64,000 bases of DNA from Actinospica acidithermotolerans (lineage in GTDB: Bacteria > Actinomycetota > Actinomycetes > Streptomycetales > Catenulisporaceae). Positions within the stretch are counted from its first letter, which is position 1. Each line of letters opens with the position of its first letter. This document shows positions 1 to 64,000 of the stretch, one piece after another. Below the pieces are notes generated by a model. That model had not been told where the DNA came from. It searched no databases and worked only from the letters and a program-made list of their open reading frames with translations. The DNA is taken from positions 1 through 64,000 of the forward strand of contig NZ_JAGSOH010000016.1 of assembly GCF_018139625.1 (NCBI RefSeq). Direction: 5' to 3'. The position numbers and the translations under genes are program-made.

Positions 1-148
1 GAGCGGGGGCGCGTGGCTTCGTTCCGCGTTCCCGCAGCATGGCAGGCAATCGGGCGAAGCAGTGAACCGATTCGGTGTTTCGTCCGTGCACTGAGCTTGA
101 GTGAGCGCCCTCGACTGCCGGAGGCCGAATGGACGGACGGGCTGAACC
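1..148. other. Upstream region, no gene supported
   Basis: This is the edge of the window, ahead of the Gln/Ala-rich gene at 149. One long reading frame crosses it, but its translation is Arg/Pro-rich and looks like an out-of-frame shadow of the next gene. I see no convincing promoter or ribosome site beyond a weak GGACGG run about 10 bases before 149. Confidence 0.4.
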
Positions 149-1303
149 ATGACATCGACTCTGCCCGACCTGAACATCGCGAAGACCCCGATCTACGAGA
201 GCCTGGTGGCCGCCAGCGGCGACCCGTACCAGATCGACGGGCCCGCGGACGGCCGGCCGCTGCCCGCCGTGAGCACGGACTTCGGCGCGGCGAACGACAT
301 CCTGGGCCGGCTGCTCGCCCAAGGCGGCGCGGACGGCGAGGGCTGGGTCGCGGTGGTTCTCGTCGGCGGACCCGCGGCCGCCCAGCTCAGCCGGCAGCTG
401 GCGCAGGGCACGATGGCCGGACTGCCCGGGTACTTCTCCGGCGGATACAACGTGCTCGCCGCCTACCAGAGTCCGCAGGCCATCCACACGATGCAGGCCG
501 CGCAGACGCTCCCGAGCCAGGGCCAGCCGTGGTGGAAGCCCGAACTCCCGTACTCGGCCACCGCGCAGGCGCTGCCCGCGCCCGGCCCGGCCTTGCCGCC
601 GCCCGCGCCGCTCGCGTTCGAAGCCGGCGTCTCCGCTTCCGGCGTCTCCGCCTACCAGCCCGGCTACGCCTACGGCTACCAGTCGTACGGCGACACCGGC
701 ACCAGCCCCGCGGTGACCGACGACCCCATCGCGGCGAGCATGGCCTCCCACATGGCTACCGGGATCGTGCAGAACGCTCTGCAGGCCAGCTCGCCGAGCG
801 GGTTCACCGGAATGGGCGGCACTGCGGCTGGCACGGCCGCCGATCCGGCCGCGCTGTACGCCGCGATGCAGGCCCAGGCTCAGGCCCAGATGCAGGCCCA
901 GGCGCAAATGCAGGCCCAGGCCCAGATGCAGGCTCTGGCCCAGGCCCGGACACAGCTCGAGACGAGCGGTCAGTACCCGGTCACGCCGACGCCGACGCCG
1001 ACGCCGGCCCAGCCCGACATGGGCGTGATGTCCGAGTGGATCAACGCGGCGAACGCCGCCGCGCTCCAGGAGATCCAGGCAGCGCAGACCGCCGACGACA
1101 GTCCCGGTCCGCGCGTCCCGATGCCCACGATGGTCTTCCCGCCCGGCGCGGTCCCGATGATGCCAGGCGCCTACCCGGGTTACCCCGGCGCCACGTACGC
1201 GGCCATGGAACGGCCGGCCGGCGGCCGCGATGAGGAAGAGGACTTCGCCGACAGCCGCTTCGGCCGTCTCGCTTCCGCGATGCGAGCACTGCGTGGTCGG
1301 TAG
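149..1303 (+). CDS. Gln/Ala/Met-rich hypothetical protein
   Basis: I do not recognise this 384-residue protein. The N-terminal 130 residues look globular, with an Asp/Gly-rich start and a VAVVLVGGPAAAQ stretch. The middle is rich in Pro, Ala, Tyr and Gly. Around residues 240-270 there is a run of Ala-Gln and Met-Gln dipeptides (AQAQMQAQAQMQ), encoded by repeated CAGGCCCAG units. A Thr-Pro stretch (TPTPTPTPAQP) follows, and the C-terminus is acidic then basic (RDEEEDFADSRFGRL). There is no signal peptide or membrane segment. The composition suggests a scaffold or surface-associated protein, but no function can be assigned. The ATG at 149 is the first plausible start; it has only a weak ribosome site. 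Confidence 0.7.
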   Translation: MTSTLPDLNIAKTPIYESLVAASGDPYQIDGPADGRPLPAVSTDFGAANDILGRLLAQGGADGEGWVAVVLVGGPAAAQLSRQLAQGTMAGLPGYFSGGYNVLAAYQSPQAIHTMQAAQTLPSQGQPWWKPELPYSATAQALPAPGPALPPPAPLAFEAGVSASGVSAYQPGYAYGYQSYGDTGTSPAVTDDPIAASMASHMATGIVQNALQASSPSGFTGMGGTAAGTAADPAALYAAMQAQAQAQMQAQAQMQAQAQMQALAQARTQLETSGQYPVTPTPTPTPAQPDMGVMSEWINAANAAALQEIQAAQTADDSPGPRVPMPTMVFPPGAVPMMPGAYPGYPGATYAAMERPAGGRDEEEDFADSRFGRLASAMRALRGR

Positions 1304-1337
1304 CCGCACGCTCCACGGCTCATCCCGGTCTCAGCAC

Positions 1338-2195
1338 TCAGGCCTCGGCGTGCAGCGTCTGCGTGCCCAGGACGATGGCGAGCGCGAGCCGGTCGGCGTC
1401 CTCCGTTCCCGGTTCGGCCGTGTAGACGGAGATCCGCAGGTCGTCGACCGCGACGATCAGTGTGTCGCAGTCGAGCGTGATGCGGCCGACTTCGGGGTGG
1501 TCGACGACCTTCCGCTTCGAGGTGTCGGGCGGCGGGGGCGGAGTGTCGGATGCCCAGAGCTCTGCGAAGCGCGGGCTCTGGTCGGCGAGGTCTGCGATCA
1601 GTCGTCGCAGCGCCTGGTCCGCGGGATACCGGGAGGCCGTCAGGCGCAGGTCGGCGACGAGCCGTGCCTCGTGCTCCGCCTGCTCCTGCGCCGTGTGCAC
1701 GGTACGTGAGCGCGGGCCCAAGAGGTTGCGCCAGATGGCGTTGCGTTCGATTCCGTGCCACGCCGAGGTCTCGCCCATCAGCGCGTCGTATGGAGCGTTG
1801 GCGAGAACCAGCGTCCAGGTGGCGTCGTGCACGGCGACGGGGGTGTGCGCGAGGCGGTCGAGCAGCCGTTGCACGCTCGGGGTCACGCGCGAGCTGACGA
1901 CGCCGTGGCCGGGAGAGGCGTGACCGGCCAGTTCGTAGAGCAGGTCGCGTTCCCGGTCGGAGATCCGCAGCGCCTGCGCCAGGGCCTCCACGACCTGAGC
2001 CGAGGGCGCGGTAGCGCGTCCCTGCTCCAAACGGGTGAGGTAGTCGGCTGAGATCCCGGCGAGCCCGGCCAGCTCCTCGCGGCGCAGCCCGGGCGCGCGG
2101 CGGCGCCGGCCGACCGGCACGCCCGCCACCTCGGGCCGGACCCGGTCGCGCCAGCGGCGCACCGTCCGGCCGAACTCCCACGACGACGATTCCAC
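1338..2195 (-). CDS. XRE-type regulator with MmyB-like ligand domain
   Basis: A 285-residue DNA-binding regulator of the helix-turn-helix plus MmyB-like family, common in actinomycetes. The helix-turn-helix spans roughly residues 30-85 (LRREELAGLAGISADYLTRL, then an EQGR element). From about residue 105 to the end is the MmyB-like domain (VHDATWTLVLANAPYDALMG and RNAIWRNLLGP), which in the family resembles a PAS fold and may bind a lipid-like ligand. The gene diverges from the flavoprotein at 2282 with 86 bases between starts, so it probably regulates that gene and itself, as is usual for this family; that is inference. The start is a GTG with GGAGG very close upstream. A CAGACT hexamer at leaderless spacing is an alternative explanation for how it is initiated. 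Confidence 0.88.
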   Translation of the reverse strand: MESSSWEFGRTVRRWRDRVRPEVAGVPVGRRRRAPGLRREELAGLAGISADYLTRLEQGRATAPSAQVVEALAQALRISDRERDLLYELAGHASPGHGVVSSRVTPSVQRLLDRLAHTPVAVHDATWTLVLANAPYDALMGETSAWHGIERNAIWRNLLGPRSRTVHTAQEQAEHEARLVADLRLTASRYPADQALRRLIADLADQSPRFAELWASDTPPPPPDTSKRKVVDHPEVGRITLDCDTLIVAVDDLRISVYTAEPGTEDADRLALAIVLGTQTLHAEA

Positions 2196-2281
2196 CCCTC
2201 CAGTCTGCGCGTGCGCCGGGCCGTTGTCGTGGCCCCGGCGCTCCTAGGATCCGATCGGCGCACTATGCGAGACTTACCGGC

Positions 2282-3583
2282 GTGGGTGATCACGAAAACG
2301 CGGACCTGAGCCCCGACGACGCGCTCGAAGCCGTCGAACCGCCCGTCGGCGCCGAGGCCGGCGCCGAGGTCGAATTCGACGTCGCCGTGGTGGGGGCGGG
2401 GCCGGCCGGGGCGATCGCCGCGTGCGTGGCGGCCCGCCGGGGACTGCGGGTCGCGCTGATCGATCGCAATACGTTTCCCCGCGACAAGACGTGCGGCGAC
2501 GGCATCGGACCCGGCGCCGTCCGGGTGCTGCGGGAGCTCGGCATCGACTCGGTGCTCGAAGGCCGCCCGCGCATCGCGTCCATCACGATGTTCGGGACCG
2601 AAGGCGAGCGGAGCGAAAGCCCCGTCCCCGATATCCGCGGCACGTCCACCGACGTGTTCGTCGTGCCGCGTCTCGATTTCGACGAGCACCTGTTCCGCGC
2701 GGCGCTCGCGTCGGGCGCCGCGGACATGACCGGCACACGGTACGTCGGCATGTCAGGCTACGATGATCGAGCACGAACGATCGAGCTGCGTGACGCCTCG
2801 GGCGCGCGCAAGTCGCTGCGCGCACATCTCGTCATCGGCGCGGACGGCGTGTACTCGACCGTGCGCAAAGACCTCGTCGGCAAGGACGGGATGGACCCGG
2901 AGTACTCGGGCATCGCGATGCGCGCGTACGTCGAATGCCCCGACTTCGAGGGCGGCGCCGCCGGGGCGAGCATGCTGTTCGAGTTCGACAGGGACCTGCT
3001 GCCGTCCTACGGCTGGGTCTTCCCGGTCGGCGACGGCACCGTCAACATCGGCGTCGGACTCCCCATCTCCCAGCTGCGCGAGCGCGGCGCCGACCTGCGC
3101 CGGCTGCTCGCCGAATTCGCCGACCGGCTGCGCGAGCGCGGCCTCGAGATCGGCGAGATCAGGGACGAGCGCGCGCACCAACTCCGTGCACTGATGGAGA
3201 TGCCGCCGCTGACGTTCGAGCGCGCGGCCCTGATCGGCGACGCGGCGTCGATGATCAACCCGGTCAGCGGCGAGGGCATCGCGTACGCCATGACCGCTGC
3301 GCAGCGCCTGGTCAAGGCTCTGCCGGCCGACCTCTCCGACGGCCGCGCCCTGGCCGCCGCGCTGACCGGGTTCGAGCGCCGCTTCCGCTCAGGCCACCGG
3401 ATGCACCTGCTGTCCTGCCGCCTGACCATGGTCATGCTTCGCCGGTCGGCGACCGCCGCGGTGGTCGTCCGCGCGCTGCAGACCGACCCGCGCGTGCTCG
3501 GCGGCGTCTTCAGCATGCTCTTCGGCGACGGGCGGCTAAACGCCACGACCGCGCTACGCATCGCGAGGCACGCAGTGCGGTAG
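2282..3583 (+). CDS. Geranylgeranyl reductase family FAD-dependent oxidoreductase
   Basis: A 433-residue flavoprotein of the geranylgeranyl reductase/FixC-like group. After an acidic leader of about 35 residues comes the Rossmann FAD motif VVGAGPAGAIAA, then the family's DKTCGDGIGPGAVRVL. Further on are the middle motif GADGVYSTVRKDL and, near residue 320, the second FAD-contact motif IGDAASMINPVSGEGIAYAM. Family members reduce isoprenoid double bonds (lipids, quinones, carotenoid-like chains) or hydroxylate aromatic compounds; the substrate here is unknown. It may be transcribed with the SDR that follows 39 bases downstream, which would suit a small redox operon. The GTG at 2282 has no clear ribosome site, so a later start within the acidic leader is possible. 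Confidence 0.9.
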   Translation: MGDHENADLSPDDALEAVEPPVGAEAGAEVEFDVAVVGAGPAGAIAACVAARRGLRVALIDRNTFPRDKTCGDGIGPGAVRVLRELGIDSVLEGRPRIASITMFGTEGERSESPVPDIRGTSTDVFVVPRLDFDEHLFRAALASGAADMTGTRYVGMSGYDDRARTIELRDASGARKSLRAHLVIGADGVYSTVRKDLVGKDGMDPEYSGIAMRAYVECPDFEGGAAGASMLFEFDRDLLPSYGWVFPVGDGTVNIGVGLPISQLRERGADLRRLLAEFADRLRERGLEIGEIRDERAHQLRALMEMPPLTFERAALIGDAASMINPVSGEGIAYAMTAAQRLVKALPADLSDGRALAAALTGFERRFRSGHRMHLLSCRLTMVMLRRSATAAVVVRALQTDPRVLGGVFSMLFGDGRLNATTALRIARHAVR

Positions 3584-3622
3584 AAGACCTCTGACCGCAT
3601 CACGTCGTTGGAGGGGACCACG

Positions 3623-4447
3623 GTGGCACGTCGCTGGCTGGTGACCGGATGTTCGTCAGGGCTCGGATTCGCGCTGGCCGAGGCGCTGGCCGAAGCGGGG
3701 GATCGGGCCGTGGTCACCGCGCGCCGGGCGTCCTCCCTCGCCGAACTCGCCGAGGCCTGGCCGGACAACATCATCCCGGCGGCGATGGACCTGTGCGACG
3801 CGCAGCAGTGCGAGGACGCGGTCAAGACCGCCGTCGACCGGCTCGGCGGCCTCGACGTGCTCGTCAACAACGCGGGCGGCGGCCTGTTCGGCGCCGTCGA
3901 GGAGGTCGGCGACGACGAGCTGCGCGACCAGTTCGAAAGCCTCGTCATCGGGCCGTGGCGGTTGATCCGCCTCGCGCTCCCGGTCATGCGCGCCCAAGGC
4001 TCGGGACACATCGTGAACATCTCCACGCTCGGCGCGCGTTCCCCGGTGCCCGGCCTCTCCGCATACCTCAGCGGCAAGCAGGCGCTCGAGGGCATGAGCC
4101 AGGCGCTCGCCGCAGAGGTGGCCGGGCACGGCATCCGCGTATCGGTCATCGAGCCCGGCCCCTACGCCACGAACTACGGCACCGCACTCGCCGAGGTTTC
4201 CGCCAGGCTCCCCGCCTACGAGGATCTCGCCGGCGTGATCGGGATGTTCCGCGGGATGCGGGAGAACCCGGCCGTGGGCCGTCCCGCGGAATTCGCCGAA
4301 CTCGTCCTGCGCGTCGTCGGCTCGCCCGCGCCGGCCCCGCTGCGAATCCCCGTCGGCCCCGGCGCTTACGAGATGATCGGCGAGGCTCTCGCCGCCTCCG
4401 CCGAAGAACTCGAATCCGCCCGGGCGTTCACCCGGGACGGCGACTGA
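3623..4447 (+). CDS. Short-chain dehydrogenase/reductase
   Basis: A 274-residue classical SDR. It shows the cofactor motif TGCSSGLGFALAEAL near the N-terminus, the NNAGGG stretch near residue 85, a catalytic Ser in VNISTLGAR, and the active-site pair in SAYLSGKQALEG (Tyr-x-x-x-Lys, with Ser-Gly between). The family uses NAD(P)H to oxidise or reduce alcohols and carbonyls; this subgroup resembles the oxidoreductases annotated with YdfG-like or retinol-type names. I chose the GTG at 3623 because a strong GGAGGGG site (3610-3616) lies 6 bases upstream; an in-frame TTG at 3608 would place that site inside the gene. It lies 39 bases after the flavoprotein and is probably cotranscribed with it. Confidence 0.9.
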   Translation: MARRWLVTGCSSGLGFALAEALAEAGDRAVVTARRASSLAELAEAWPDNIIPAAMDLCDAQQCEDAVKTAVDRLGGLDVLVNNAGGGLFGAVEEVGDDELRDQFESLVIGPWRLIRLALPVMRAQGSGHIVNISTLGARSPVPGLSAYLSGKQALEGMSQALAAEVAGHGIRVSVIEPGPYATNYGTALAEVSARLPAYEDLAGVIGMFRGMRENPAVGRPAEFAELVLRVVGSPAPAPLRIPVGPGAYEMIGEALAASAEELESARAFTRDGD

Positions 4448-4455
4448 GTCTCGTA

Positions 4456-5253
4456 TCAGAGCTCGATGACCGGGCGGACGCAGAACTCCTCGTACATTCC
4501 CGCGCCCTCGCCCAGGACGAACTCGGCCATGCCCGGGTTGCGGCTGGCCGTCGCGAGGGGCAGCCACTCGACGAAGGAGCCGTAGCCGCCGCAGACGGCT
4601 TCGCCGCCGTCGCCGCCCTTGACGACGGCGGGGTCGCTGGTGATTTCGGAGTCGTAGACCTCGTGCGCGATGTGCAGGCCGAGGGGGTTGCGCCGGCGGT
4701 GCGGGCCGTCGGCGTAGGGGTAGGGGGAGCGCTCGAAGGGGCAGTGCTCGGCCCACCACCACAGCGTCGGGCTGCCGAGGCCGCAGGCGTGCTCCCATTC
4801 GTCGGGGCTCGGCATCCGCAGGCCCCGCCCGGCCAGGGCCTGCGGGGTCTCGTCGACCGGGTCGGTCAGCCGCTCGCTCTCGACGGCGAGCAGGAACGCG
4901 GGAAGGGTGACGGCGCGGCGCGGGGACAGGCGCTCGCGCAGGATCTCGCGGGGGTCGTCCGGGAAGCCGAACCTGCCGCCGATCGTCTCCTCCTTGTACC
5001 AGGCGAGCATGTGGTCCGCGGGCTGCCAGCGGTCGACGTCGTAGCCGACCTCGGTCCGGCCGCCGGGGACCAGGGCGTAGAGGTCCTGTTCGCGTTCGAT
5101 GAGGGCCTGGTGCAGCGCGGCGCCCCGGTACTCGGCGCTGGTGACGGCCGAGAGGCGGCCGCCGACCCGGTCGGCTATCTGCTCGGCGAGCCGGGTGGCG
5201 GCGCCCGTGTCGAGGCGCCGCCAGTCGGCGAGGGTGAGGTCAGCGAAATCCAC
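4456..5253 (-). CDS. FGE-sulfatase-like domain protein
   Basis: About 265 residues. The second half has the recognisable core of the formylglycine-generating enzyme/SUMF1 fold: LRMPSPDEWEHACGLG, then WWWAEHCPFE, a NPLGLHIAHEVYDSE segment and a C-terminal FCVRPVIEL. The canonical FGE copper-binding Cys pair is not obvious, so it may be a non-catalytic relative; many bacterial FGE-fold proteins have other roles (EgtB-like sulfoxide synthases, binding proteins). The N-terminal half (residues 1-120) is unassigned. The start is uncertain. A GTG at 5253 is preceded, 7 bases away, by CATAAT, which fits a leaderless transcript; an upstream TTG at 5283 is the alternative. It converges with the SDR, leaving only 8 bases. 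Confidence 0.7.
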   Translation of the reverse strand: MDFADLTLADWRRLDTGAATRLAEQIADRVGGRLSAVTSAEYRGAALHQALIEREQDLYALVPGGRTEVGYDVDRWQPADHMLAWYKEETIGGRFGFPDDPREILRERLSPRRAVTLPAFLLAVESERLTDPVDETPQALAGRGLRMPSPDEWEHACGLGSPTLWWWAEHCPFERSPYPYADGPHRRRNPLGLHIAHEVYDSEITSDPAVVKGGDGGEAVCGGYGSFVEWLPLATASRNPGMAEFVLGEGAGMYEEFCVRPVIEL

Positions 5254-5301
5254 GAGTCGGATTATGGCGACGGCCTCTGACAATCTCCCGGAGCCCGGGG
5301 G

Positions 5302-6120
5302 TCAGCGCCGGCCGACGCCGGCGAGCATCGAGTAGCGCGTCACGTCGCCGCCGAGCGGGTCGGGCGGCGACTGCGGCTCGGGACGCCAGTGGATGATGTC
5401 GACGAGGCCGGGGTCGAGCAGCTCGTAGCCGGCCATCATCGCGCCGATCGCGTCCCGCGTACGCAGCCGCATGGTGTGGCTGGCCCGCGTGTAGACGTCT
5501 TCCACGCGGCGCACCGCGTCGGGGCGGTAGTCGCTGGTGCCGTGGCTGAGCGCGAGGTACGAGCCGCACACGGTCTCGTCGCGGTAGGCGGCGACGATCC
5601 CGGCCGGGTCGTCCTCGTCGGGGACGAAGGGCAGCGAGGCGAACATGAGCAGCGCGACCGGGCGCGAGAGGTCGAGGAAGCCGGCGACGCGCGGGTTGGA
5701 CAGGACCGCGTCGGCGTCGCGAAGGTCGGCGTAGACGGCGGTGGCCCCGGGGACGTGCGCGAGCAGCGCGGTGCTGTGCGCGATGGCGACGGCGTCCGCG
5801 TCCACGTAGACCACGCGCGCGTTCGGGTTGATCGCGTGCACGACCTCGTGCACGTTGCCGGCCGTGGGGATGCCGGAGCCGAGGTCGAGGAACTGGTCGA
5901 CGCCGATCACGGCGAGGTGCGTCACGGCGCGGCGCAGGAACGCGCGGTTCGCCTGGCACAGGTGCGCTACGTCCGGCCACGCCTCGATCGTGCGCGCCGC
6001 GAGCTGCCGGTCCGCGGCGAAGTTGTGCGATCCGCCCAGGTAGAAGTCGTACATGCGGGCCGCGGACGGAGTCTCGATCTCCACCTCGTCCGGAGCCCAG
6101 ACCGGTCGGTGCTGCGTCAC
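5302..6120 (-). CDS. SAV2177-family SAM-dependent methyltransferase
   Basis: A 272-residue member of the actinomycete SAV2177 (DUF574) methyltransferase family, which is greatly expanded in Streptomyces-like genomes. Family hallmarks are PSAARMYDFYLGGSHNFAAD at the N-terminus, QANRAFLRRAV, the SAM-binding FLDLGSGIPTAGNVHEV, and VVYVDADAVAIAHS, which holds the acidic residue expected to contact the SAM ribose. The substrate of this family is largely unknown. The GTG at 6120 is chosen because GGGGAGG lies 5-6 bases upstream; the TTG further out would read through this site. A second paralogue lies about 1.3 kb away at 7423. Confidence 0.92.
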   Translation of the reverse strand: MTQHRPVWAPDEVEIETPSAARMYDFYLGGSHNFAADRQLAARTIEAWPDVAHLCQANRAFLRRAVTHLAVIGVDQFLDLGSGIPTAGNVHEVVHAINPNARVVYVDADAVAIAHSTALLAHVPGATAVYADLRDADAVLSNPRVAGFLDLSRPVALLMFASLPFVPDEDDPAGIVAAYRDETVCGSYLALSHGTSDYRPDAVRRVEDVYTRASHTMRLRTRDAIGAMMAGYELLDPGLVDIIHWRPEPQSPPDPLGGDVTRYSMLAGVGRR

Positions 6121-6220
6121 TGCCGCCTCCCCTTGAAAATCCAACGAGCCGCGCGGTGTGAGCTTACGTCACATCGCGCGGCCGCGCAGGGGGCTCGAAC
6201 GGGGGCCGGCGAGGGTCTGG

Positions 6221-7252
6221 CTACGCCTCGCCGGAGGCGGCCCAGAGGTTGATGCCGGCCTCGATCGCGTACTTGTCGATCCGCTCCAGCTCCTGCTCGC
6301 TGAAGCCGAGCCGGTCGAGCGCGCCGAGGCTGTCATCGAGCTGCGCGACGCTGCTGGCGCCGATCAGCACCGAGGTCACGCGCGGGTCCCGCAGCGCCCA
6401 CGAGAGCGCCATCTGCGCGAGCGACTGCCCGCGCTCGGCGGCCATCGCGTTGAGCGCACGGACGTGATCGAGCGTGCGGTCGTTGAGCATGTCCGTGGAC
6501 AGCGACGAGTTGCGGGCGGCGCGCGAGCCGGCGGGAATGCCGTCGAGGTACTTGCTCGTCAGAATGCCCTGCGCGAGCGGCGAGAAGGCGATGCAGCCGA
6601 CGCCGGTCTCGCCGAGCACGTCGAGCAGCCCGTGCTCGATCCAGCGGTTCAGCATCGAGTACGAGGGCTGATGGATCAGCAGCGGCGTGCCGAGCGAGCG
6701 GAGGATCTCGACGGCCTCGCGGGTGCGCTCGGGGCTGTAGGACGAGATGCCCGCGTACAGCGCGCGCCCGGAGCGGACGGCCGTGTCGAGCGCGCCCATT
6801 GTCTCCTCGAGCGGCGTCGAGGGGTCGAAGCGGTGGCTGTAGAAGATGTCGACGTAGTCGAGGCCCATCCGGGCCAGGGACTGGTCGAGGCTCGCCAGCA
6901 GGTACTTGCGCGAGCCGCCGCCCTGGCCGTACGGCCCCGGCCACATGTCGTAGCCGGCCTTCGTGGAGATGATCAGCTCGTCGCGGTGCGCGCGGAAGTC
7001 CTCGGCGAAGATCCGGCCGAAGTTGCGCTCCGCGCTGCCGTAGGGCGGCCCGTAGTTGTTGGCCAGGTCGAAGTGGGTGACGCCGCGGTCGAAGGCGCGC
7101 CGCAGGATCGCCCGCTGCGTGGCGATCGGCAGCCCCTCGTCGCCGAAGTTGTGCCAGAGCCCGAGGGAGATCGCGGGCAGGTCGAGGCCGGAGCGTCCGC
7201 ATCGGCGGAACGTCGCGTCGTCGTAGCGGTCCGCGGCAGCCTGGTAATCCAT
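6221..7252 (-). CDS. mgrA: Aldo/keto reductase, glyceraldehyde-3-phosphate reductase type
   Basis: A 343-residue aldo/keto reductase closest in pattern to the YghZ/MgrA group (L-glyceraldehyde 3-phosphate reductase, methylglyoxal detoxification). The barrel motifs are complete: FDLANNYGPPYGSAERNFG provides the catalytic Asp and Tyr, ELIISTKAGYDMWPGPYG the Lys and the subgroup signature, and YVDIFYSHRFDP the His. The NADP-binding C-terminus ends in VLIGASSVAQLDDSLGALDR. The ATG at 7252 is preferred because GGAG sits 7 bases upstream; the in-frame ORF extends another 13 codons. It stands alone between the two methyltransferases. The gene symbol is from family resemblance, not shown orthology. 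Confidence 0.88.
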   Translation of the reverse strand: MDYQAAADRYDDATFRRCGRSGLDLPAISLGLWHNFGDEGLPIATQRAILRRAFDRGVTHFDLANNYGPPYGSAERNFGRIFAEDFRAHRDELIISTKAGYDMWPGPYGQGGGSRKYLLASLDQSLARMGLDYVDIFYSHRFDPSTPLEETMGALDTAVRSGRALYAGISSYSPERTREAVEILRSLGTPLLIHQPSYSMLNRWIEHGLLDVLGETGVGCIAFSPLAQGILTSKYLDGIPAGSRAARNSSLSTDMLNDRTLDHVRALNAMAAERGQSLAQMALSWALRDPRVTSVLIGASSVAQLDDSLGALDRLGFSEQELERIDKYAIEAGINLWAASGEA

Positions 7253-7422
7253 GGTCGTACTCCGGTGGATGGTGGGATCTGCTGTCCCCACCCACTCTGG
7301 TCCGGCCCCACTGATCTGTCCAATAGAAGAATGTGATCCGCCCGATCACCTGGGAAGCTCAATCCCGGCGCTCTCCCGGCATGATCCCTATCGGCCCGAG
7401 CGCCCGATCGGCCCGGGCGGCG

Positions 7423-8268
7423 TCAGGGCTTGCGCGCGACGATGCCGCCGATGCAGCGCGAGGCCGGACTCGGGTTGCGCAGCACCGGGCCGTCCGGCCA
7501 CCACTCCGAGCACGGCACCAGGCCGATGTCGCCCTCGCCGTTGGCCTGGATGAACTCCAGCCCGGGCAGCATGGCCTCGATCTCGGCGCGGGTGCGGAAG
7601 GCGCCGGCGCCGAGCGGCCCGCGCACGAGGACGTCCTCGATGCGCTTCGCGATGTCGGTGAGCTCCGGGACCTCCGGGTCGAGGAAGTGGCTGAACACGA
7701 CGTACGAGCCGGACGCGAGCGCGTCGATGTACTCGCCCATCACGGCCGGGCCGTCGTCGCCGACCAGGTGGTGCAGCGTGCCGACGTGCAGCAGGACCAC
7801 GGGCTCGGCGAAGTCGATGTTGGTGAGCACGACCGGGTTCTCCAGCACCGCGCGCGGCTTGAAGATGTCGGCCTCGATCATGTGCGTGAACTCCTCGTCG
7901 GCCAGCAGCGCGCGGCCGTGGGCGAGCACGACGGGATCGTTGTCCACGTAGACGACCTGCGCCTCGGGCTGCAGCCGGTGCACGATCTGGTGGGTGTTCT
8001 CCGCCGTCGGCAGGCCGGATCCGCAGTCGAGGAACTGCTGGACGCCGGTCTGCGCGGCCAGGAACCGGCACGCGCGGTTCAGGAACCCGCGGTTGCCGCG
8101 CGCGATGTCCGCGGCCTCGGGTACGGCCTCGAGGACCTTGCCCATCACCACGCGGTCGACGGCGTAGTGGTCCTTGCCGCCGAGGAATCCGTCGTAGACA
8201 CGCGCGATGCTCGGTCGATCAGGGTCGATCCCGACCGGCGCCTGGCTCGGCGAAGTCCCGGAGCTCAC
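7423..8268 (-). CDS. SAV2177-family SAM-dependent methyltransferase (second copy)
   Basis: A 281-residue paralogue of the protein at 5302-6120. It shares the RPSIARVYDGFLGGKDHYAV opening, GNRGFLNRACRFL, the SAM motif FLDCGSGLPTAENTHQIV, VVYVDNDPVVLAHGRALL, and an AVLENPVVLTNIDFAEPV stretch typical of the family. The two copies are clearly diverged, so this is not a recent tandem duplication. The start at GTG 8268 is supported by GGTGAGGA 5 bases upstream; the GTG at 8280 lies inside that region. The gene is divergent from the hydrolase at 8411. Confidence 0.92.
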   Translation of the reverse strand: MSSGTSPSQAPVGIDPDRPSIARVYDGFLGGKDHYAVDRVVMGKVLEAVPEAADIARGNRGFLNRACRFLAAQTGVQQFLDCGSGLPTAENTHQIVHRLQPEAQVVYVDNDPVVLAHGRALLADEEFTHMIEADIFKPRAVLENPVVLTNIDFAEPVVLLHVGTLHHLVGDDGPAVMGEYIDALASGSYVVFSHFLDPEVPELTDIAKRIEDVLVRGPLGAGAFRTRAEIEAMLPGLEFIQANGEGDIGLVPCSEWWPDGPVLRNPSPASRCIGGIVARKP

Positions 8269-8398
8269 TGAAATCCTCACCTCGAATACTCTTCTGATCG
8301 TACGTCAGGTCTCTCGGACAGAGTACTCGCGTACGGCCGCGACACCATGTACCGATGCGGGCAGAGCGCAGGAAAGGGCGGGCCTGCATGGCGGCCAC

Positions 8399-8404
8399 TA
8401 GGGT
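8399..8404 (+). promoter_or_regulatory. Leaderless -10 hexamer TAGGGT
   Basis: TAGGGT lies exactly six bases before the ATG at 8411. This matches the TANNNT-N6-ATG layout of leaderless actinobacterial transcripts, in which transcription begins at or next to the start codon. No strong -35 element is evident. Confidence 0.5.
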
Positions 8405-8410
8405 GGGTTC

Positions 8411-9046
8411 ATGCAGGTGCTCGTGCCGACTCCGCTCGGGGACGCCCGGATCACGCGTTTCCCCGCGGTCGGCGCGTGCCGTGCCGCGCTGTTGGCGAGC
8501 CATGGGGCAGGCGGGGGCGTCGAGGCGCCGGATCTGCAGGCGCTGGCGGCCGACCTGCCGAAGGACGGGATCGAGGTAGCCCTGGTCGAGCAGCCGTGGC
8601 GGGTGGCCGGAAAGCGGCTCGTCCCGCGCCCGTATGCGCTCGACACGGGCTGGCGCGCGGTCATGGAGTGGTGGGCGGCGAACGCCGGCTCGGACGGTAT
8701 CCCGGTGATCGTCGGCGGCCGCAGCGCGGGCGCCCGCGTCGCATGCCGGACCGGTGCCGAGACCGGAGCGCACGGCGTGCTGGCCCTCTCGTTCCCGCTG
8801 CATCCGCCGGGAAAGCCGGAGAAGTCGCGAATCGCCGAACTTCTCGGCAGCGGGCTCCCGACGCTGGTCGTCGTGGGCGCGATGGACCCGTTCGGCGCCC
8901 CTTCCGAATACCCGGAGCTGCCGCCGACGCATCGGCTGGTCGGCTTGCCGGCCGGCGACCACGGCTTCTCCGTGCGCAAGACCCAGACGCCGGTGATCGA
9001 CGACATCACGCGCGCGGTAGGGGCGTGGATCGACTCCATCCTCTGA
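8411..9046 (+). CDS. Alpha/beta hydrolase (KANL3/Tex30 type)
   Basis: A 211-residue alpha/beta-hydrolase of the small dienelactone-hydrolase-like group that includes the KANL3/Tex30 fold. The oxyanion region is LLASHGAGGG, the nucleophile elbow is GGRSAGARVA (Ser), a VVVGAMDPFGAP segment carries the likely catalytic Asp, and GDHGFSVRK carries the His. The substrate is unknown. A hexamer consistent with leaderless initiation precedes the ATG. The gene converges with the flavoprotein gene ending at 9058. Confidence 0.85.
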   Translation: MQVLVPTPLGDARITRFPAVGACRAALLASHGAGGGVEAPDLQALAADLPKDGIEVALVEQPWRVAGKRLVPRPYALDTGWRAVMEWWAANAGSDGIPVIVGGRSAGARVACRTGAETGAHGVLALSFPLHPPGKPEKSRIAELLGSGLPTLVVVGAMDPFGAPSEYPELPPTHRLVGLPAGDHGFSVRKTQTPVIDDITRAVGAWIDSIL

Positions 9047-9057
9047 CGCGGACGCCC

Positions 9058-10176
9058 TCAGCTCACTGAAAGCGGTTCCGCAGCACGCGAAGCCAGCAGC
9101 TCGCGGATCTCGCGCACGGCCTCGCGTCCGGCGTGGTTGGCGCCGACGGTGCTGGCCGACGGCCCGTAGCCGACGAGGTGCAGCCGCGGCTCGAGCGCGA
9201 CACGCGTGCCGTCCATGGTGATTCCGCCACCGGGAGCGCGCAGATGCAGCGGGGCGAGGTGGTCGAGCGCGGCACGCCAGCCGGTGCACCACAAGATCAC
9301 GTCCGCCTCGACGAATCGCGGTGCTCCCGCCTCCGCGCGGTCCCACGCGACGCCGTTCGGCGTGATCCGATCGAACATCGGAAGCCGGTTGAGCACGCCA
9401 CTGCGCTGCGCCTCGCGTACCGCGTCGGTGACCGGCAACCCGGTGACGCTCACCACGCTCTGCGGGACGAGCCCCTCGCGCACCCTGCGCTCGACCATGG
9501 CGACGACTTCGCGTCCGTACTCGCGGGTGAACGGCCGATCGCGGAACACCGGCGGACGCCGCGTGACCCAGGTCGTCGACGCACCGGCCTGCGCGAGCTC
9601 CGTCAGCAGCTGGATGGCGGTGATCCCGCCGCCGACCACGACCACGCGTTTGCCTGCGAAGTGCTGCGCGCCCGGATAGGTCGCGGCGTGCAACTGCTGT
9701 CCGCCGAAGGTCTCACGGCCCGGGTAGTAGGGCCAGAACGGCCTGGTCCACGTTCCGGTCGCGTTGATCACGGCACGTGCCGCCCACGTCCCGGCGTCGC
9801 TCTCCACGAGCAGCCGGTCGTCCGGTCCATACCGCACAGCGCGAACGGAGACCGGCCGGCGGACGGGGAGCTGGAATCGCTCCTCGAAGGTCGCGAAGTA
9901 GCGGGGGACCGCGACCGAGGCGCGCTCCAGCGGGGACGGCGGGTCGAAGGCCATGCCGGGCAGGTCGAAGATGCCGTTCACGGTCTCCATGCGCAGCGTC
10001 GGCCATCGGTGCTGCCAGGCCCCGCCGGGCGCACGATCGCCGTCGAGGACCACGTAGCCGCCGTCCGGCTCGAATCCGGCGCGGCGCAGGAAGTAGGCGC
10101 TCGACAGGCCCGCCTGGCCGGCGCCGATCACCACGACGTCGGTCTTGCGCGTCTCGCCGTCACCCTTGCTGCTCAC
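9058..10176 (-). CDS. FAD-dependent monooxygenase, CzcO/flavin-containing type
   Basis: About 372 residues of a two-dinucleotide-fold flavoprotein. The FAD motif VVVIGAGQAGLSSAYFLRRA is at the N-terminus, followed by GGAWQHRWPTLRMETVNGIF. The NADPH-binding motif is VVVVGGGITAIQLLTELA in the middle, and the C-terminal part has LHLVGYGPSASTVGANHAGR. These features fit the CzcO/Baeyer-Villiger/FMO group, which oxygenates lipophilic or N/S-containing substrates. The reading frame is open to a TTG at 10254, but GTG 10176 or TTG 10194 fits the homologous start better; none has a good ribosome site. Divergent from the ABC exporter, with paired palindromes in and beside the intergenic region. Confidence 0.85.
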   Translation of the reverse strand: MSSKGDGETRKTDVVVIGAGQAGLSSAYFLRRAGFEPDGGYVVLDGDRAPGGAWQHRWPTLRMETVNGIFDLPGMAFDPPSPLERASVAVPRYFATFEERFQLPVRRPVSVRAVRYGPDDRLLVESDAGTWAARAVINATGTWTRPFWPYYPGRETFGGQQLHAATYPGAQHFAGKRVVVVGGGITAIQLLTELAQAGASTTWVTRRPPVFRDRPFTREYGREVVAMVERRVREGLVPQSVVSVTGLPVTDAVREAQRSGVLNRLPMFDRITPNGVAWDRAEAGAPRFVEADVILWCTGWRAALDHLAPLHLRAPGGGITMDGTRVALEPRLHLVGYGPSASTVGANHAGREAVREIRELLASRAAEPLSVS

Positions 10177-10232
10177 GGTTACTTGAACACTCAAGGAACG
10201 CCGTTGCTTCCGCGGGTCTGATGAGCAAATCG

Positions 10233-10334
10233 TCGAATCGCTTCGACGATCCAAATCACGTTGTCACAGCGTGTTGGGAACGTTAAATCGGTTGACTCCT
10301 GGATCTCGGCGATGGAAGGGTCGAAGCGCTTCGA
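10233..10334. promoter_or_regulatory. Pair of near-identical 14-bp palindromes
   Basis: TCGAATCGCTTCGA at 10233-10246 and TCGAAGCGCTTCGA at 10321-10334 differ at one position and are 88 bases apart. Both have TCGAA/TTCGA arms; the second is a perfect 14-base palindrome. They lie between the divergent flavoprotein and ABC-exporter genes, one on each side of a candidate promoter. This is the layout expected for an operator pair bound by a dimeric regulator. No regulator gene is adjacent. Confidence 0.5.
10261..10289 (+). promoter_or_regulatory. Candidate promoter of the ABC exporter operon
   Basis: TTGTCA at 10261-10266 is separated by 17 bases from TAAATC at 10284-10289. The -35 matches the sigma-70-type consensus at five of six positions; the -10 is weaker. 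Initiation near 10296 would leave the second palindrome (10321) in the leader, ahead of a translational start at 10355. Confidence 0.35.
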
Positions 10335-10354
10335 TCCTGGCCGAGGTCCTGAAA

Positions 10355-12211
10355 GTGACGTATGAGGTGTTGCGCGTGGTTTTGAACGATGAGCGGCGCG
10401 AGCGGTTGCGCATACGCCGGCAACTGGTCGGGCTGCTGCGCGACGGCGGCGGCGTCGCGACCGCGCTGTTCTGCCTGATCCAGCTGGCCAACGGCGTACT
10501 TCCCGCGCTCACCGCACTCGCCACGGCGGCCGTGGTCGGCAGCGTCGGCCACGGGACGGGGACCTCGCGCATCGTCGTGCCGCTGACGCTGCTGGCCGCC
10601 GCGCTGATCGTCGGCCAGGTGCTCTCGGCGATCCAGTTCCCCACCTCCCTGGTCATCCAGAGCCGCATCGACCTGGCCCACCGCGAGCGGGTCGCGGAGC
10701 TCGCCTCCCGGTCCTCGACGATCACGGTGCTCGAGCAGCCCGCCGTGCAGGACCTGATCGCCACCGTCAACGCCGAGCCCTCCACCTGGATCGAGAAGAC
10801 GCCGGGCCAGGGTTCCACCGCGCAGCTCATGCTGATCGTGCGCTACTTCGGGCTGGTCAGCTCCGCGCTCGTCCTCGCGCGGTTCTCCTGGTGGCTCGTG
10901 CCGGTCCTGGTCGTGCCCGCCTTCGCCTACCGCGCGTTCGCGCAGCACCAGTGGCTCAACCACTTCACGATCTGGGCACGCGGCATCTCGCACCACCGGC
11001 GCTACCAGTACTGGGGCAAGCTCGCCGCGGCGCCGGCGGAGGGCAAGGAGATCCGCGTGTTCGGGCTCGACGAATGGGTGTCGCGCACCGGACAGAACCA
11101 CGGCCTCACGCACATGCGACCGGTTTGGGAGGACGACTACCGCGCAGCCCGCGCGAAGTGGCTGCAGTCCGTGCTCGTGTTCGTGCCGCTTCTGCTCGCG
11201 TTCCTCGCCGTCGGGATCCAGACCGAGCACGGCCACAGCAGCCTGGCCACCGAGACCGTGGTACTCACGGCGGCCTGGGCCGTCTTCCAGGCCATGGGCA
11301 ATACCTTCGACTCCGTCGCAGTCCAGGGCGTCATGCCGGTGATGCGCGCCTACAACGCACTCACCTCGGCACTCGCCGACGACGCGCCGGCCGTCACCGA
11401 CGCCGCGCCGCTGTCACACACCCCGACGCTCACGTTCGACGACGTGTCGTTCCGCTACCCCGGCAGCTCGCGCGACATCCTCAAGGGCCTGGCCCTGGAC
11501 ATCGCGCCCGGAGATCTCGTCGCGCTCGTCGGCATGAACGGCGCCGGCAAGTCCACGCTCACCAAACTCCTCGCCGGACTGTACGAACCAACTGCCGGCA
11601 GCATCCGCGCCGACGGCCGCGACATCACCGAGATCGGCTACACCGCCTGGCGTCGGGAACTGGCGATCGTCTTCCAGGACTTCGTCCGCTATCCGCTGTC
11701 GGCCAGGGAGAACGTCGCGCTCGGCGCGGACATCGACCAGGCCGCGCTCGACGCCGCGGCGCGCGAGGCCGGGTTCGACGAGGTGCTCGCCCGGCTGCCC
11801 GCCGGCTGGGACACGCCGCTGTCGAAGGAGCGCGCCGGGGGAGTGGACCTGTCCGGGGGCCAGTGGCAGCAGGTCGTGCTCACCCGGGCGATCTACGCCG
11901 TGAAACGCGGAGCGAAGGTCCTGGTGCTCGACGAGCCGACCGCGCACCTCGACGTGCGCACCGAATTCGAGGTCTTCGAACGGCTGGCCCGGCTGGCCAG
12001 GGACGCCACGGTGATCCTCATCTCGCATCGTCTCTCGACCGTCCGCCAGGCCGACCGGATCGTGCTGCTCGGCAGCGGCCGCATCCTCGAATCGGGCACC
12101 CACGACGAGCTGATGGCGCTCGACGGGCGCTACGCCGACATGTTCAACATCCAGGCCGAGCGGTTCCGCGAGGGATACGACGACCGCGTCGAAGAGGGGG
12201 AGCTGCTGTGA
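10355..12211 (+). CDS. ABC transporter, fused membrane and ATPase (first half)
   Basis: About 618 residues: a six-helix type I exporter membrane domain (residues ~30-340) fused to a nucleotide-binding domain. The ATPase has Walker A GMNGAGKST, Q-loop VFQDFVRYPLS, signature DLSGGQWQQ, Walker B VLVLDEPTAHLD and switch ISHRLSTV, so it looks competent. Together with the overlapping gene at 12208 it probably forms a heterodimeric exporter; relatives occur with peptide (lanthipeptide-type) and drug export loci, but no peptide gene is visible here. The frame is open from GTG 10271. I prefer GTG 10355 because it follows the candidate promoter and second palindrome and has GAGG about 8 bases upstream. 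Confidence 0.87.
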   Translation: MTYEVLRVVLNDERRERLRIRRQLVGLLRDGGGVATALFCLIQLANGVLPALTALATAAVVGSVGHGTGTSRIVVPLTLLAAALIVGQVLSAIQFPTSLVIQSRIDLAHRERVAELASRSSTITVLEQPAVQDLIATVNAEPSTWIEKTPGQGSTAQLMLIVRYFGLVSSALVLARFSWWLVPVLVVPAFAYRAFAQHQWLNHFTIWARGISHHRRYQYWGKLAAAPAEGKEIRVFGLDEWVSRTGQNHGLTHMRPVWEDDYRAARAKWLQSVLVFVPLLLAFLAVGIQTEHGHSSLATETVVLTAAWAVFQAMGNTFDSVAVQGVMPVMRAYNALTSALADDAPAVTDAAPLSHTPTLTFDDVSFRYPGSSRDILKGLALDIAPGDLVALVGMNGAGKSTLTKLLAGLYEPTAGSIRADGRDITEIGYTAWRRELAIVFQDFVRYPLSARENVALGADIDQAALDAAAREAGFDEVLARLPAGWDTPLSKERAGGVDLSGGQWQQVVLTRAIYAVKRGAKVLVLDEPTAHLDVRTEFEVFERLARLARDATVILISHRLSTVRQADRIVLLGSGRILESGTHDELMALDGRYADMFNIQAERFREGYDDRVEEGELL

Positions 12212-13995
12212 GGACCTGGGCCGTCTGGCGCGACAACGCCGCGGTATGGCGGGAGATCTTCGGCGTCTGCTGGCGACGTAGCAGGGTGCTGTTCCTCTCC
12301 GTGTGCATCTGCATGGCGCTCGACACCTTCGCGATCGCCGGGATCGGCCTCGCGCTGCGCGCGGTGGTCACCGGCACGACCGAGTCCCGCGGCGCGCTGA
12401 TCGTCCTCGGAGCGGCCGGCGCCGCGTTCGGCTACGCCGCCGACGTCACCTTCAGCGAGCTCACCTTCAGCATGCGCATCAACCTGTGCGAGCTCGTCGC
12501 CCGGGAGCACTACGACCGGCAGATCCAGCTGGCCGCGATGGGCATCGAAGGCATCGAGCACCTTGAGCAGACCGAGTACCTCGACAAGCTCACGTCGCTC
12601 GAGCAGACCTGGGCCATCGGGCAGTCCGCATGGAGCGCCGTGGAGGCGTTCGCGCTCGTCGCACGGCTGTTCCTGGTCCTCGGCCTGCTCGGCAGCATCA
12701 GCCCGGTGCTGCTGGTCATCCTGGTCGCGGGCGTCGTCCCGCTCTACTTCGAGCAGCGGTCGCGCACGGTCATCCAGGCCGCCGACGAGGCGCGCTCGCA
12801 GGACAAGCGGCTCCAGCGCCGGCTGTTCGAGATCCTCACCGGCGGCGCCACCGGCAAGGAGGTGCGCGTAGCCGGCACCAGCGCGCATCTGGTGCGGCTG
12901 CAGCGCGAGGCGGCCGAGCGCAGCGAGCGCGTCTGGCTGCGCGCCAACCTGGAGGCCGGATTCCTCGGCGCCCTCGGCTGGAGCATCTTCGTGGCCGCGT
13001 TCGTCGCCGGACTCGCCGTCGTCGTCGACGACGCCGCGCACAACCCGGCGCACCTCGGCGACATCGTGCTGACGATCACCGTCGGGACGCAGCTGCGCTC
13101 GCTCGTGCAGAACGCGGTGCGCGCCTCGACCAACACCGGCGGGTCGGGCCGCATCCTCGAGCCCTACCGCTGGCTGCGCGCCTACCAGGCCGAGCACGTC
13201 TCGGCCGCGACGAACCCGGCTCCCGACGGCCTGCGCGAGGGGATCACGTTCGAGGACGTGACCTTCACCTACGCCAACAGCGGGCATCCCGCGCTCGCCG
13301 GCCTCTCCGTGCACCTGCCGGCGGGAAGCATCGTCGCGATCGTCGGCGAGTACGGCTCCGGCAAGACCACGATCGTCAAGCTGCTGGAGAAGATGTACCG
13401 CCCGACCTCGGGCCGCATCCTGGTCGACGGCGTCGACCTCGCGACCATCGACACCCGCGCCTGGCGCTCGTCGACCGCCGCCGCCTTCCAGGACTTCGGC
13501 CGCTACCAGAGCACGTTCGCGCAGGCCATCGCCCTCGGCGACCTCGAGCACCCCGAGCGGCTGGCCGAGGCCGTGGCCCATGCCGACGCGCAGTCCCTGG
13601 TCGACCGGCTCCCCGACGGCCTCGACACGCAGCTCGGCCGGGCGTTCGACGGCGTGGACCTGTCCGAGGGCCAGTGGCAGAAGCTCGCGCTGGCCCGCGC
13701 GTCCATGCGGCAGGCTCCGCTGCTGTTCGTACTCGACGAGCCGACGGCCTCGCTCGACGCCCCGAGCGAGCACGCCATCTTCGAGCGCTACATGGAACGA
13801 GCCCGGGCGATCGCACCCGGCGGCATCACGGTCATCGTCTCGCACCGCTTCTCCACGGTGGCGGGAGCCGACCTGATCCTCGTGCTCGACAAGGGCCGCC
13901 TGGCCGACGCCGGCACGCACGAGGAGCTCCTGGCCGCCTCGCCCACGTACGCCGCGCTCTACTCGCTGCAGCAGACCGCTTACGCCGGACCGTGA
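12208..13995 (+). CDS. ABC transporter, fused membrane and ATPase (second half)
   Basis: A 595-residue partner of the preceding ABC protein. Its GTG start lies inside the stop of the upstream gene (GTGA overlap), with a strong GAGGGGGAG site just before it, so the two are translationally coupled. The membrane domain covers residues ~20-330. The ATPase has Walker A GEYGSGKTT, signature DLSEGQWQK (LSEGQ rather than LSGGQ), Walker B LFVLDEPTASLD and switch VSHRFSTV. The altered signature is common in heterodimeric exporters and suggests unequal ATP sites. No terminator is obvious downstream before the eqolisin gene. Confidence 0.87.
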   Translation: MRTWAVWRDNAAVWREIFGVCWRRSRVLFLSVCICMALDTFAIAGIGLALRAVVTGTTESRGALIVLGAAGAAFGYAADVTFSELTFSMRINLCELVAREHYDRQIQLAAMGIEGIEHLEQTEYLDKLTSLEQTWAIGQSAWSAVEAFALVARLFLVLGLLGSISPVLLVILVAGVVPLYFEQRSRTVIQAADEARSQDKRLQRRLFEILTGGATGKEVRVAGTSAHLVRLQREAAERSERVWLRANLEAGFLGALGWSIFVAAFVAGLAVVVDDAAHNPAHLGDIVLTITVGTQLRSLVQNAVRASTNTGGSGRILEPYRWLRAYQAEHVSAATNPAPDGLREGITFEDVTFTYANSGHPALAGLSVHLPAGSIVAIVGEYGSGKTTIVKLLEKMYRPTSGRILVDGVDLATIDTRAWRSSTAAAFQDFGRYQSTFAQAIALGDLEHPERLAEAVAHADAQSLVDRLPDGLDTQLGRAFDGVDLSEGQWQKLALARASMRQAPLLFVLDEPTASLDAPSEHAIFERYMERARAIAPGGITVIVSHRFSTVAGADLILVLDKGRLADAGTHEELLAASPTYAALYSLQQTAYAGP

Positions 13996-14163
13996 CGTTC
14001 CGTCAGGGTTCTTCCGTCCGACACGGCAATTCGCTCAACTCTTAACGCCGGTGCGGTCCTTGCCGGTTCTCATGAGGATCGGCAGGCTCAATGCTGATAC
14101 CCCGGAGCCGCCCACGGTCCGGGGACGTCAGCATCCTGAATCGCTACCCACGGAAGAGTCAGC

Positions 14164-14883
14164 ATGCGCAGATTCCTGATACGCGTCGCCACCCTGGCGA
14201 CCGCGGCGACCGCGATCGTCGCGCCCGCGGCGTCGGCCACCACCACGGCCGCCCACGAGCTCGGCTTCAAGCCCCTGCACTACAACATCAACGGCTACAA
14301 CTGGGGCGGCTACGCCGCCACCGGCAGCGGCTTCACCTCCGTCTCGGCGAGCTGGACCGAGCGGGCCGCGACCTGCAACTCCACGAACGACCTGTACGCG
14401 CCCTGGGTCGGCATCGACGGCTACGGCAGCTCGACCGTCGAGCAGACCGGCGTGGCCACCGACTGCTCCAGCGGCAGCCCCGTCGACGAGCCCTGGTACG
14501 AGATGTACCCGGCCAACCCGGTCTACCTGAACACGAGCACGTACCCGGTCAGGTCCGGCGACGCCATCTCGGCCTCGGTGACCTACGCCGGCAGCAGCAA
14601 GTACACGCTCAAGCTCTCCGACTCCACCCGCGGCTGGACCTACACCACCACCAAGAGCCTCTCCGCGTCGCGGGTCAGCGCCGAGGTCATCATCGAGTCG
14701 CCGACCGGGGCCTACCCGAACTTCGGCACGCTGCGCTTCACCTCGGCGACCGTGAACGGCTCGTCTCTCGGCTCGTTCGGCCCGACCGCGCTCGACCCGA
14801 GCTCGAACGGCGTCTACGAGGCCAAGACCAGCGCCCTCGGCTCCAGCGGAACCAGCTTCACCGAAACCTACCTGCACGAGTAG
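14164..14883 (+). CDS. Secreted G1-family (eqolisin) glutamic endopeptidase
   Basis: A 239-residue exported acid protease. Residues 1-25 form a signal peptide (MRRFLIRVATLATAATA, then an Ala-rich cleavage region ending near PAASA). The mature part has the eqolisin pattern: YNWGGYAATGSGFTSVSASW, APWVGIDGYGSSTVEQTGV (catalytic Gln about residue 94), PWYEMYPANPV, and VSAEVIIESP (catalytic Glu about residue 178). Family members use a Gln-Glu dyad and work at acid pH, which fits a soil degrader in acidic habitats. It sits ahead of two secreted glycosidases. A GGAAGAG ribosome site precedes the ATG. A GC hairpin at 14100-14124 upstream could be a leader structure. Confidence 0.88.
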   Translation: MRRFLIRVATLATAATAIVAPAASATTTAAHELGFKPLHYNINGYNWGGYAATGSGFTSVSASWTERAATCNSTNDLYAPWVGIDGYGSSTVEQTGVATDCSSGSPVDEPWYEMYPANPVYLNTSTYPVRSGDAISASVTYAGSSKYTLKLSDSTRGWTYTTTKSLSASRVSAEVIIESPTGAYPNFGTLRFTSATVNGSSLGSFGPTALDPSSNGVYEAKTSALGSSGTSFTETYLHE

Positions 14884-14928
14884 CGGGAGGGCCGCCGCGC
14901 CGGGCGCGCGGTGAACTGAAATTTTCAA

Positions 14929-14964
14929 CTGCCGACGTCGGCCTTTCCGGGCCGGCGTCGGCAG
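14929..14964 (+). terminator. GC-rich hairpin terminator after the eqolisin gene
   Basis: Two 15-base arms (14929-14943 and 14950-14964) pair completely, with one G-T wobble, around a six-base loop; TGCTTTG follows. It lies 45 bases past the eqolisin stop and ahead of the glycosidase at 15005, so the two genes are probably separate transcription units. Confidence 0.75.
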
Positions 14965-15004
14965 TGCTTTGACGTGTGCGGAAGCCCTCCCACACCATCC
15001 GAGC

Positions 15005-17083
15005 GTGACCAGACCCCTTTCCGCGCGGCTCGCCCTGCTCGCGGCCGCCGCCCTCGTCGGCGCAGGCCTGAGCCAGTCGGCCGTCTTGACGCCCGCGTCC
15101 GCCGCCGCCGCGCCGACGGCCGACGTGACCGTGAACGCGAACGAGGGGGACGGCACCATCCCCTCGACCGGCTACGGCCTGAACACCGCCGTGTGGGACG
15201 GCCAGATGAACTCGGCCACGACGCAGGGCCTGCTGTCCTCGGCCGGCGTCGGCATGCTGCGCTATCCCGGCGGCTCGTACGGCGACATCTACAACTGGCA
15301 GGACAACACCGCGCCGGGCGGCTACGTCGCGCCGGGCACCGACTTCGACCAGTTCATGGGCACAGCGAAGGCGATCGGCGCGCAGCCGATCCTGATCGCC
15401 AACTACGGCAGCGGCACCCCGGCCGAGGCCGCCGCGTGGGTCAAGTACGCGAACGTCACCCAGGGATACGGAGCGAAGTACTGGGAGATCGGGAACGAGA
15501 TCTACGGCAACGGCTACTACGGCGACGGCTGGGAGACCGACGACCACGCGAGCAAGAGCCCGACGACGTACGCGGACAACGTCCTGCAGTATGCGAGCGC
15601 GATGAAGGCCGTGGACCCGACGATCCAGGTGGGCGCCGTGCTCACGCTGCCGGGCAACTGGCCGGACGGCGTGCTCGCCTCCGGCGACTCGGCTGACTGG
15701 AACCGGACCGTGCTCTCCATCGCGGGCTCGGCGATCGACTTCGTCATCGTGCACTGGTACCCGAGCGGCAGCGGCGCCCAGGCGGCGCTCGGCGAGCCGG
15801 CGCAGCTGACCGGAGAGCTCGCGCAGTTGCGGCAGGAGATCGCCGAGTACGCGGGCCCGCGCGCCTCGTCCATCCACGTGGCGCTGACCGAGATGAACTC
15901 GAACGTGGACGAGGACACCCAGCCCGACGCGCTGTTCGCAGCGGACGCGTACATGACCGCGCTGGAGGACGGCGCGTTCACGGTCGACTGGTGGGACACG
16001 CGCAACGGCCCCGGCACGATCTCGACGGCCCCGGACGGAGCTACCGACTTCGGCGACTACGGCATCATCTCGAGCGGCACCTGCGTCGGATCCACCTGCG
16101 AGCCGGCGGCCAACACCCCGTTCCCGACCTATTACGCCATCAGCATGCTGAGTAAGCTCGGGCGCCCCGGCGACCTGATGGTCGGCGCGAGTACGGACCG
16201 GGAGCTCGTCTCGGCGCACGCGGTGCGCCAGGCGAACGGCGACCTCGCGGTGATGATCGTGAACAAGGACCCGGACAACTCGTACACGGTGAATCTCAAC
16301 TACGCGGGATACACGCCGAGCGCTGCCACTCCGACGGTGTACACGTACGCCGACGAGGGCACCGCGATCACCAGCGCCCGGCAGGGCACGAGCGCCAGCC
16401 AGACGATCGCGCCGTACTCGGTCGAGACGGTGGTCCTCACCCCGCAGTCGAACCAATTCAGTGCCCTGAGCGCACCCGGAACGCCGTCGGTCAGCCAGGT
16501 GAGCGCGACCGGCGCGACCGTGAGCTGGGGCGCCTCGACCGGAGGGTCGGTGACGCGCTACGAGGTGGAGCAGCAGTACGGCACGGACAGCCAGCTGCTC
16601 GCCGAGTCCGCCGGCACCTCGGCGACGCTGCAGAACCTGGTCCCGGGCACCACGTACACGCTGAACGTCCTGGCCACCGACCAGTCGGGCAAGCTCTCCG
16701 AGCCCTCTGATCCGGTCACCTTCACCACGACCACCCCGGCGAGCAGCACCTGCGCCGTCGACTACCACCTGACCGCCGGCTGGGGCAGCGGCTACGTCGC
16801 CGCGGTGACGCTCTCCGACACCGGCCCGAACCCGATCGACGGCTGGACGCTGACCTTCAGCTTCCCGAGCACCGGCGAGACGCTCGGCAGCGGCTGGAAC
16901 GCCAACTGGTCGCAGTCCGGGCAGAACGTCGAGGCCACGAGCCTGTCCTGGAACGCGCAGCTGGCGGCCGACGGCGGCAATTCGCAGAGCATCGGATTCG
17001 TCGGGAACAACACCGGCGCCTATCCGTCGCCCGCCGCCGTCAGCCTCAACGGCACGGTCTGCACGACGACGTACTCCGACTGA
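15005..17083 (+). CDS. Secreted arabinofuranosidase-like glycosidase with FnIII and CBM2
   Basis: A 692-residue secreted enzyme. Residues 1-36 are a signal peptide. A clan-A (beta/alpha)8 barrel follows, with acid/base Glu in YWEIGNEIYG (about residue 165) and nucleophile Glu in VALTEMNSN (about residue 297). The pattern resembles GH51/GH39-type alpha-L-arabinofuranosidases acting on arabinoxylan. A beta-sandwich runs to about residue 480, a fibronectin type III domain covers ~490-585 (TPSVSQVSATGATVSWGAS), and a CBM2 covers ~590-692 with flanking Cys (TCAVDY and GTVC). CBM2 anchors enzymes to cellulose or xylan. The GTG at 15005 is chosen because the signal peptide begins immediately (VTRPLSARLALL). 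It has no clear ribosome site. Confidence 0.87.
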   Translation: MTRPLSARLALLAAAALVGAGLSQSAVLTPASAAAAPTADVTVNANEGDGTIPSTGYGLNTAVWDGQMNSATTQGLLSSAGVGMLRYPGGSYGDIYNWQDNTAPGGYVAPGTDFDQFMGTAKAIGAQPILIANYGSGTPAEAAAWVKYANVTQGYGAKYWEIGNEIYGNGYYGDGWETDDHASKSPTTYADNVLQYASAMKAVDPTIQVGAVLTLPGNWPDGVLASGDSADWNRTVLSIAGSAIDFVIVHWYPSGSGAQAALGEPAQLTGELAQLRQEIAEYAGPRASSIHVALTEMNSNVDEDTQPDALFAADAYMTALEDGAFTVDWWDTRNGPGTISTAPDGATDFGDYGIISSGTCVGSTCEPAANTPFPTYYAISMLSKLGRPGDLMVGASTDRELVSAHAVRQANGDLAVMIVNKDPDNSYTVNLNYAGYTPSAATPTVYTYADEGTAITSARQGTSASQTIAPYSVETVVLTPQSNQFSALSAPGTPSVSQVSATGATVSWGASTGGSVTRYEVEQQYGTDSQLLAESAGTSATLQNLVPGTTYTLNVLATDQSGKLSEPSDPVTFTTTTPASSTCAVDYHLTAGWGSGYVAAVTLSDTGPNPIDGWTLTFSFPSTGETLGSGWNANWSQSGQNVEATSLSWNAQLAADGGNSQSIGFVGNNTGAYPSPAAVSLNGTVCTTTYSD

Positions 17084-17122
17084 TCCGACGCACGCGACCT
17101 ACGGAAACAGCGAGCTGACATC

Positions 17123-18790
17123 ATGACCCTCCCCACCCGCCTTCGCCTGTACGCCACGCTGGCCGTCAACCTCGTCCTGGCCCTGCTCGCCGCCGTCCTG
17201 ACCACGCTGACCGCGGCGACGCCCGCCGCCGCGGCAGCCGGCGTCGGCGCAGGGTACTGGCACACCTCCGGCAACCGGATCCTCGACTCCGCCGGCGAAC
17301 CGGTCCGCATCGCCGGCATCAACTGGTACGGCTTCGAGACCCCCGACGAGATCGCCCACGGCCTGTGGGCGCAGGACTACCACGCCGTCATCGACGACAT
17401 CAAAGCCCTGGGATACAACACGATCCGCATCCCGTTCTCGAACCAGATGGTCGAGGACCCGATCGTGCCGCAGAACCTCAGCTTCTACAACACCGGCCCG
17501 ATCAACCTCGACCTCAAGGGACTCAACGCCCTGCAGGACCTGCAGAAGATCGTCGCCTACGCCGGCCAGGACGGCCTGAAGGTCATCCTCGACGACCACC
17601 GCTCCGAGGCCGGCGAATCCGCCGAGTCCAACGGGCTCTGGTATACGAGCACGTACACGAATCAGAACTGGATCGACGACTGGACGACGATCGCGAAGCT
17701 GTTCGCGGGCAACCCGACCGTCGTCGGCTTCGACCTGCGCAACGAGCCGCACACACCCGCCGGCGACACGTACGCCGAGGGCGCGACGTGGGGGACCGGC
17801 GACACGGGCACGGACGTGCGCCTCGCCTACGAGAACGCCGGCGACGCCGTCCTGGCCGCCGACCCGAACGCGCTGATCTTCTGCGAGGGCATCAGCGAGT
17901 ACCCGGACAGCTCGGCGTCCGGCGGCTACGACTCGACCTGGTGGGGCGGCGACCTGCAAGGCGTCGCGCAGTACCCGGTCCAGCTCAGCAGCCCCGGCCA
18001 CGTCGTCTACTCCGCGCACGACTACGGCCCGAACCTGTTCCAGCAGACCTGGTTCAACTCCTCGACCACCACGGCCAGTCTCGAATCGGAGTGGAACAAG
18101 AACTGGGGCTACATCTACAGCCAGAACCTCGCCCCGGTCTGGGTGGGCGAGTTCGGCACCGACAACACGGCCGCCGACGTCTCCAGCACCACCGCCGGAT
18201 CGCAGGGCCAGTGGTTCTCCTCGCTCGTCGCGTACCTGACCTCGAACCCGTGGATGGGCTGGACCTACTGGGCCCTCAACGGCGAAGACTCCTACGCGCT
18301 CCTCGACAGCAACTACGACGCCACGCCGGCCAGCGCCCAGAAGCAGTCGCTCCTCGCCACCATCCAGTTCGCCCTGCCCGGCGCCGTGAACGGCACCCCG
18401 AGCGCATCGGCGTCCGCGTCGGCGTCCGCGTCGGCGTCGGCCACCTCCACCGGAACCGGCACAGGCTCCGGCTCCGCATCGGCCACCTGCACCTACTCGT
18501 TGACCAGCACCTGGTCCGGCGGCTTCCAAGGCCAGGTCGTCATCGCCGACACCGGCACCGCGGCGATCAACGGCTGGACGCTCGCGTGGACGTTCCCCGG
18601 CGATCAGAAACTCAACAACCTCTGGGCCGGCACCTACACCCAGACCGGCGAGCAGATCACCGTCACCGCGGCCTCGTACGACGCGGACATCGCCGCCGGC
18701 TCCTCGGTGACCGTCGGATTCACCGGCACCTACACCTCCAGCGACGCGAACCCGACATCGTTCACTCTCAACGGAGCCGCCTGCAGCTGA
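17123..18790 (+). CDS. Secreted GH5 cellulase with CBM2
   Basis: A 555-residue endo-beta-1,4-glucanase. Residues 1-39 are a signal peptide. The GH5 barrel covers ~40-390, with GINWYGFET, the acid/base Glu in FDLRNEPHTP (about residue 208), a conserved VVYSAHDYGP, and the nucleophile Glu in VWVGEFGTD (about residue 343). A Ser-Ala/Thr linker (repeated GCGTCG/GCGTCC codons, 18405-18445) joins it to a C-terminal CBM2 (~455-555; TCTYSLTSTW to NGAAC). It attacks amorphous cellulose outside the cell. It follows the arabinofuranosidase-like gene by 39 bases and probably shares its transcript, making a small plant-polysaccharide operon. Confidence 0.93.
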   Translation: MTLPTRLRLYATLAVNLVLALLAAVLTTLTAATPAAAAAGVGAGYWHTSGNRILDSAGEPVRIAGINWYGFETPDEIAHGLWAQDYHAVIDDIKALGYNTIRIPFSNQMVEDPIVPQNLSFYNTGPINLDLKGLNALQDLQKIVAYAGQDGLKVILDDHRSEAGESAESNGLWYTSTYTNQNWIDDWTTIAKLFAGNPTVVGFDLRNEPHTPAGDTYAEGATWGTGDTGTDVRLAYENAGDAVLAADPNALIFCEGISEYPDSSASGGYDSTWWGGDLQGVAQYPVQLSSPGHVVYSAHDYGPNLFQQTWFNSSTTTASLESEWNKNWGYIYSQNLAPVWVGEFGTDNTAADVSSTTAGSQGQWFSSLVAYLTSNPWMGWTYWALNGEDSYALLDSNYDATPASAQKQSLLATIQFALPGAVNGTPSASASASASASASATSTGTGTGSGSASATCTYSLTSTWSGGFQGQVVIADTGTAAINGWTLAWTFPGDQKLNNLWAGTYTQTGEQITVTAASYDADIAAGSSVTVGFTGTYTSSDANPTSFTLNGAACS

Positions 18791-18817
18791 TCGCAGACCA
18801 GTCAGGCATGACGCTGC

Positions 18818-19345
18818 TCATGCCGCCGGTGCGGCATCCAGCCGAAACCGGCGGCATGGGCAGTTCCTTCGGAGCAGGTCCAGGCAGCGGCAGCGACGCA
18901 TCAGTTTCCGATCGCCGATCACATGGTTCGGGCCACCCGCGCCGACGATGGCGAACAGGACGAACGCGAAGCAGAGAAACGCAACGCCTCCGGCTGTGCC
19001 CGTCGCAGCGCTCAGCCCGCCACGACCGATCACGAACGCCGAATCGACCTCGACGCCGCTTATGGCCGCCGCGACGATGGCCGCCACCCGCATGTGGCGA
19101 CGGAGGTAGCCGCGCGCCGACGCGAGCACCACTCCCGGCAGTACCGCACTGACCAGTCCGACAAGCCCGCCGACGACGCCGCCGATCACGGTCACCGCCA
19201 AGGCGACGAGCAGGACCCGCGGCCCGCCGATCACCGCGAACATCAGGCAGAGCCCGCCGATGACCGGCCCGCCGATCACTGCTCCGTTCCAGGCGCCGTA
19301 CATCAGCGCACGGACCAGGGCCGACCCGCGCGAACCCGCCATCAT
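18818..19345 (-). CDS. Small integral membrane protein, unknown
   Basis: A 175-residue protein with about four hydrophobic segments: GAVIGGPVIGGLCLMFAVIG, VLLVALAVTVIGGVVGGLVG, VAAIVAAAISGVEV, and VAFLCFAFVLFAIVGAG. The C-terminus is basic and Cys-rich (RRCRCLDLLRRNCPCRR). I do not recognise a family. The ATG at 19345 has GGGAGG eight bases upstream. It lies between the cellulase and the paa operon, with no evident functional link to either. Confidence 0.65.
   Translation of the reverse strand: MMAGSRGSALVRALMYGAWNGAVIGGPVIGGLCLMFAVIGGPRVLLVALAVTVIGGVVGGLVGLVSAVLPGVVLASARGYLRRHMRVAAIVAAAISGVEVDSAFVIGRGGLSAATGTAGGVAFLCFAFVLFAIVGAGGPNHVIGDRKLMRRCRCLDLLRRNCPCRRFRLDAAPAA
18819..18858. terminator. 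Hairpin between convergent genes
   Basis: Perfect 12-base arms at 18819-18830 and 18847-18858 enclose a 16-base loop. The hairpin lies 29 bases after the cellulase stop and inside the 3' end of the convergent membrane-protein gene. It could end transcription from both sides, but there is no T run. Confidence 0.5.
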
Positions 19346-19410
19346 TCGACGTCCCTCCCCAGGAATCCGACTCGAGCCCAGTGTGGCAGAGACGTCCCTG
19401 CCGTTCTCTG

Positions 19411-20601
19411 TCAGGCGTCGTAGTCGACAACCACCGTCTCCGAACCCGGGGTCGACTGGCAGGTCAGGACGAAGCCGGAGTCGAGCTCGGACTGATCAAG
19501 CGCAAAGTTGCGGTGCATCTCGACCTTGCCGTCGGTGACCTTCGCGCGGCACGTCCCGCACACGCCACCCTTGCAGGCGAACGGCAGGTCGGGACGAGCC
19601 CGCTGGGCTCCGTCGAGGATGGAGGAGTCGCGGGCGATGGCCACCGTCGTGGAGCGGCCGTCCAGCACGATGGTCACGTCGCTGGACTCGCCGGCCACCG
19701 ACGGGTCCACGTGGCGTACGGCGATGGGAGTGGCGCCGTCCACGAAGAACAGCTCGCGGTGAATGCGGTCGTCGGGGACTCCGGCGTCGCTCAGGTAGTC
19801 GCGGACTGAGGTGACGAGCTCGAAGGGGCCGCAGAGCCACCAGTGGTCCACGCTGCGCGGATCGCCGAGCAGCGGTCGCAGGGCCGTGAGCTTCCCGGCG
19901 TCGATACGGCCGCTGAACAGCTCGGCCTCACGCGGCTCGCGGGAGAGCACATGCATCACTTCGAGGCGCGTCGGATAGCGGTCCTTCAGGTCGGCGACTT
20001 CGTCGGCGAACATCACGGTGTCGGTGCGGCGGTTGCCGTAGAGCAGCGTGACCGTCGTGCCGGGGTCGCGCAGTACCGTCGCCGCGATCGACAGGAGCGG
20101 GGTGATCCCGGAACCGGCGGCGATCAGCACGTGCCGACCCGAGGTTGAGACGTCCGGGGTGAAGGTACCCGTCGGCGTGCCGACCTCGATCTCGTCGCCG
20201 GGGCGCACCTCCCGGACCAGCCACCGGGAGAACAGACCGTCGGCGACCTCGCGCACGCCGATCCGCGGCGCAGACCCCTCGGGCGCGCAGATCGAGTACG
20301 AGCGGCGCTCCTCGCGGCCCTCGACCACCCGACGCAGCGTCAGCGACTGACCGGCCCGAAAGGCATACTTGTCGGCCAGATCGCCGGGCACGTGGAAGGT
20401 CACGGCCACCGCGTCGTCGCACAGCGGGCTGACGGCGGCGACGCGCAGGGCGTGGAACTCCCCGCGCAACCGCGAAGGCGTCGCGGACTCAGCGGGCGTC
20501 GTGGCCGTGGACCCGGTGGGCGCGGCGGACTCAGCTGGCATCGCGGAGCCGGCGGGTGCCGCGGACCCGGCGGGCGTCGCAGACGGGGCGGACGCGCTCA
20601 C
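19411..20601 (-). CDS. paaE: Phenylacetyl-CoA epoxidase reductase subunit PaaE
   Basis: A 396-residue flavo-iron-sulfur reductase that passes electrons from NADPH to the PaaA di-iron centre. The core begins near residue 45. It has the FAD-binding RRSYSIC, NAD-binding GSGITPLLSIAATVL, and a plant-type 2Fe-2S site CKGGVCGTCRAKV with a distal Cys in FVLTCQSTPG. The first 43 residues are a low-complexity Ala/Ser/Pro/Thr extension built from PAGSAAPAGSA-like units, absent in typical PaaE. The start is GTG 20601, one base after the paaD stop, with AAGGAG seven bases upstream. It is the last gene of paaZABCDE. Confidence 0.94.
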   Translation of the reverse strand: MSASAPSATPAGSAAPAGSAMPAESAAPTGSTATTPAESATPSRLRGEFHALRVAAVSPLCDDAVAVTFHVPGDLADKYAFRAGQSLTLRRVVEGREERRSYSICAPEGSAPRIGVREVADGLFSRWLVREVRPGDEIEVGTPTGTFTPDVSTSGRHVLIAAGSGITPLLSIAATVLRDPGTTVTLLYGNRRTDTVMFADEVADLKDRYPTRLEVMHVLSREPREAELFSGRIDAGKLTALRPLLGDPRSVDHWWLCGPFELVTSVRDYLSDAGVPDDRIHRELFFVDGATPIAVRHVDPSVAGESSDVTIVLDGRSTTVAIARDSSILDGAQRARPDLPFACKGGVCGTCRAKVTDGKVEMHRNFALDQSELDSGFVLTCQSTPGSETVVVDYDA

Positions 20602-20602
20602 G

Positions 20603-21301
20603 TCAGATCTCCTTCACGTGCTCGAACGGCTCGGCGCAGGACCGGCAGCGGCGCAGCGCCTTGCACGCGGTCGCGCTGAACCGGGACACCTCCTCGGTGT
20701 CGGCGGAACCGCACCTGGGGCAGACCACCCGGCTCACGGTCGGGCCGAGCGTCAGCGGAACCGGCCCGGTCCGCCGCCGCACGGAGCCCGGCGGCGCGAT
20801 CCCGGCCTCGGCCAGCTTCCGGCGGCCGCTCTCGCTGATCCAGTCCGAGGACCAGGCCGGAGCCAGGACGGTCCGGATCTCCACGTCGGCGTACCCGGCG
20901 TCGCGCAGAGCGTGCTCCAGGTCGTCGCGCATCGCGTCCATCGCCGGGCAGCCGGTGTACGTCGGCGTGATCGAGACCACGACCCGGCCGTCGTCGTCCT
21001 CGGCGACGGAGCGCAGCACGCCCAGTTCGTCGAGGGTGAGCATCGGCAGCTCGGGATCGGTCACCGTCGCCGCGACCGACCGAGCCCCGCTCACCGTCGC
21101 AGTCACAGTGCCGCTCACCGTCTCGGCCCTCGTGCCGCTTGCCGTCGTGGCCCTCGTGCCGCTCACCGTCGCCATCACTGGCTTGCTCGTCGTCGTGGCC
21201 CTCGCGCCGCTCGCCGTGCCGCTCTCCGTGGTGGCCCTCGTGCCGCCCACCGTCGCAGTCACAGTGCCGCTCCCCGTCGTGGCCATCGCGCCGCTCACCA
21301 T
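20603..21301 (-). CDS. paaD: Phenylacetyl-CoA epoxidase assembly protein PaaD
   Basis: A 232-residue PaaD, against about 165 usually. The core from about residue 80 has the MIP18/DUF59 domain (TPTYTGCPAMDAMRDDLEHA), WSSDWISESGRRKLAEAGIA, and a C-terminal zinc ribbon (VCPRCGSADTE and CRSCAEPF). PaaD is thought to help assemble or load the metal centre of the epoxidase. The extra N-terminal 80 residues are a degenerate repeat of Thr, Ser, Gly and Ala (SGTVTATV, SGTRATT). The ATG at 21301 overlaps the paaC stop by seven bases and has GGAGG five bases upstream, so the extension is likely translated; an in-frame ATG at 21286 lies just inside it. Confidence 0.92.
   Translation of the reverse strand: MVSGAMATTGSGTVTATVGGTRATTESGTASGARATTTSKPVMATVSGTRATTASGTRAETVSGTVTATVSGARSVAATVTDPELPMLTLDELGVLRSVAEDDDGRVVVSITPTYTGCPAMDAMRDDLEHALRDAGYADVEIRTVLAPAWSSDWISESGRRKLAEAGIAPPGSVRRRTGPVPLTLGPTVSRVVCPRCGSADTEEVSRFSATACKALRRCRSCAEPFEHVKEI
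21062..21298 (-). repeat. Degenerate coding repeat in the paaD N-terminus
   Basis: This stretch encodes residues 2-80 of PaaD as imperfect repeats of about 8-12 residues around Ser-Gly-Thr-Arg-Ala-Thr-Thr and Thr-Val-Ser-Gly-Thr. At DNA level the units vary on GTGCCGCTCACCGTC and GTCGTGGCCCTCGTG. No frame is broken. Confidence 0.7.
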
Positions 21302-22176
21302 GTCGCCTCCGGGTTCGCCCGGGCCACGCTCTGCAGTTCGGCCAGGAGGTGGCCCATGGCCTCGGTGTGGATGCCGTCGCGGCCGGTCCGCGCCGACACG
21401 CCGGCGGCCGGGGCCGCCTCCGGAGCGCCGAGCTTCGCGGCGAGCATGACCTGCGCCAGAACGTTGTCGAACTCCTCGCGCAGCTCCGCGGGGTCTACGG
21501 CGACGCCCTCGGCGGCCAGTGCCCGCTCGATCGGGTGCGTCGCGAACAGTTCGCCGAGGTACGGCCAGATCGAGGCCATGCCCTCCATCAGCCGCTCGCG
21601 CGAGTACTCGGTGCCGTCGCCGAGGCGGACCGCCCATTGCGCCGCGTAGTCGCGGTGGTAGGTGACCTCCTTGACGCCCTTGTCGGCGATGGCGGCCAGC
21701 ACCGGATCGCGCGAGCCCGTCAGCCGGTCGAGCAGGGCGAGCCGCCAGCAGGAGAACACCAGCAGACGCGCCGTCAGCTCGCCGAAGTCGCCGCGCTCGA
21801 GCTCGGCGAGCCGGACGTTGCGGAACTCCTGCTCGTCGCGCAGGAACGCGTACCGGTCCTCGGCGCCGTCCAGGCCCTGCGCCCGGCCGGCCCGGGCCAG
21901 CAGCAGCCTGGCCTGGCCGAGCAGGTCGAGGGCGATGTTCGCGATGGCGACCTCGTCCTCCAGCTCGGGCGCGTTCGTGCACCACTCCTGCAGCCGGTGC
22001 GAGAAGATCAGCGCGTCGTCGCCGAGCATCAGGCAGTACGCGGCCAGGTCGGCGGCGTCCACGCCGTCCGGGATCGTCGCGTCCACGCCGGAGAGCGGGT
22101 CCTCGAACCCGGTGCCGAACGCCCAGCGGGCGTCGTTCTCCTCGGTCAGCGACTCGTAGACGTTGTCGAAGCTCAT
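21295..22176 (-). CDS. paaC: Phenylacetyl-CoA epoxidase structural subunit PaaC
   Basis: A 293-residue ferritin-like subunit that pairs with PaaA and stabilises the catalytic complex. Conserved stretches are AAYCLMLGDDALIFSHRLQE, a DEVAIANIALDLLGQARLLL helix, DEQEFRNVRLAELERGDFGE, and KGVKEVTYHRDYAAQWAVRL. Its start overlaps the paaB stop (ATGA) and its stop overlaps the paaD start, so the genes are translationally coupled. Length is normal for the family (about 250-290). Confidence 0.94.
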   Translation of the reverse strand: MSFDNVYESLTEENDARWAFGTGFEDPLSGVDATIPDGVDAADLAAYCLMLGDDALIFSHRLQEWCTNAPELEDEVAIANIALDLLGQARLLLARAGRAQGLDGAEDRYAFLRDEQEFRNVRLAELERGDFGELTARLLVFSCWRLALLDRLTGSRDPVLAAIADKGVKEVTYHRDYAAQWAVRLGDGTEYSRERLMEGMASIWPYLGELFATHPIERALAAEGVAVDPAELREEFDNVLAQVMLAAKLGAPEAAPAAGVSARTGRDGIHTEAMGHLLAELQSVARANPEATW

Positions 22177-22541
22177 ATGTGCGGGACCTCGTCCGGGATC
22201 TCGTAGAACGTCGGATGGCGGTAGACCTTGTCGTTGCTCGGCGCGAAGAACGGGTCCTTCTCGTCGGGCGAGGACGCGGCGATGTGCGCGGCGCGCACCG
22301 CCCAGATCGACACCCCCTCGTTGCGCCGGGTGTAGAGGTCGCGCGCGTTGCGCAGGGCCATCTCGTCGTCCGCGGCGTGCAGCGAGCCGACGTGCACGTG
22401 GTTCAGGCCGCGCTTGCCGCGGATGAACACCTCGTACAGCGGCCAGCCGCGCTCGGGGGCCTGCGCCTCCGGGGTCTTCGGGGTCTCCCGAGCCCGGTCA
22501 CTCGTCTCCTGAGCCCGGTCACTCGTCGTCCGGTCACTCAT
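22173..22541 (-). CDS. paaB: Phenylacetyl-CoA epoxidase subunit PaaB
   Basis: A 122-residue bridging subunit that holds PaaAC heterodimers together. The core from about residue 33 has [50 protein letters not shown] and the family C-terminus [16 protein letters not shown]. PaaB is usually about 95 residues; the first 30 here are an extra Ser-Asp-Arg/Glu-Thr repeat ([16 protein letters not shown]). The ATG at 22541 overlaps the paaA stop (ATGA) and is preceded by GGGAGGA seven bases away. The frame continues upstream to 22598, but that part lies inside paaA. Confidence 0.93.
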
Positions 22542-23488
22542 CGGTCGTCCTCCCGCCGGTTCTTCGCGGCGTGCACCGCCGCGGCCTCGCGCACCCACGC
22601 GCCTTCCTCGTGTGCGCTACGCCGCTGGGCGATGCGCGCCGCGTTGCAGGGGCCGTTGCCGCCCACGACGTTCTTGAACTCGGCCCAGTCGATCTCGCCG
22701 AAGTCGTAGTGCCCGCGCTCGGCGTTCCAGCGCAGTTCGGGGTCCGGGAAGGTGACGCCGAGCGCCTCGGCCTGCGGTATCGACATGTCGACAAAACGCT
22801 GTCGCAGCTCGTCGTTCGTGTGCCGCTTGATCTTCCACGCCATCGACTGCGCGGAGTTCGGCGATTCGGCGTCCGGCGGCCCGAACATCATCAGCGCCGG
22901 CCACCACCAGCGGTCCACGGCGTCCTGCACCATGGCCCGCTGCTTCTCGGTGCCCTTCATCATCTTCGTCAGCAGCTCGTAGCCCTGCCGCTGGTGGAAG
23001 GACTCCTCCTTGCAGATCCGGATCATCGCCCGCGCGTACGGCCCGTACGAGCTGCGGCACAGCGGGACCTGGTTGCAGATCGCCGCGCCGTCCACGAGCC
23101 AGCCGATCACGCCGACGTCCGCGAACGAGAGCGTCGGGTAGTTGAAGATCGACGAGTACTTCTGCCGGCCGCTGATCAGCCGCTCCGTCAGATCGGTGCG
23201 GTCCGCGCCGAGCGTTTCCGCGGCCGAGTACAGGTACAGACCGTGCCCGGCCTCGTCCTGCACCTTGGCCAGCAGGATCGCCTTGCGGCGCAGCGAGGGC
23301 GCGCGGGTGATCCAGTTGCCCTCGGGCTGCATGCCGATGATCTCGGAGTGCGCGTGCTGCGCGATCTGCCGGAGCACCGTCTTGCGGTAGCCCTCCGGCA
23401 CCCAGTCGCGCGGCTCGATCCGCTGGTCGCGCTCGATGGTGTGCTCGAAATGAGCCTCGAGCTCGGTCTCGGTGAGCGTCGTGGTCAT
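22538..23488 (-). CDS. paaA: Phenylacetyl-CoA epoxidase catalytic subunit PaaA
   Basis: A 316-residue di-iron oxygenase subunit that converts phenylacetyl-CoA to the ring 1,2-epoxide. Iron-ligand motifs are visible in [20 protein letters not shown] (E-x-x-H) and [17 protein letters not shown] (E-x-x-x-H). Also typical are [20 protein letters not shown] and the C-terminal [20 protein letters not shown]. The ATG at 23488 overlaps the paaZ stop (ATGA). The frame stays open far upstream through paaZ, but homology begins only at [20 protein letters not shown]. Confidence 0.96.
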
Positions 23489-25527
23489 CGGTCCTCCTTC
23501 GCCACGAGCGTCAGCACGTCGTACTTGGCGACCGACTCGCCGTTCTGGTTGGTGACGTCGGCGTCCCAGCGCACCTCGCCGTACTCCTGGTCGATCCGCC
23601 GGGTGATCTGCTTCGCGGTGAGCGTCACGGTCAGCGTGTCGCCGACCTTCACCGGCGTCAGGAACCGCAGGTTCTCCAGGCCGTAGTTCGCCAGGACCGG
23701 GCCGGGCTCCGGGGAGACGAACAGGCCGGCCGCGAAGGACACGACGAGGTAGCCGTGCGCGACGATGCCGCCGAACAGCGGGTTTTCGGCGGCTGCCGCC
23801 GGGTCGGTGTGCGCGTAGAAGGTGTCGCCGGTGAACTCGGCGAAGTGGTCGATGTCGGCCAGGGTGACCGTGCGCGGGCCGGCCGTGACCGAGTCCCCGA
23901 TCCGCAGCTGCGCGAGGGACTTGCGGAACGGGTGGACCTCGTCCTCGAGGCGCGGAGCGCCGGGAATCCAGGTGCCGGTCACGGCGCCGAGCGCGGCGGG
24001 GGAGCCCTGTACCGCCGTGCGCTGCATGTGGTGCAGCACGCCGCGGATGCCGCCCATCTCCTCGCCGCCGCCCGCGCGGCCGGGACCGCCGTGCACCAGC
24101 TGCGGCATCGGCGAACCGTGGCCGGTCGACTCCTTGGCATCGTCGGCGTCGAGGACCAGCAGACGGCCGTGGAACGGCGCCGCACCCAGCACGACCTCGC
24201 GCACGAATCCCTTGTCCGCGCTCACGATCGAGCCGGCGAGGCTGCCGCCGCCGCGCGCCGCGAGGTCGATCGCGTGCTGCGTCGAGGTGTAGGGGAGCAG
24301 CGTCGAGACCGGTCCGAACGCCTCGACCTCGTGCGGCTCGGCGCGCTCCGGATCGGCCTTGAGCAGCACCGGCGAGATGAACGCGCCGCGCGCGGCGTCC
24401 GCGTCCACGACTTCGACGGCCTCCGGGTCGCCGAACACCACGGTGCCCGCGTCCAGCAGCGCCTTCAGCGAGCGCCGAACCTCCTCGCGCTGCTCCAGGC
24501 TGGCCAGCGCGCCCATCCGGACGCCCTCGGCGGCGGGATTGCCGACGGCGACCTTCGCGAGCCGCGCGCTCGCGGCGGCGGCGACGTCGTCGAGCAGCTC
24601 GGCCGGGACGATCGCGCGGCGGATCGCGGTGCACTTCTGGCCGGCCTTCACCGTCATCTCGGTGACCAGCTGCTTGACGTAGAGGTCGAACTCGGTCGTG
24701 CCCGGCCGGGCGTCGGGGCCGAGGATCGAGCAGTTCAGCGAGTCGGCCTCGGCGTTGAACCGCACCGCGTTGCGCACGACCGCCGGGTGGGCACGCAGCT
24801 TCTGCGCGGTGGACGCCGAGCCGGTGAACGACACGAGGTCCTGCGAGGTGAGGTGGTCGAAGAGGTCTCCGACGCTGCCGGCGACGAACTGCAGCGAGCC
24901 CTCGGGCAGGATGCCGGATTCGACGATGAGCTCTACGAGGCGCGCGGTCAGATAAGCGGTCTGGCTCGCCGGCTTCACCAGGCTCGGAACTCCGGCCAGG
25001 AATGCGGGCGCGAACTTCTCCAGCGGACCCCACACCGGGAAGTTGAACGCGTTGATCTGCACCGCGACGCCCCGCAGCGGAGTCGCGATGTGCTGGGCGA
25101 CGAACGTGCCGCCCTTGCTCAGCGGCTCGACGTTGCCCTCGACGTAGACGGTGTCGTTCGGCAGCTCGCGCTTGCCCTTGGAACCGTAGCTGAACAGCAC
25201 CCCGATGCCGCCGTCGATGTCGACCATCGAGTCGGTCTTGGTCGCGCCCGTCCGCGCCGAGAGCGCGTAGAGCTCGTCCCGGTGCTCGCGCAGGTGCGAG
25301 GCCAGCGCCTTGAGCAGTGCCGCACGCTGGTGGAAGGTCAGTTCGCGCAGTGCCGGTCCGCCCACCGTCCGCCCGTAGTCGAGCGCGGCCGCGAAGTCCA
25401 CGCCGGCCGACGACACCCGCGCGACCTCCTCGCCGGTGACGGCGTCGTGCAGCGCGACGCCCCCGTCCGTCGCCGTGTGCCACGTCCCGGAGACGTAGCT
25501 GCGCAACAGCGGTGTCGCGTGCCCCAT
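23485..25527 (-). CDS. paaZ: Bifunctional oxepin-CoA hydrolase/aldehyde dehydrogenase PaaZ
   Basis: A 680-residue fusion enzyme that opens the oxepin-CoA ring and oxidises the resulting semialdehyde to 3-oxo-5,6-dehydrosuberyl-CoA. Residues ~1-520 are the NADP-linked aldehyde dehydrogenase, with catalytic Cys299 in [10 protein letters not shown] and a general-base Glu near 260 ([10 protein letters not shown]). Residues ~540-680 are a MaoC-like hotdog (R)-specific hydratase with [18 protein letters not shown] supplying the Asp-His pair. First gene of the paaZABCDE operon. AGGAGGA sits just before the ATG, and the intergenic control region lies upstream. Confidence 0.96.
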
Positions 25528-25550
25528 GGGTCCTCCTGAGCGATTAACTG

Positions 25551-25563
25551 ACCGAACGTTCGG
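25551..25563. promoter_or_regulatory. Palindromic operator candidate 1 (PaaR-type)
   Basis: ACCGAACGTTCGG contains a perfect 12-base palindrome (25552-25563), 24 bases upstream of paaZ. Together with the related site at 25649 it resembles the ACCGnnCG-type operators of TetR-family PaaR. In the family, phenylacetyl-CoA releases the repressor. Confidence 0.65.
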
Positions 25564-25602
25564 ATGGTAAGCCTAGCAAGGCCGCCGCGTCGAGGGAAGC
25601 TC

Positions 25603-25631
25603 TTGACACCCCCGGAGCTTGCGTTTTAACT
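25603..25631 (+). promoter_or_regulatory. Candidate promoter for paaI-paaK-paaR
   Basis: TTGACA at 25603-25608 is a perfect -35, followed after 17 bases by TTAACT at 25626-25631. Initiation would be just before operator candidate 2, so a bound repressor would block it. Confidence 0.5.
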
Positions 25632-25648
25632 GGGCCTAGCTTTTTCCT

Positions 25649-25662
25649 ACCGTCCGTTCGGT
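25649..25662. promoter_or_regulatory. Palindromic operator candidate 2 (PaaR-type)
   Basis: ACCGTCCGTTCGGT has matched ACCG/CGGT ends and shares CGTTCGG with site 1. It lies 25 bases before paaI and just after the candidate -10. The two sites sit about 99 bases apart, one next to each divergent operon. Confidence 0.62.
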
Positions 25663-25687
25663 CAGTAATCAAGGCGGTCGACGATCC

Positions 25688-26128
25688 ATGACCCATCCCG
25701 CCCCCGCACTCGCTGATGCGGCCCGCACCATGTTCGAGGCGGATGCGGCCTCGGCCGCCCTCGGGATCCGCGTCGAGCACGCGCTCGACGGGGCGGCGAG
25801 CGCCCGGATGACCGTGACCGACACGATGGTCAACGGCCACGGCATCGCGCACGGCGGCTACATCTTCCTGTTCGCCGACACCGCGTTCGCCTGCGCCTGC
25901 AACACCTACGGCCCGGTCACCGTCGCGGCCGGAGCCGAGATCACGTTCGTCACCAGCGCGCGGCTGGGGGACGAGCTCACCGCCGTCGCCGAGGAGCGGA
26001 CCCGCTACGGGCGCAACGGCATCTACGACGTCACCGTCTACCGGGAGACCCCTGAGGGACGCGAAGTGGTCGCCGAGTTCCGCGGCCGCAGCCGCACCAT
26101 CGCCGAAGTCCAGCCGAGGGAGTCCTGA
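25688..26128 (+). CDS. paaI: Hydroxyphenylacetyl-CoA thioesterase PaaI
   Basis: A 146-residue hotdog thioesterase of the PaaI group. The conserved helix and active-site region is MVNGHGIAHGGYIFLFADTA (with the catalytic Asp near the end), followed by GAEITFVTSARLGDELTAVA and YGRNGIYDVTVY. PaaI is considered a rescue enzyme that releases CoA from dead-end ring-hydroxylated intermediates. First gene of the plus-strand branch; paaK starts 3 bases after its stop. Confidence 0.94.
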   Translation: MTHPAPALADAARTMFEADAASAALGIRVEHALDGAASARMTVTDTMVNGHGIAHGGYIFLFADTAFACACNTYGPVTVAAGAEITFVTSARLGDELTAVAEERTRYGRNGIYDVTVYRETPEGREVVAEFRGRSRTIAEVQPRES

Positions 26129-26131
26129 GCC

Positions 26132-27481
26132 ATGACCGCGACGCACAGCGAAGTGCCCGCAACCCGCCGCCGCCTCGGTGCGGCGCCGGCCGCCGACGAT
26201 CTCACCGCCGAGGAACGGCTCAGCCTCGACGAACTGCGCGCCCGCCAGCTCGAACGCCTGCGATGGACGCTCCGGCACGCCTACACCAACGTGCCCGCCT
26301 ACCGCGCCAAGTTCGACGCGGCCGGGGTCCATCCCGACGACTGCAGGGAGCTGGCGGACCTCGCCAAGTTCCCCACGACGACCAAGCAGGACCTGCGCGA
26401 GAACTACCCCTTCGGCATGTTCGCCGTACCGGAGAAGGACGTGCGCCGCATCCACGCCTCCAGCGGCACCACCGGCAAGCCCACCGTCGTCGGCTACACC
26501 GAGCAGGACATCGAGACCTGGTCGACCGTGCTGGCCCGCTCGATCTTCGCCGCGGGCGGCCGTCCCGGCCACAAGGTGCACAACGCGTACGGATACGGCC
26601 TGTTCACCGGCGGGCTCGGCGCGCACTACGGCGCGGAGAAGCTCGGCTGCACCGTCATCCCGGCCTCCGGCGGCATGACCGCCCGGCAGGTCCAGATCAT
26701 CGCCGACTTCCGCCCCGAGATCATCATGGTCACGCCGACCTACATGCTCACGCTGCTCGACGAGTTCGAGCGCCAGGGCATCGACCCGCGCACCACCTCG
26801 CTGAAGGTCGGGATCTTCGGCGCCGAGCCGTGGACCGAGCAGATGCGCTGCGAGATCGAGGAGCGGATGGACCTCGACGCCGTGGACATCTACGGCCTGT
26901 CCGAGGTGATGGGTCCCGGCGTGGCCCAGGAGTGCGTCGAGACGAAGGACGGCCTGCACGTCTGGGAGGATCACTTCTACCCCGAGGTCGTCGACCCGAT
27001 CGACAGTCACGTGCTGCCCGACGGCGAGACCGGCGAGCTGCTGTTCACCTCGCTGACCAAGCACGCGCTGCCGATCATCCGCTACCGCACCCGCGACCTG
27101 ACCGCGCTGCGGCCGGGCACCGCGCGGCCCGCGTTCCGCCGGATGGACAAGGTGACCGGCCGCTGCGACGACATGATCATCCTGCGCGGGGTGAACGTCT
27201 TCCCCACCCAGATCGAGGAGATCGTCCTGGACGTCGACGGCCTGGCCCCGCACTTCCAGCTCAAGCTGACCAGGCGCGACCGGATGGACCACATGACGGT
27301 GCTCGCCGAGGCGTCGGCCGGCACGGGCGCCGAGCGCCGCCGGGCGGCCGCGCTCGAGGTCGTCTCGCGGGTCAAGGACGGCGTCGGCGTCACGGTCGCC
27401 GTCGAGATCCTCGACCCGGAGTCCCTGGAGCGCTCGGCCGGGAAGCTGCGCCGGGTGATCGACGAGCGGCAGACGCCCTGA
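26132..27481 (+). CDS. paaK: Phenylacetate-CoA ligase PaaK
   Basis: A 449-residue adenylate-forming ligase that activates phenylacetate to phenylacetyl-CoA, the first pathway step. Motifs are ATP-binding IHASSGTTGKPTVVGYT, the family's AYGYGLFTGGLGAHYGAEKL, YGLSEVMGPGVAQEC, YRTRDLTAL, and the C-terminal GRCDDMIILRGVNVFPTQIE. Length matches the family. Follows paaI almost directly, with GGGAG nine bases before the ATG. Confidence 0.96.
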   Translation: MTATHSEVPATRRRLGAAPAADDLTAEERLSLDELRARQLERLRWTLRHAYTNVPAYRAKFDAAGVHPDDCRELADLAKFPTTTKQDLRENYPFGMFAVPEKDVRRIHASSGTTGKPTVVGYTEQDIETWSTVLARSIFAAGGRPGHKVHNAYGYGLFTGGLGAHYGAEKLGCTVIPASGGMTARQVQIIADFRPEIIMVTPTYMLTLLDEFERQGIDPRTTSLKVGIFGAEPWTEQMRCEIEERMDLDAVDIYGLSEVMGPGVAQECVETKDGLHVWEDHFYPEVVDPIDSHVLPDGETGELLFTSLTKHALPIIRYRTRDLTALRPGTARPAFRRMDKVTGRCDDMIILRGVNVFPTQIEEIVLDVDGLAPHFQLKLTRRDRMDHMTVLAEASAGTGAERRRAAALEVVSRVKDGVGVTVAVEILDPESLERSAGKLRRVIDERQTP

Positions 27482-27503
27482 GACGACCTGCGAGAATGAC
27501 GCC

Positions 27504-28118
27504 ATGGCCGACACGCTGACCAACCGGACCGCCAAGCGCGGCAGACCCGGGTACGACCTGGAGTCGCTGCTGCGCGTCGCGGCCGCGACGTTCAACGAGC
27601 GCGGGTTCGACGGAACCAGCATGGAGGACCTCTCCCGGGTGCTCGGGATCTCCAAGTCGGCGATCTACCACCACGTGGCCGGGAAAGACGAGCTGCTGCG
27701 GCTCGCCGTCAACCGCGGCCTCGACGGCCTGTTCGCCGAGGTGGCCGCCCTGGACGCGGTCGAGGGACGGGCCGTCGACAAGCTCGAGCACCTCGTGCGG
27801 GCGAGCGTGCGCGTCCTGATCGACGAGCTGCCGTTCGTCACGCTGCTGCTGCGGGTGCGCGGCAACACCGAGGTCGAGCGGGACGCGCTGGCCCGGCGCC
27901 GCGAGTTCGACCAGATCGTCTCCGACCTCGTGAAGCAGGCCGCCTTCGACGGCGACCTGCGGCCCGACGTCGACCCGCACGTCTCCGCGCGCCTGCTGTT
28001 CGGCATGGTCAACTCGATCGCCGAATGGTACCGGCCGCGCGGGGACGCGGCGGCGGCGAGTGAGGCGCTCGCCGAGGCCGTCGCGGTCGTCGCCTTCGAC
28101 GGCCTCCGGCTGCAGTGA
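27504..28118 (+). CDS. paaR: TetR-family repressor, PaaR-like
   Basis: A 204-residue TetR regulator. The N-terminal helix-turn-helix covers ~residues 20-65 (LLRVAAATFNERGFDGTSME, then VLGISKSAIYHHVAGKDELL). The C-terminal domain matches the pattern of the TetR_C ligand region of actinobacterial PaaR (LPFVTLLLRVRGNTEVERDA). Its position after paaK, and the two palindromes in the paaZ-paaI gap, support a role as the phenylacetyl-CoA-responsive repressor of both operons. A GAGAAT hexamer six bases from the ATG may allow an additional leaderless start. Confidence 0.9.
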   Translation: MADTLTNRTAKRGRPGYDLESLLRVAAATFNERGFDGTSMEDLSRVLGISKSAIYHHVAGKDELLRLAVNRGLDGLFAEVAALDAVEGRAVDKLEHLVRASVRVLIDELPFVTLLLRVRGNTEVERDALARRREFDQIVSDLVKQAAFDGDLRPDVDPHVSARLLFGMVNSIAEWYRPRGDAAAASEALAEAVAVVAFDGLRLQ

Positions 28119-28124
28119 CGGCCA

Positions 28125-29081
28125 TCAGTCTTCGTACACCGCGACGAGGCGGCCGGTCACGTCGCCCTTGCGCAGCCGGTCGAGCGCGTCCGGGATCATC
28201 GCCGGGGTGATCAGGTCCATCGGCGGCTTCAGCTCGCCCGAGCGCATCAGCGCGTAGAGCGCCTCGAGGTCCTCCCTGGTGCCGGACTTCGACCCCTTGA
28301 TCGTCAGCTGGTTGACGATGATCGGGTACGTGCCGACCGTCGCCTCGAGCCGGCCCATCCCGACCTGGACGAGCGTCCCGGACTCGGCGAGCGTCTCGAC
28401 CGCGGCCGCCGTCGTGCTGCCGAAGCCCGCGTAGTCCACGATGAGCTCGAGGTCCTCGTCCTTGAACTCGGAGATCGACTCCGCGACGCCGGCCAGCCCG
28501 ATCTCGTCGGCCTGCTTCCGCGTCTCCGGACTCGCCTCGGCCGCGTACACCTCGGCGCCGAGCAGCACCGCGATCCGCGCGCCGATGTAGCCCAGGCCGC
28601 CGAGCCCGATCACGCCGACCTTCCTGCCCTTCGCCGCCCCGCCGACGGTCACCATCGCGCGGTACGAGGTCAGGCCGGCGTCGGTGGCCATCGCGCCGAG
28701 ATCGAAGCCGACCTCGTCCGGCAGCCGCACGAGGTTCGCGTCGGTAGCCCTGATCCGCGGTCCGAAACCGCCGTCCCACTTGCCGTAGCCGATCGCGTCG
28801 CCGTCCGGCATCACCGGCGCCAGGCCCACACGCTCGCCGACCTTCCAGTGCTCCATCCCCTTGCCGACCTCGACGAGGACGCCGGCGTTCTCGTGGCCGA
28901 GGGTCATCGGCGTGCGGGAGAACAGCGGCATCCAGCCGGGGTCGTCCAGCGCGCTGACATCGGAGTGGCACACCCCCGCGGCCTTCACCGCCACGACGAC
29001 CTCGCCCTCGCCCGCACGCGGTTCCGGCACATCCTCGAGCGTGAGCGGCTGGTTGGTTCCGTGGAAACGCCAGGCCTTCAT
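28125..29081 (-). CDS. Zinc-type alcohol dehydrogenase without the structural zinc lobe
   Basis: A 318-residue medium-chain dehydrogenase. Catalytic zinc ligands are in AAGVCHSDVSALDD (Cys) and MTLGHENAGVLVEVG (His). The cofactor motif is VGVIGLGGLGYIGARIAV, and an AAEASPETRKQADEIG stretch suggests NAD use. The four-Cys structural zinc loop expected near residues 90-110 is absent; that region reads APVMPDGDAIGYGKWDGGFG. It resembles rhodococcal NAD-dependent alcohol dehydrogenases in layout. ATG 29081 has GGAG six bases upstream. It converges with paaR, leaving six bases between them; no link to phenylacetate is shown. Confidence 0.88.
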   Translation of the reverse strand: MKAWRFHGTNQPLTLEDVPEPRAGEGEVVVAVKAAGVCHSDVSALDDPGWMPLFSRTPMTLGHENAGVLVEVGKGMEHWKVGERVGLAPVMPDGDAIGYGKWDGGFGPRIRATDANLVRLPDEVGFDLGAMATDAGLTSYRAMVTVGGAAKGRKVGVIGLGGLGYIGARIAVLLGAEVYAAEASPETRKQADEIGLAGVAESISEFKDEDLELIVDYAGFGSTTAAAVETLAESGTLVQVGMGRLEATVGTYPIIVNQLTIKGSKSGTREDLEALYALMRSGELKPPMDLITPAMIPDALDRLRKGDVTGRLVAVYED

Positions 29082-29310
29082 CGAAACTCCGTTCTTCGAA
29101 GCCGACATCTCCCCGATCATCGCCCGGCCCGGGCGGCGGTACCGGCCCGCCTCGGCCAACCGGCTGACCCAAGCGGCCCCCATGCCGCCGACCCCGCCGA
29201 GCCGCTCACCCGCCGAGCCGCCGGCAGGCGGCCCGCCGGGGGCTGGGCTCTCCGGGTGGAACGCCCGTGTCCGGCGGTGTGCGCAGCATGTCACCGGGCA
29301 CTGTGAGGAA

Positions 29311-29841
29311 ATGGACGCGCCTAAGGAGAACGGACACCGCAGGCCCGGCTTGTTCGAGGAGGTCCACACCGCCTACCGCGAGGACCTCGGCCCCGCCGAA
29401 CGCTCCGCGCTGATGTCCTGGAGCGGCTTCGCCGCGACGTTCGCCGCGGTGCGCGGGATCACCTACAGCATCCGCAGCGGGAAGGGCCCGTTCCACAACG
29501 TCTCGGCCGGCAGCACCCACCTGCACCACTACCTGTGGGGGATCGCCATGCTCGGCGGGGTGGGCGCGGTCGCCGTGCACGGTACGGACGAGTCCCGGCA
29601 CCATCCCGCCGTCGCGCTCAGCTACGGCACCGGGCTCGCGCTGATCGTGGACGAGTTCGCGCTGCTGCTCGACCTCAAGGACGTCTACTGGGCCAAGGAG
29701 GGCCGCGTCTCGGTGGACATCGGCGTCGGGATCGTCGCCGCCGGAGGCACCGTGTTCGCCGCGCTTCCGATCATCCAGCGCCTCGGGCGCAACCGCGGGA
29801 AGTCCTGGCACCGCAGCAGGCTGCGCCGGGCGAAGCACTGA
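29311..29841 (+). CDS. Integral membrane protein, unknown
   Basis: A 176-residue membrane protein with about four hydrophobic segments: SWSGFAATFAAVRGITYSI, HHYLWGIAMLGGVGAVAV, YGTGLALIVDEFALLLDL, and VDIGVGIVAAGGTVFAALPI. A His-rich patch (STHLHHYLWG) and a conserved-looking VDEFALLLDLKDVYWAKEGR recall a family of conserved actinomycete membrane proteins of unknown function. The C-terminal tail is basic. The start is ATG 29311 with GAGGA five bases before it; the frame extends upstream without homology. The 229 bases before it (29082-29310) contain nothing I can identify. Confidence 0.75.
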   Translation: MDAPKENGHRRPGLFEEVHTAYREDLGPAERSALMSWSGFAATFAAVRGITYSIRSGKGPFHNVSAGSTHLHHYLWGIAMLGGVGAVAVHGTDESRHHPAVALSYGTGLALIVDEFALLLDLKDVYWAKEGRVSVDIGVGIVAAGGTVFAALPIIQRLGRNRGKSWHRSRLRRAKH

Positions 29842-29864
29842 AGACGCGGCCGGCGGACGCGGCG

Positions 29865-30209
29865 TCAGTCCTTGAGCGCCGTCTCGACATCCGGGAACAT
29901 CGCGAAGAACTCGACCGCGCTGACCAGTTCGAGCACCTGCATGACGGCCGGCGAGACAGCGGCCAGCCGAAGGCTCGTCGCGCCGTCCCGCGCCGTATGC
30001 CCGGCTTCGACCAGGACCCGCAGGCCGGAGGAGTCGCAGAAGTCCACCCCGGACAGCTCGAGCACGGTCGTGCCCTGCTCGACCGCCGGAATCAGCGCCT
30101 CGCGCAGCCGGGGGGCGGAGGTCAGGTCGATCTCCCCGCGGACGGTGACCACGGCCGCCTGCGGCCTGTCCCGGTCCACCTGGACCTCAAGGGGGGTCAC
30201 TACAGCCAT
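29865..30209 (-). CDS. STAS-domain anti-sigma factor antagonist
   Basis: A 114-residue SpoIIAA-like protein. The STAS fold shows VVTVRGEIDLTSAPRLREAL, TTVLELSGVDFCDSSGLRVL, where the first Ser of DSSG is the expected phosphorylation site, and LRLAAVSPAVMQVLELVSAV. Such proteins bind an anti-sigma kinase and release a sigma factor when dephosphorylated. No partner kinase or sigma gene is adjacent. GGGAG is best spaced for ATG 30209; ATG 30212 is adjacent, and the frame runs to 30269. Confidence 0.9.
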   Translation of the reverse strand: MAVVTPLEVQVDRDRPQAAVVTVRGEIDLTSAPRLREALIPAVEQGTTVLELSGVDFCDSSGLRVLVEAGHTARDGATSLRLAAVSPAVMQVLELVSAVEFFAMFPDVETALKD

Positions 30210-30284
30210 CATGGCTCCCTTTGCTTCAAGCGTGCTGCTCTGAGTCGAGTGCTGTGATCTCTGCGCCATGAGTGCGTCGGCCCT

Positions 30285-30620
30285 TCAGCTGTCCGGCGAG
30301 TCCTGCGTGCGCCCGCCCGCCGCGGTCGGCTGTCCGGCGAGCAGTTCCAGGAACGGCCCGACGAGGTGCCCTTCCTGGCCCTGATGCCGGAAGGGGACGT
30401 CCAGGTGGAGCTGGTAGCGGGTGCGCCGCCCCACCCGCTCCCGGCTGAGGTAGCCGGCCGCCTCCAGATCCGCGATGATCGCCGCCGTGGTGCGCTCGGT
30501 CAGCCCGGCGTCGTCGCCGATGTCCCGCACCCTGGCCTCGGGATTCCGGGCGATCGCGACGAGCACGTGGCCGTGCCCGGTCAGCAGGGTCCAGCTTCCG
30601 TCCGCCGTGGTTGACCTCAT
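30285..30620 (-). CDS. MarR/winged-helix regulator
   Basis: A 111-residue single-domain regulator. The winged helix spans ~residues 10-70 (HGHVLVAIARNPEARVRDIG, LTERTTAAIIADLEAAGYLS, RERVGRRTRYQLH). The C-terminal 40 residues are variable, with FRHQGQEGHLVGPFLELL. It resembles the small MarR-like proteins of Streptomyces. A TATGGT hexamer six bases before the ATG indicates leaderless initiation. An 8-base palindrome CTCATGAG (30645-30652) and a CTCAGGT pair lie upstream and could be its own operator. Confidence 0.8.
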   Translation of the reverse strand: MRSTTADGSWTLLTGHGHVLVAIARNPEARVRDIGDDAGLTERTTAAIIADLEAAGYLSRERVGRRTRYQLHLDVPFRHQGQEGHLVGPFLELLAGQPTAAGGRTQDSPDS

Positions 30621-30626
30621 GCGAAG

Positions 30627-30632
30627 ACCATA
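30627..30632 (-). promoter_or_regulatory. Leaderless -10 hexamer TATGGT
   Basis: Read on the minus strand, TATGGT is separated by exactly six bases (CTTCGC) from the ATG at 30620. There is no ribosome site, consistent with a leaderless message. Confidence 0.5.
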
Positions 30633-30707
30633 GCGCAGGATTAACTCATGAGCTATACCTCAGGTGTTTTTTCTCAGGTAACGCTCGGTGACAGTCAGTG
30701 CGCCCGT

Positions 30708-32234
30708 TCAGCGCATCCACTGCGTCCGCTTCGCGCGGGTCGCCTTGCTCCACACCTTCTTCGCCTCGTCCAGCGACGCGGCCGAGCTCGCGGACTCGTG
30801 CGCGTGCAGCAGGCCGTAGGTGAACGCGTTCTCCCCGGCGGCGTGCGCGGCGATCCCCAACCTCAGCGCGGCCGGCCTGGTCAGCACGGTGTCCTGGTGA
30901 TCCCCGAGGGCCGTCTGCAGGTCCTTGAGGTCGCTGATCGTCTTGCGGACCGCCTTCCCATCCTCGGCGAGCTGAGCGGTCTCGGCCGCGTACCGGGCGC
31001 GCTTGGCCGCCTTGCGGGTCGCGTGCAGCGCGACGTCCTGCTCCTGGCCGGGCTCGGCGGCGTACGCGGCCTCCGCCCGCCGCCCGACCCGCTTGAAGGC
31101 GCGCTTGACGGCCTTCGGCAGGGCCTTCGCCGCGTGTTGATCGGCGTGGTCAGCCAGCGGCGGGAAGTCGATGAGCCGGTCGAGGGCGTCGAGCAGGGCG
31201 AGATACCGGTGCGAGTCGAGGATCCGGGTCGACGCAGCCTGATCGGCGTCCGGCCCCGGCGTCGCGTACGCCTCGATGCGCCGCTCGACCGGGCCGATCA
31301 CCAGTTCGCCCGGGAGTCGGTCGAGCGCCGCTTCGAGCCGTTCGGCGACGACCTCGTGGTCACGTGACCGCCCGAGCCTGCGGCCGAGCCACCGCAGCTC
31401 CTCGATCACGCCGCTCGTCTCCTCGAGCCGCAGCACGCGGGGGAACGCCTGAAGCGCGCTGCGCAGCCGTCGGGCGGCGACGCGCATGTCGTGCACGGCT
31501 TCCGGCTCGTCCATCCGCACCCGCGGATCCTGGGCGAGCAGCTCGTCCCGCTGGATCCGCACGTACGCGCACACGACATCGGCCGCCGTCGGATCGGGAT
31601 CGCCGTCCTCGTCCTCCGGCTCGTCGCACCCGGCCGCGAGCCGCCCGGCGAGAGCGCGCTCGAGCTTGGAGGGCCATGCGCTGCGCTCCAGCCCGCGCTC
31701 GTGCAGGCGTGCGTCGGCGGCCTCGAGAAGCTCCATGCCGCCGCCGGTCAGCTCGACCTCCACCTCGCCCCAGCGCTCGGCCGGACGCGAATCGCCGAGC
31801 GCCTCGGCGACCACGTCGTCGGCGACGACCTCGGCCAGCGAGGTGCCCGAACCGTCGAGCAGCACGTGGCGCTGGCGGCGGGTCGTGATCTGCGCGACCG
31901 CGTGCACGCGGCGGCCGCGCAGCCGGGCGGTGAGCAGCGCGGAGAGCTCGTCCGGCAGCTCCTCGCGCAGCGGCGCCTGTATCTCGGTCCTGGTGCCGGG
32001 GCGGTCGGGCAGCTTGAGATGCCAGCCCGCGTCGTGGCCGCCCGAGCGGCGGCGCAGCGTGATCCCGGCGCGGATGAGCACCAGGTCGTCGGTGTCGTAG
32101 TAGACCGCGGAGAGCGTCTGCGTGCCGGAGTCCGACTGCTCGGCGACCCGGGGCAGCTCGGTCAGGTCCGGCACCGTCCTGCCGGACGGCGCTTCGTACT
32201 TCCACTCGGTTTCCGTCGTGCTGGTCGCCGTCAT
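30708..32234 (-). CDS. CYTH and CHAD domain protein
   Basis: A 508-residue two-domain protein. The N-terminal CYTH (triphosphate tunnel metalloenzyme) domain begins with TETEWKYEAP, carrying the E-x-E-x-K signature, and has ITLRRRSGGHDAGWHLKLP and LAEVVADDVVAEAL (residues ~5-200). The CHAD helical domain follows (~220-500), rich in conserved His and Arg (VHDMRVAARRLRSALQAFPR, LGRSRDHEVVAERL, HATRKAAKRARYAAE). CYTH proteins bind or hydrolyse triphosphate or polyphosphate, and CHAD domains bind polyphosphate; a role in polyphosphate handling is inferred. ATG 32234 has GAGGAG about eight bases upstream. Confidence 0.93.
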   Translation of the reverse strand: MTATSTTETEWKYEAPSGRTVPDLTELPRVAEQSDSGTQTLSAVYYDTDDLVLIRAGITLRRRSGGHDAGWHLKLPDRPGTRTEIQAPLREELPDELSALLTARLRGRRVHAVAQITTRRQRHVLLDGSGTSLAEVVADDVVAEALGDSRPAERWGEVEVELTGGGMELLEAADARLHERGLERSAWPSKLERALAGRLAAGCDEPEDEDGDPDPTAADVVCAYVRIQRDELLAQDPRVRMDEPEAVHDMRVAARRLRSALQAFPRVLRLEETSGVIEELRWLGRRLGRSRDHEVVAERLEAALDRLPGELVIGPVERRIEAYATPGPDADQAASTRILDSHRYLALLDALDRLIDFPPLADHADQHAAKALPKAVKRAFKRVGRRAEAAYAAEPGQEQDVALHATRKAAKRARYAAETAQLAEDGKAVRKTISDLKDLQTALGDHQDTVLTRPAALRLGIAAHAAGENAFTYGLLHAHESASSAASLDEAKKVWSKATRAKRTQWMR

Positions 32235-32425
32235 GCCTCGGCTCCTCGACGTCGTATGAACGCGTATTCGGTCCCTCTCGGGCAGGTGACCGGCTGCGGC
32301 GGCCGCAAACCGGTCGCGCGCGACGCGGATGGCGATCCGCGTCTGTCGGTCGCGATCGCGGCCGACGATTCCGGGTACCGTGACATCTCAGTCCTTGAGA
32401 ACCCGCCGGCCGAAAATGGTGCGTC

Positions 32426-33724
32426 GTGACCCGGAACCGCTATGCCGACCTGCTCCGCGTCGTGGCCATCGGCGGCGTGGTCTACGGCCACTGGCTGCTG
32501 GTCTCGGTCACCTATCGGGACGGCCGGCTGTCCGGGCTGGACGCCGTGGAGTACGTGAGTTGGGGCCGCTGGGTCACCTGGCTCTTCCAGGTGATGCCGA
32601 TCTTCTTCCTCGTCGGCGGCTACGTCAACAGCCTGTCCTGGGCCGGCCACTGCGCGCGCGGCGAGCACTGGACGTGGTGGGTGCGGGACAGGGCCGTCCG
32701 GCTGCTGTGGCCGACGGCCGCGTACATCGTGTTCGCGCTCGCCGCGACCGGCGTCGCCCGGCTCGCGGGCGTCCCCGAGCCGGAACTGGCCGAGGCCGCC
32801 TGGCTCGGCGCCCTGCACCTGTGGTTCCTGCCCGTCTACATACTGCTGATCGCACTCACCCCGGCGATGTACGCCGCGCACGTCCGCTGGGGATTCGCCG
32901 TGCCGCTGGTCATGGCCCTCGGCGTCACCCTGGTCGACATCGGCGCTGTGGGCATGCACATCCACCTCCTCGGCTACGCCGACTACCTGCTGGTGTGGGG
33001 CTCGATCCACCAGTGGGGCTTCGCCTGGCGCGACGGCAGGCTGACGGCGAAGCGGTGGCACCTGAACGCCATGATCGGGGTCGGCGGCGCCACGCTGATC
33101 GTCCTCGTCGCGACGCGGACGTTCAACGTCGACATGGTCGGGTCCGGCAACACCAACCCGCCCTCGATCGCGCTCCTCGCCTTCGCGGCGGCGCAGGCCG
33201 GGCTCGTGATCACCGCCGAGCCGTGGGTGAACGCCTGGCTGGCCCGGCCGGCGCGCTGGAACGTCGTGCGCCGGCTCAACAGCCTGGTCATGAACGTCTA
33301 CCTGTGGCACTTCGTGCCCGTCCTCATCGTCGCGGCCGCGTTCTACGCCACCGGGGTCTTCCCGCAGCCCGCGATCGGCACGGCCCAGTGGTGGGAGTGG
33401 CGGATCATCTGGTTCGTACTCCTGACGGCGCTCTTCATTCCGCTGCTGGCGCTCGTCACCTGGCTCGAACGCCCCATGCTCCGCCTGCCGGCCGGGGTCG
33501 GCCACTCGGGAACCTGGTCGCCCGGTCTGCTGGGGGTCGGCATCCTCGCCGCGTCCCTCGGCCTCGCCCGCCTCGCGATCAGCGGTTTCGCGCCCGGGGG
33601 CCGCGCGCCGCTGGTCCCGCTGGCCGACTTCGCCGTCGGCCTGGCCGCGATCGTGCTCACCGGCCGCGGCCGGCCGGAGACGGCCAGGCGGGCGACCGAC
33701 GAGGCCGTGGACGAGGCCGTGTAG
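32426..33724 (+). CDS. Acyltransferase-3 family membrane protein
   Basis: A 432-residue membrane acyltransferase with about ten predicted helices. The N-terminus YADLLRVVAIGGVVYGHWLL carries the family His region, followed by WVTWLFQVMPIFFLVGGYVN, and there is an AALHL/LWFLPVYILLIAL segment mid-protein. The family transfers acetyl or other acyl groups to sugars, peptidoglycan or antibiotics; the substrate here is unknown. The C-terminal tail is basic (GRGRPETARRATDEAVDEAV). The GTG start at 32426 lacks a strong ribosome site. The 191 bases upstream hold no other recognisable element. Confidence 0.87.
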   Translation: MTRNRYADLLRVVAIGGVVYGHWLLVSVTYRDGRLSGLDAVEYVSWGRWVTWLFQVMPIFFLVGGYVNSLSWAGHCARGEHWTWWVRDRAVRLLWPTAAYIVFALAATGVARLAGVPEPELAEAAWLGALHLWFLPVYILLIALTPAMYAAHVRWGFAVPLVMALGVTLVDIGAVGMHIHLLGYADYLLVWGSIHQWGFAWRDGRLTAKRWHLNAMIGVGGATLIVLVATRTFNVDMVGSGNTNPPSIALLAFAAAQAGLVITAEPWVNAWLARPARWNVVRRLNSLVMNVYLWHFVPVLIVAAAFYATGVFPQPAIGTAQWWEWRIIWFVLLTALFIPLLALVTWLERPMLRLPAGVGHSGTWSPGLLGVGILAASLGLARLAISGFAPGGRAPLVPLADFAVGLAAIVLTGRGRPETARRATDEAVDEAV

Positions 33725-33780
33725 CGGCGCGCCGAACGGGTCTCTCGGCGGTTCGAAGCGCGGTTCGCCGACGGGTCGGG

Positions 33781-33786
33781 TAGCCT
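33781..33786 (+). promoter_or_regulatory. Possible -10 of the cold-shock gene
   Basis: TAGCCT lies about 87 bases before the cold-shock ATG. It would leave a leader of about 80 bases, normal for csp genes. The -35 is not clear, so this is tentative. Confidence 0.3.
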
Positions 33787-33872
33787 GGACGCTGAAATGG
33801 AACGGGGTGTCGCAGCGCGGGCCTGCAGTACTCAGGTTCGGGGCGATCGTTCCATGAAGGAGAGTTACGAGT

Positions 33873-34076
33873 ATGGCAACCGGCACTGTGAAGTGGTTCA
33901 ACGCGGAGAAGGGCTTCGGGTTCATCGAGCAGGACGGGGGCGGTCCGGACGTGTTCGCCCACTACTCCGCGATCGCCACCCAGGGCTACCGCGAACTGCA
34001 CGAGGGTCAGAGCGTGACCTTCGAGGTCACCCAGGGTCCGAAGGGCCCGCAGGCTTCGAACATCACGCCTAACTGA
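33873..34076 (+). CDS. cspA: Cold-shock protein, CspA family
   Basis: A 67-residue cold-shock domain protein that binds single-stranded RNA and DNA and acts as an RNA chaperone. The two RNA-binding motifs are present (KGFGFIEQD and DVFAHYSAI), with the opening [18 protein letters not shown] and the end [11 protein letters not shown] strong AAGGAG lies eleven bases before the ATG. Length is normal. A perfect hairpin terminator follows. Confidence 0.97.
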
Positions 34077-34092
34077 GCCTGAGCACAACCCC

Positions 34093-34125
34093 GTAGGGCC
34101 GCCGGAGGATCTCCGGCGGCCCTAC
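34093..34125. terminator. Perfect 15-bp hairpin between csp and helicase genes
   Basis: Arms at 34093-34107 and 34111-34125 are perfectly complementary around a GAT loop, followed by GTCTTCCT on the plus strand. It lies 16 bases after the csp stop and 25 bases beyond the convergent helicase stop, so it may serve both genes. Confidence 0.85.
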
Positions 34126-34150
34126 GTCTTCCTCAGCTGCGGGCGACGGC

Positions 34151-35857
34151 TCAGCGGCCGCGCCCCCGGAAGTTCTGGGACGCCCTGGCCGCGCCCCCGC
34201 TCCGGGCCGGCGCCGCCTTCGGCTCGGCGGACGCCGCGCCCGCCGGCTGCCTCGCGCCCGCCGACTGCTTCGCGCGCTGCCCGCGGGAGGCGGCCTCGCC
34301 CTGCGCCGCCGGAGCACCGCGCCTCGACCCGTCGCGCCCGCCGCGGGAGCCGCCCTGAGCCTCCGCCGTGCCCGTGTTCGCCAGGGCTGCGCTCTTCCCG
34401 GGCTTCCCGGTCTTCCCGGAGCCCGCCTTCGTACTCCCGGTGCCGTTGGCGGTACCGGCCGCCTTCGCGCCCGACGGTCGGCGCGGCCGGTTCCGGCGCG
34501 GCTTGGACCCGCCCGCGGTACCGGCCGTGCCCGCGGTGCCTGCCGCGTCGCCCGAGGAGGAGCCGTCCAGCGGCTTCCCGGCCGGCTGGCCGGTCAGCTC
34601 GGCGATCCGGCCCGGCTCGGCCGGCACGCGGTCGCCGGGGGCCAGCGTCGCGATCAGCGGGTCGCCGGGGGCCAGCCGCGTCGTCGTCGCGGAGATCTTG
34701 GCCTTGCGGGCCAGCTCGCGCACCTCGGCGACCTGGGCGTCGGTCATCAGCGTCACCACGGTGCCGGAGTTCCCGGCCCGCGCGGTGCGCCCGGAGCGGT
34801 GCAGGTAGGCCTTGTGCTCGACCGGCGGGTCCGCGTGCACGACGAGGGCGACCTCGTCCACGTGGATGCCGCGCGCGGCGATGTCGGTGGCGACCAGCGT
34901 CGTGGCCTGCCCGGAGGCGAAGGCCGCGAGGTTGCGGGTGCGGGCGCCCTGGGTGAGGTTCCCGTGCAGGTCGACCGCGGGGACGCGGGCCGCGAGCAGC
35001 TGCTTGGCGAGCTTGCGCGCGCCGTGCTTGGTGCGGGTGAACACGATCGTGCGGCCGGGGGACGAGGTGAGCTCGACCAGGACCGGCACGCGGTGCTCCG
35101 CCTCGATGTGCAGCACGTGGTGGGTCATCGTCGGGACCTCGGCGTGCGCGGAGTTCACCGAGTGCGTCACCGGATCGCGCAGGTAGCGGCGCACGAGGTG
35201 GTCGATGCCGTTGTCCAGCGTCGCCGAGAACAGCAGGCGCTGGGTGCCCTGGGGCGTGGCGTCGAGGATCCGCTTGACCATCGGCAGGAATCCGAGGTCG
35301 GCCATGTGGTCGGCCTCGTCGAGCACCGTGATCTCGATGCCGTCGAGCTGCGCGTGGCCGGCGTCGGCGTGGTCGAGCAGCCGGCCCGGGCACGCGATGA
35401 CCAGGTCGAGGCCGGAACGCAGCGCGGAGATCTGCGGCCGTGCGCCGACCCCGCCGAAGATCGCGGTGGTGCGCAGGCCGAGCGCCTTGGCGAGCGGCTC
35501 GGCGGCGGTGTGGATCTGGGTGGCGAGCTCGCGGGTCGGGGCGAGCACCAGCGCGCGCGGCCGGTTCGGCCGGCGCTTGCGCGGGTCCGCGGCGAGCCGG
35601 GTGAGCACCGGCAGCAGGAAGCCGAGGGTCTTGCCGGAGCCGGTGCGGCCGCGTCCGAGCACGTCGCGCCCGGCCAGCGAGTCCGGCAGGGTGGCCGCCT
35701 GGATCGGGAACGGCGCGGTGATGCCGTCCGCCGCGAGCAGGTCGGTCAGCGCCTGGGGGACACCCAGCTCGGCGAACGTGGCGGCAGGCGCGGCGCTTGC
35801 CGGGGACGTGCTTGCGGGCTTGGATGAGGACGATCTTGCGGGGCGGCCGGCCGCCAT
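34151..35857 (-). CDS. DEAD-box RNA helicase
   Basis: A 568-residue ATP-dependent RNA helicase. Core motifs are the Q region FPIQAATLPDSLAGRDVLGR, motif I GRTGSGKT, Ia APTRELATQI, motif II VLDEADHMADLGF, motif III LLFSATLDN, motif V ATDIAARGIHV and motif VI HRSGRTARAG. The last 150 residues are a low-complexity Gly/Ala/Lys/Arg tail typical of actinobacterial RhlE-like helicases, probably for RNA binding. ATG 35857 has GGAG six bases upstream; the frame continues upstream without homology. Its placement beside a cold-shock gene suits a shared cold or RNA-structure role, but the genes converge and are not an operon. Confidence 0.94.
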   Translation of the reverse strand: MAAGRPARSSSSKPASTSPASAAPAATFAELGVPQALTDLLAADGITAPFPIQAATLPDSLAGRDVLGRGRTGSGKTLGFLLPVLTRLAADPRKRRPNRPRALVLAPTRELATQIHTAAEPLAKALGLRTTAIFGGVGARPQISALRSGLDLVIACPGRLLDHADAGHAQLDGIEITVLDEADHMADLGFLPMVKRILDATPQGTQRLLFSATLDNGIDHLVRRYLRDPVTHSVNSAHAEVPTMTHHVLHIEAEHRVPVLVELTSSPGRTIVFTRTKHGARKLAKQLLAARVPAVDLHGNLTQGARTRNLAAFASGQATTLVATDIAARGIHVDEVALVVHADPPVEHKAYLHRSGRTARAGNSGTVVTLMTDAQVAEVRELARKAKISATTTRLAPGDPLIATLAPGDRVPAEPGRIAELTGQPAGKPLDGSSSGDAAGTAGTAGTAGGSKPRRNRPRRPSGAKAAGTANGTGSTKAGSGKTGKPGKSAALANTGTAEAQGGSRGGRDGSRRGAPAAQGEAASRGQRAKQSAGARQPAGAASAEPKAAPARSGGAARASQNFRGRGR

Positions 35858-36085
35858 AGAGTACTCCGAACGTGTGGAAGGCCGCGCCTGCGCCCAGGAA
35901 CACCGGTGGGCGTGCGCGGTGCCGACTGCGTTGCCAACGAAGTTTCGGCAGTCACGGGATCGGATCAAGCGTGTGCGGCACGAGGCCCTGTGGCGCTCGC
36001 GTCCACCAGTGTACGTGCCCGTGCACAGCACTCGGAGGTGACCGACCTGCTACGCCCCGCTGTCGAGCGGCGGACCGCGTCGTGC

Positions 36086-36403
36086 TCAGGCGGCGGTCGC
36101 CACGCTGAATGCGCCGCTGGTGCGCACGGCGTCGACCACAGCCTGATGCAGGTCGCGGCTTTGCTCCCGGGATGCGCACGGAACAGGGCTGCCCACGAGT
36201 GTGTACCACCGGGCCGCACCGGTGTACTGGACGGTGATGACCGCCTGCCGGTCGGCGAAGACAGTGCGAACGGTCAACTCTCCCTTGAGTACGCCGCCCT
36301 CGATCGTGTGAACACCGGTGTGCCCGCTGTAGACCCCCGCCGTCGTCCAAGTCGCCGAAATCATGGTGATCACCCGTGCCTCAGGTCCCTCTGTTCGCTC
36401 CAT
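36086..36403 (-). CDS. Small hypothetical protein
   Basis: Up to 105 residues, unrecognised. The mid-part looks like a beta-rich domain (MISATWTTAGVYSGHTGVHT, GELTVRTVFADRQAVITVQY, ARWYTLVGSPVP), followed by a helix (DLHQAVVDAVRTSGAFSVAT). No signal or membrane segment. The start may be ATG 36403, GTG 36370 (GAGG six bases upstream) or ATG 36364. It stands alone, 228 bases upstream of the helicase gene. Confidence 0.55.
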   Translation of the reverse strand: MERTEGPEARVITMISATWTTAGVYSGHTGVHTIEGGVLKGELTVRTVFADRQAVITVQYTGAARWYTLVGSPVPCASREQSRDLHQAVVDAVRTSGAFSVATAA

Positions 36404-36539
36404 GTCACGCGAACCGCTCTTTGCTGCGACTATGGCTGCCAGTAGGCACCCGCGGTAGGGCTAAGAGTCCCGTGATGCGCGACACGATGACGGGGGCGAC
36501 CTGAGCGATCGCAACCTGGGCAATCGCACGCGGCACGTA

Positions 36540-36806
36540 TCAGTGCCCGCGCGCGGCGCGCCAGCGGGCGAGCAACTCCTCAGCGAGCTCGGGGCTGATC
36601 TCCACGTTTTCGCGGTCCATGCTGCCGAGCGTGAAGTAGCGCTCAAGGTAGTCGGTCGGGTGCCACTCGAGGTCGTTGCCGATCGCCTCGTCGGTCGGCC
36701 GTGGGGTGGTGGGCACCCTGCGGACCAGGCCGGTCGCTTCCTCGGGCGTTCCACCGTCCTTGATCAAGGCGAAGTACCGCACGGTGGGTTCGTCGCTCGC
36801 TTGCAT
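36540..36806 (-). CDS. Putative immunity protein for the adjacent toxin
   Basis: An 88-residue acidic protein, unrecognised: it opens with EPTVRYFALIKDGGTPEEAT, continues with LEWHPTDYLERYFTLGSMDR and ends in a helix (ENVEISPELAEELLARWRAA). Its position, nine bases after the stop of the RelA-like toxin candidate, its small size and acidic character are those of an immunity or antitoxin gene. There is no ribosome site, but TAGACT sits exactly six bases before the ATG, suggesting independent leaderless expression. The immunity role is inferred from context only. Confidence 0.65.
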   Translation of the reverse strand: MQASDEPTVRYFALIKDGGTPEEATGLVRRVPTTPRPTDEAIGNDLEWHPTDYLERYFTLGSMDRENVEISPELAEELLARWRAARGH

Positions 36807-36812
36807 GGGTGG

Positions 36813-36818
36813 AGTCTA
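36813..36818 (-). promoter_or_regulatory. Leaderless -10 hexamer TAGACT inside the toxin stop
   Basis: On the minus strand, TAGACT begins with the TAG stop codon of the toxin gene and lies six bases (CCACCC) before the immunity ATG. This would let the immunity gene be transcribed without the toxin. No clear -35 was found. Confidence 0.5.
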
Positions 36819-37724
36819 CTTTCTCGTCTCGGGGAGCTTGATCCCGGTTGCGCCCGGCGGTCGGGGGATGGCGCCGAAGATCTGATTCTGCTGGTCTTGA
36901 AGGGCCTGCACCTGCTCGGGGGACACGCCGGGCAGGCGGGCCTGCTCGTAGAGCTCGTGGGTGTCCATCTTCGCGTCGAAGCTGTCCTGGGTGTGGAACT
37001 GCATCTCGAATACGTGGCCGGTCTGGGGGTCGCGCCAGAAGCTGTTGATTCCCTTGTAGGCGTCCGAACCCCACGTGTTCTTGAACTTCACGTTCTCGAA
37101 CCCGGCGTCCTGGAACTTCGAGATCGTCTGATTGACGCCGTCGGTGTAGCCGCTCTCGGGTAGCTTCAGCGTGTAGCGCACCGAGTCCTTCATGTCCGCC
37201 AAGGCCGAGTCGAGATCACGGGTCGGACCCTCGGACAGGGTCGTGGCCAGCTTGCGCTTGAACGACTCCGGGCTCTTGAGCACGAAGTCGGGGTAGCCCA
37301 CGGCCTCTGCTCCGGGCACGCTGTTCTTCACATCCATGACCACCGGGGTGATGTTGGACTCCGCGTCCTTCGCCCGCCCCAGGAATCGGTCGGCAGCGGC
37401 GTTTTCCTCAGAGGTCAGATACAGCCCGTTCTCGCCCTCCCACGCGCCGGTGCCCGCTCCCTCGGCCTTCGGTTCCAGGATGTTCGAGATCTTGCTCTGC
37501 AGCGCCGGGTTCTCCCCCTTCACCGGAGCGGGGGCGCTCTGCGGCTTGATCTCCTCGAAGGCCGCGGTGTTGCCCGACTCGGTGGACAGGAGCCTGTCGG
37601 TGGTCTCGTCCGCGGTCTGCGCGGTCTTCTCGGTGAACCTGCCGAGCGCGCCGCCCGCGTCGCCGAGCGCCTTGTCCGCGTCGCCGGCGAGTCCCTTGAA
37701 TATCGCCGATTCCTCGCCCGACAT
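36816..37724 (-). CDS. Candidate RelA/SpoT-like toxin with secretion-linked N-terminus
   Basis: A 302-residue protein with no family name I can give with certainty. Residues 1-120 are low-complexity and helical (Ala/Asp/Glu-rich). From ~140 the order of motifs matches the RelA/SpoT nucleotide-pyrophosphokinase domain: FVLKSPESFKRKL (Lys150, Ser154, Lys158), ADMKDSVRYTLKLP (Asp180, Arg183), SDAYKGINSFWRD (Tyr223), then GHVFEMQFHTQDSF (Glu240-x-Gln, His-Thr) and a late His256. Asp180 and Glu240 correspond to the metal and catalytic acids of Rel enzymes. Toxic stand-alone enzymes of this fold make (p)ppApp or pyrophosphorylate tRNA. Its ATG overlaps the stop of the WXG-type gene (TGATG). Toxin activity is inferred. 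Confidence 0.68.
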   Translation of the reverse strand: MSGEESAIFKGLAGDADKALGDAGGALGRFTEKTAQTADETTDRLLSTESGNTAAFEEIKPQSAPAPVKGENPALQSKISNILEPKAEGAGTGAWEGENGLYLTSEENAAADRFLGRAKDAESNITPVVMDVKNSVPGAEAVGYPDFVLKSPESFKRKLATTLSEGPTRDLDSALADMKDSVRYTLKLPESGYTDGVNQTISKFQDAGFENVKFKNTWGSDAYKGINSFWRDPQTGHVFEMQFHTQDSFDAKMDTHELYEQARLPGVSPEQVQALQDQQNQIFGAIPRPPGATGIKLPETRK

Positions 37725-38431
37725 CAGAAGCTCAGCTCCCTTACTCCCTGCTGGAAGTTGGTCGCGTGCAGGCGGAAGGTCTGGGCATGCTCGCGCAGCG
37801 CCGCGGTGTGCTGGCGGACGACCTGCGGGTCGAGCATCAGAGTCGAGGACTGCGCACCGGACGGCGAGGTCTGCGACCAGTCGAGCCCGGACAGCGCCGC
37901 GGAGACCTTCTCGAACAACGGCTTGGCCGCCGCCTCGACGACCTGGCCGATGATGTACTGCTCGAGATCCTGGACCAGCGACTCCATCAGGGCACGGCCG
38001 GCCGCCATGATCGCCGGGACGGCGGCCTCGGCGATCCCGAGTGTGGCGACAGCCGCGGCCTGGTCCGCCACGAAGGCGGCAGCCATGGCGACGAGCTCAA
38101 CGATCGCCGCGACCTTCTGGGCGACGATGTACGCGGCCGCGGCCTCGAGCGCGTCGGCGAGGACGTGGCTTGCGTCGACGAGTTCCGTCACGTGCCGGGC
38201 GGACAGCTCCGCCCATCCCGAGCTCATCTGCGCGGTCGAAGCGCTCTGATATCCCTGGGCGATTCCCCGGATTGCCGCCGTCGCGTCCTCGTGGGTCGTC
38301 TGTACCGCTGTACCGAACTCGCGCACGAGACCCGCGAACTGCATGACCGAGTCCTCATTGATATATGGCCACTTCACGCCGATGACGTTCAGGAAGGTGA
38401 CCACAGGCCCCGGCAGGTCATCTACAGCCAA
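37724..38431 (-). CDS. WXG100/CpnT N-terminal-like protein
   Basis: A 235-residue helical protein resembling the WXG100-like N-terminal domain of type VII-linked polymorphic toxins such as CpnT. Typical features are LNVIGVKWPYINEDSVMQFA, a YQSASTAQMSSGWAELSARH helix with a W-x-x-L turn, and an Ala-rich helical hairpin (IVAQKVAAIVELVAMAAAFV, then ADQAAAVATLGIAEAAVPAI). The C-terminus (DPQVVRQHTAALREHAQTFR) is another WXG-like helix. In such loci this module is usually fused to the toxin; here the toxin is the next, overlapping gene. The start is a TTG with GAGG five bases upstream. The 246 bases upstream to 38677 hold nothing else recognised. Confidence 0.75.
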   Translation of the reverse strand: MAVDDLPGPVVTFLNVIGVKWPYINEDSVMQFAGLVREFGTAVQTTHEDATAAIRGIAQGYQSASTAQMSSGWAELSARHVTELVDASHVLADALEAAAAYIVAQKVAAIVELVAMAAAFVADQAAAVATLGIAEAAVPAIMAAGRALMESLVQDLEQYIIGQVVEAAAKPLFEKVSAALSGLDWSQTSPSGAQSSTLMLDPQVVRQHTAALREHAQTFRLHATNFQQGVRELSF

Positions 38432-38665
38432 CGTTGCCTCACATGTGTGGGTCTCGAGCGTCCGCGGGAATGGGCTGAGCGTAGCAGGGGTGCGCTTTGG
38501 GCGACGCCGCGAGTTCGCCGGCTAATCCGGTACGCGGAGGTTGGAATCAATGCGTTTTGGAAATGCCACTCCGAGCGGACCCCGCGCGGGTCTCAACCGT
38601 CGTAGTAAATCAGCGCCCGCGGGGGAGTGAACTACGAAGCCTGACCTGTCCCCGGCACGCTCGCC

Positions 38666-38671
38666 TAGTCT
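38666..38671 (+). promoter_or_regulatory. Leaderless -10 hexamer TAGTCT
   Basis: TAGTCT is followed by exactly six bases and the ATG at 38678. There is no ribosome site, consistent with leaderless initiation. Confidence 0.5.
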
Positions 38672-38677
38672 GGGTCC

Positions 38678-39490
38678 ATGGATGAGGCCTCTGAGTCAGT
38701 CGGCCGCGTGCTGTACGAGCGGGAGGGCCACGTCGCGAGAGTGACGCTGAACCGTCCCGCCGTGCTGAACGCGATGGACCTGCGGATGCACGCCGAGCTC
38801 GCCGACGTGTGGGACGAGATCGAGCGGGACGACGCCGTCCGGCTGGTCGTGCTGACCGGGGCGGGCGAGAGAGCGTTCTCGGTCGGCCAGGATTTGAAGG
38901 AGCGCGCCCGTCTTGACCGCGACGGAGCCGAGGCCACGAGTTTCGGTTCGCGCGGGCTTCCCGGCTGGCCGCGCCTGACCGAGCGCTTCTCCTTCGCCAA
39001 GCCCATCCTGGCCCGCGTCCAGGGCTACGCCCTCGGCGGCGGCTTCGAGCTCGTCCTCGCCTGCGACCTCGTCGTCGCCGGGCAGAGCGCCAGCTTCGCC
39101 CTCCCCGAGGCCGCCCTCGGCCTGATCCCCGGCGCCGGCGGCGCGTTTCGGCTCGCCCGCCAGATCCCGCTCAAGACCGCCATGGGCTACCTCCTGACCG
39201 GCCGCAGGATGACCGCGCGCGAAGCCCTCGCCCACGGCCTGGTCAACGAAGTCGTCCCCGATGACGAGTTGGACGCGTGCGTAGACCGCTGGACAGCGGA
39301 CCTGCTCCGCTGCGCCCCGCTCTCCCAGCGCGCGATCAAGGAAGCCGTCATGCGCTCCGCCGACATGCCGCTGGAGAACGCCTTCTCGGCCCGCTACCAC
39401 TGGGAGGCCGTCCGCCGCGCCAGCCAGGACGCCAAGGAGGGCCCCCGCGCCTTCGCCGAGGGAAGAAAGCCGGTCTGGCGCGGGGAGTGA
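38678..39490 (+). CDS. Enoyl-CoA hydratase/isomerase
   Basis: A 270-residue crotonase-fold protein. The oxyanion stretch is [20 protein letters not shown]. The second loop is [19 protein letters not shown], followed by [20 protein letters not shown], which carries the catalytic Glu position expected in hydratases. Also seen are [20 protein letters not shown] and the C-terminal [11 protein letters not shown]. The substrate is unknown; beta-oxidation or a PaaG/PaaF-like step are possibilities, but it is 10 kb from the paa genes. It is not the missing dpgD on any positive evidence. Confidence 0.88.
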
Positions 39491-39497
39491 CGCGACG

Positions 39498-40247
39498 TCA
39501 GCTTGCCGGTTCGGGTTCGCCTTCCGGGGCTACGGCTTTCCGCTGCTCCGGGCGCCGGCGCTCGGCCCTGCGGGAGTCGCGGAGGATGGAGAGGTTGCCG
39601 TTCTTCATCACGCCGACGCGCTGGGCGCGTTTGGCGACGGAGCTGTCGTGGGTGATGAGGATCATCGTCAGACCGCGCTCGAGCCAGAGCTTCTCGAGGA
39701 GGTTGACGATGTCGTCGCGGGTCTCCTCGTCGAGGTTGCCGGTGGGCTCGTCGGCGAGCAGGACCTTGGGTTCCTTGACGATGGCTCGGGCGATGGCGAC
39801 GCGTTGCTGCTGGCCGCCGGACAGCTCCGTGGGGACGTGGCGCATCCGGTCTGCCAGGCCAACGGACTCGAGTGCGGCTCCGACGCGGCGGCGGCGTTCG
39901 GGGCCGCGGATGCCCATCGGGACGAGCGCCGCCTCCACGTTCTCGGCTGCGGAGAGGGTCGGGACCAGGTTGAAGGTCTGGAAGACGTAGCCGAAGGATT
40001 CGCAGCGCACCCGGGTCAGCTGGGTCTCCTTCAGTCCGGACAGGTCGCGGCCGTCGAAGTCGATGCTGCCGGAGCTCGGCCGGTCGAGGCCGCCGAGCAG
40101 GTGCAGGAGGGTGGACTTGCCGTGGCCGGTGCGGCCCTGTACGGCGAGCCATTCGCCGTCGTCGACGGTGAGGGAGAGGTCGCGGACGGCGCTGACCGTG
40201 CGGCGGCCTTTCTGGTAGTTGCGGGTTACCTGGGTGAGCTCGTACAT
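39498..40247 (-). CDS. ABC transporter ATPase, MacB/LolD type
   Basis: A 249-residue ATPase pairing with the FtsX-type permease just upstream. Walker A GRTGHGKST, Q-loop YVFQTFNLVPTLSAAENVE, signature ELSGGQQQRVAIARAI, Walker B VLLADEPTGNLDEET, switch ILITHDSSV. The extra basic tail (RDSRRAERRRPEQRK) is unusual. ATG 40247 has AAGGAG five to six bases upstream. Such pairs act as mechanotransmission or drug/lipid exporters. The gene is the second of a two-gene operon and converges with the hydratase gene. Confidence 0.92.
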   Translation of the reverse strand: MYELTQVTRNYQKGRRTVSAVRDLSLTVDDGEWLAVQGRTGHGKSTLLHLLGGLDRPSSGSIDFDGRDLSGLKETQLTRVRCESFGYVFQTFNLVPTLSAAENVEAALVPMGIRGPERRRRVGAALESVGLADRMRHVPTELSGGQQQRVAIARAIVKEPKVLLADEPTGNLDEETRDDIVNLLEKLWLERGLTMILITHDSSVAKRAQRVGVMKNGNLSILRDSRRAERRRPEQRKAVAPEGEPEPAS

Positions 40248-40273
40248 CGCGCGCTCCTTGGTTTCGTAGAGGC

Positions 40274-41689
40274 TTAGGCGACCCTGGCCAGCGCGTCGGC
40301 GGGGCGCAGTTGGGCGATCCGCCAGCTGCCGATAGAGCCGGCGAGCAGGGCGCCGATCACCGCGAGCACGACGGCGAGCAGGATGGCGTCGAGCGTCACG
40401 GGCGCGGACATGGTGATCGGCACGGTGCGGGTGATCGTCGGGTCGTACGACGTGGAACCGCTCGGGGTGGCCGACGTCAGGTGCTGGCCGGTGGCGGTGA
40501 CCACGGTCGCGGAGAGCTTCGGCGCGACGGCCTTGATGACGGCCGAACCCGCGAAGCCGACACCGACCCCGAGCAGTCCGCCGACGATCCCGATGACGGC
40601 CGATTCGCCCATCACCTGTGCGATGACCCGCCGGCTGCGCCAGCCGAGCGCCTTGAGGGTGCCGAACTCGCGCACCCGCCGGGTGACGGCCGCGATGGTC
40701 AGCAGGCTCGCCACCGCGAACGCCGTGAGCAGCACGAGTACCGCGAGCCAGCGGCCGAGGCTGCTGGTGAGCCGGGCGGTGTTGGCCAGCGAGCCGGTGA
40801 CCTCGTTCGCGAGGCTGGACGGGCTGGTCACGGTCGCCGAGGGCAGCAGCCTGCCGATCTCCGCCTGCACGGTCGGGATGTCGGCCGCGCTCACCGCCGT
40901 CACGTAGATGGAGTTCACCTCGCCGGTCAGCTTCTTGCCCTGGCTGGTGGCCAGCGCCTGGGCCCGGGCCAGCGGGATGTACACGTCCGGCGGCTGGCTG
41001 CCCTGCGGCTGCGTGACCTGGCCGATCACCGTGAACGGAGTCTTGGCCACGGTCACCGTCGCGCCGAGCTTGAGGCTGTGCGCCGAGGCGTAGTTCGAGT
41101 CGACGACGGCCACGTTCGCCGACGCGTCGCCTGCCGCGAAGCTGCGTCCGGAAGTCACCTTGCCGTCGGTGTACGGGCCGAGCGTCGAATGCGTGAAGTC
41201 GACGCCGTCCACGTAGAACGAGGTCGAGGTCGGCAGCGCGCCGCCGGTCGCGACCGAGGCCGGTACGACCATCTGCTGATCGGTGAGCACGAGGCCGCCG
41301 CCGACGGCCTGGACCTTGCCCAGCTTGGCGACCTCGGCGATCGTCGAGTACGGCAGCGGGCCGTAGCTCAGGCCATTGAGATTGTCGATGGTCTGCGCGC
41401 CGGAGCTGCACTTGCCGTTGTCGCACACCTCGGCGCCGCTCGGGGTCATGGTGATCCGGAAGCCGTTGTTGTCATCGGCCTTGAACGGCGGCGGGGATTT
41501 GGTGACGGTCAGGTCGGTGCCGATGCCGTACAGGCCCTGCAGCACGTTCCCCTGCGCCTGCTGCATCCCCGAGGAGACGGCCATCACCGTGACCACGAGG
41601 CCGACGCCGAGCGCGAGCCCGAGCATGATGAAGACCGACTGCCGCATGCGGCGCCGCAACTCGCGCCGTAGATAGGTGACGAAGAACAT
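40274..41689 (-). CDS. FtsX-like ABC permease (MacB type)
   Basis: A 471-residue permease with an N-terminal helix (MRQSVFIMLGLALGVGLVVT, then VMAVSSGMQQAQGN), a large outer domain (~50-290, MacB periplasmic-core type), and three C-terminal helices (LAVLVLLTAFAVASLLTIAA, IVGGLLGVGVGFAGSAVIK, AILLAVVLAVIGALLAGSIG). It starts the operon with the ATPase 26 bases downstream. It is divergent from the exported protein and two-component system at 41812-44235, a common arrangement in which the kinase senses what the transporter handles. Confidence 0.9.
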   Translation of the reverse strand: MFFVTYLRRELRRRMRQSVFIMLGLALGVGLVVTVMAVSSGMQQAQGNVLQGLYGIGTDLTVTKSPPPFKADDNNGFRITMTPSGAEVCDNGKCSSGAQTIDNLNGLSYGPLPYSTIAEVAKLGKVQAVGGGLVLTDQQMVVPASVATGGALPTSTSFYVDGVDFTHSTLGPYTDGKVTSGRSFAAGDASANVAVVDSNYASAHSLKLGATVTVAKTPFTVIGQVTQPQGSQPPDVYIPLARAQALATSQGKKLTGEVNSIYVTAVSAADIPTVQAEIGRLLPSATVTSPSSLANEVTGSLANTARLTSSLGRWLAVLVLLTAFAVASLLTIAAVTRRVREFGTLKALGWRSRRVIAQVMGESAVIGIVGGLLGVGVGFAGSAVIKAVAPKLSATVVTATGQHLTSATPSGSTSYDPTITRTVPITMSAPVTLDAILLAVVLAVIGALLAGSIGSWRIAQLRPADALARVA

Positions 41690-41811
41690 GCCAAGAGATG
41701 TACGGGGACGGCGGTTGCGCGGCGGTTACGCGGCGCTGCCGTACCCGGCCGTGTCACCGCCTCCGGCCGCTGCAACCGCCGTGCAACCGCGCCGCGGGCA
41801 AGGTGTCGACC

Positions 41812-42303
41812 ATGGCGAACAAGAGAACTGCGGGCTACGGAGGATACCAACCGCCGAAGAGCAACGCGCCGCTGATGGCGGTCGCGGTGGTCGCGGTGGC
41901 CGCGGCGATCGGACTGTTGATCGTGCTGGTCTTCGCGAACAGCCCCTCGTCCGCGTCGGCCGCCTCGGACCCGACGAACGGCAATCCGGCTCCGACCCAG
42001 ACCTACGCCGGCGGCGGCAGCGGCGGCGGCACGCTCGCTGCGCTGCCTCCGCTCAGCGGCAACGGCGGCGGCCTGATGTACATGCTCAACGGCAAGGTCG
42101 CCGCGATCAGCAGCACCTCGATCACGCTGGCCGGCAACGGGCCCAGCGTCACGGCGGCGATCAACAGCTCGACCCAGGTCTCCGGCGACATCTCGAGCGT
42201 GAGCGGCATCAAGGTGGGCGACCAGGTCACCGCACAGGTGAGCGGGCAGAGCTCGTCGAGCCTGGTGGCCACGGCGATTCAGGACCCCGGAACCGGACCG
42301 TGA
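41812..42303 (+). CDS. Membrane-anchored DUF5666-like protein
   Basis: A 163-residue protein. Residues ~20-45 form a transmembrane or signal-anchor segment (PLMAVAVVAVAAAIGLLIVL), followed by a Ser/Ala/Gly-rich stalk and a small beta domain (NGKVAAISSTSITLAGNGPS, GDISSVSGIKVGDQVTAQVS) of DUF5666 type, often described as OB-like. It may be a sensor accessory. The two-component system starts 16 bases later. ATG 41812 is the first start with sense; upstream codons look non-coding. Confidence 0.75.
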   Translation: MANKRTAGYGGYQPPKSNAPLMAVAVVAVAAAIGLLIVLVFANSPSSASAASDPTNGNPAPTQTYAGGGSGGGTLAALPPLSGNGGGLMYMLNGKVAAISSTSITLAGNGPSVTAAINSSTQVSGDISSVSGIKVGDQVTAQVSGQSSSSLVATAIQDPGTGP

Positions 42304-42307
42304 CGGG

Positions 42308-42313
42308 TAGCCT
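42308..42313 (+). promoter_or_regulatory. Leaderless -10 hexamer TAGCCT
   Basis: TAGCCT is followed by six bases and the ATG of the response regulator at 42320. It overlaps the end of the upstream gene region, so the regulator may be expressed both by read-through and independently. Confidence 0.5.
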
Positions 42314-42319
42314 GGCGCT

Positions 42320-42973
42320 ATGAGGGTCCTGGTCGTCGAGGACGACGCGGAGCTCGCCGACGCGATCGCGCAGGGCCTGCGGCAGGAGACGTTCGCCGCG
42401 GACACCGCGCTGGACGGCGAGCGCGGCCTGGAGAACGCTCTCGACAACGACTACGACGTGATCGTGCTGGACCGGGATCTGCCGGCGCTGCACGGCGACG
42501 CGGTGTGCGCGAAGCTGGTCGCCGCGGGCTGCCGGAGCAGGATCTTGATGCTCACCGCGGCGGCCGACATCGAGGACCGGGTGGACGGGCTCGCCCTCGG
42601 CGCCGACGACTACCTGCCGAAGCCCTTCGCGTTCGCCGAGCTGGTCGCCCGGATCAGGGCCCTGGCCCGCCGGGCGCAGCCGGCGATCCCGCCGGTGCTC
42701 CGGAACGCCGACCTCGAGCTCGATCCGGGTCGGCGCACGGCGGCCCGCGCCGGCCGTGCGCTGGACCTCGGGCCGAAGGAGTTCGGCGTGCTGGAGCTGC
42801 TGCTGGCCGCGGACGGCCGGGTCGTCTCGGCCGAGGAACTGCTGGAACGGGTCTGGGACGAGATGGCCGACCCGTTCTCCACCGCCGTCAAGGTCACCAT
42901 CAGTAGGCTGCGACGCAAGCTCGGCGAACCGTCGCTCATCGAGACCGTTCCCCAGGCCGGATATCGGATCTAA
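42320..42973 (+). CDS. OmpR-family response regulator
   Basis: A 217-residue regulator. The receiver domain has the acidic pair VVEDDAELADAI, phosphoacceptor Asp in YDVIVLDRDLPALHG, the Thr position in LMLTAAADIEDRV, and Lys in DDYLPKPFAF. The C-terminal winged helix binds DNA (GPKEFGVLELLLAADGRVVS, TVKVTISRLRRKLG-type end, here TAVKVTISRLRRKL). It pairs with the sensor kinase that starts nine bases later. Confidence 0.95.
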   Translation: MRVLVVEDDAELADAIAQGLRQETFAADTALDGERGLENALDNDYDVIVLDRDLPALHGDAVCAKLVAAGCRSRILMLTAAADIEDRVDGLALGADDYLPKPFAFAELVARIRALARRAQPAIPPVLRNADLELDPGRRTAARAGRALDLGPKEFGVLELLLAADGRVVSAEELLERVWDEMADPFSTAVKVTISRLRRKLGEPSLIETVPQAGYRI

Positions 42974-42981
42974 GCTCACGT

Positions 42982-44235
42982 ATGCGCATGCCCCTGAGAA
43001 CTCCCCGCAACACCATCCGGCTCCGGCTGACCCTGCTGTACGCGGCGTTCTTCCTGTTCTCCGGCGCGGTGCTGGTCGCGATCATCTACACGCTGGTCGA
43101 CAGCTCGTCCGGGCCGCTCGTATCGGTCACGCACCTGAACCCGGTGCCGCTCGGGTCCGGCGGCGCGGTGCACACCGAGCCGCCGCAGCCGCTGCAGAGC
43201 AGCCTGGCGCAGGCCGCGCACGCGCAGGAGATGCACGAGCTGCTGGTGAACTCGATGGTCGCGCTGCCGGTGATGGCCGTGGTCTCGGCGCTGCTCGGCT
43301 GGATAGTGGCCGGTCGCGTGCTGCGTCCCCTGCGGGTGATCACCGGCTCGGTCCGCGACATCACGGCGCACCGGCTCAACGAGCGGCTGCTGGTCTCCGG
43401 CCCGCGCGACGAGCTGGCCGAGCTGTCGGAGACCTTCAACGGCCTGCTGGACCGGCTCGAGGCGGCGTTCGAGGCGGAGCGGCTGTTCGTCGCGAACGCC
43501 TCGCATGAGCTGCGTACGCCGCTGACGCGGGAGCGTACGGTGATGGAGGTCGCGCTGCGCGACCGGAATGCGACGGTCGAGACGCTGCGTGCGGCGGGAG
43601 AGCGCGTTCTGGCCTCCGGGCAGCAGTTGGAGAAGCTCATCGAGGCGCTGCTCACGCTCGCCCGCAGCCAGCGCGAAGTCGAGGCGGACGAGCCGTTCGA
43701 CCTGGCCGAGGCAGCCGCGAAGTATGTCGCCACCACGGAGAGCGCGGCACGCGTCGCGAGCGTCACCGTGCACGCGGATCTCGCGCCCGCGCCCGGCCGC
43801 GGCGACCCGCGGCTCGCGGAACGGCTCGTCGCCAACCTCGTGGACAACGCGATCCGGCACAACGTCCCGGGCGGCCACGTGACGGTGCGCACCTGGCAGG
43901 CCGACGGCTCGTCGCACGTGCGGGTCGAGAACACCGGCCAGCTCGTGCCCGCTACGGAACTGCACCGCCTGACGCACCCCTTCCAGCGCCTCGCGCCAGG
44001 CCGGGGGAGCGGCAGCGGAAGCGGCCTCGGGCTCTCCATCGTCCGCGCGATCGCCGCCGCGCACGGGGCGAAGTGCATGCTCGCGTCCCGTCCGGGCGGC
44101 GGCCTCGTCGTCGAGGTCCGCTTCCGCACGCCGCGCGGCCCCCGACCCGGTGACGGATCGGGGGCCGCGCGGGGCAACGGCCATCAGCCGGCGGTGCCGC
44201 CGAAAGCGGATTCGAACTCCTCGATGTCGTCCTGA
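42982..44235 (+). CDS. Sensor histidine kinase
   Basis: A 417-residue membrane kinase. Two transmembrane helices (LTLLYAAFFLFSGAVLVAII and SMVALPVMAVVSALLGWIVA) flank a short outer loop; a HAMP domain follows, then the dimerisation and phosphoacceptor region FVANASHELRTPLTRERTV, the ATP-binding N box LVANLVDNAIRHNV and G box GSGSGLGLSIVRAIA. The C-terminus overlaps the convergent NRPS gene by 52 bases. Its target genes are unknown; the FtsX-type transporter is the nearest candidate. Confidence 0.94.
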   Translation: MRMPLRTPRNTIRLRLTLLYAAFFLFSGAVLVAIIYTLVDSSSGPLVSVTHLNPVPLGSGGAVHTEPPQPLQSSLAQAAHAQEMHELLVNSMVALPVMAVVSALLGWIVAGRVLRPLRVITGSVRDITAHRLNERLLVSGPRDELAELSETFNGLLDRLEAAFEAERLFVANASHELRTPLTRERTVMEVALRDRNATVETLRAAGERVLASGQQLEKLIEALLTLARSQREVEADEPFDLAEAAAKYVATTESAARVASVTVHADLAPAPGRGDPRLAERLVANLVDNAIRHNVPGGHVTVRTWQADGSSHVRVENTGQLVPATELHRLTHPFQRLAPGRGSGSGSGLGLSIVRAIAAAHGAKCMLASRPGGGLVVEVRFRTPRGPRPGDGSGAARGNGHQPAVPPKADSNSSMSS

Positions 44236-47200
44236 TCGAGCGCGATCAGCGAGAAGTCCGACGGGGTGTGGCCGCCTCCGCCGCCGTCGGCCGCGTGCCG
44301 GACGAGACCGCGCAGCGCGGCCTCCCAGCAGGCGGCCAGTTCGGCGAGCTCGGCCTCCGTCAGCAGCGCAGTCGGCGACTCGAGGACGAAGCGCAGCTCG
44401 GGACCTCCGGGCAGGTCCCGCGCCGAGCCGTTGATCTCCAGCACGTGCCGCAGCGGCATCAGCGGGTCCACGCCGCCGCGCATCGCGTGCTCGCCGGCCG
44501 GGGCCCACGGGCGCTGCTCCCGCGTCTCGGGCGCCTCGCCGTCGACGTCGGGGCCCTGCGGCCCACCGAAGCGGCCCAGGTAGTTGAAGCCGATCTGCGG
44601 CGCCGGCAGGTCCGCGAGCACCGGCTGCGTCGCAGGGTTCAGGTACCGCAGCAGGCCGTAGCCCAGGCCGTCTCCCGGCGTCTGCCGCAGCTGCTCCTTG
44701 ACCCGCTTGATCAGCCGCGCCGCGTCCTCGCCGCCGGCCCGGACCTCGGCGGGGTCGATCGCGCCGACCGCCAGCCGGACCGGGTGCACGGTGGTGAACC
44801 AGCCGAGCGTCCGCGTGAGGTCCATGTCCTCGGTCAGCGGCACCCGGCCGTGCCCTTCGCGGTCGACCAGGAATCCGCCCTCGACGCGGCGGCCGCGCGC
44901 CCGCAGCCACTCGTCGAGAGCCGAGGCCAGACCCGCCATCAGCACGTCGTCCACCCCGGCGTGGAACGCGGCGGGAACGTCTGCCAGCAGCGTGCCCGCG
45001 GTGTCCGCCGGGATCAGCATCTCCGCGCGGGAGAAGCCGTTGCCCACGGTGTCGGTCTCCGGGTCGAGCGGCCGGTCCGCGAGCGGGAGGTCGGCGCCGT
45101 CCAGCATCCGAATCCACGTCTGCAGCTCGTCGACTGTCGACTGCGCCCTGGCCAGGTCGGCCAGACCGCTCGCCCAGCGGCGGAACGAGGTCGGCGCCGA
45201 GGTGACGGCCGCCTGGGCCGCGTCCGCGCCGCCCGCGAGCAGCGCGGCGTGCGCGAGGGCCAGGTCGGGCATCAGCACCCGCCAGGACACGCCGTCGATC
45301 ACCAGGTGATGAGCGGTCAGCAGGAGGTAGCCGCTCTCGCCGGGGCCCCGGTCCAGCAGCGCCGCCTGCAGCATCACGCCGTCCTGCGGCGACAGCGCCG
45401 CCTCCGCCGCGGCCGCCTGCTCGTCGATGAGCTCCGCGAGCGCTTCCTCGTCGAGACCGGCGGCGTCCACGACGCGCACGAGCCTCGCCGCCGTCGCCGC
45501 CGAGGAGGCGCCCGCCTCGGGGACCATCAGCTGCTCGCCGTCCGCGTCGAGCCGGGCCCGCAGCACGTCGTGCCGGTCGAGCATGGTTTGGATCACGACG
45601 GTGAGCTGATCGAGCGTCAGGTTCGCGGGCGACGTGAGCAGCATCGCCTGGCTGCCCGAGCGCGCCGCGGAGCCTGCGCGCTCGGCGAGCTCCCGCATCA
45701 CCGGCGTGAGCGGGACCGGGCCGAACGGGATGTCCTCCGCGCCCGCCGCGCTGGCCTCGTCGATCGGCTCGGCCACCCGGGCCAGCTCGGCCGGGGTCCG
45801 CAGCTCGAACACCTGCCGCGGCGTGATCGCCAGACCGGCCTTGCGCGCCCGGCCCGCGACCAGCATCGACATGATCGAGTCGCCGCCGAGCGCGAAGAAC
45901 GAGTCCTCGGCGCCCACCCGCTCGAGGTTCAGCACCTCGGCGAACAGCCGGCAGAGCAACTCCTCGACGTCCGTCGCGGCCGCGCGGCCCGCGGCCTTGC
46001 CGGAGAAGACGGGCGCGGGCAGCTTCGCCCGGTCGAGCTTGCCGTTCACCGTGACCGGCAGCACTTCGAGCACCGTGATCGCCGCCGGAACCATGTAGTC
46101 GGGCAGCTTGGCCGCCACGAACTCCTTGAGCGCCTCCGGGTCGAGCACCGCGTCCGCGTCCTCGGGGACCACGTACCCGGCCAGCCGCCGATGGCCCGCC
46201 TGGCCGTCCTCGAGCGCGACCACGACCGCCTGCTTCACGTCCGGGTGCGCGGCGAGCACGGCCTCGATCTCGGCCGGCTCGATCCGGAAGCCGCGGATCT
46301 TGAGCTGCTTGTCGGCGCGGCCGAGGAAGAGCAGCGTGCCGTCCTCGGTCCACCGGGCGAGGTCTCCGGTGCGGTACATCCGCGCGCCGGCCGGCTCGCC
46401 CGCGACGGGGAACGGGCAGGCCACGAAGCGTTCCGCGGTCAGCGAGGGCCGGCCGACGTAGCCGCGGGCGAGCCCGGCGCCGGCGAGGTAGAGCTCGCCG
46501 GTCATCCCGACGGGCACCGGCTGCAGGAACGCGTCGAGCACGAAGGCCCGCGTGTTGTCCATCGGCCGCCCGATCGGCACCAGGTCCGGCACGGAGCCGG
46601 CGTCGGTGAACGGCAGCTGCGTGGCGAACGCGGTGGCCTCGGTCGGACCGTACGTCGTGCGGACCGTGATACCGGGATGCGCCTGAAGCAGGGTCCTGAC
46701 GGCGTTCGCCGAGACCACGTCGCCGCCGGTGGACACTTCGCGCACGCCGGCGAAGATGTGCGGGGACTGCTCCGCGAGCACCCGGAAGAGTCCGGCGGTG
46801 GCGTGCACGTTCGTCACGTTCTGGGCCGCGATGAGCCGGCCGCGCTCGACGCTGTCGACCTCTCCGGCGGGTGCGAGGACGAGGCGGCCGCCATGCAGCA
46901 GCGTCGCCCAGATCTCGTACGTCGACGCGTCGAACGCGTGGTTGGCCTGCACCAGGACGCGTTCCATGACCTCGGACGACCAGGAGGAGTCGAGGCAGAA
47001 CGCGATCACGCCGCCGTAGGTGACCGCGACCCCCTTCGGCGCGCCGGTCGAGCCGGAGGTGTAGATGACGTACATCAGGCTGTCCGGGGAGACACGCACG
47101 CCGAGCGGGCTCCCGGTCTCGATCTCGCCGGGGACGATCGCCTCGAGCGTGAGCACCTCGATGTCCGGGAAGACGACGCGTTCCGCGTTCGGCTCGTCCA

Positions 47201-49160
47201 CCAGCACGATCGAGACGCCGGCCTCGGCCGCCAGGGCGCTGAGACGCTCGGCCGGGTGCTTGCCGTCCATCGGCACGTACGCCGCACCCGCCTTGACCAC
47301 CGCCAGCAGCGCCGTGATCAGCTCGGGCGAGCGGTTCGCGACGATGCCGACGAGCGTCTCGGGCCCCGCGCCGAGGCCGACCAGGCGGCGGGCCAGCCGG
47401 TTGGCCGCCGAGTCCAGTTCGGCGTACGTCAGCTCGGTCTCCCCGGCGACGACCGCCACCGTCTCGGGAGAGCGGCGGGCCTGCTCCTCGAAGAGTTCCG
47501 CCAAGGTGGCGTCCGGTAGCGGCCTCGCGGTCGCGTTCCATGCCTCGACCAGCTGGTGACGCTCGTCCCCGGTCAGCACGTCGAGCCGGCCGAGCAGCAC
47601 CTCCGGGTCGTCCGCGACCTGACGCAGCAGCAGGAGCACCCGGTCGACGATGGCCCGCGCGGTCTTCTCGTCGAACACGTCCGGGCGGTAGTCCAGGCGG
47701 ATCTCGATGTCGTCGATCGGCGTGATCACGAGCGTCAGCGGATAGTGCGCCGCCTCCTCGCCGCCACCCGACGAGATCCGGATCGCTCCCGGCCCCGGCG
47801 GCACCGGTCCGGGCGGCGGCGCCTGCTCGCCCCCCGCGGCACCCGCGGGCGGCGGACCGAGATGCAGCGGCCCGCCCTTGCTGCCTCCGGGAGGCGGACC
47901 CTGGAGCAGTTGGCCGCCCTGACCATCCGCGGGCGGCGGGCCCATGTGCAGCGGTCCGCCCCGCAGCGGTCCGCCGCGCAGGGCCGCGCCGCCGAGCCCC
48001 TCCGGCGCGGGCGCCGGGCCGCCGGGCTCGGGCGCCTCGGCCTCCTTGCCCGGGGCCGCCATGCCGACGGCGGGCGCGGTCTTCGGGCCGCGCGGGTAGT
48101 TCTGGAACACCATCAGCGTGTCGAAGGTCGCGCCCGGGCCGCCCGCGCGCTGGATCTCGGACAGGCTCAATTGCTGGTGGTCGAGCAGCGCGGACTGCTG
48201 GTCCTGCAACGCGACCAGCGACTTGCGGAACGGCGTGGCCGGGTCCAGGGGCACGCGCACCGGGACCGTGTTGATGAACAGCCCGACCATCCGGTCCGCC
48301 TGCGGCACCTCTGCCGGACGGCCGGAGACCGTGGCGCCGAACACCACGTCGCTGCGCCCGGACAGCTTGCCGACCAGCACCGCCCAGGCGACCTGGAAGA
48401 CCCGGTTCAGCGTCACGCCGGCGGTGCGCGCGACCTCCCGCAGCCGGTCCGCGAGTTCGTCGCCGACCTGGTCGATCACGTGCTGCAGCATGACCGGCGG
48501 GCCGCCGCGGTCGTCCGGACCGACCAGCGTCGCGTCCTCGGTGCCCTCGAGCATCGACCGCCACGCCTCGCGCGCCGCGTCCTTGTCCCGGCGGACCAGC
48601 CACTCCAGATAATCACGGTACTGCGGCACGGTCGGCAGCACCGACGCGTCGCCCGCGTTGCCGTACACCGCCCAGAGCTCGTTGAACAGGATCGGCAGCG
48701 ACCAGCCGTCCATCAGGATGTGGTGCATCGTCACGACCATCCGGTGGCGTCCCGGGCCGATCCGCAGCAGCAGCACGCGCAGCAGCGGCGGGACGCCGAG
48801 GTCGAAGCGGCGCGCGTCGATCGCGGTCAGCCGCTCCGCCTCCGCCTCGGCGTCCTCGTCGGACAGCTCGGTCAGGTCGGCGTGCGTCCACGGGATCTGC
48901 ACGCCCTTCGCGATCACCTGCACGGTGTCGCCGGAGCCGCGGGTGCGGAATCCGGCCCGCAGGCTCGCGTGCCGCTCCAGCAGCGCCTGCCAGGACGCCT
49001 GGAGGACTTCGGGCCGCAGCACGCCGTCCAGGTTCAGGATCCGCTGCCCGACGTACACGTCCCGGGGCGCGCCCTGGTCGTACGCGGCGTGGAAGAGCAG
49101 TCCCTCCTGCAGGGGGGACAGCGGCCAGACGTCCTCGACTGTCAATTGCGACATGATCAT
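44184..49160 (-). CDS. Single-module NRPS, C-A-T-E
   Basis: A 1658-residue nonribosomal peptide synthetase module. Condensation domain ~5-540 with HHILMDG at 146-152; adenylation ~550-1050 with YTSGSTGAPKG, FDASTYEIW, YGPTEAT and NGKLDR; carrier ~1065-1130 with the phosphopantetheine Ser1095 in LGGDSI; epimerisation ~1145-1625 with HHLVIDGVSW at 1284-1293, a GWFTTVHPV stretch and IGFNYLGRF. LGGDS is the form usual before an E domain. The adenylation pocket reads D-A-Y-H-S-G-T-A-F-K by alignment to GrsA positions; D, Y, H, G, T and K match the Dpg-type code as I recall it. There is no thioesterase. Start ATG 49160 overlaps the exporter stop (ATGA); MSQ at 49154 is an alternative. Confidence 0.95.
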   Translation of the reverse strand: MIMSQLTVEDVWPLSPLQEGLLFHAAYDQGAPRDVYVGQRILNLDGVLRPEVLQASWQALLERHASLRAGFRTRGSGDTVQVIAKGVQIPWTHADLTELSDEDAEAEAERLTAIDARRFDLGVPPLLRVLLLRIGPGRHRMVVTMHHILMDGWSLPILFNELWAVYGNAGDASVLPTVPQYRDYLEWLVRRDKDAAREAWRSMLEGTEDATLVGPDDRGGPPVMLQHVIDQVGDELADRLREVARTAGVTLNRVFQVAWAVLVGKLSGRSDVVFGATVSGRPAEVPQADRMVGLFINTVPVRVPLDPATPFRKSLVALQDQQSALLDHQQLSLSEIQRAGGPGATFDTLMVFQNYPRGPKTAPAVGMAAPGKEAEAPEPGGPAPAPEGLGGAALRGGPLRGGPLHMGPPPADGQGGQLLQGPPPGGSKGGPLHLGPPPAGAAGGEQAPPPGPVPPGPGAIRISSGGGEEAAHYPLTLVITPIDDIEIRLDYRPDVFDEKTARAIVDRVLLLLRQVADDPEVLLGRLDVLTGDERHQLVEAWNATARPLPDATLAELFEEQARRSPETVAVVAGETELTYAELDSAANRLARRLVGLGAGPETLVGIVANRSPELITALLAVVKAGAAYVPMDGKHPAERLSALAAEAGVSIVLVDEPNAERVVFPDIEVLTLEAIVPGEIETGSPLGVRVSPDSLMYVIYTSGSTGAPKGVAVTYGGVIAFCLDSSWSSEVMERVLVQANHAFDASTYEIWATLLHGGRLVLAPAGEVDSVERGRLIAAQNVTNVHATAGLFRVLAEQSPHIFAGVREVSTGGDVVSANAVRTLLQAHPGITVRTTYGPTEATAFATQLPFTDAGSVPDLVPIGRPMDNTRAFVLDAFLQPVPVGMTGELYLAGAGLARGYVGRPSLTAERFVACPFPVAGEPAGARMYRTGDLARWTEDGTLLFLGRADKQLKIRGFRIEPAEIEAVLAAHPDVKQAVVVALEDGQAGHRRLAGYVVPEDADAVLDPEALKEFVAAKLPDYMVPAAITVLEVLPVTVNGKLDRAKLPAPVFSGKAAGRAAATDVEELLCRLFAEVLNLERVGAEDSFFALGGDSIMSMLVAGRARKAGLAITPRQVFELRTPAELARVAEPIDEASAAGAEDIPFGPVPLTPVMRELAERAGSAARSGSQAMLLTSPANLTLDQLTVVIQTMLDRHDVLRARLDADGEQLMVPEAGASSAATAARLVRVVDAAGLDEEALAELIDEQAAAAEAALSPQDGVMLQAALLDRGPGESGYLLLTAHHLVIDGVSWRVLMPDLALAHAALLAGGADAAQAAVTSAPTSFRRWASGLADLARAQSTVDELQTWIRMLDGADLPLADRPLDPETDTVGNGFSRAEMLIPADTAGTLLADVPAAFHAGVDDVLMAGLASALDEWLRARGRRVEGGFLVDREGHGRVPLTEDMDLTRTLGWFTTVHPVRLAVGAIDPAEVRAGGEDAARLIKRVKEQLRQTPGDGLGYGLLRYLNPATQPVLADLPAPQIGFNYLGRFGGPQGPDVDGEAPETREQRPWAPAGEHAMRGGVDPLMPLRHVLEINGSARDLPGGPELRFVLESPTALLTEAELAELAACWEAALRGLVRHAADGGGGGHTPSDFSLIALDQDDIEEFESAFGGTAG
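47751..48092 (-). other. Pro/Gly-rich insert in the NRPS condensation domain
   Basis: Codons 357-470 of the NRPS encode a low-complexity stretch rich in Gly, Pro, Ala and Leu between VFQNYP and HYPLTLVI, where condensation domains usually have a short variable loop. It contains GGPLHMGPPPA and GGPLHLGPPPA and a related GGQLLQGPPPG. The frame is intact. Confidence 0.85.
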
Positions 49161-51165
49161 GCACTCCGATCGGATCGGCCCGCGGTCGCGGGCGGCGGCA
49201 GCAGATGAAGCGGGCCGCCTCCGGGCGGCAGCGGGGGGAGTTCGTCCTGGCCGTACGACGCGTCGTCAGGCTCGTCGTCCGGGCGCGGCGCGGGCGGGTT
49301 GGCGAACTGGGTCTGGTAGAGGTCGGCGTACAGGCCGCCGCCGTCGATCAGCTCGGCGTGCCTGCCGCGCTCGACGACGCGTCCGGCCTCGAGCACGAGG
49401 ATCTGGTCGGCCTCGCGGATCGTGGACAGCCGGTGCGCGATCACCAGGGCCGTGCGCCCGGCCAGCGCCGTACGCAGCGCCTTCTGCACCGCCGCTTCGG
49501 ATTCGGAATCGAGGTGCGCCGTGGCCTCGTCGAGCACGACCACGGACGGCGCCTTTAGCAGCAGCCGTGCGATGGAAAGACGTTGCTTCTCACCGCCGGA
49601 GAAGCGATATCCGCGATCGCCGACGACGGTGTCGAGGCCGTTCGGCAGCGAGTTGATCAGATCCCACACTTGAGCCGCTTCGCAGGCCTCGATGAGCTCG
49701 GCCTCGGTCGCGGTCGGCTTGGCGTAGAGCAGGTTCGCGCGGATCGTGTCATGGAACATATGCGCGTCCTGAGTCACCATGCCGACGGTGCCGTGCAGGG
49801 ACGCCAGGGTCAGGTCGCGCACATCGTGCCCGCCGATCCGCACCACGCCCTCGGTCGGCTCGTACAGCCGCGCGACCAGTTGGCTGATCGTGGTCTTTCC
49901 GGCGCCGGACGGCCCGACGAGCGCGGTGAGCTTCCCGGCCGGAGCCCGGAAGCTCACGCCGCGCAGGGCGAGTGCGTCGCTCGAACGCTCCGGCGCCGGG
50001 AGCGCGAGAGTCTCGAGCGAGGCGAGCGAGACCTCCTTCGCCGACGGATAGCGGAAGGTGACGTCCTCGAACTCGATGTCGGCCGTCCGATCGGCCGGCA
50101 GCGCGATCGCGTCCGGACGCTCCTGGATCAGGGGCTTGAGATCGAGCACTTCGAAGAGCCGGTCGAAGGAGACGAGCGCGGTCAGATAGTTCGACTGCAG
50201 GCTGGAGAGCTGGTTGATCGGGCCGAAGAGCCGCGCCAGCAGCGTGGCCAGCGCGACGAGCGTGCCGATCTGGATCGTCCGGTCGACGACGAGGTCGCCG
50301 CCGACTCCGTAGACCGCGGCCGTGGCCAGCGACGCCAGCAGCGTCACCGTCACCAGCAGCATCCGCGAGTATACGGCCGTGACCACTCCCACATCCCGGA
50401 CGCGCGCCGCCCGACTCGCGAAACGCTGCCGCTCGCCCTCGGGCCGGCCGTACAGCTTGACCAGCAACGCGCCCGCGACGTTGAACCGCTCCTGCATCAG
50501 CGAGCCGAGTTCGGCGTCGAGCTGCATCGACTCGCGCAGATTCCGCTGCAGCCGCCGCCCGACGACGCGGCCGGGCAGCACGAAGAACGGCACCGCGACG
50601 AGCGCGACGATCCCGACGAGCCAGGAGAGGTAGAAGATCGTGGCGACGACGAGTCCGAGCACGAGCAGGCTGGAGAGCACGGTCGAGAGCAGAACGGTGA
50701 CCGCCTGCTGAGCCTCCATCACGTCCGTGTTCAGTCTGCTGACCAGCGAGCCGGTCTGCGCCCGGGTGAAGAACGCGAGCGGCTGCCTCTGCACGTGCTG
50801 GAACACCTCGGTGCGCAGGTCGTAGATCAGCCCCTCGCCGATGCGCGCCGAACTGCGGCTGACCAGGTAGCCGACGAGCGCCTGCAGCAGCGCGAGACCC
50901 AGCGCCGCGAGCGCGATCCCGAGCACCACGCCCTTGTCGCGGGGCAGGATGCCGCGGTTGATCAGCTCCTCGAACAGCAGCGGCGTGCTCACGGTGATGA
51001 CGGCGTCGAGCGCGGTCAGGCTGAGCAGCGCGACGATGTGCCGGCGGTACGGCCGCGTGTACGGCAGGATCCGCTTGGACGTGCCGGGCCGCACCCGCCC
51101 GCGGCTCGGCTCCGCCTCGTCGCCGAGGTTGGCCCGCACCGTGATCAGCGGGCCCGGGCCGCCCA

Positions 51166-51169
<4 letters not shown>
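49157..51169 (-). CDS. ABC exporter of the Dpg-NRPS cluster
   Basis: A 670-residue homodimer-type exporter with fused membrane (~50-360) and ATPase domains. ATPase motifs are GPSGAGKTT, GMVTQDAHMFHDTIRANLLY, FSGGEKQRLSIARLLL, VVVLDEATAHLD and IAHRLSTI, all intact. It is probably the product exporter. The C-terminal tail after ~625 is acidic then proline-rich and contains GGPLHLLPPPA (651-661), nearly the same motif as in the NRPS insert. ATG 51169 overlaps the mbtH stop and the gene's own stop overlaps the NRPS start, so export, MbtH and assembly are translationally coupled. The frame extends upstream to 51244 inside mbtH. Confidence 0.93.
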
Positions 51170-53267
<2,098 letters not shown>

Positions 53268-54377
53268 TCACCACTGGATGAGCGCGGTCTCGATCGTCGA
53301 TCCCGGCCCCATGGTCATCAGCACGCCGTGATCGCCCGGCCGCACGACGCCCTCCTGCAGCAGCCGGTCGTACGAGAACAGGAAGCTGCCGCTCGAGACG
53401 TTGCCGAAGTCACGCAGCACGCCGGTCGTGTGCCGCAGATCGTGCCTGGTCAGACCGAGGTTCACCGCGACCGCGTCGATGACCTTCTTGCCACCGGAGT
53501 GCACCAGCCAGTGCGCGATGTCCGCGCGGCGCAGCGAGGTGCCGGCGAGCAGGCGGTCCACCACGATCTCCGCGTGCGCACCGACCACGTAAGGGATCTG
53601 CGGGTCCAGGAAGAAGCTGAAGCGGCCGAGGTCGCGGTCCCAGTCATAGCGCATCGCGTCCGTCGCGTCGGTGATGATGATGCTCGCCGTCTTCAGGATC
53701 CGCGGACCTTCCAGGTCCGACCCGAAGTCCGCCGCGTCCTTGTCCCCGACCTGGTCGGCCAGTATCCCGATTGCGGCCGCGCCGTCGCCGAAGAGGCTGT
53801 TCACGACGGCTGTCCGCATCGTCCCGTCCATCGCGTACGCCGCCGAGCACGCCTCCGCGCAGACCAGCACGGCGAGCTTGCCGGGATTCGCCACCGCCCA
53901 GCCCCGTACCACGTTCAGGGCATTGAGACCCGCGTTGCATCCCATGCCGACGATGTCCGCGCGGCTGGTGTGCCGGTCCATGCCCAGATCCCGGATCAGC
54001 AGGGCGCTGAGGCCCGGAGTGAGGAAACCCGTCGAGGTGACGCAGCACAGGTGCGCCACATCCGACAGGTCGGCGCCGATTCGCTTCAGGCACTGGCTCA
54101 GGGCGTTCGCGCCCATGCCCACCGCCCAGGCTTTGTGCTTGTCCAGCAGGTCGCCCTGCGCCTCCATGATCCGGGTGCCGTCCGCCGCCAGGGGCGGAAG
54201 CACGAGCGAGCGCCGGTCGATGGCGCCCTTGAGGAAGACGGAGCGCACCTTCGGGTCCTCGATCCCGAACAGGTCGAGCACGTCCTGCTGGGTGTAGGAC
54301 TCCGGGGGCACGGCCGTGCCGACGCCGAGGATGCGCGGCGCCGTGACCAGCAACGGTTCGGTCAGGGTCGCGGTCAT
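53268..54377 (-). CDS. dpgA: 3,5-dihydroxyphenylacetyl-CoA synthase DpgA (type III PKS)
   Basis: A 369-residue type III polyketide synthase that joins four malonyl-CoA units to give 3,5-dihydroxyphenylacetyl-CoA. The catalytic triad is visible: Cys in GMGCNAGLNALNVV, His in HWLVHSGGKKVIDAV, and Asn in RDFGNVSSGSFLFSYD. The N-terminus has ILGVGTAVPPESYTQQDVLD. Length and order are as in glycopeptide clusters. ATG 54377 overlaps the hpgT stop. Confidence 0.96.
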   Translation of the reverse strand: MTATLTEPLLVTAPRILGVGTAVPPESYTQQDVLDLFGIEDPKVRSVFLKGAIDRRSLVLPPLAADGTRIMEAQGDLLDKHKAWAVGMGANALSQCLKRIGADLSDVAHLCCVTSTGFLTPGLSALLIRDLGMDRHTSRADIVGMGCNAGLNALNVVRGWAVANPGKLAVLVCAEACSAAYAMDGTMRTAVVNSLFGDGAAAIGILADQVGDKDAADFGSDLEGPRILKTASIIITDATDAMRYDWDRDLGRFSFFLDPQIPYVVGAHAEIVVDRLLAGTSLRRADIAHWLVHSGGKKVIDAVAVNLGLTRHDLRHTTGVLRDFGNVSSGSFLFSYDRLLQEGVVRPGDHGVLMTMGPGSTIETALIQW

Positions 54378-55666
54378 GCTGTGGTCTCCGTTTCTATGAA
54401 CCGCACAAGGCGCTCGACGCCGAGCTCGATCTCCTCAGACGTCAGATAGCTGATGGACATCCGGATGTCCTGCTCGCCGCCGCCGTGCGGGTAGAAGAAC
54501 TCCATGGGCGTCCAGATCACGCCGAACTCGCGCGCCGAACGCTCCAGCGCGGCGATGTCGGTACGGAAGCTCGTGCGCAGCGTGAGGAAGAACCCGCCGT
54601 TCGGCCGGTTCCAGTCCACGCCGAGCTCGTGCCGCCGCGCTTCGGGCAGCCGCCGATCGAGCTGCGCGAGGGTGCCGGCCATGCTGCGGCTGTAGCGTTC
54701 GGCAGCCTCCGCGTTGAGCTCGGAGAGCCGTCCGTCGACGCTCAGCAGCGCACCCGCCGCGATGGCCTGGCTGAGCGACGAGGTGTTGACCGTTATCATG
54801 CTCTTGATTTTCGCCAGATCCTCGGCGAGCAGCCGGATCTCGCCGCCGGGGCCGCGCACCTCCTGGTCGGCCAGCACGTAGCCGACCCGGGCGCCGGGGA
54901 ACACGGTCTTCGAATACGTGCCGAGCTGGATCACGCAGCCGGACTCGTCGAGCGCCTTGAGCATCGGCAGGCGCGCGGCGGCTCCGGTGAGCCGATAGGG
55001 GCTGTCCTCCAGGATGAGCAGGCCGTGTCGCTCGGCGAACGCGAGCAGTGCGGTCCGCGTCGGCAGGTCGAGCGTGGAGCCGGTCGGATTCGCGTAGTCC
55101 GGCACGACGTACAGCGCCTTGGGGCGGCGGCCCGCCGAACGCAGCGAGCGCACCGCGTCGTCGAGATCCGCGACGACGAGTCGGCCGTCTCGCTCGGGCA
55201 CGGACACGACCGGGACGTCGAGCAGCCGCGCGGCCCCGATGATCCCGACGTAGCACGGCGTGACCAGCAGCAGCACGTCCTCGGGATCTGCGAAAAGCGC
55301 ACGCAGCGTCAGGAACATCGCCTCCTGCGCACCGACCGTGACCACGATCGCCTCGGGCGCGGCCTTGAAGCCCTCATCCTGCTGCAGCGAGTGCGCGATG
55401 AGTTCCCTGATCTGCCCGGCGGTCGGGCCGTACTGGTGGAAGCCGCGCCGTACCTCGGCCGGCGAGGCACCGCGGTCCGCCAGGTACGCGGCGTACCGGC
55501 GAAGGTGCCGGTGGATGTCCTCGATTTCGAAGAAACCGTCGTAAGGGCGCCCCGGTGCGAAGGAAACCGCGTCCGGGTAGGTGAATGTTATCTCATTGAG
55601 GAAATTCATCCGGTCGAGAGCCGGATCATCAACACTCGAATGAAGAGTGTTCGAGTCGAACAGCAT
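54374..55666 (-). CDS. hpgT: Phenylglycine aminotransferase HpgT/PgaT
   Basis: A 430-residue PLP aminotransferase of fold type I. It has YGPTAGQIRELIAHSL, an IVVTVGAQEAMFLTLRAL region, the PLP-contact VVPDYANPTGSTLDLPTR, and the Schiff-base Lys in LGTYSKTVFPGARVGYVLAD. It converts 3,5-dihydroxyphenylglyoxylate to Dpg with an amino-group donor. It is the first gene of the operon. ATG 55666 is chosen over an upstream TTG at 55765; no ribosome site is present, and CAGCCT lies six bases upstream, so a leaderless start is possible. Confidence 0.94.
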   Translation of the reverse strand: MLFDSNTLHSSVDDPALDRMNFLNEITFTYPDAVSFAPGRPYDGFFEIEDIHRHLRRYAAYLADRGASPAEVRRGFHQYGPTAGQIRELIAHSLQQDEGFKAAPEAIVVTVGAQEAMFLTLRALFADPEDVLLLVTPCYVGIIGAARLLDVPVVSVPERDGRLVVADLDDAVRSLRSAGRRPKALYVVPDYANPTGSTLDLPTRTALLAFAERHGLLILEDSPYRLTGAAARLPMLKALDESGCVIQLGTYSKTVFPGARVGYVLADQEVRGPGGEIRLLAEDLAKIKSMITVNTSSLSQAIAAGALLSVDGRLSELNAEAAERYSRSMAGTLAQLDRRLPEARRHELGVDWNRPNGGFFLTLRTSFRTDIAALERSAREFGVIWTPMEFFYPHGGGEQDIRMSISYLTSEEIELGVERLVRFIETETTA

Positions 55667-55672
55667 GCACCA

Positions 55673-55678
55673 AGGCTG
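55673..55678 (-). promoter_or_regulatory. Tentative leaderless -10 hexamer CAGCCT before hpgT
   Basis: CAGCCT on the minus strand is separated by exactly six bases from the hpgT ATG at 55666. Its first base departs from TANNNT, so it is only a weak candidate for the Dpg operon promoter. Confidence 0.3.
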
Positions 55679-55797
55679 ACATGGTGCGTCGTGGCCGGGC
55701 AAGCGCTCGGTGAATCGCGCAGGGGCTGAGATCAAGGCAGCGTCGAAAACTGATTCACATTTCAACGAGGAGGCCGCCGGAGCGGACCGGAAAAGCG

Positions 55798-55827
55798 AAG
55801 GAGGACCGGCCGAAGCCGGTCCTCCTT
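55798..55827 (-). terminator. Perfect hairpin terminator after the LmbU-type gene
   Basis: Arms 55798-55810 and 55815-55827 (13 bases, perfect) enclose a four-base loop, followed on the minus strand by TCGCTTTTCC. It lies 48 bases beyond the LmbU-type stop and isolates that gene from the hpgT operon. Confidence 0.85.
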
Positions 55828-55874
55828 GAGGATTCGCCGTGTATTTCGTCCCGCCGGCGGGACACGCCGGCGGG

Positions 55875-56486
55875 TCAGCCGTCGCCCGACGAGGCCTCGT
55901 CGAGCCGCTGCGTCATCCACTGCGCCAGTTCCTCGCCGGCCTGCGCGGCGGCCGCGCGCCACAGATCCATCCGGCCGTTGCCGACCCGCAGCCGTAGCAC
56001 GTCGTCCTCGGTCGGCGGCGCGTCCACCGCACGCAGCGCCGCACGGACCTCGGTGCGCAACCTGTTGCGAGACCAGCGATTCTGCTCGGCGAGCGCGAGC
56101 CACTCGCTCTGCAGCGCCGCATCGAGCGCGGCCACCTCGGCGTGGTGCTGGAAGCTCAGCGCCGGACGGCGCCGCGGCGGCGGCACCCGGTTCGCCACCC
56201 AAGCGTAGTTACGCAGCGTCTGGTAGTCGAAGGCCGTGACCTCGATGACCCGCCGGTAGCGCTCCGGAAAGCGCGATCTGCCGTAGACGAGCCAGTCGCC
56301 GAGCCACCAGGTCGACGAATCCATCGTGCGATCGAGCTGGACGCCGATCCGCGTCCACTCCTCGATCGTCAGGCCCTCCCGGAGCAGGAGCGACGTGCGT
56401 CGGGTGACAGCGTTCGTATGCAGCGGGGCGGCCGTGGCGGCCCCCTGCGACACGATGTTCTTCACGGAAACGCCGATTGGTGCCAT
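55875..56486 (-). CDS. LmbU-family transcriptional regulator
   Basis: A 203-residue protein matching the LmbU family, first seen as the activator in the lincomycin cluster and later in others such as himastatin. Hallmark stretches are WTRIGVQLDRTMDSSTWWLG, DWLVYGRSRFPERYRRVIEV, FDYQTLRNYAWVANRVPPPR and LSFQHHAEVAALDA, followed by QNRWSRNRLRTEVRAAL, the presumed DNA-binding segment. It lies just upstream of the Dpg-NRPS operon and is the likely pathway activator. A paralogue is encoded at 56951. Confidence 0.9.
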   Translation of the reverse strand: MAPIGVSVKNIVSQGAATAAPLHTNAVTRRTSLLLREGLTIEEWTRIGVQLDRTMDSSTWWLGDWLVYGRSRFPERYRRVIEVTAFDYQTLRNYAWVANRVPPPRRRPALSFQHHAEVAALDAALQSEWLALAEQNRWSRNRLRTEVRAALRAVDAPPTEDDVLRLRVGNGRMDLWRAAAAQAGEELAQWMTQRLDEASSGDG

Positions 56487-56680
56487 CGAACCCGCCTTCC
56501 CCTTGACGGAATTTCAGGCAGAGCCCGGCGGCCGTAGTCGTCCCCGTATACGTCGACGCGGTGCCGGGCCCTGGACCGGGTCGGGAGACACGGGCGAAGC
56601 CCGCCGGCCGCGGACCCTGTGATTGCCTCATTCTCCCCGGCGCACCGCGCCGGCGCCATGCTTGCGCCGAGCGAACCCGT

Positions 56681-56881
56681 TCAGCCCGGCTCGCCGGCCG
56701 GCTGCTCCGGGCCGAACGGCTCGTCCGCCGGAACGAGCACGTTGAGCACGGTGAGCGCGCGGCCGCAGTGCGGGCAGGCGTGCGCCATGCCGAGCGCGGC
56801 GCCGTCCGTCTCCGGCTCGGGCAGGGTCGACGCGGCGTGCAAGGCGGGCCGCCGGGCGTCGAGGGGAGGCGTGGGGTTCAC
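56681..56881 (-). CDS. Small CxxC protein between the two LmbU-type genes
   Basis: A 66-residue protein, not assigned. It contains one CPHCGRALTVLNVLVP segment, a zinc-ribbon-like knuckle with a single CxxC; the rest is rich in Pro, Ala and Glu. Start GTG 56881 has a strong GGAGGAG four to five bases upstream, which supports translation. It lies 69 bases after the end of the second LmbU-type gene, and 194 bases separate it from the other. The single knuckle could form a metal site by dimerisation. I see no terminator between 56487 and 56680. Confidence 0.7.
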   Translation of the reverse strand: MNPTPPLDARRPALHAASTLPEPETDGAALGMAHACPHCGRALTVLNVLVPADEPFGPEQPAGEPG

Positions 56882-56950
56882 GGGGCTCCTCCATGAAGAG
56901 CTGTCGGATGTGGGTGTCTCGACAGTCGTCGTGACCGCTTCCGGAAGGTC

Positions 56951-57607
56951 TCAGGGTACGGCCGGCGTCGCGGCGCGGTCCAGGATCTGGACGATCCACT
57001 CGTCGAGCTGCAACTGCGCGGACTGCGCGGCCCGCTGCCACCGCTCCTGCCGCTCGCGCAGCACGTTCAGCGTGAACAGCACGTCGGCCCGCGTACGCAG
57101 CGCGGCCCGGTCCTCGCGCAGCCGACGTCGCAGTTCATTGCGACTCCAGCGGCCCGCCTCGGCCCGCTCCAGCCAGTGCCCGCGCTCCGGCTCAGGCAGG
57201 CTGGCCGTCTCGGCGTGGTGCTGGAAGCTGAGCCGCTCCCGCCGCTGCTCCGGCAGGTACTTCCGGGCCACCCAGGCGTAGTTCCGCAAGGTCTGGTAGT
57301 CGAGGTTCGTCTCGGCCAGCATCAGCTCGTAGCGGTCCGGGAAATGGCTCTCGCCGTAGATCAGCCAGTCGCCGAGCCACCAGGCCGAGGAGTCGGCGAC
57401 GACGAACAGCTGCCTGCCGAGGTTCACCCAGTCGGGCATGCCGAGGCCCGAGGGCAGCCGCAGCGCGGTGCGCTGCGTGGCGGCTCGCAGTCGTTTCAGG
57501 GCGTTCACGCGCTCGCCCTCGCGCCCGGTCGGCGAGGTGTCGGCCCCCGGTTCGCCGTCCGCGGCCCGCACCACGAGCGTGGCGGCCTGCGTGGTGGTCA
57601 GCGTCAT
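56951..57607 (-). CDS. LmbU-family transcriptional regulator (second copy)
   Basis: A 218-residue LmbU-type protein. It shares WVNLGRQLFVVADSSAWWLG, DWLIYGESHFPDRYELMLAE, LDYQTLRNYAWVARKYLPEQ, LSFQHHAETASLPEPERG and AGRWSRNELRRRLREDRAAL with the copy at 55875. The N-terminus (residues 1-45) is longer and Thr/Ala-rich. ATG 57607 is preceded by AGGAG nine bases away; upstream codons in the frame lack homology. The pair may act on the same or different promoters. Confidence 0.9.
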   Translation of the reverse strand: MTLTTTQAATLVVRAADGEPGADTSPTGREGERVNALKRLRAATQRTALRLPSGLGMPDWVNLGRQLFVVADSSAWWLGDWLIYGESHFPDRYELMLAETNLDYQTLRNYAWVARKYLPEQRRERLSFQHHAETASLPEPERGHWLERAEAGRWSRNELRRRLREDRAALRTRADVLFTLNVLRERQERWQRAAQSAQLQLDEWIVQILDRAATPAVP

Positions 57608-57776
57608 GCTCCCGTCTCCTCTCACGTCCTGCCCCCGGGCGCCGCCCGAAGACCTCCCCCGAGTGGTCTGCTTGTGATTGTCGCAATGCGACGGGTTGCA
57701 GGAAGGTGACACGTCGGCATCCGGACACTGCATCAGAGTGCTGGGAAGACTCCGGGACCTGTCCCCGCGCGCTGTG

Positions 57777-57782
57777 TACTGT
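57777..57782 (+). promoter_or_regulatory. Leaderless -10 hexamer TACTGT
   Basis: TACTGT is followed by exactly six bases and the ATG at 57789. No ribosome site is present. Confidence 0.5.
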
Positions 57783-57788
57783 GATGCC

Positions 57789-58388
57789 ATGACGACCGAA
57801 GCCAGGCGCGCCGCCGGCCCCCGGAGTTTCGCGAACGTGACCCTGCGCACCGAGCGCCTGCTGCTGCGCCCCTGGGCCGAGGCCGACATCGACGCCATCA
57901 CCGCGGCGTGCCAGGACCCGGAGATCCAGCGCTACGTCCCGATCCCGGCGCCGTACTCCCGCACCGACGCCGAGGTCTTCGTGCGCGAGGTACTTCCCGC
58001 GGGCCGCGCGGCGGGAACCGACGTCGTATTCGGCGTCTTCGACGCGGACACCGCCCTCCCCGTCGCGTCCGTAGGCCTGCACCGCATCAAGCACCTCGAC
58101 GCCCCCTGTGGCGGCACCGCCGAGATCGGCTACTGGGCCACCCCCGCCGCCCGCGGCCTCGGCTACACCACCGAAGCCGTGCGCGAAGTCTGCCGCTGGG
58201 CCTTCGCCGACCTCGCCCTCGCCCGCGTCGAATGGCTCGCCCTCGCCGGCAACGAAGGCTCATGGCGCGTAGTCGAGAAACTGGGGTTCACGCGCGAGGG
58301 CACCCTCCGCTTCTACACAATCCAACGGGGCGCCCGCCACGACATGTGGATCGCCTCTCTCCTGAGAAGTGAGGCGAAGCTGGGCTGA
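57789..58388 (+). CDS. GNAT acetyltransferase, RimJ/RimL type
   Basis: A 199-residue N-acetyltransferase. Features are the opening LRTERLLLRPWAEADIDAIT, a GGTAEIGYWATPAARGLGYT acetyl-CoA region, TTEAVREVCRWAFADLALAR, and ALAGNEGSWRVVEKLGFTRE. The family acetylates ribosomal N-termini, amines or antibiotics; the target is unknown. ATG 57789 fits a leaderless start. The gene is divergent from the second LmbU-type gene. Confidence 0.9.
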   Translation: MTTEARRAAGPRSFANVTLRTERLLLRPWAEADIDAITAACQDPEIQRYVPIPAPYSRTDAEVFVREVLPAGRAAGTDVVFGVFDADTALPVASVGLHRIKHLDAPCGGTAEIGYWATPAARGLGYTTEAVREVCRWAFADLALARVEWLALAGNEGSWRVVEKLGFTREGTLRFYTIQRGARHDMWIASLLRSEAKLG

Positions 58389-58456
58389 CGTGCGATCGAG
58401 CCGCCGTTCTTGGCCGGGCAGCACCCCGTGGAGAGGACACCAGCCCCGAGGAGCGT

Positions 58457-58552
58457 ATGGCCCAGCGGGAAGCACTGATCGCCCAGATGGGGCCGCCCCG
58501 CTACTTCCGCATACAGACGGACGGGTCGATGGTGGAGATCACTGGCCCGTAA
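58457..58552 (+). CDS. Possible 31-residue peptide
   Basis: ATG 58457 has GAGGAG five bases upstream and the frame runs 31 codons to TAA (MAQREALIAQMGPPRYFRIQ, then TDGSMVEITGP). Not recognised; it may be a real small protein or a fragment of a decayed gene. Confidence 0.3.
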   Translation: MAQREALIAQMGPPRYFRIQTDGSMVEITGP

Positions 58553-58689
58553 AAGTCGACAGGTGCCGAGTGCCGCCGCAGTGGCCGCTCTCAGCGTTCG
58601 TGCAGGCGACGGCGTATTGCGCAGCGTTCCACCCGGCCGTGGTGGAGGTTCACTGAACCAGGGGTCACGTCCAGGGACGTGGTGTACGG

Positions 58690-58827
58690 GCCGAGCCTAA
58701 CGCCCTGCTCGCCCTGGCCCACGTGGACCGCGGCTACGTCATGTTCGAGGGCCGCATCACCCGCGAGACCCCCGCCGTCGAGTTGCAGTTGAGCGGGGAG
58801 GTGCGTGCGGCACTGGGAGTGAGATAA
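58690..58827 (+). pseudogene. Remnant of a LivF-type ABC ATPase C-terminus
   Basis: A short open stretch encodes NALLALAHVDRGYVMFEGRI and then VELQLSGEVRAALG, ending in TAA. The pattern resembles the C-terminal end of branched-chain amino-acid ABC ATPases (ALxxADRxYVLxxGRI). The rest of the gene is missing; upstream in frame there is a stop within about 30 codons. Confidence 0.45.
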
Positions 58828-58873
58828 GGTCCGCTCGCTATATTCGGAGCTTCAGTTCGTGGGGGGTGCGGCC

Positions 58874-59689
58874 GTGAAGGTTGGGACGCGGCGGTATGCA
58901 GTGGTTGCGCTGGTTACGGTGGGGTGGCTGGGTTTTGGGTGCGCCGCGCAAGCGGATACGGTCGACGGCGTGACGGTGCCGCATGCGGACCTCACCCAGG
59001 GGACCGGGACGCAGAGCGTGGACATCACGATCTCATCCAGCTCCCTCGTCGTGGGGCGCTCGGTCCAGGTCGTCGTGTCGACCACGTCCGTGGCCACCGG
59101 TATCTCCGCTTCCGGCGCCGGGGGGACGTGCTCGGGCTCGTCCGGCGGCTGGATTTGCGTTCCCAGCAGCTCGGTGTGGCGTGCAGGGGTGATTCGGCTG
59201 TACGTGAGTACCGCGACCGCGATGCCGTGCTGTGGGAGCGACCCCCTTAGCGTCCAAATTGTGGGCGACGGAATGCCGGTCGACATCTACGGCTCCATCC
59301 ACGTCGGCGCGCCCCTGGTGACTTCGGCGCCCACGACCAGCGCACCGAAGATCCAGCCGACCACTGCAGCGCCCGCCACTGCCGTACGGGCGAGCACGCA
59401 CTCGGCGGCAACGGTCGAGGCTTCCACCACAACCGCGAGTCCATCGGCATCTGCGACTCACACGTCCGCGAAGCCCTCCACTTCGCCGACCGTGAAGGCA
59501 GTCGTCACCACATCACCGACCATAACCGTGTCCAGCGCACCGGCCGTCGCCGATACGGCGGACGCCGGTTCCTCGTCGGCGGGAGCGATCGTCGCCGAGT
59601 TCCTAGCCGCCGCGCTGCTCCTCGGGGCAGTTGCAGGTGCGTGGATCTGGCGTTCCAAGCGTCGGCAGGACCCGGATACGTCCGCCTGA
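58874..59689 (+). CDS. Ser/Thr-rich cell-surface protein
   Basis: A 271-residue protein with an N-terminal signal peptide (RYAVVALVTVGWLGFGCAAQ, ending near AQA-D), a ~110-residue beta-like domain with two Cys pairs (GTCSGSSGGWICVPSSS and MPCCGSDPL), a 110-residue Thr/Ser/Ala/Pro-rich stalk, and a C-terminal membrane helix (AEFLAAALLLGAVAGAWIW) with a basic tail. This is the layout of an anchored surface or adhesin-like protein. Function unknown. GTG 58874 lies after a G-rich run; the frame opens at 58859. Confidence 0.75.
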   Translation: MKVGTRRYAVVALVTVGWLGFGCAAQADTVDGVTVPHADLTQGTGTQSVDITISSSSLVVGRSVQVVVSTTSVATGISASGAGGTCSGSSGGWICVPSSSVWRAGVIRLYVSTATAMPCCGSDPLSVQIVGDGMPVDIYGSIHVGAPLVTSAPTTSAPKIQPTTAAPATAVRASTHSAATVEASTTTASPSASATHTSAKPSTSPTVKAVVTTSPTITVSSAPAVADTADAGSSSAGAIVAEFLAAALLLGAVAGAWIWRSKRRQDPDTSA

Positions 59690-59716
59690 TGGCAGCTTCC
59701 CGGTCTGCCCGCTCCG

Positions 59717-60207
59717 CAGGGAGGGCCCGATCGCGAGCCCCACCCCCGCGACCACCGACCACGCCGCCATCGCCCGGTTCCGCTCGCGCCGACCGGGGAA
59801 GGACGTGGCGAGAATCGCAAGGCTCTGCAGCAGCATCAACGCCGCGCCGCCGCCCTGCACGACGCGCCCGGCCAGCAGCACGGTCAGTGTCGGGGCGAGC
59901 GCGCAGGCCGCCGAACCGAGGACGAAGACCGCGATACCCGTCCGGAACAGCCGCCGCCTGCCGTACCGGTCGCCGAGTGTTCCGCCAGTGAGCAGCAGAG
60001 CTGTGAAGGCCAGGTTGTACGCGTCGACGACCATTGCAGGCCACTGAGATCACCGGCGAGCTGCCGGGGGATGGCGGGTAGCGCCAGATTCACCGCCTGG
60101 GTGTCCAGCTGGCCGAGCAACAGGGCGAGGCAGGTCGTGGCTAGCGTGATGCCAGGGTGCCGGGGCGGCCTGACCGCCGGGCTCGGCTCGCGGCCCAAGG
60201 GCCTCAT
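59717..60207 (-). pseudogene. Frameshifted, truncated MFS (DHA2) transporter
   Basis: The N-terminal third of a 14-helix-type MFS drug transporter. The first frame reads LLLGQLDTQAVNLALPAIPR and stops making sense after LSGLQW. A missing base near 60032 moves the rest to another frame: VVDAYNLAFTALLLTGGTLG, GDRYGRRRLF (the family motif A), APTLTVLLAGRVVQGGGAAL. Homology ends near 59717, so about two-thirds of the gene is gone. It is not functional. Confidence 0.8.
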
Positions 60208-60222
60208 AGCGCCAGTGATCTT

Positions 60223-63200
60223 TCATCTGCAGACAGCTGGCTCTGGTTCTCCGGGTGCGTAGCGGGCCCAGTCGGAGGCGGAGACTGCGCCGGCTTCGCT
60301 ACATAGGGCGTTGTAGGGGTCGGCCCAGATATTCGGGTCCCATGACTGCAAGACGCCCTGTTGGTTGAGCGAGAGAAGCCTGGTACCTCCGTAGCTGAAT
60401 ATCACCCGTACCGTGTCGCCGTCCGTGTCCGCGGTGATGGGTGTGCCCACCTGGCGGCCGGTCTTCGGGTCGATCAGGCGGACGGTGCCGTCGTAGTCGG
60501 CGGTGGCCAGCAGCGATCCGGTGGGGTTGAAGGCCAGATCGAACAGCCCGGTGTGGTCCACGGTGATCGGCGCGGCGATTTCGTGGTCGGCTGACGCGTC
60601 CCACAGTTGGACGACGCCGTTGCCGTTCCCGACCGCCAGAATCGACCCGTCCGGGCTGTAGGCGACCGAGTTCTCGCCGTGTGTCTTGCGCGTGGAGTCG
60701 TCGATGGGGCTGCCGATCTCCTTTTGGGTGAGCGTGTCCCAGAGGCGGACGGTGCCGGTGTCGTCGATCGTGGCGAGCACCGTGCCACTGGGGTTGAACG
60801 CGGCCGCGACGTCGGTGGTCACGTCTCCGGCGTCGGCGGGCGCGCCGATCGCCGTTCGCGTGGACGTGTTCCACAGGCGCATCGTGCCGTCCGATGTGAA
60901 GACGGCCAGTATCTGGCTGTCGGGGCTGAAGACCAGGGCGGTGACCGCCGCGGTCCCGCCGACGCCCTCCAGCGGAAGGGGGGAGCCGATCTCGTGGCCG
61001 GTGCGGATGTCCCAGAGATGCAGGGTCGTCCGGTCGTCCACCGTGGCGAGGATCCGGCTGGACGGGTCCAGCGCGTCTTCCCACACTCCGCCGTCCACCG
61101 TATCGCTGATCGCGGGGCCGTAGGAGAGGTCGGTGAGCGGATCCCAGGTATGTGCCGCGTAGCCGCCACCGCCGCTGACGAGAACGTCCCCCGTCACATC
61201 GGATTCCGTCGAGAACGGATCGGCCGTTTCGGAGGCGCCGACGGGGCGGCTGGTGATCGGGTTCCACAGCCTGAGCGTCCCATTCCCGCCGGCGATCGCC
61301 ATTTCGGTCCCGGAGGGGTTGTACGCGATCGCGTGGACGGCGCTCGGCGACACACTCATCGGTGTCCCGAGTTCCTGTCCGGTCGCAGTGCTCCACTGCC
61401 TGACGACTCCGGCGTCGTCAGCGGTGGCGAGAACGCCTCCGGCGGGGTCGAACGCGACCAGTTGCATTCCCGCGTGATCGGCGCTCGCGCTGATGGATGG
61501 CCCGATCTGCCGCTGGTTCTGCGGGTTCCATAGTTGGGCGACACCGCCGCTTACGGCTGTAGCGAGCACGGTGCCCCGGGGGTTGAACGCTACGTCGACG
61601 GTGAGTGTGACGGATCCCGGAGTCGACGTCTGCGGCGTGATGGCCTCTCCGATTTCCTGCTGCGTCGCGGTACTCCAGAGGCGCACCGCGCCGTCCTGGC
61701 TACCGGTGGCCAACAGACTGCCGCTTGGGTTGAGCGCGATCGACTGCACCGGGTGAGCCTCCGGGTTGGATACGGGCATTGTGATGGTGTGGCCGATCTG
61801 TCGGCGTGTGGCGGGGTTCCACAGACGCACTCCGTCCGCGCCGCCGACGGCGAGAATCGAGCCCGAAGCGTTGAACGCGAGCGCCTCGACGGCGAATGCG
61901 CCATCGGCCGGACCGAGTGTGGCGATCGGCTTGCCGGAGGCCGCGTTCCACAGGCGAACCGCTCCATTACCCTCAGCCGTCGCCAACAGACTGCCGTCGG
62001 GGCTGAAGGCGATCGCCAGGACTCCGGGACCGCTGGATCCGGTGTCGATCGCCGAGCCGTGGCGGGCTCCCGCGGAGGGGTCCCAGAGTCGGAGCATGCC
62101 GTAGTTGTCGCCGCTCGCCAGCAATGATCCGGTCTGATTGAAGGCGACGGTATCAATCGTTCCCGCGTGGCCGATGAGCATGCCGTCCTGCTCCTGCTCG
62201 GTCAGCAGCGAGGCCATCGCGGCGGTTGACTGTGGTGTCGGGGAGACCGCCCACGAGGCCGCGGCGAGTTGCCGGGCCAGGAGCGGGTCGGTCTGATCCA
62301 GCCCCGTCGCCTCCGCGGCGAGCTGACGCGAGAGGGCGACGCTGTGCTGAGCCTTCGCGGCCGCGGCCGAGTCGCGCGCCGAGCTTGCATTGACGCCGGC
62401 CACGATCGCCGAGGTCCCGGCCAGCAGGGCCAGCACAGAAAGCACCGCGATGACCAGCCGCCTCCGGTGAGCGGCTCGACGGGCGGCGGTCCTTCCCGAA
62501 TCGAGGAAGTCCTCAGCGGTGCCGGGCAGGAATGGCGCTCGCTCCGGGTCGGCCGCCCACCGTGCCAGGACCGCGTCCATCTCGGCGATCCGACCCGGTC
62601 GGTAGAGATAGGCGGGGTCCCTGCGTTCCCTCTCCCACGTCTCGGCGTCCGCGACGACCTGACTGTAGAGCACGCGGTCCACGAGGTCGGACTCGATCCA
62701 GCCGCGCAGTTCGTTCCAGGCGTTGAGTAAGACTTCGTGCGCGATCTGGACATACTCGCGGTCCAGCAGGAGCAGGCGCCTGCGGGCGAACGCCTCGATG
62801 ACCGCGTCGACCTCGCCTCGCGCTCCGGCAGCCGCCTGATAGAGCTCCGCACGTGTGCAGCGCCGCCTGACGGGTCTCTGCTCCCCGTCCACGACGACGA
62901 GGACCAGCCGGTAGAACACGGCCTGAGTGATCGCCCGCCGGCGCTCGTTCATCGAGCCGTACACGCTCTGGGCGCTCCGATCGACCGCATCGACGAGTCC
63001 GCCGGCCCGTCGATAAGCGGCGAGCGTCAGCACACCGCCCTCTCGGTACTCCCACGCGGACGCCATCGCCTGGGAAACCAGCGGCAGGACCCCGCTCTCC
63101 AGCCCCGTTGTGGCGCGCGGGTCCCCGGCCTCGTGTACCACCGCCTCCACGAGCCGGGGATCGACCTGGACCTCGGCCTCCGCCGCCGGGCCGTTGATCG

Positions 63201-64000
63201 CCTCCCCGAGCTCCGCCGAGGACATGGCGCGAACAGTGAACAGGTTGACATTCGGATCAGGGCCCTGCCAGGGCAGCTCCAGGGCCCGGTCCAGGAAGTC
63301 GCCGCGCACCGCGATCGCGACGAGGCCGGGCGCCTGCTCCTCGGAGTCGACGGGAACAGTCGAGATCGCGTTCACCGCCTCGATGAAGCGCATCCGTTGC
63401 GCATAGCCCTCCGGGTCGGGCGGAACGAGCGTGAACAGTTCCTCGAACTGGTCGATGATCAGCAGCAGGCGGCCCGCACCCGCGGCCACGGCGGCGAGTT
63501 CCGCCGCCGTCGTGGGATCGAGCATGAGCTTGTTGTAGACCAGCCGCGCATCCTGCCCGCTCATCTCGGCGAGGTGAGCGGCGAGTTCCGCCAGGGGCTG
63601 GCGGGTCGGGGTCAGCACGCGGCACGGCCATCGAGCGGAGCCCGGTCCGAGTGCGTTGCGGGTTAGTTGCGGGAGGAGTCCCGCGCGCAGCAGCGAGGTC
63701 TTCCCCGAGCCGGAAGCGCCCGTGACGATGAGCACGCCGCCGCCCGAGAGGCGGTCGGCGAGAGCCACGCACAACTGGCGTGTAAGGGTTCGGCGCCCGT
63801 AGAAGATCTTTGCTTCGTGCTGGGTGAATGCCGCGAGCCCGAGATAGGGGCAGCCGGACCAGGCGGGGCCGCTCGCGCCCGTCCCCGGCATTGATGCCGA
63901 ATCGCGCTGCCAGAGAAATTCGCGAATCTGGGCCAGCACGAGGCTTTGCTCCCGCATGCGTTCGCTCTCGACGCGGTACTCGGCGCGGTGTTCGCGCAGG
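60223..64000 (-). CDS. nSTAND-WD40 protein, 5' end beyond the window
   Basis: At least 1258 residues, open at the window edge; numbering here is from ATG 63957. Residues ~37-330 are an nSTAND1-type P-loop domain: CPYLGLAAFTQHEAKIFYGR, Walker A GASGSGKTS (80-88), Walker B LLLIIDQFEELF (165-176). A helical region follows, then one transmembrane helix at ~505-530 (LVIAVLSVLALLAGTSAIVA). The rest is about 14 WD40 repeats ending in the form LRLWDPS or VRLWNAA, enough for two seven-blade propellers. The missing N-terminus probably carries a helix-turn-helix, as in relatives. A role in signalling or defence is inferred from family only. Confidence 0.88.
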   Translation of the reverse strand, partial: LREHRAEYRVESERMREQSLVLAQIREFLWQRDSASMPGTGASGPAWSGCPYLGLAAFTQHEAKIFYGRRTLTRQLCVALADRLSGGGVLIVTGASGSGKTSLLRAGLLPQLTRNALGPGSARWPCRVLTPTRQPLAELAAHLAEMSGQDARLVYNKLMLDPTTAAELAAVAAGAGRLLLIIDQFEELFTLVPPDPEGYAQRMRFIEAVNAISTVPVDSEEQAPGLVAIAVRGDFLDRALELPWQGPDPNVNLFTVRAMSSAELGEAINGPAAEAEVQVDPRLVEAVVHEAGDPRATTGLESGVLPLVSQAMASAWEYREGGVLTLAAYRRAGGLVDAVDRSAQSVYGSMNERRRAITQAVFYRLVLVVVDGEQRPVRRRCTRAELYQAAAGARGEVDAVIEAFARRRLLLLDREYVQIAHEVLLNAWNELRGWIESDLVDRVLYSQVVADAETWERERRDPAYLYRPGRIAEMDAVLARWAADPERAPFLPGTAEDFLDSGRTAARRAAHRRRLVIAVLSVLALLAGTSAIVAGVNASSARDSAAAAKAQHSVALSRQLAAEATGLDQTDPLLARQLAAASWAVSPTPQSTAAMASLLTEQEQDGMLIGHAGTIDTVAFNQTGSLLASGDNYGMLRLWDPSAGARHGSAIDTGSSGPGVLAIAFSPDGSLLATAEGNGAVRLWNAASGKPIATLGPADGAFAVEALAFNASGSILAVGGADGVRLWNPATRRQIGHTITMPVSNPEAHPVQSIALNPSGSLLATGSQDGAVRLWSTATQQEIGEAITPQTSTPGSVTLTVDVAFNPRGTVLATAVSGGVAQLWNPQNQRQIGPSISASADHAGMQLVAFDPAGGVLATADDAGVVRQWSTATGQELGTPMSVSPSAVHAIAYNPSGTEMAIAGGNGTLRLWNPITSRPVGASETADPFSTESDVTGDVLVSGGGGYAAHTWDPLTDLSYGPAISDTVDGGVWEDALDPSSRILATVDDRTTLHLWDIRTGHEIGSPLPLEGVGGTAAVTALVFSPDSQILAVFTSDGTMRLWNTSTRTAIGAPADAGDVTTDVAAAFNPSGTVLATIDDTGTVRLWDTLTQKEIGSPIDDSTRKTHGENSVAYSPDGSILAVGNGNGVVQLWDASADHEIAAPITVDHTGLFDLAFNPTGSLLATADYDGTVRLIDPKTGRQVGTPITADTDGDTVRVIFSYGGTRLLSLNQQGVLQSWDPNIWADPYNALCSEAGAVSASDWARYAPGEPEPAVCR

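Follow-up and report, generated by a model that had tools for sequence, protein, structure and literature searches.

Regulators of the LmbU and StrR families help decide whether glycopeptide-type clusters stay silent. Joint overexpression of strR and lmbU raised the yield of a type V glycopeptide, the product of a cryptic cluster, 6.5-fold (PMC7567792, excerpt), StrR-like regulators carry a ParB-like domain and an HTH (PMC10886168, excerpt), and the domains of LmbU have been described together with a disulfide dimer formed in vitro through its Cys12 (PMC6510168, excerpt). This cysteine-mediated homodimer is known for LmbU only and is no requirement of the family. The mode of action of LmbU is still poorly understood.

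The window, the whole 64,000-nucleotide stretch of Actinospica acidithermotolerans DNA that was analysed, carries on its minus strand, in this order, LmbU2 (56951-57607; ATG at 57607, 218 aa), a 66-codon CxxC gene (56681-56881), LmbU1 (55875-56486; 203 aa), a hairpin, an hpgT-like gene (54374-55666), dpgA (53268-54377), dpgB (52577-53251), dpgC (51342-52580), an ABC exporter and, belonging to the same cluster, an NRPS gene (44184-49160; condensation, adenylation, carrier and further condensation-type matches). The dpgA, dpgB and dpgC products scored 640, 252 and 584 bits against cut-offs of 425, 140 and 530, respectively. The aminotransferase was called HpgT-like by similarity to the homologues of its neighbours, its start at 55666 was placed by homologues, and no curated model named HpgT was reached. 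Two CGCCGGCG palindromes, the published LmbU site, together form a hairpin at 55850-55874. A likely terminator lies at 55799-55826 on the minus strand, a 12-bp GC-rich hairpin with a UUCG loop and a U-rich tail (z -5.4 for 55780-55880). With so strong a terminator-like hairpin between LmbU1 and hpgT, the regulators and the Dpg genes need not share one transcript. With 22 occurrences in the window against 21 expected, the CGCCGGCG palindrome shows no enrichment, and we therefore draw no LmbU regulon from it. On the plus strand, 57790-58388 encodes what we take to be a GNAT-like acetyltransferase, divergent from and adjoining LmbU2. Between LmbU2 and this divergent gene there is a perfect inverted repeat, GTCGCAATGCGAC, of 13 bases with the middle one unpaired (57680-57692), a possible operator; it was not seen in the upstream stretch of the one relative compared (L047).

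The first-pass annotation had reported two diverged LmbU genes in tandem upstream of the Dpg operon, and this was borne out: they lie head to tail upstream of hpgT-dpgA-dpgB-dpgC, with scores of 209.8 bits for LmbU1 and 217.0 bits for LmbU2 against NF038070 (cut-off 125; model positions 1-171 of 171). It had also held that LmbU genes usually occur singly. Of the 73 LmbU loci fetched, 14 contained two LmbU genes within about 20 kb, so that pairs as such are not rare; head-to-tail neighbours were restricted to the window and two relatives. In the two relatives, which belong to the same family as the window organism (G007 and G013), the twins lie about 45-55 bp apart and are followed by hpgT-like genes; the small gene does not lie between those twins. 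No StrR-like gene was found in the twin-LmbU stretches of G007 and G013 or within the window, and StrR-like genes are present elsewhere in all three genomes. Because the twins are followed by hpgT-like genes and the stretch holds no StrR-like gene, LmbU1 stands in the position that StrR occupies in Streptomyces, and it may have replaced StrR functionally. Neither twin translation contains a cysteine, and a disulfide dimer of the Cys12 type therefore cannot form in the LmbU proteins of the window.

In a tree of 86 LmbU rows, LmbU1 of the window, L047 and L048 formed one clade (support 99/93), and LmbU2 of the window sat in an unresolved fork, by tree path nearest the small-protein-linked Streptomyces LmbU; both window rows are on long branches and the bootstrap had not settled. 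A recent LmbU duplication was ruled out, within the same limits, by the separation of the LmbU1 clade from LmbU2. The genome of the window holds a third LmbU gene of another clade (L051; G000:C22:53215-53790), and no small gene, StrR-like gene or hpgT was seen in the 19 kb fetched around it. Another recurring pair of diverged LmbU genes, on opposite strands and with about 4 kb between them, was noticed in Streptomyces (L143, L146 and L148 in G208, G053 and G171).

The gene between the twins had been described beforehand as a 66-residue GTG-started frame with one CPHC and a strong ribosome site. We confirmed each of these features: it lies 70 bp after LmbU2, and GGAGGAG (56886-56892, minus strand) is separated from the GTG by four bases (CCCC). 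The G+C content by codon position was 0.81/0.60/0.96, a sliding plot showed the frame signal fading past either end, and the codon pattern was like that of the neighbouring genes. In the 13 Streptomyces homologues the ribosome site is AGGAGG (11) or GGGAGG (2), followed by four bases and ATG. Judged by the codon pattern of its neighbours and by these homologues, the small gene is real.

A plain search with the window protein of 14 genomes of its family gave credible relatives in G007 (44%) and G013 (47%); five further weak matches had internal stop codons and were left out. With a three-row profile (A1), the 383 genomes scanned from the order gave matches in G342, G359, G022, G375 and, more weakly, in G259; matches in G099 and G005 and a second one in G000 were left out as weak or interrupted by stops. 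An eight-row profile (A2), applied to 392 Streptomyces genomes, gave 12 matches at 105-154 bits, eight of them outside the training rows, with the next at 34 bits; the 13 genomes that scored no higher than 34 bits were disregarded, and at five of these (L203-L207) no LmbU was found. Among 394 genomes drawn from the whole class, A2 exceeded 41 bits only in the window and G022. Weak matches there came from G396, G041, G521 and G491, and no LmbU was seen on reading the ORFs of the first three (L164-L166). Mailhella and Brevibacterium stretches (38-44%) from an initial collection scan were not counted. Neither the window form nor that of L100 found a match in the plasmid collection. Since a Streptomyces chartreusis plasmid copy came to light only through its StrR-like neighbour, that null result is weak evidence. 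The small-protein family is rare and patchy.

Sixteen aligned homologues share an invariant L-x5-C-P-x-C-G-x3-T core (LGxAHxCPxCGxxLTVxNVLV in the window). The CPxCG pair holds the only cysteines invariant in all 16 rows; the histidine ahead of it is missing in L200. Against the 16-row profile the window protein reached 51 bits, and against A1 it reached 82; it is among the training rows of both. The Streptomyces relatives are longer (85-137 aa) and have an additional N-terminal treble-clef-like finger (CxxC..FC...C), most showing CxxC, then RRFC...C and RWWR, ahead of the CPxCG core. The window protein and L047 lack this finger, and so does L049 to the extent that its contig covers the gene. 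The window protein would be a short representative of a zinc-knuckle family that has no name so far; in its lineage the N-terminal finger is lost and constraint may be relaxed. Nine of 11 close pairs had dN/dS of 0.34-0.54, the pair L195/L197 had 1.04, and the pair L047/L049 differed by eight nonsynonymous and two synonymous changes. The G013 copy has no ATG, GTG or TTG start at a sensible place. In L098 (6975-7349) the C-terminal tail is in a different frame from that of L099 and L193, which suggests a frameshift after CPxCG.

The small gene is linked to LmbU, and in Streptomyces the two share a control region. Although profile A1 contained nothing of LmbU, the small gene adjoined a divergent LmbU in G342, G359, G022 and G375. 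In a fresh test, seven of the eight new strong matches among the 392 Streptomyces genomes lay beside LmbU in the same arrangement; no LmbU was found in the stretches fetched for the eighth (G262) and for G259. In total, 11 Streptomyces loci had the small gene divergent from LmbU and a StrR-like gene after LmbU, and a StrR-like gene was next in line in all 13 Streptomyces genome loci. The S. chartreusis plasmid (NZ_CP108841.1) provided a fourteenth locus with a StrR-like gene and the small gene, and no LmbU in 19 kb. On plasmids, homologues of the StrR-like genes bear the annotation 'streptomycin biosynthesis regulator' or 'ParB N-terminal domain-containing protein'; the StrR-like genes also share 49% identity with a Nonomuraea gerenzanensis protein whose gene lies 3 kb from vanY, and matched only an HTH in Pfam. 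An hpgT-like gene and dpgA follow in nine of the 14 Streptomyces loci; the fetched stretches of L101, L102, L193, L200 and L266 showed neither. Conservation with LmbU, on which the proposal for the small ORF had been made to depend, was also found in the family of the window, where the G013 copy lies 2.3 kb from the tandem LmbU genes (thus within 3 kb), on the opposite strand and adjoining an NRPS gene. In G007 the small gene and the twins are on separate contigs, the small gene at the end of its own. From comparison of sequences, this conservation beside LmbU makes a regulator-modulating role appear well motivated.

The linkage is selective. Among the 73 LmbU loci drawn from the order, the window included, six carry the small gene within the fetched stretch (the window, L047 and L098-L101), and L048 is a likely seventh, its small gene being located on a separate contig; most LmbU proteins therefore work without the small protein. 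A StrR-like match was present in five of the 73. The four at 583-606 bits carry the small gene, and the fifth (L107, 319 bits) does not. Adding seven later loci, which were fetched because they had the small gene, brought the LmbU loci with a StrR-like match of at least 583 bits that carry the small gene to 11 of 11. L125 has LmbU and an HpgT-like gene and no small gene. Of 49 dpgA matches over the cut-off, all four with LmbU within about 10 kb have the small gene, and none of the 45 without LmbU has it (best 17 bits), 14 of these having a StrR-like match of at least 100 bits within about 10 kb. Hence neither dpgA nor StrR as such predicts the small gene; this LmbU/StrR subtype does. Three loci (L102, L200 and L266) have the small gene and a StrR-like gene (536-545 bits) with no LmbU in the fetched stretch, so LmbU cannot be its sole partner. 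In the window and in G013, no StrR-like gene accompanies the small gene at the locus. One dpgA gene (L234, G012:C35, 12707-13900) is split over two frames, through a sequencing error or a frameshift.

We consider it about an even bet (probability roughly 0.5, for the explanation as a whole, the shortened form in the window included) that the small protein is a zinc-knuckle accessory of the LmbU/StrR switch in Hpg/Dpg peptide clusters. A small CxxC protein that tracks the activators and shares the divergent control region of LmbU is most simply read as an accessory of their switch, and the published activator roles of StrR and LmbU (PMC7567792, excerpt) support this. Streptomyces loci typically have the small gene and LmbU diverging from one control region, with the StrR-like gene after LmbU and then hpgT and dpgA, and the full-length protein combines the N-terminal treble-clef-like finger with the C-terminal CPxCG knuckle. 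Through this knuckle the protein might touch LmbU, or the LmbU/StrR complex on DNA, and might tune activator activity in response, perhaps, to zinc or thiol state; both the contact with LmbU and the direction of the effect are conjectural. Zinc binding is predicted from the cysteine pattern and weak finger matches. A single CxxC supplies two ligands; the short form would therefore have to dimerise, bind a partner or draw on further ligands, and for this reason protein contact was made part of the proposal. In the family of the window, StrR is missing from the locus, LmbU1 occupies its place, and the small protein retains the C-terminal knuckle only. The fullest version, in which the microprotein is a third switch component acting by direct contact under zinc or thiol gating and the second LmbU replaced StrR in the family of the window, is a tentative proposal that we regard as possible though doubtful. 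The NRPS-adjoining G013 copy with no ordinary start, the 8:2 ratio of changes in L047/L049 and the weak structural models count against the accessory reading, as do the three loci with no LmbU and the rarity of the small gene among LmbU loci.

The small protein could instead be a separate DNA-binding regulator, whose N-terminal finger would recognise a site of its own in the divergent promoter and control LmbU and StrR from that position. One of eight full-length members scanned (L199) reached the PF03884 YacG cut-off (25.7 bits against 25.5), and PF11706 zf-CGNR, a finger proposed to bind DNA, matched the N-terminal part of the full-length family weakly. AlphaFold models were weak (pLDDT 67 and 62.5); the Foldseek matches to a model, among them YacG (4tma) and a CGNR protein, Jann_2411 (3h0n, prob 0.85), all fell short of E<=0.001. 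The finger of Jann_2411 is described as likely DNA-binding (PMC2954205, excerpt). A shared control region is counted in favour of the accessory reading: GTTAC/GTAAC occurred 28 times in the 4,229 bp of 13 small-gene intergenic regions, at least once in each, and 57 times in 236,001 bp elsewhere in the loci, a 27-fold difference in density for a motif chosen after inspection in related loci. It is kept in two loci without LmbU, which favours a separate regulator; being picked post hoc, from related loci, and present without LmbU, it cannot be taken to mark an LmbU site. The motif was not found in the regulatory stretches of the window inspected. GTTAC-type repeats with a 7-base gap occurred in none of 215 loci and those with 5-8 bases between in four, and repeats with mismatches were at background level in the window. 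The window protein gave no PF03884 match. The versions in the window and its relatives lack the N-terminal finger entirely, which makes a separate regulator unlikely.

Placement beside NRPS genes might point to a role in biosynthesis, as a metallochaperone, carrier or NRPS/P450 helper merely placed by the regulators. The clusters are NRPS clusters, the small gene adjoins the 3' end of a large NRPS gene in G013 and G007, and the CPxCG knuckle is weakly LysW-like. In 14 Streptomyces loci, however, the gene is beside regulators rather than enzymes, and it is missing from the 45 other dpgA loci, so that we hold this role to be quite unlikely. That the two-finger Streptomyces form works and the short form is a decaying remnant would fit the lost finger, the odd start in G013 and the changes in L047/L049; the intact ribosome site, start, frame, codon pattern (0.96 third-position G+C) and core of the window gene render it improbable. 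A chance ORF without product, conceivable for a short frame spotted by eye, is scarcely credible given homologues in 13 Streptomyces genomes and a plasmid with the same core, a similar ribosome site and like neighbours.

If a neighbouring small protein does set activator activity, as the accessory reading holds, it would offer a simple extra handle for waking silent clusters and would explain part of LmbU control. The portions available of openly licensed PMC papers on LmbU and StrR-like regulators contained no mention or functional test of the small gene. One of the closest described systems, the type V glycopeptide cluster GP6738, has lmbU (orf10) with strR (orf11) in an Hpg-peptide cluster, like 11 of our Streptomyces loci (PMC7567792, excerpt); the excerpt does not mention the small gene, and the window locus differs in having no StrR. 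The YacG (PF03884) and CGNR (PF11706) treble-clef fingers share CxxC..(R)FC...C with the N-terminal part of the full-length family, whereas the small-protein family has an extra second knuckle, CPxCG, and the window protein is without the N-terminal part. Within the LmbU family (NF038070), which includes LmbU of lincomycin and HmtD of himastatin, both window twins keep the WWLGDWL...DYQTLRNYAWVA core, and the window is set apart by having two different LmbU genes in tandem.
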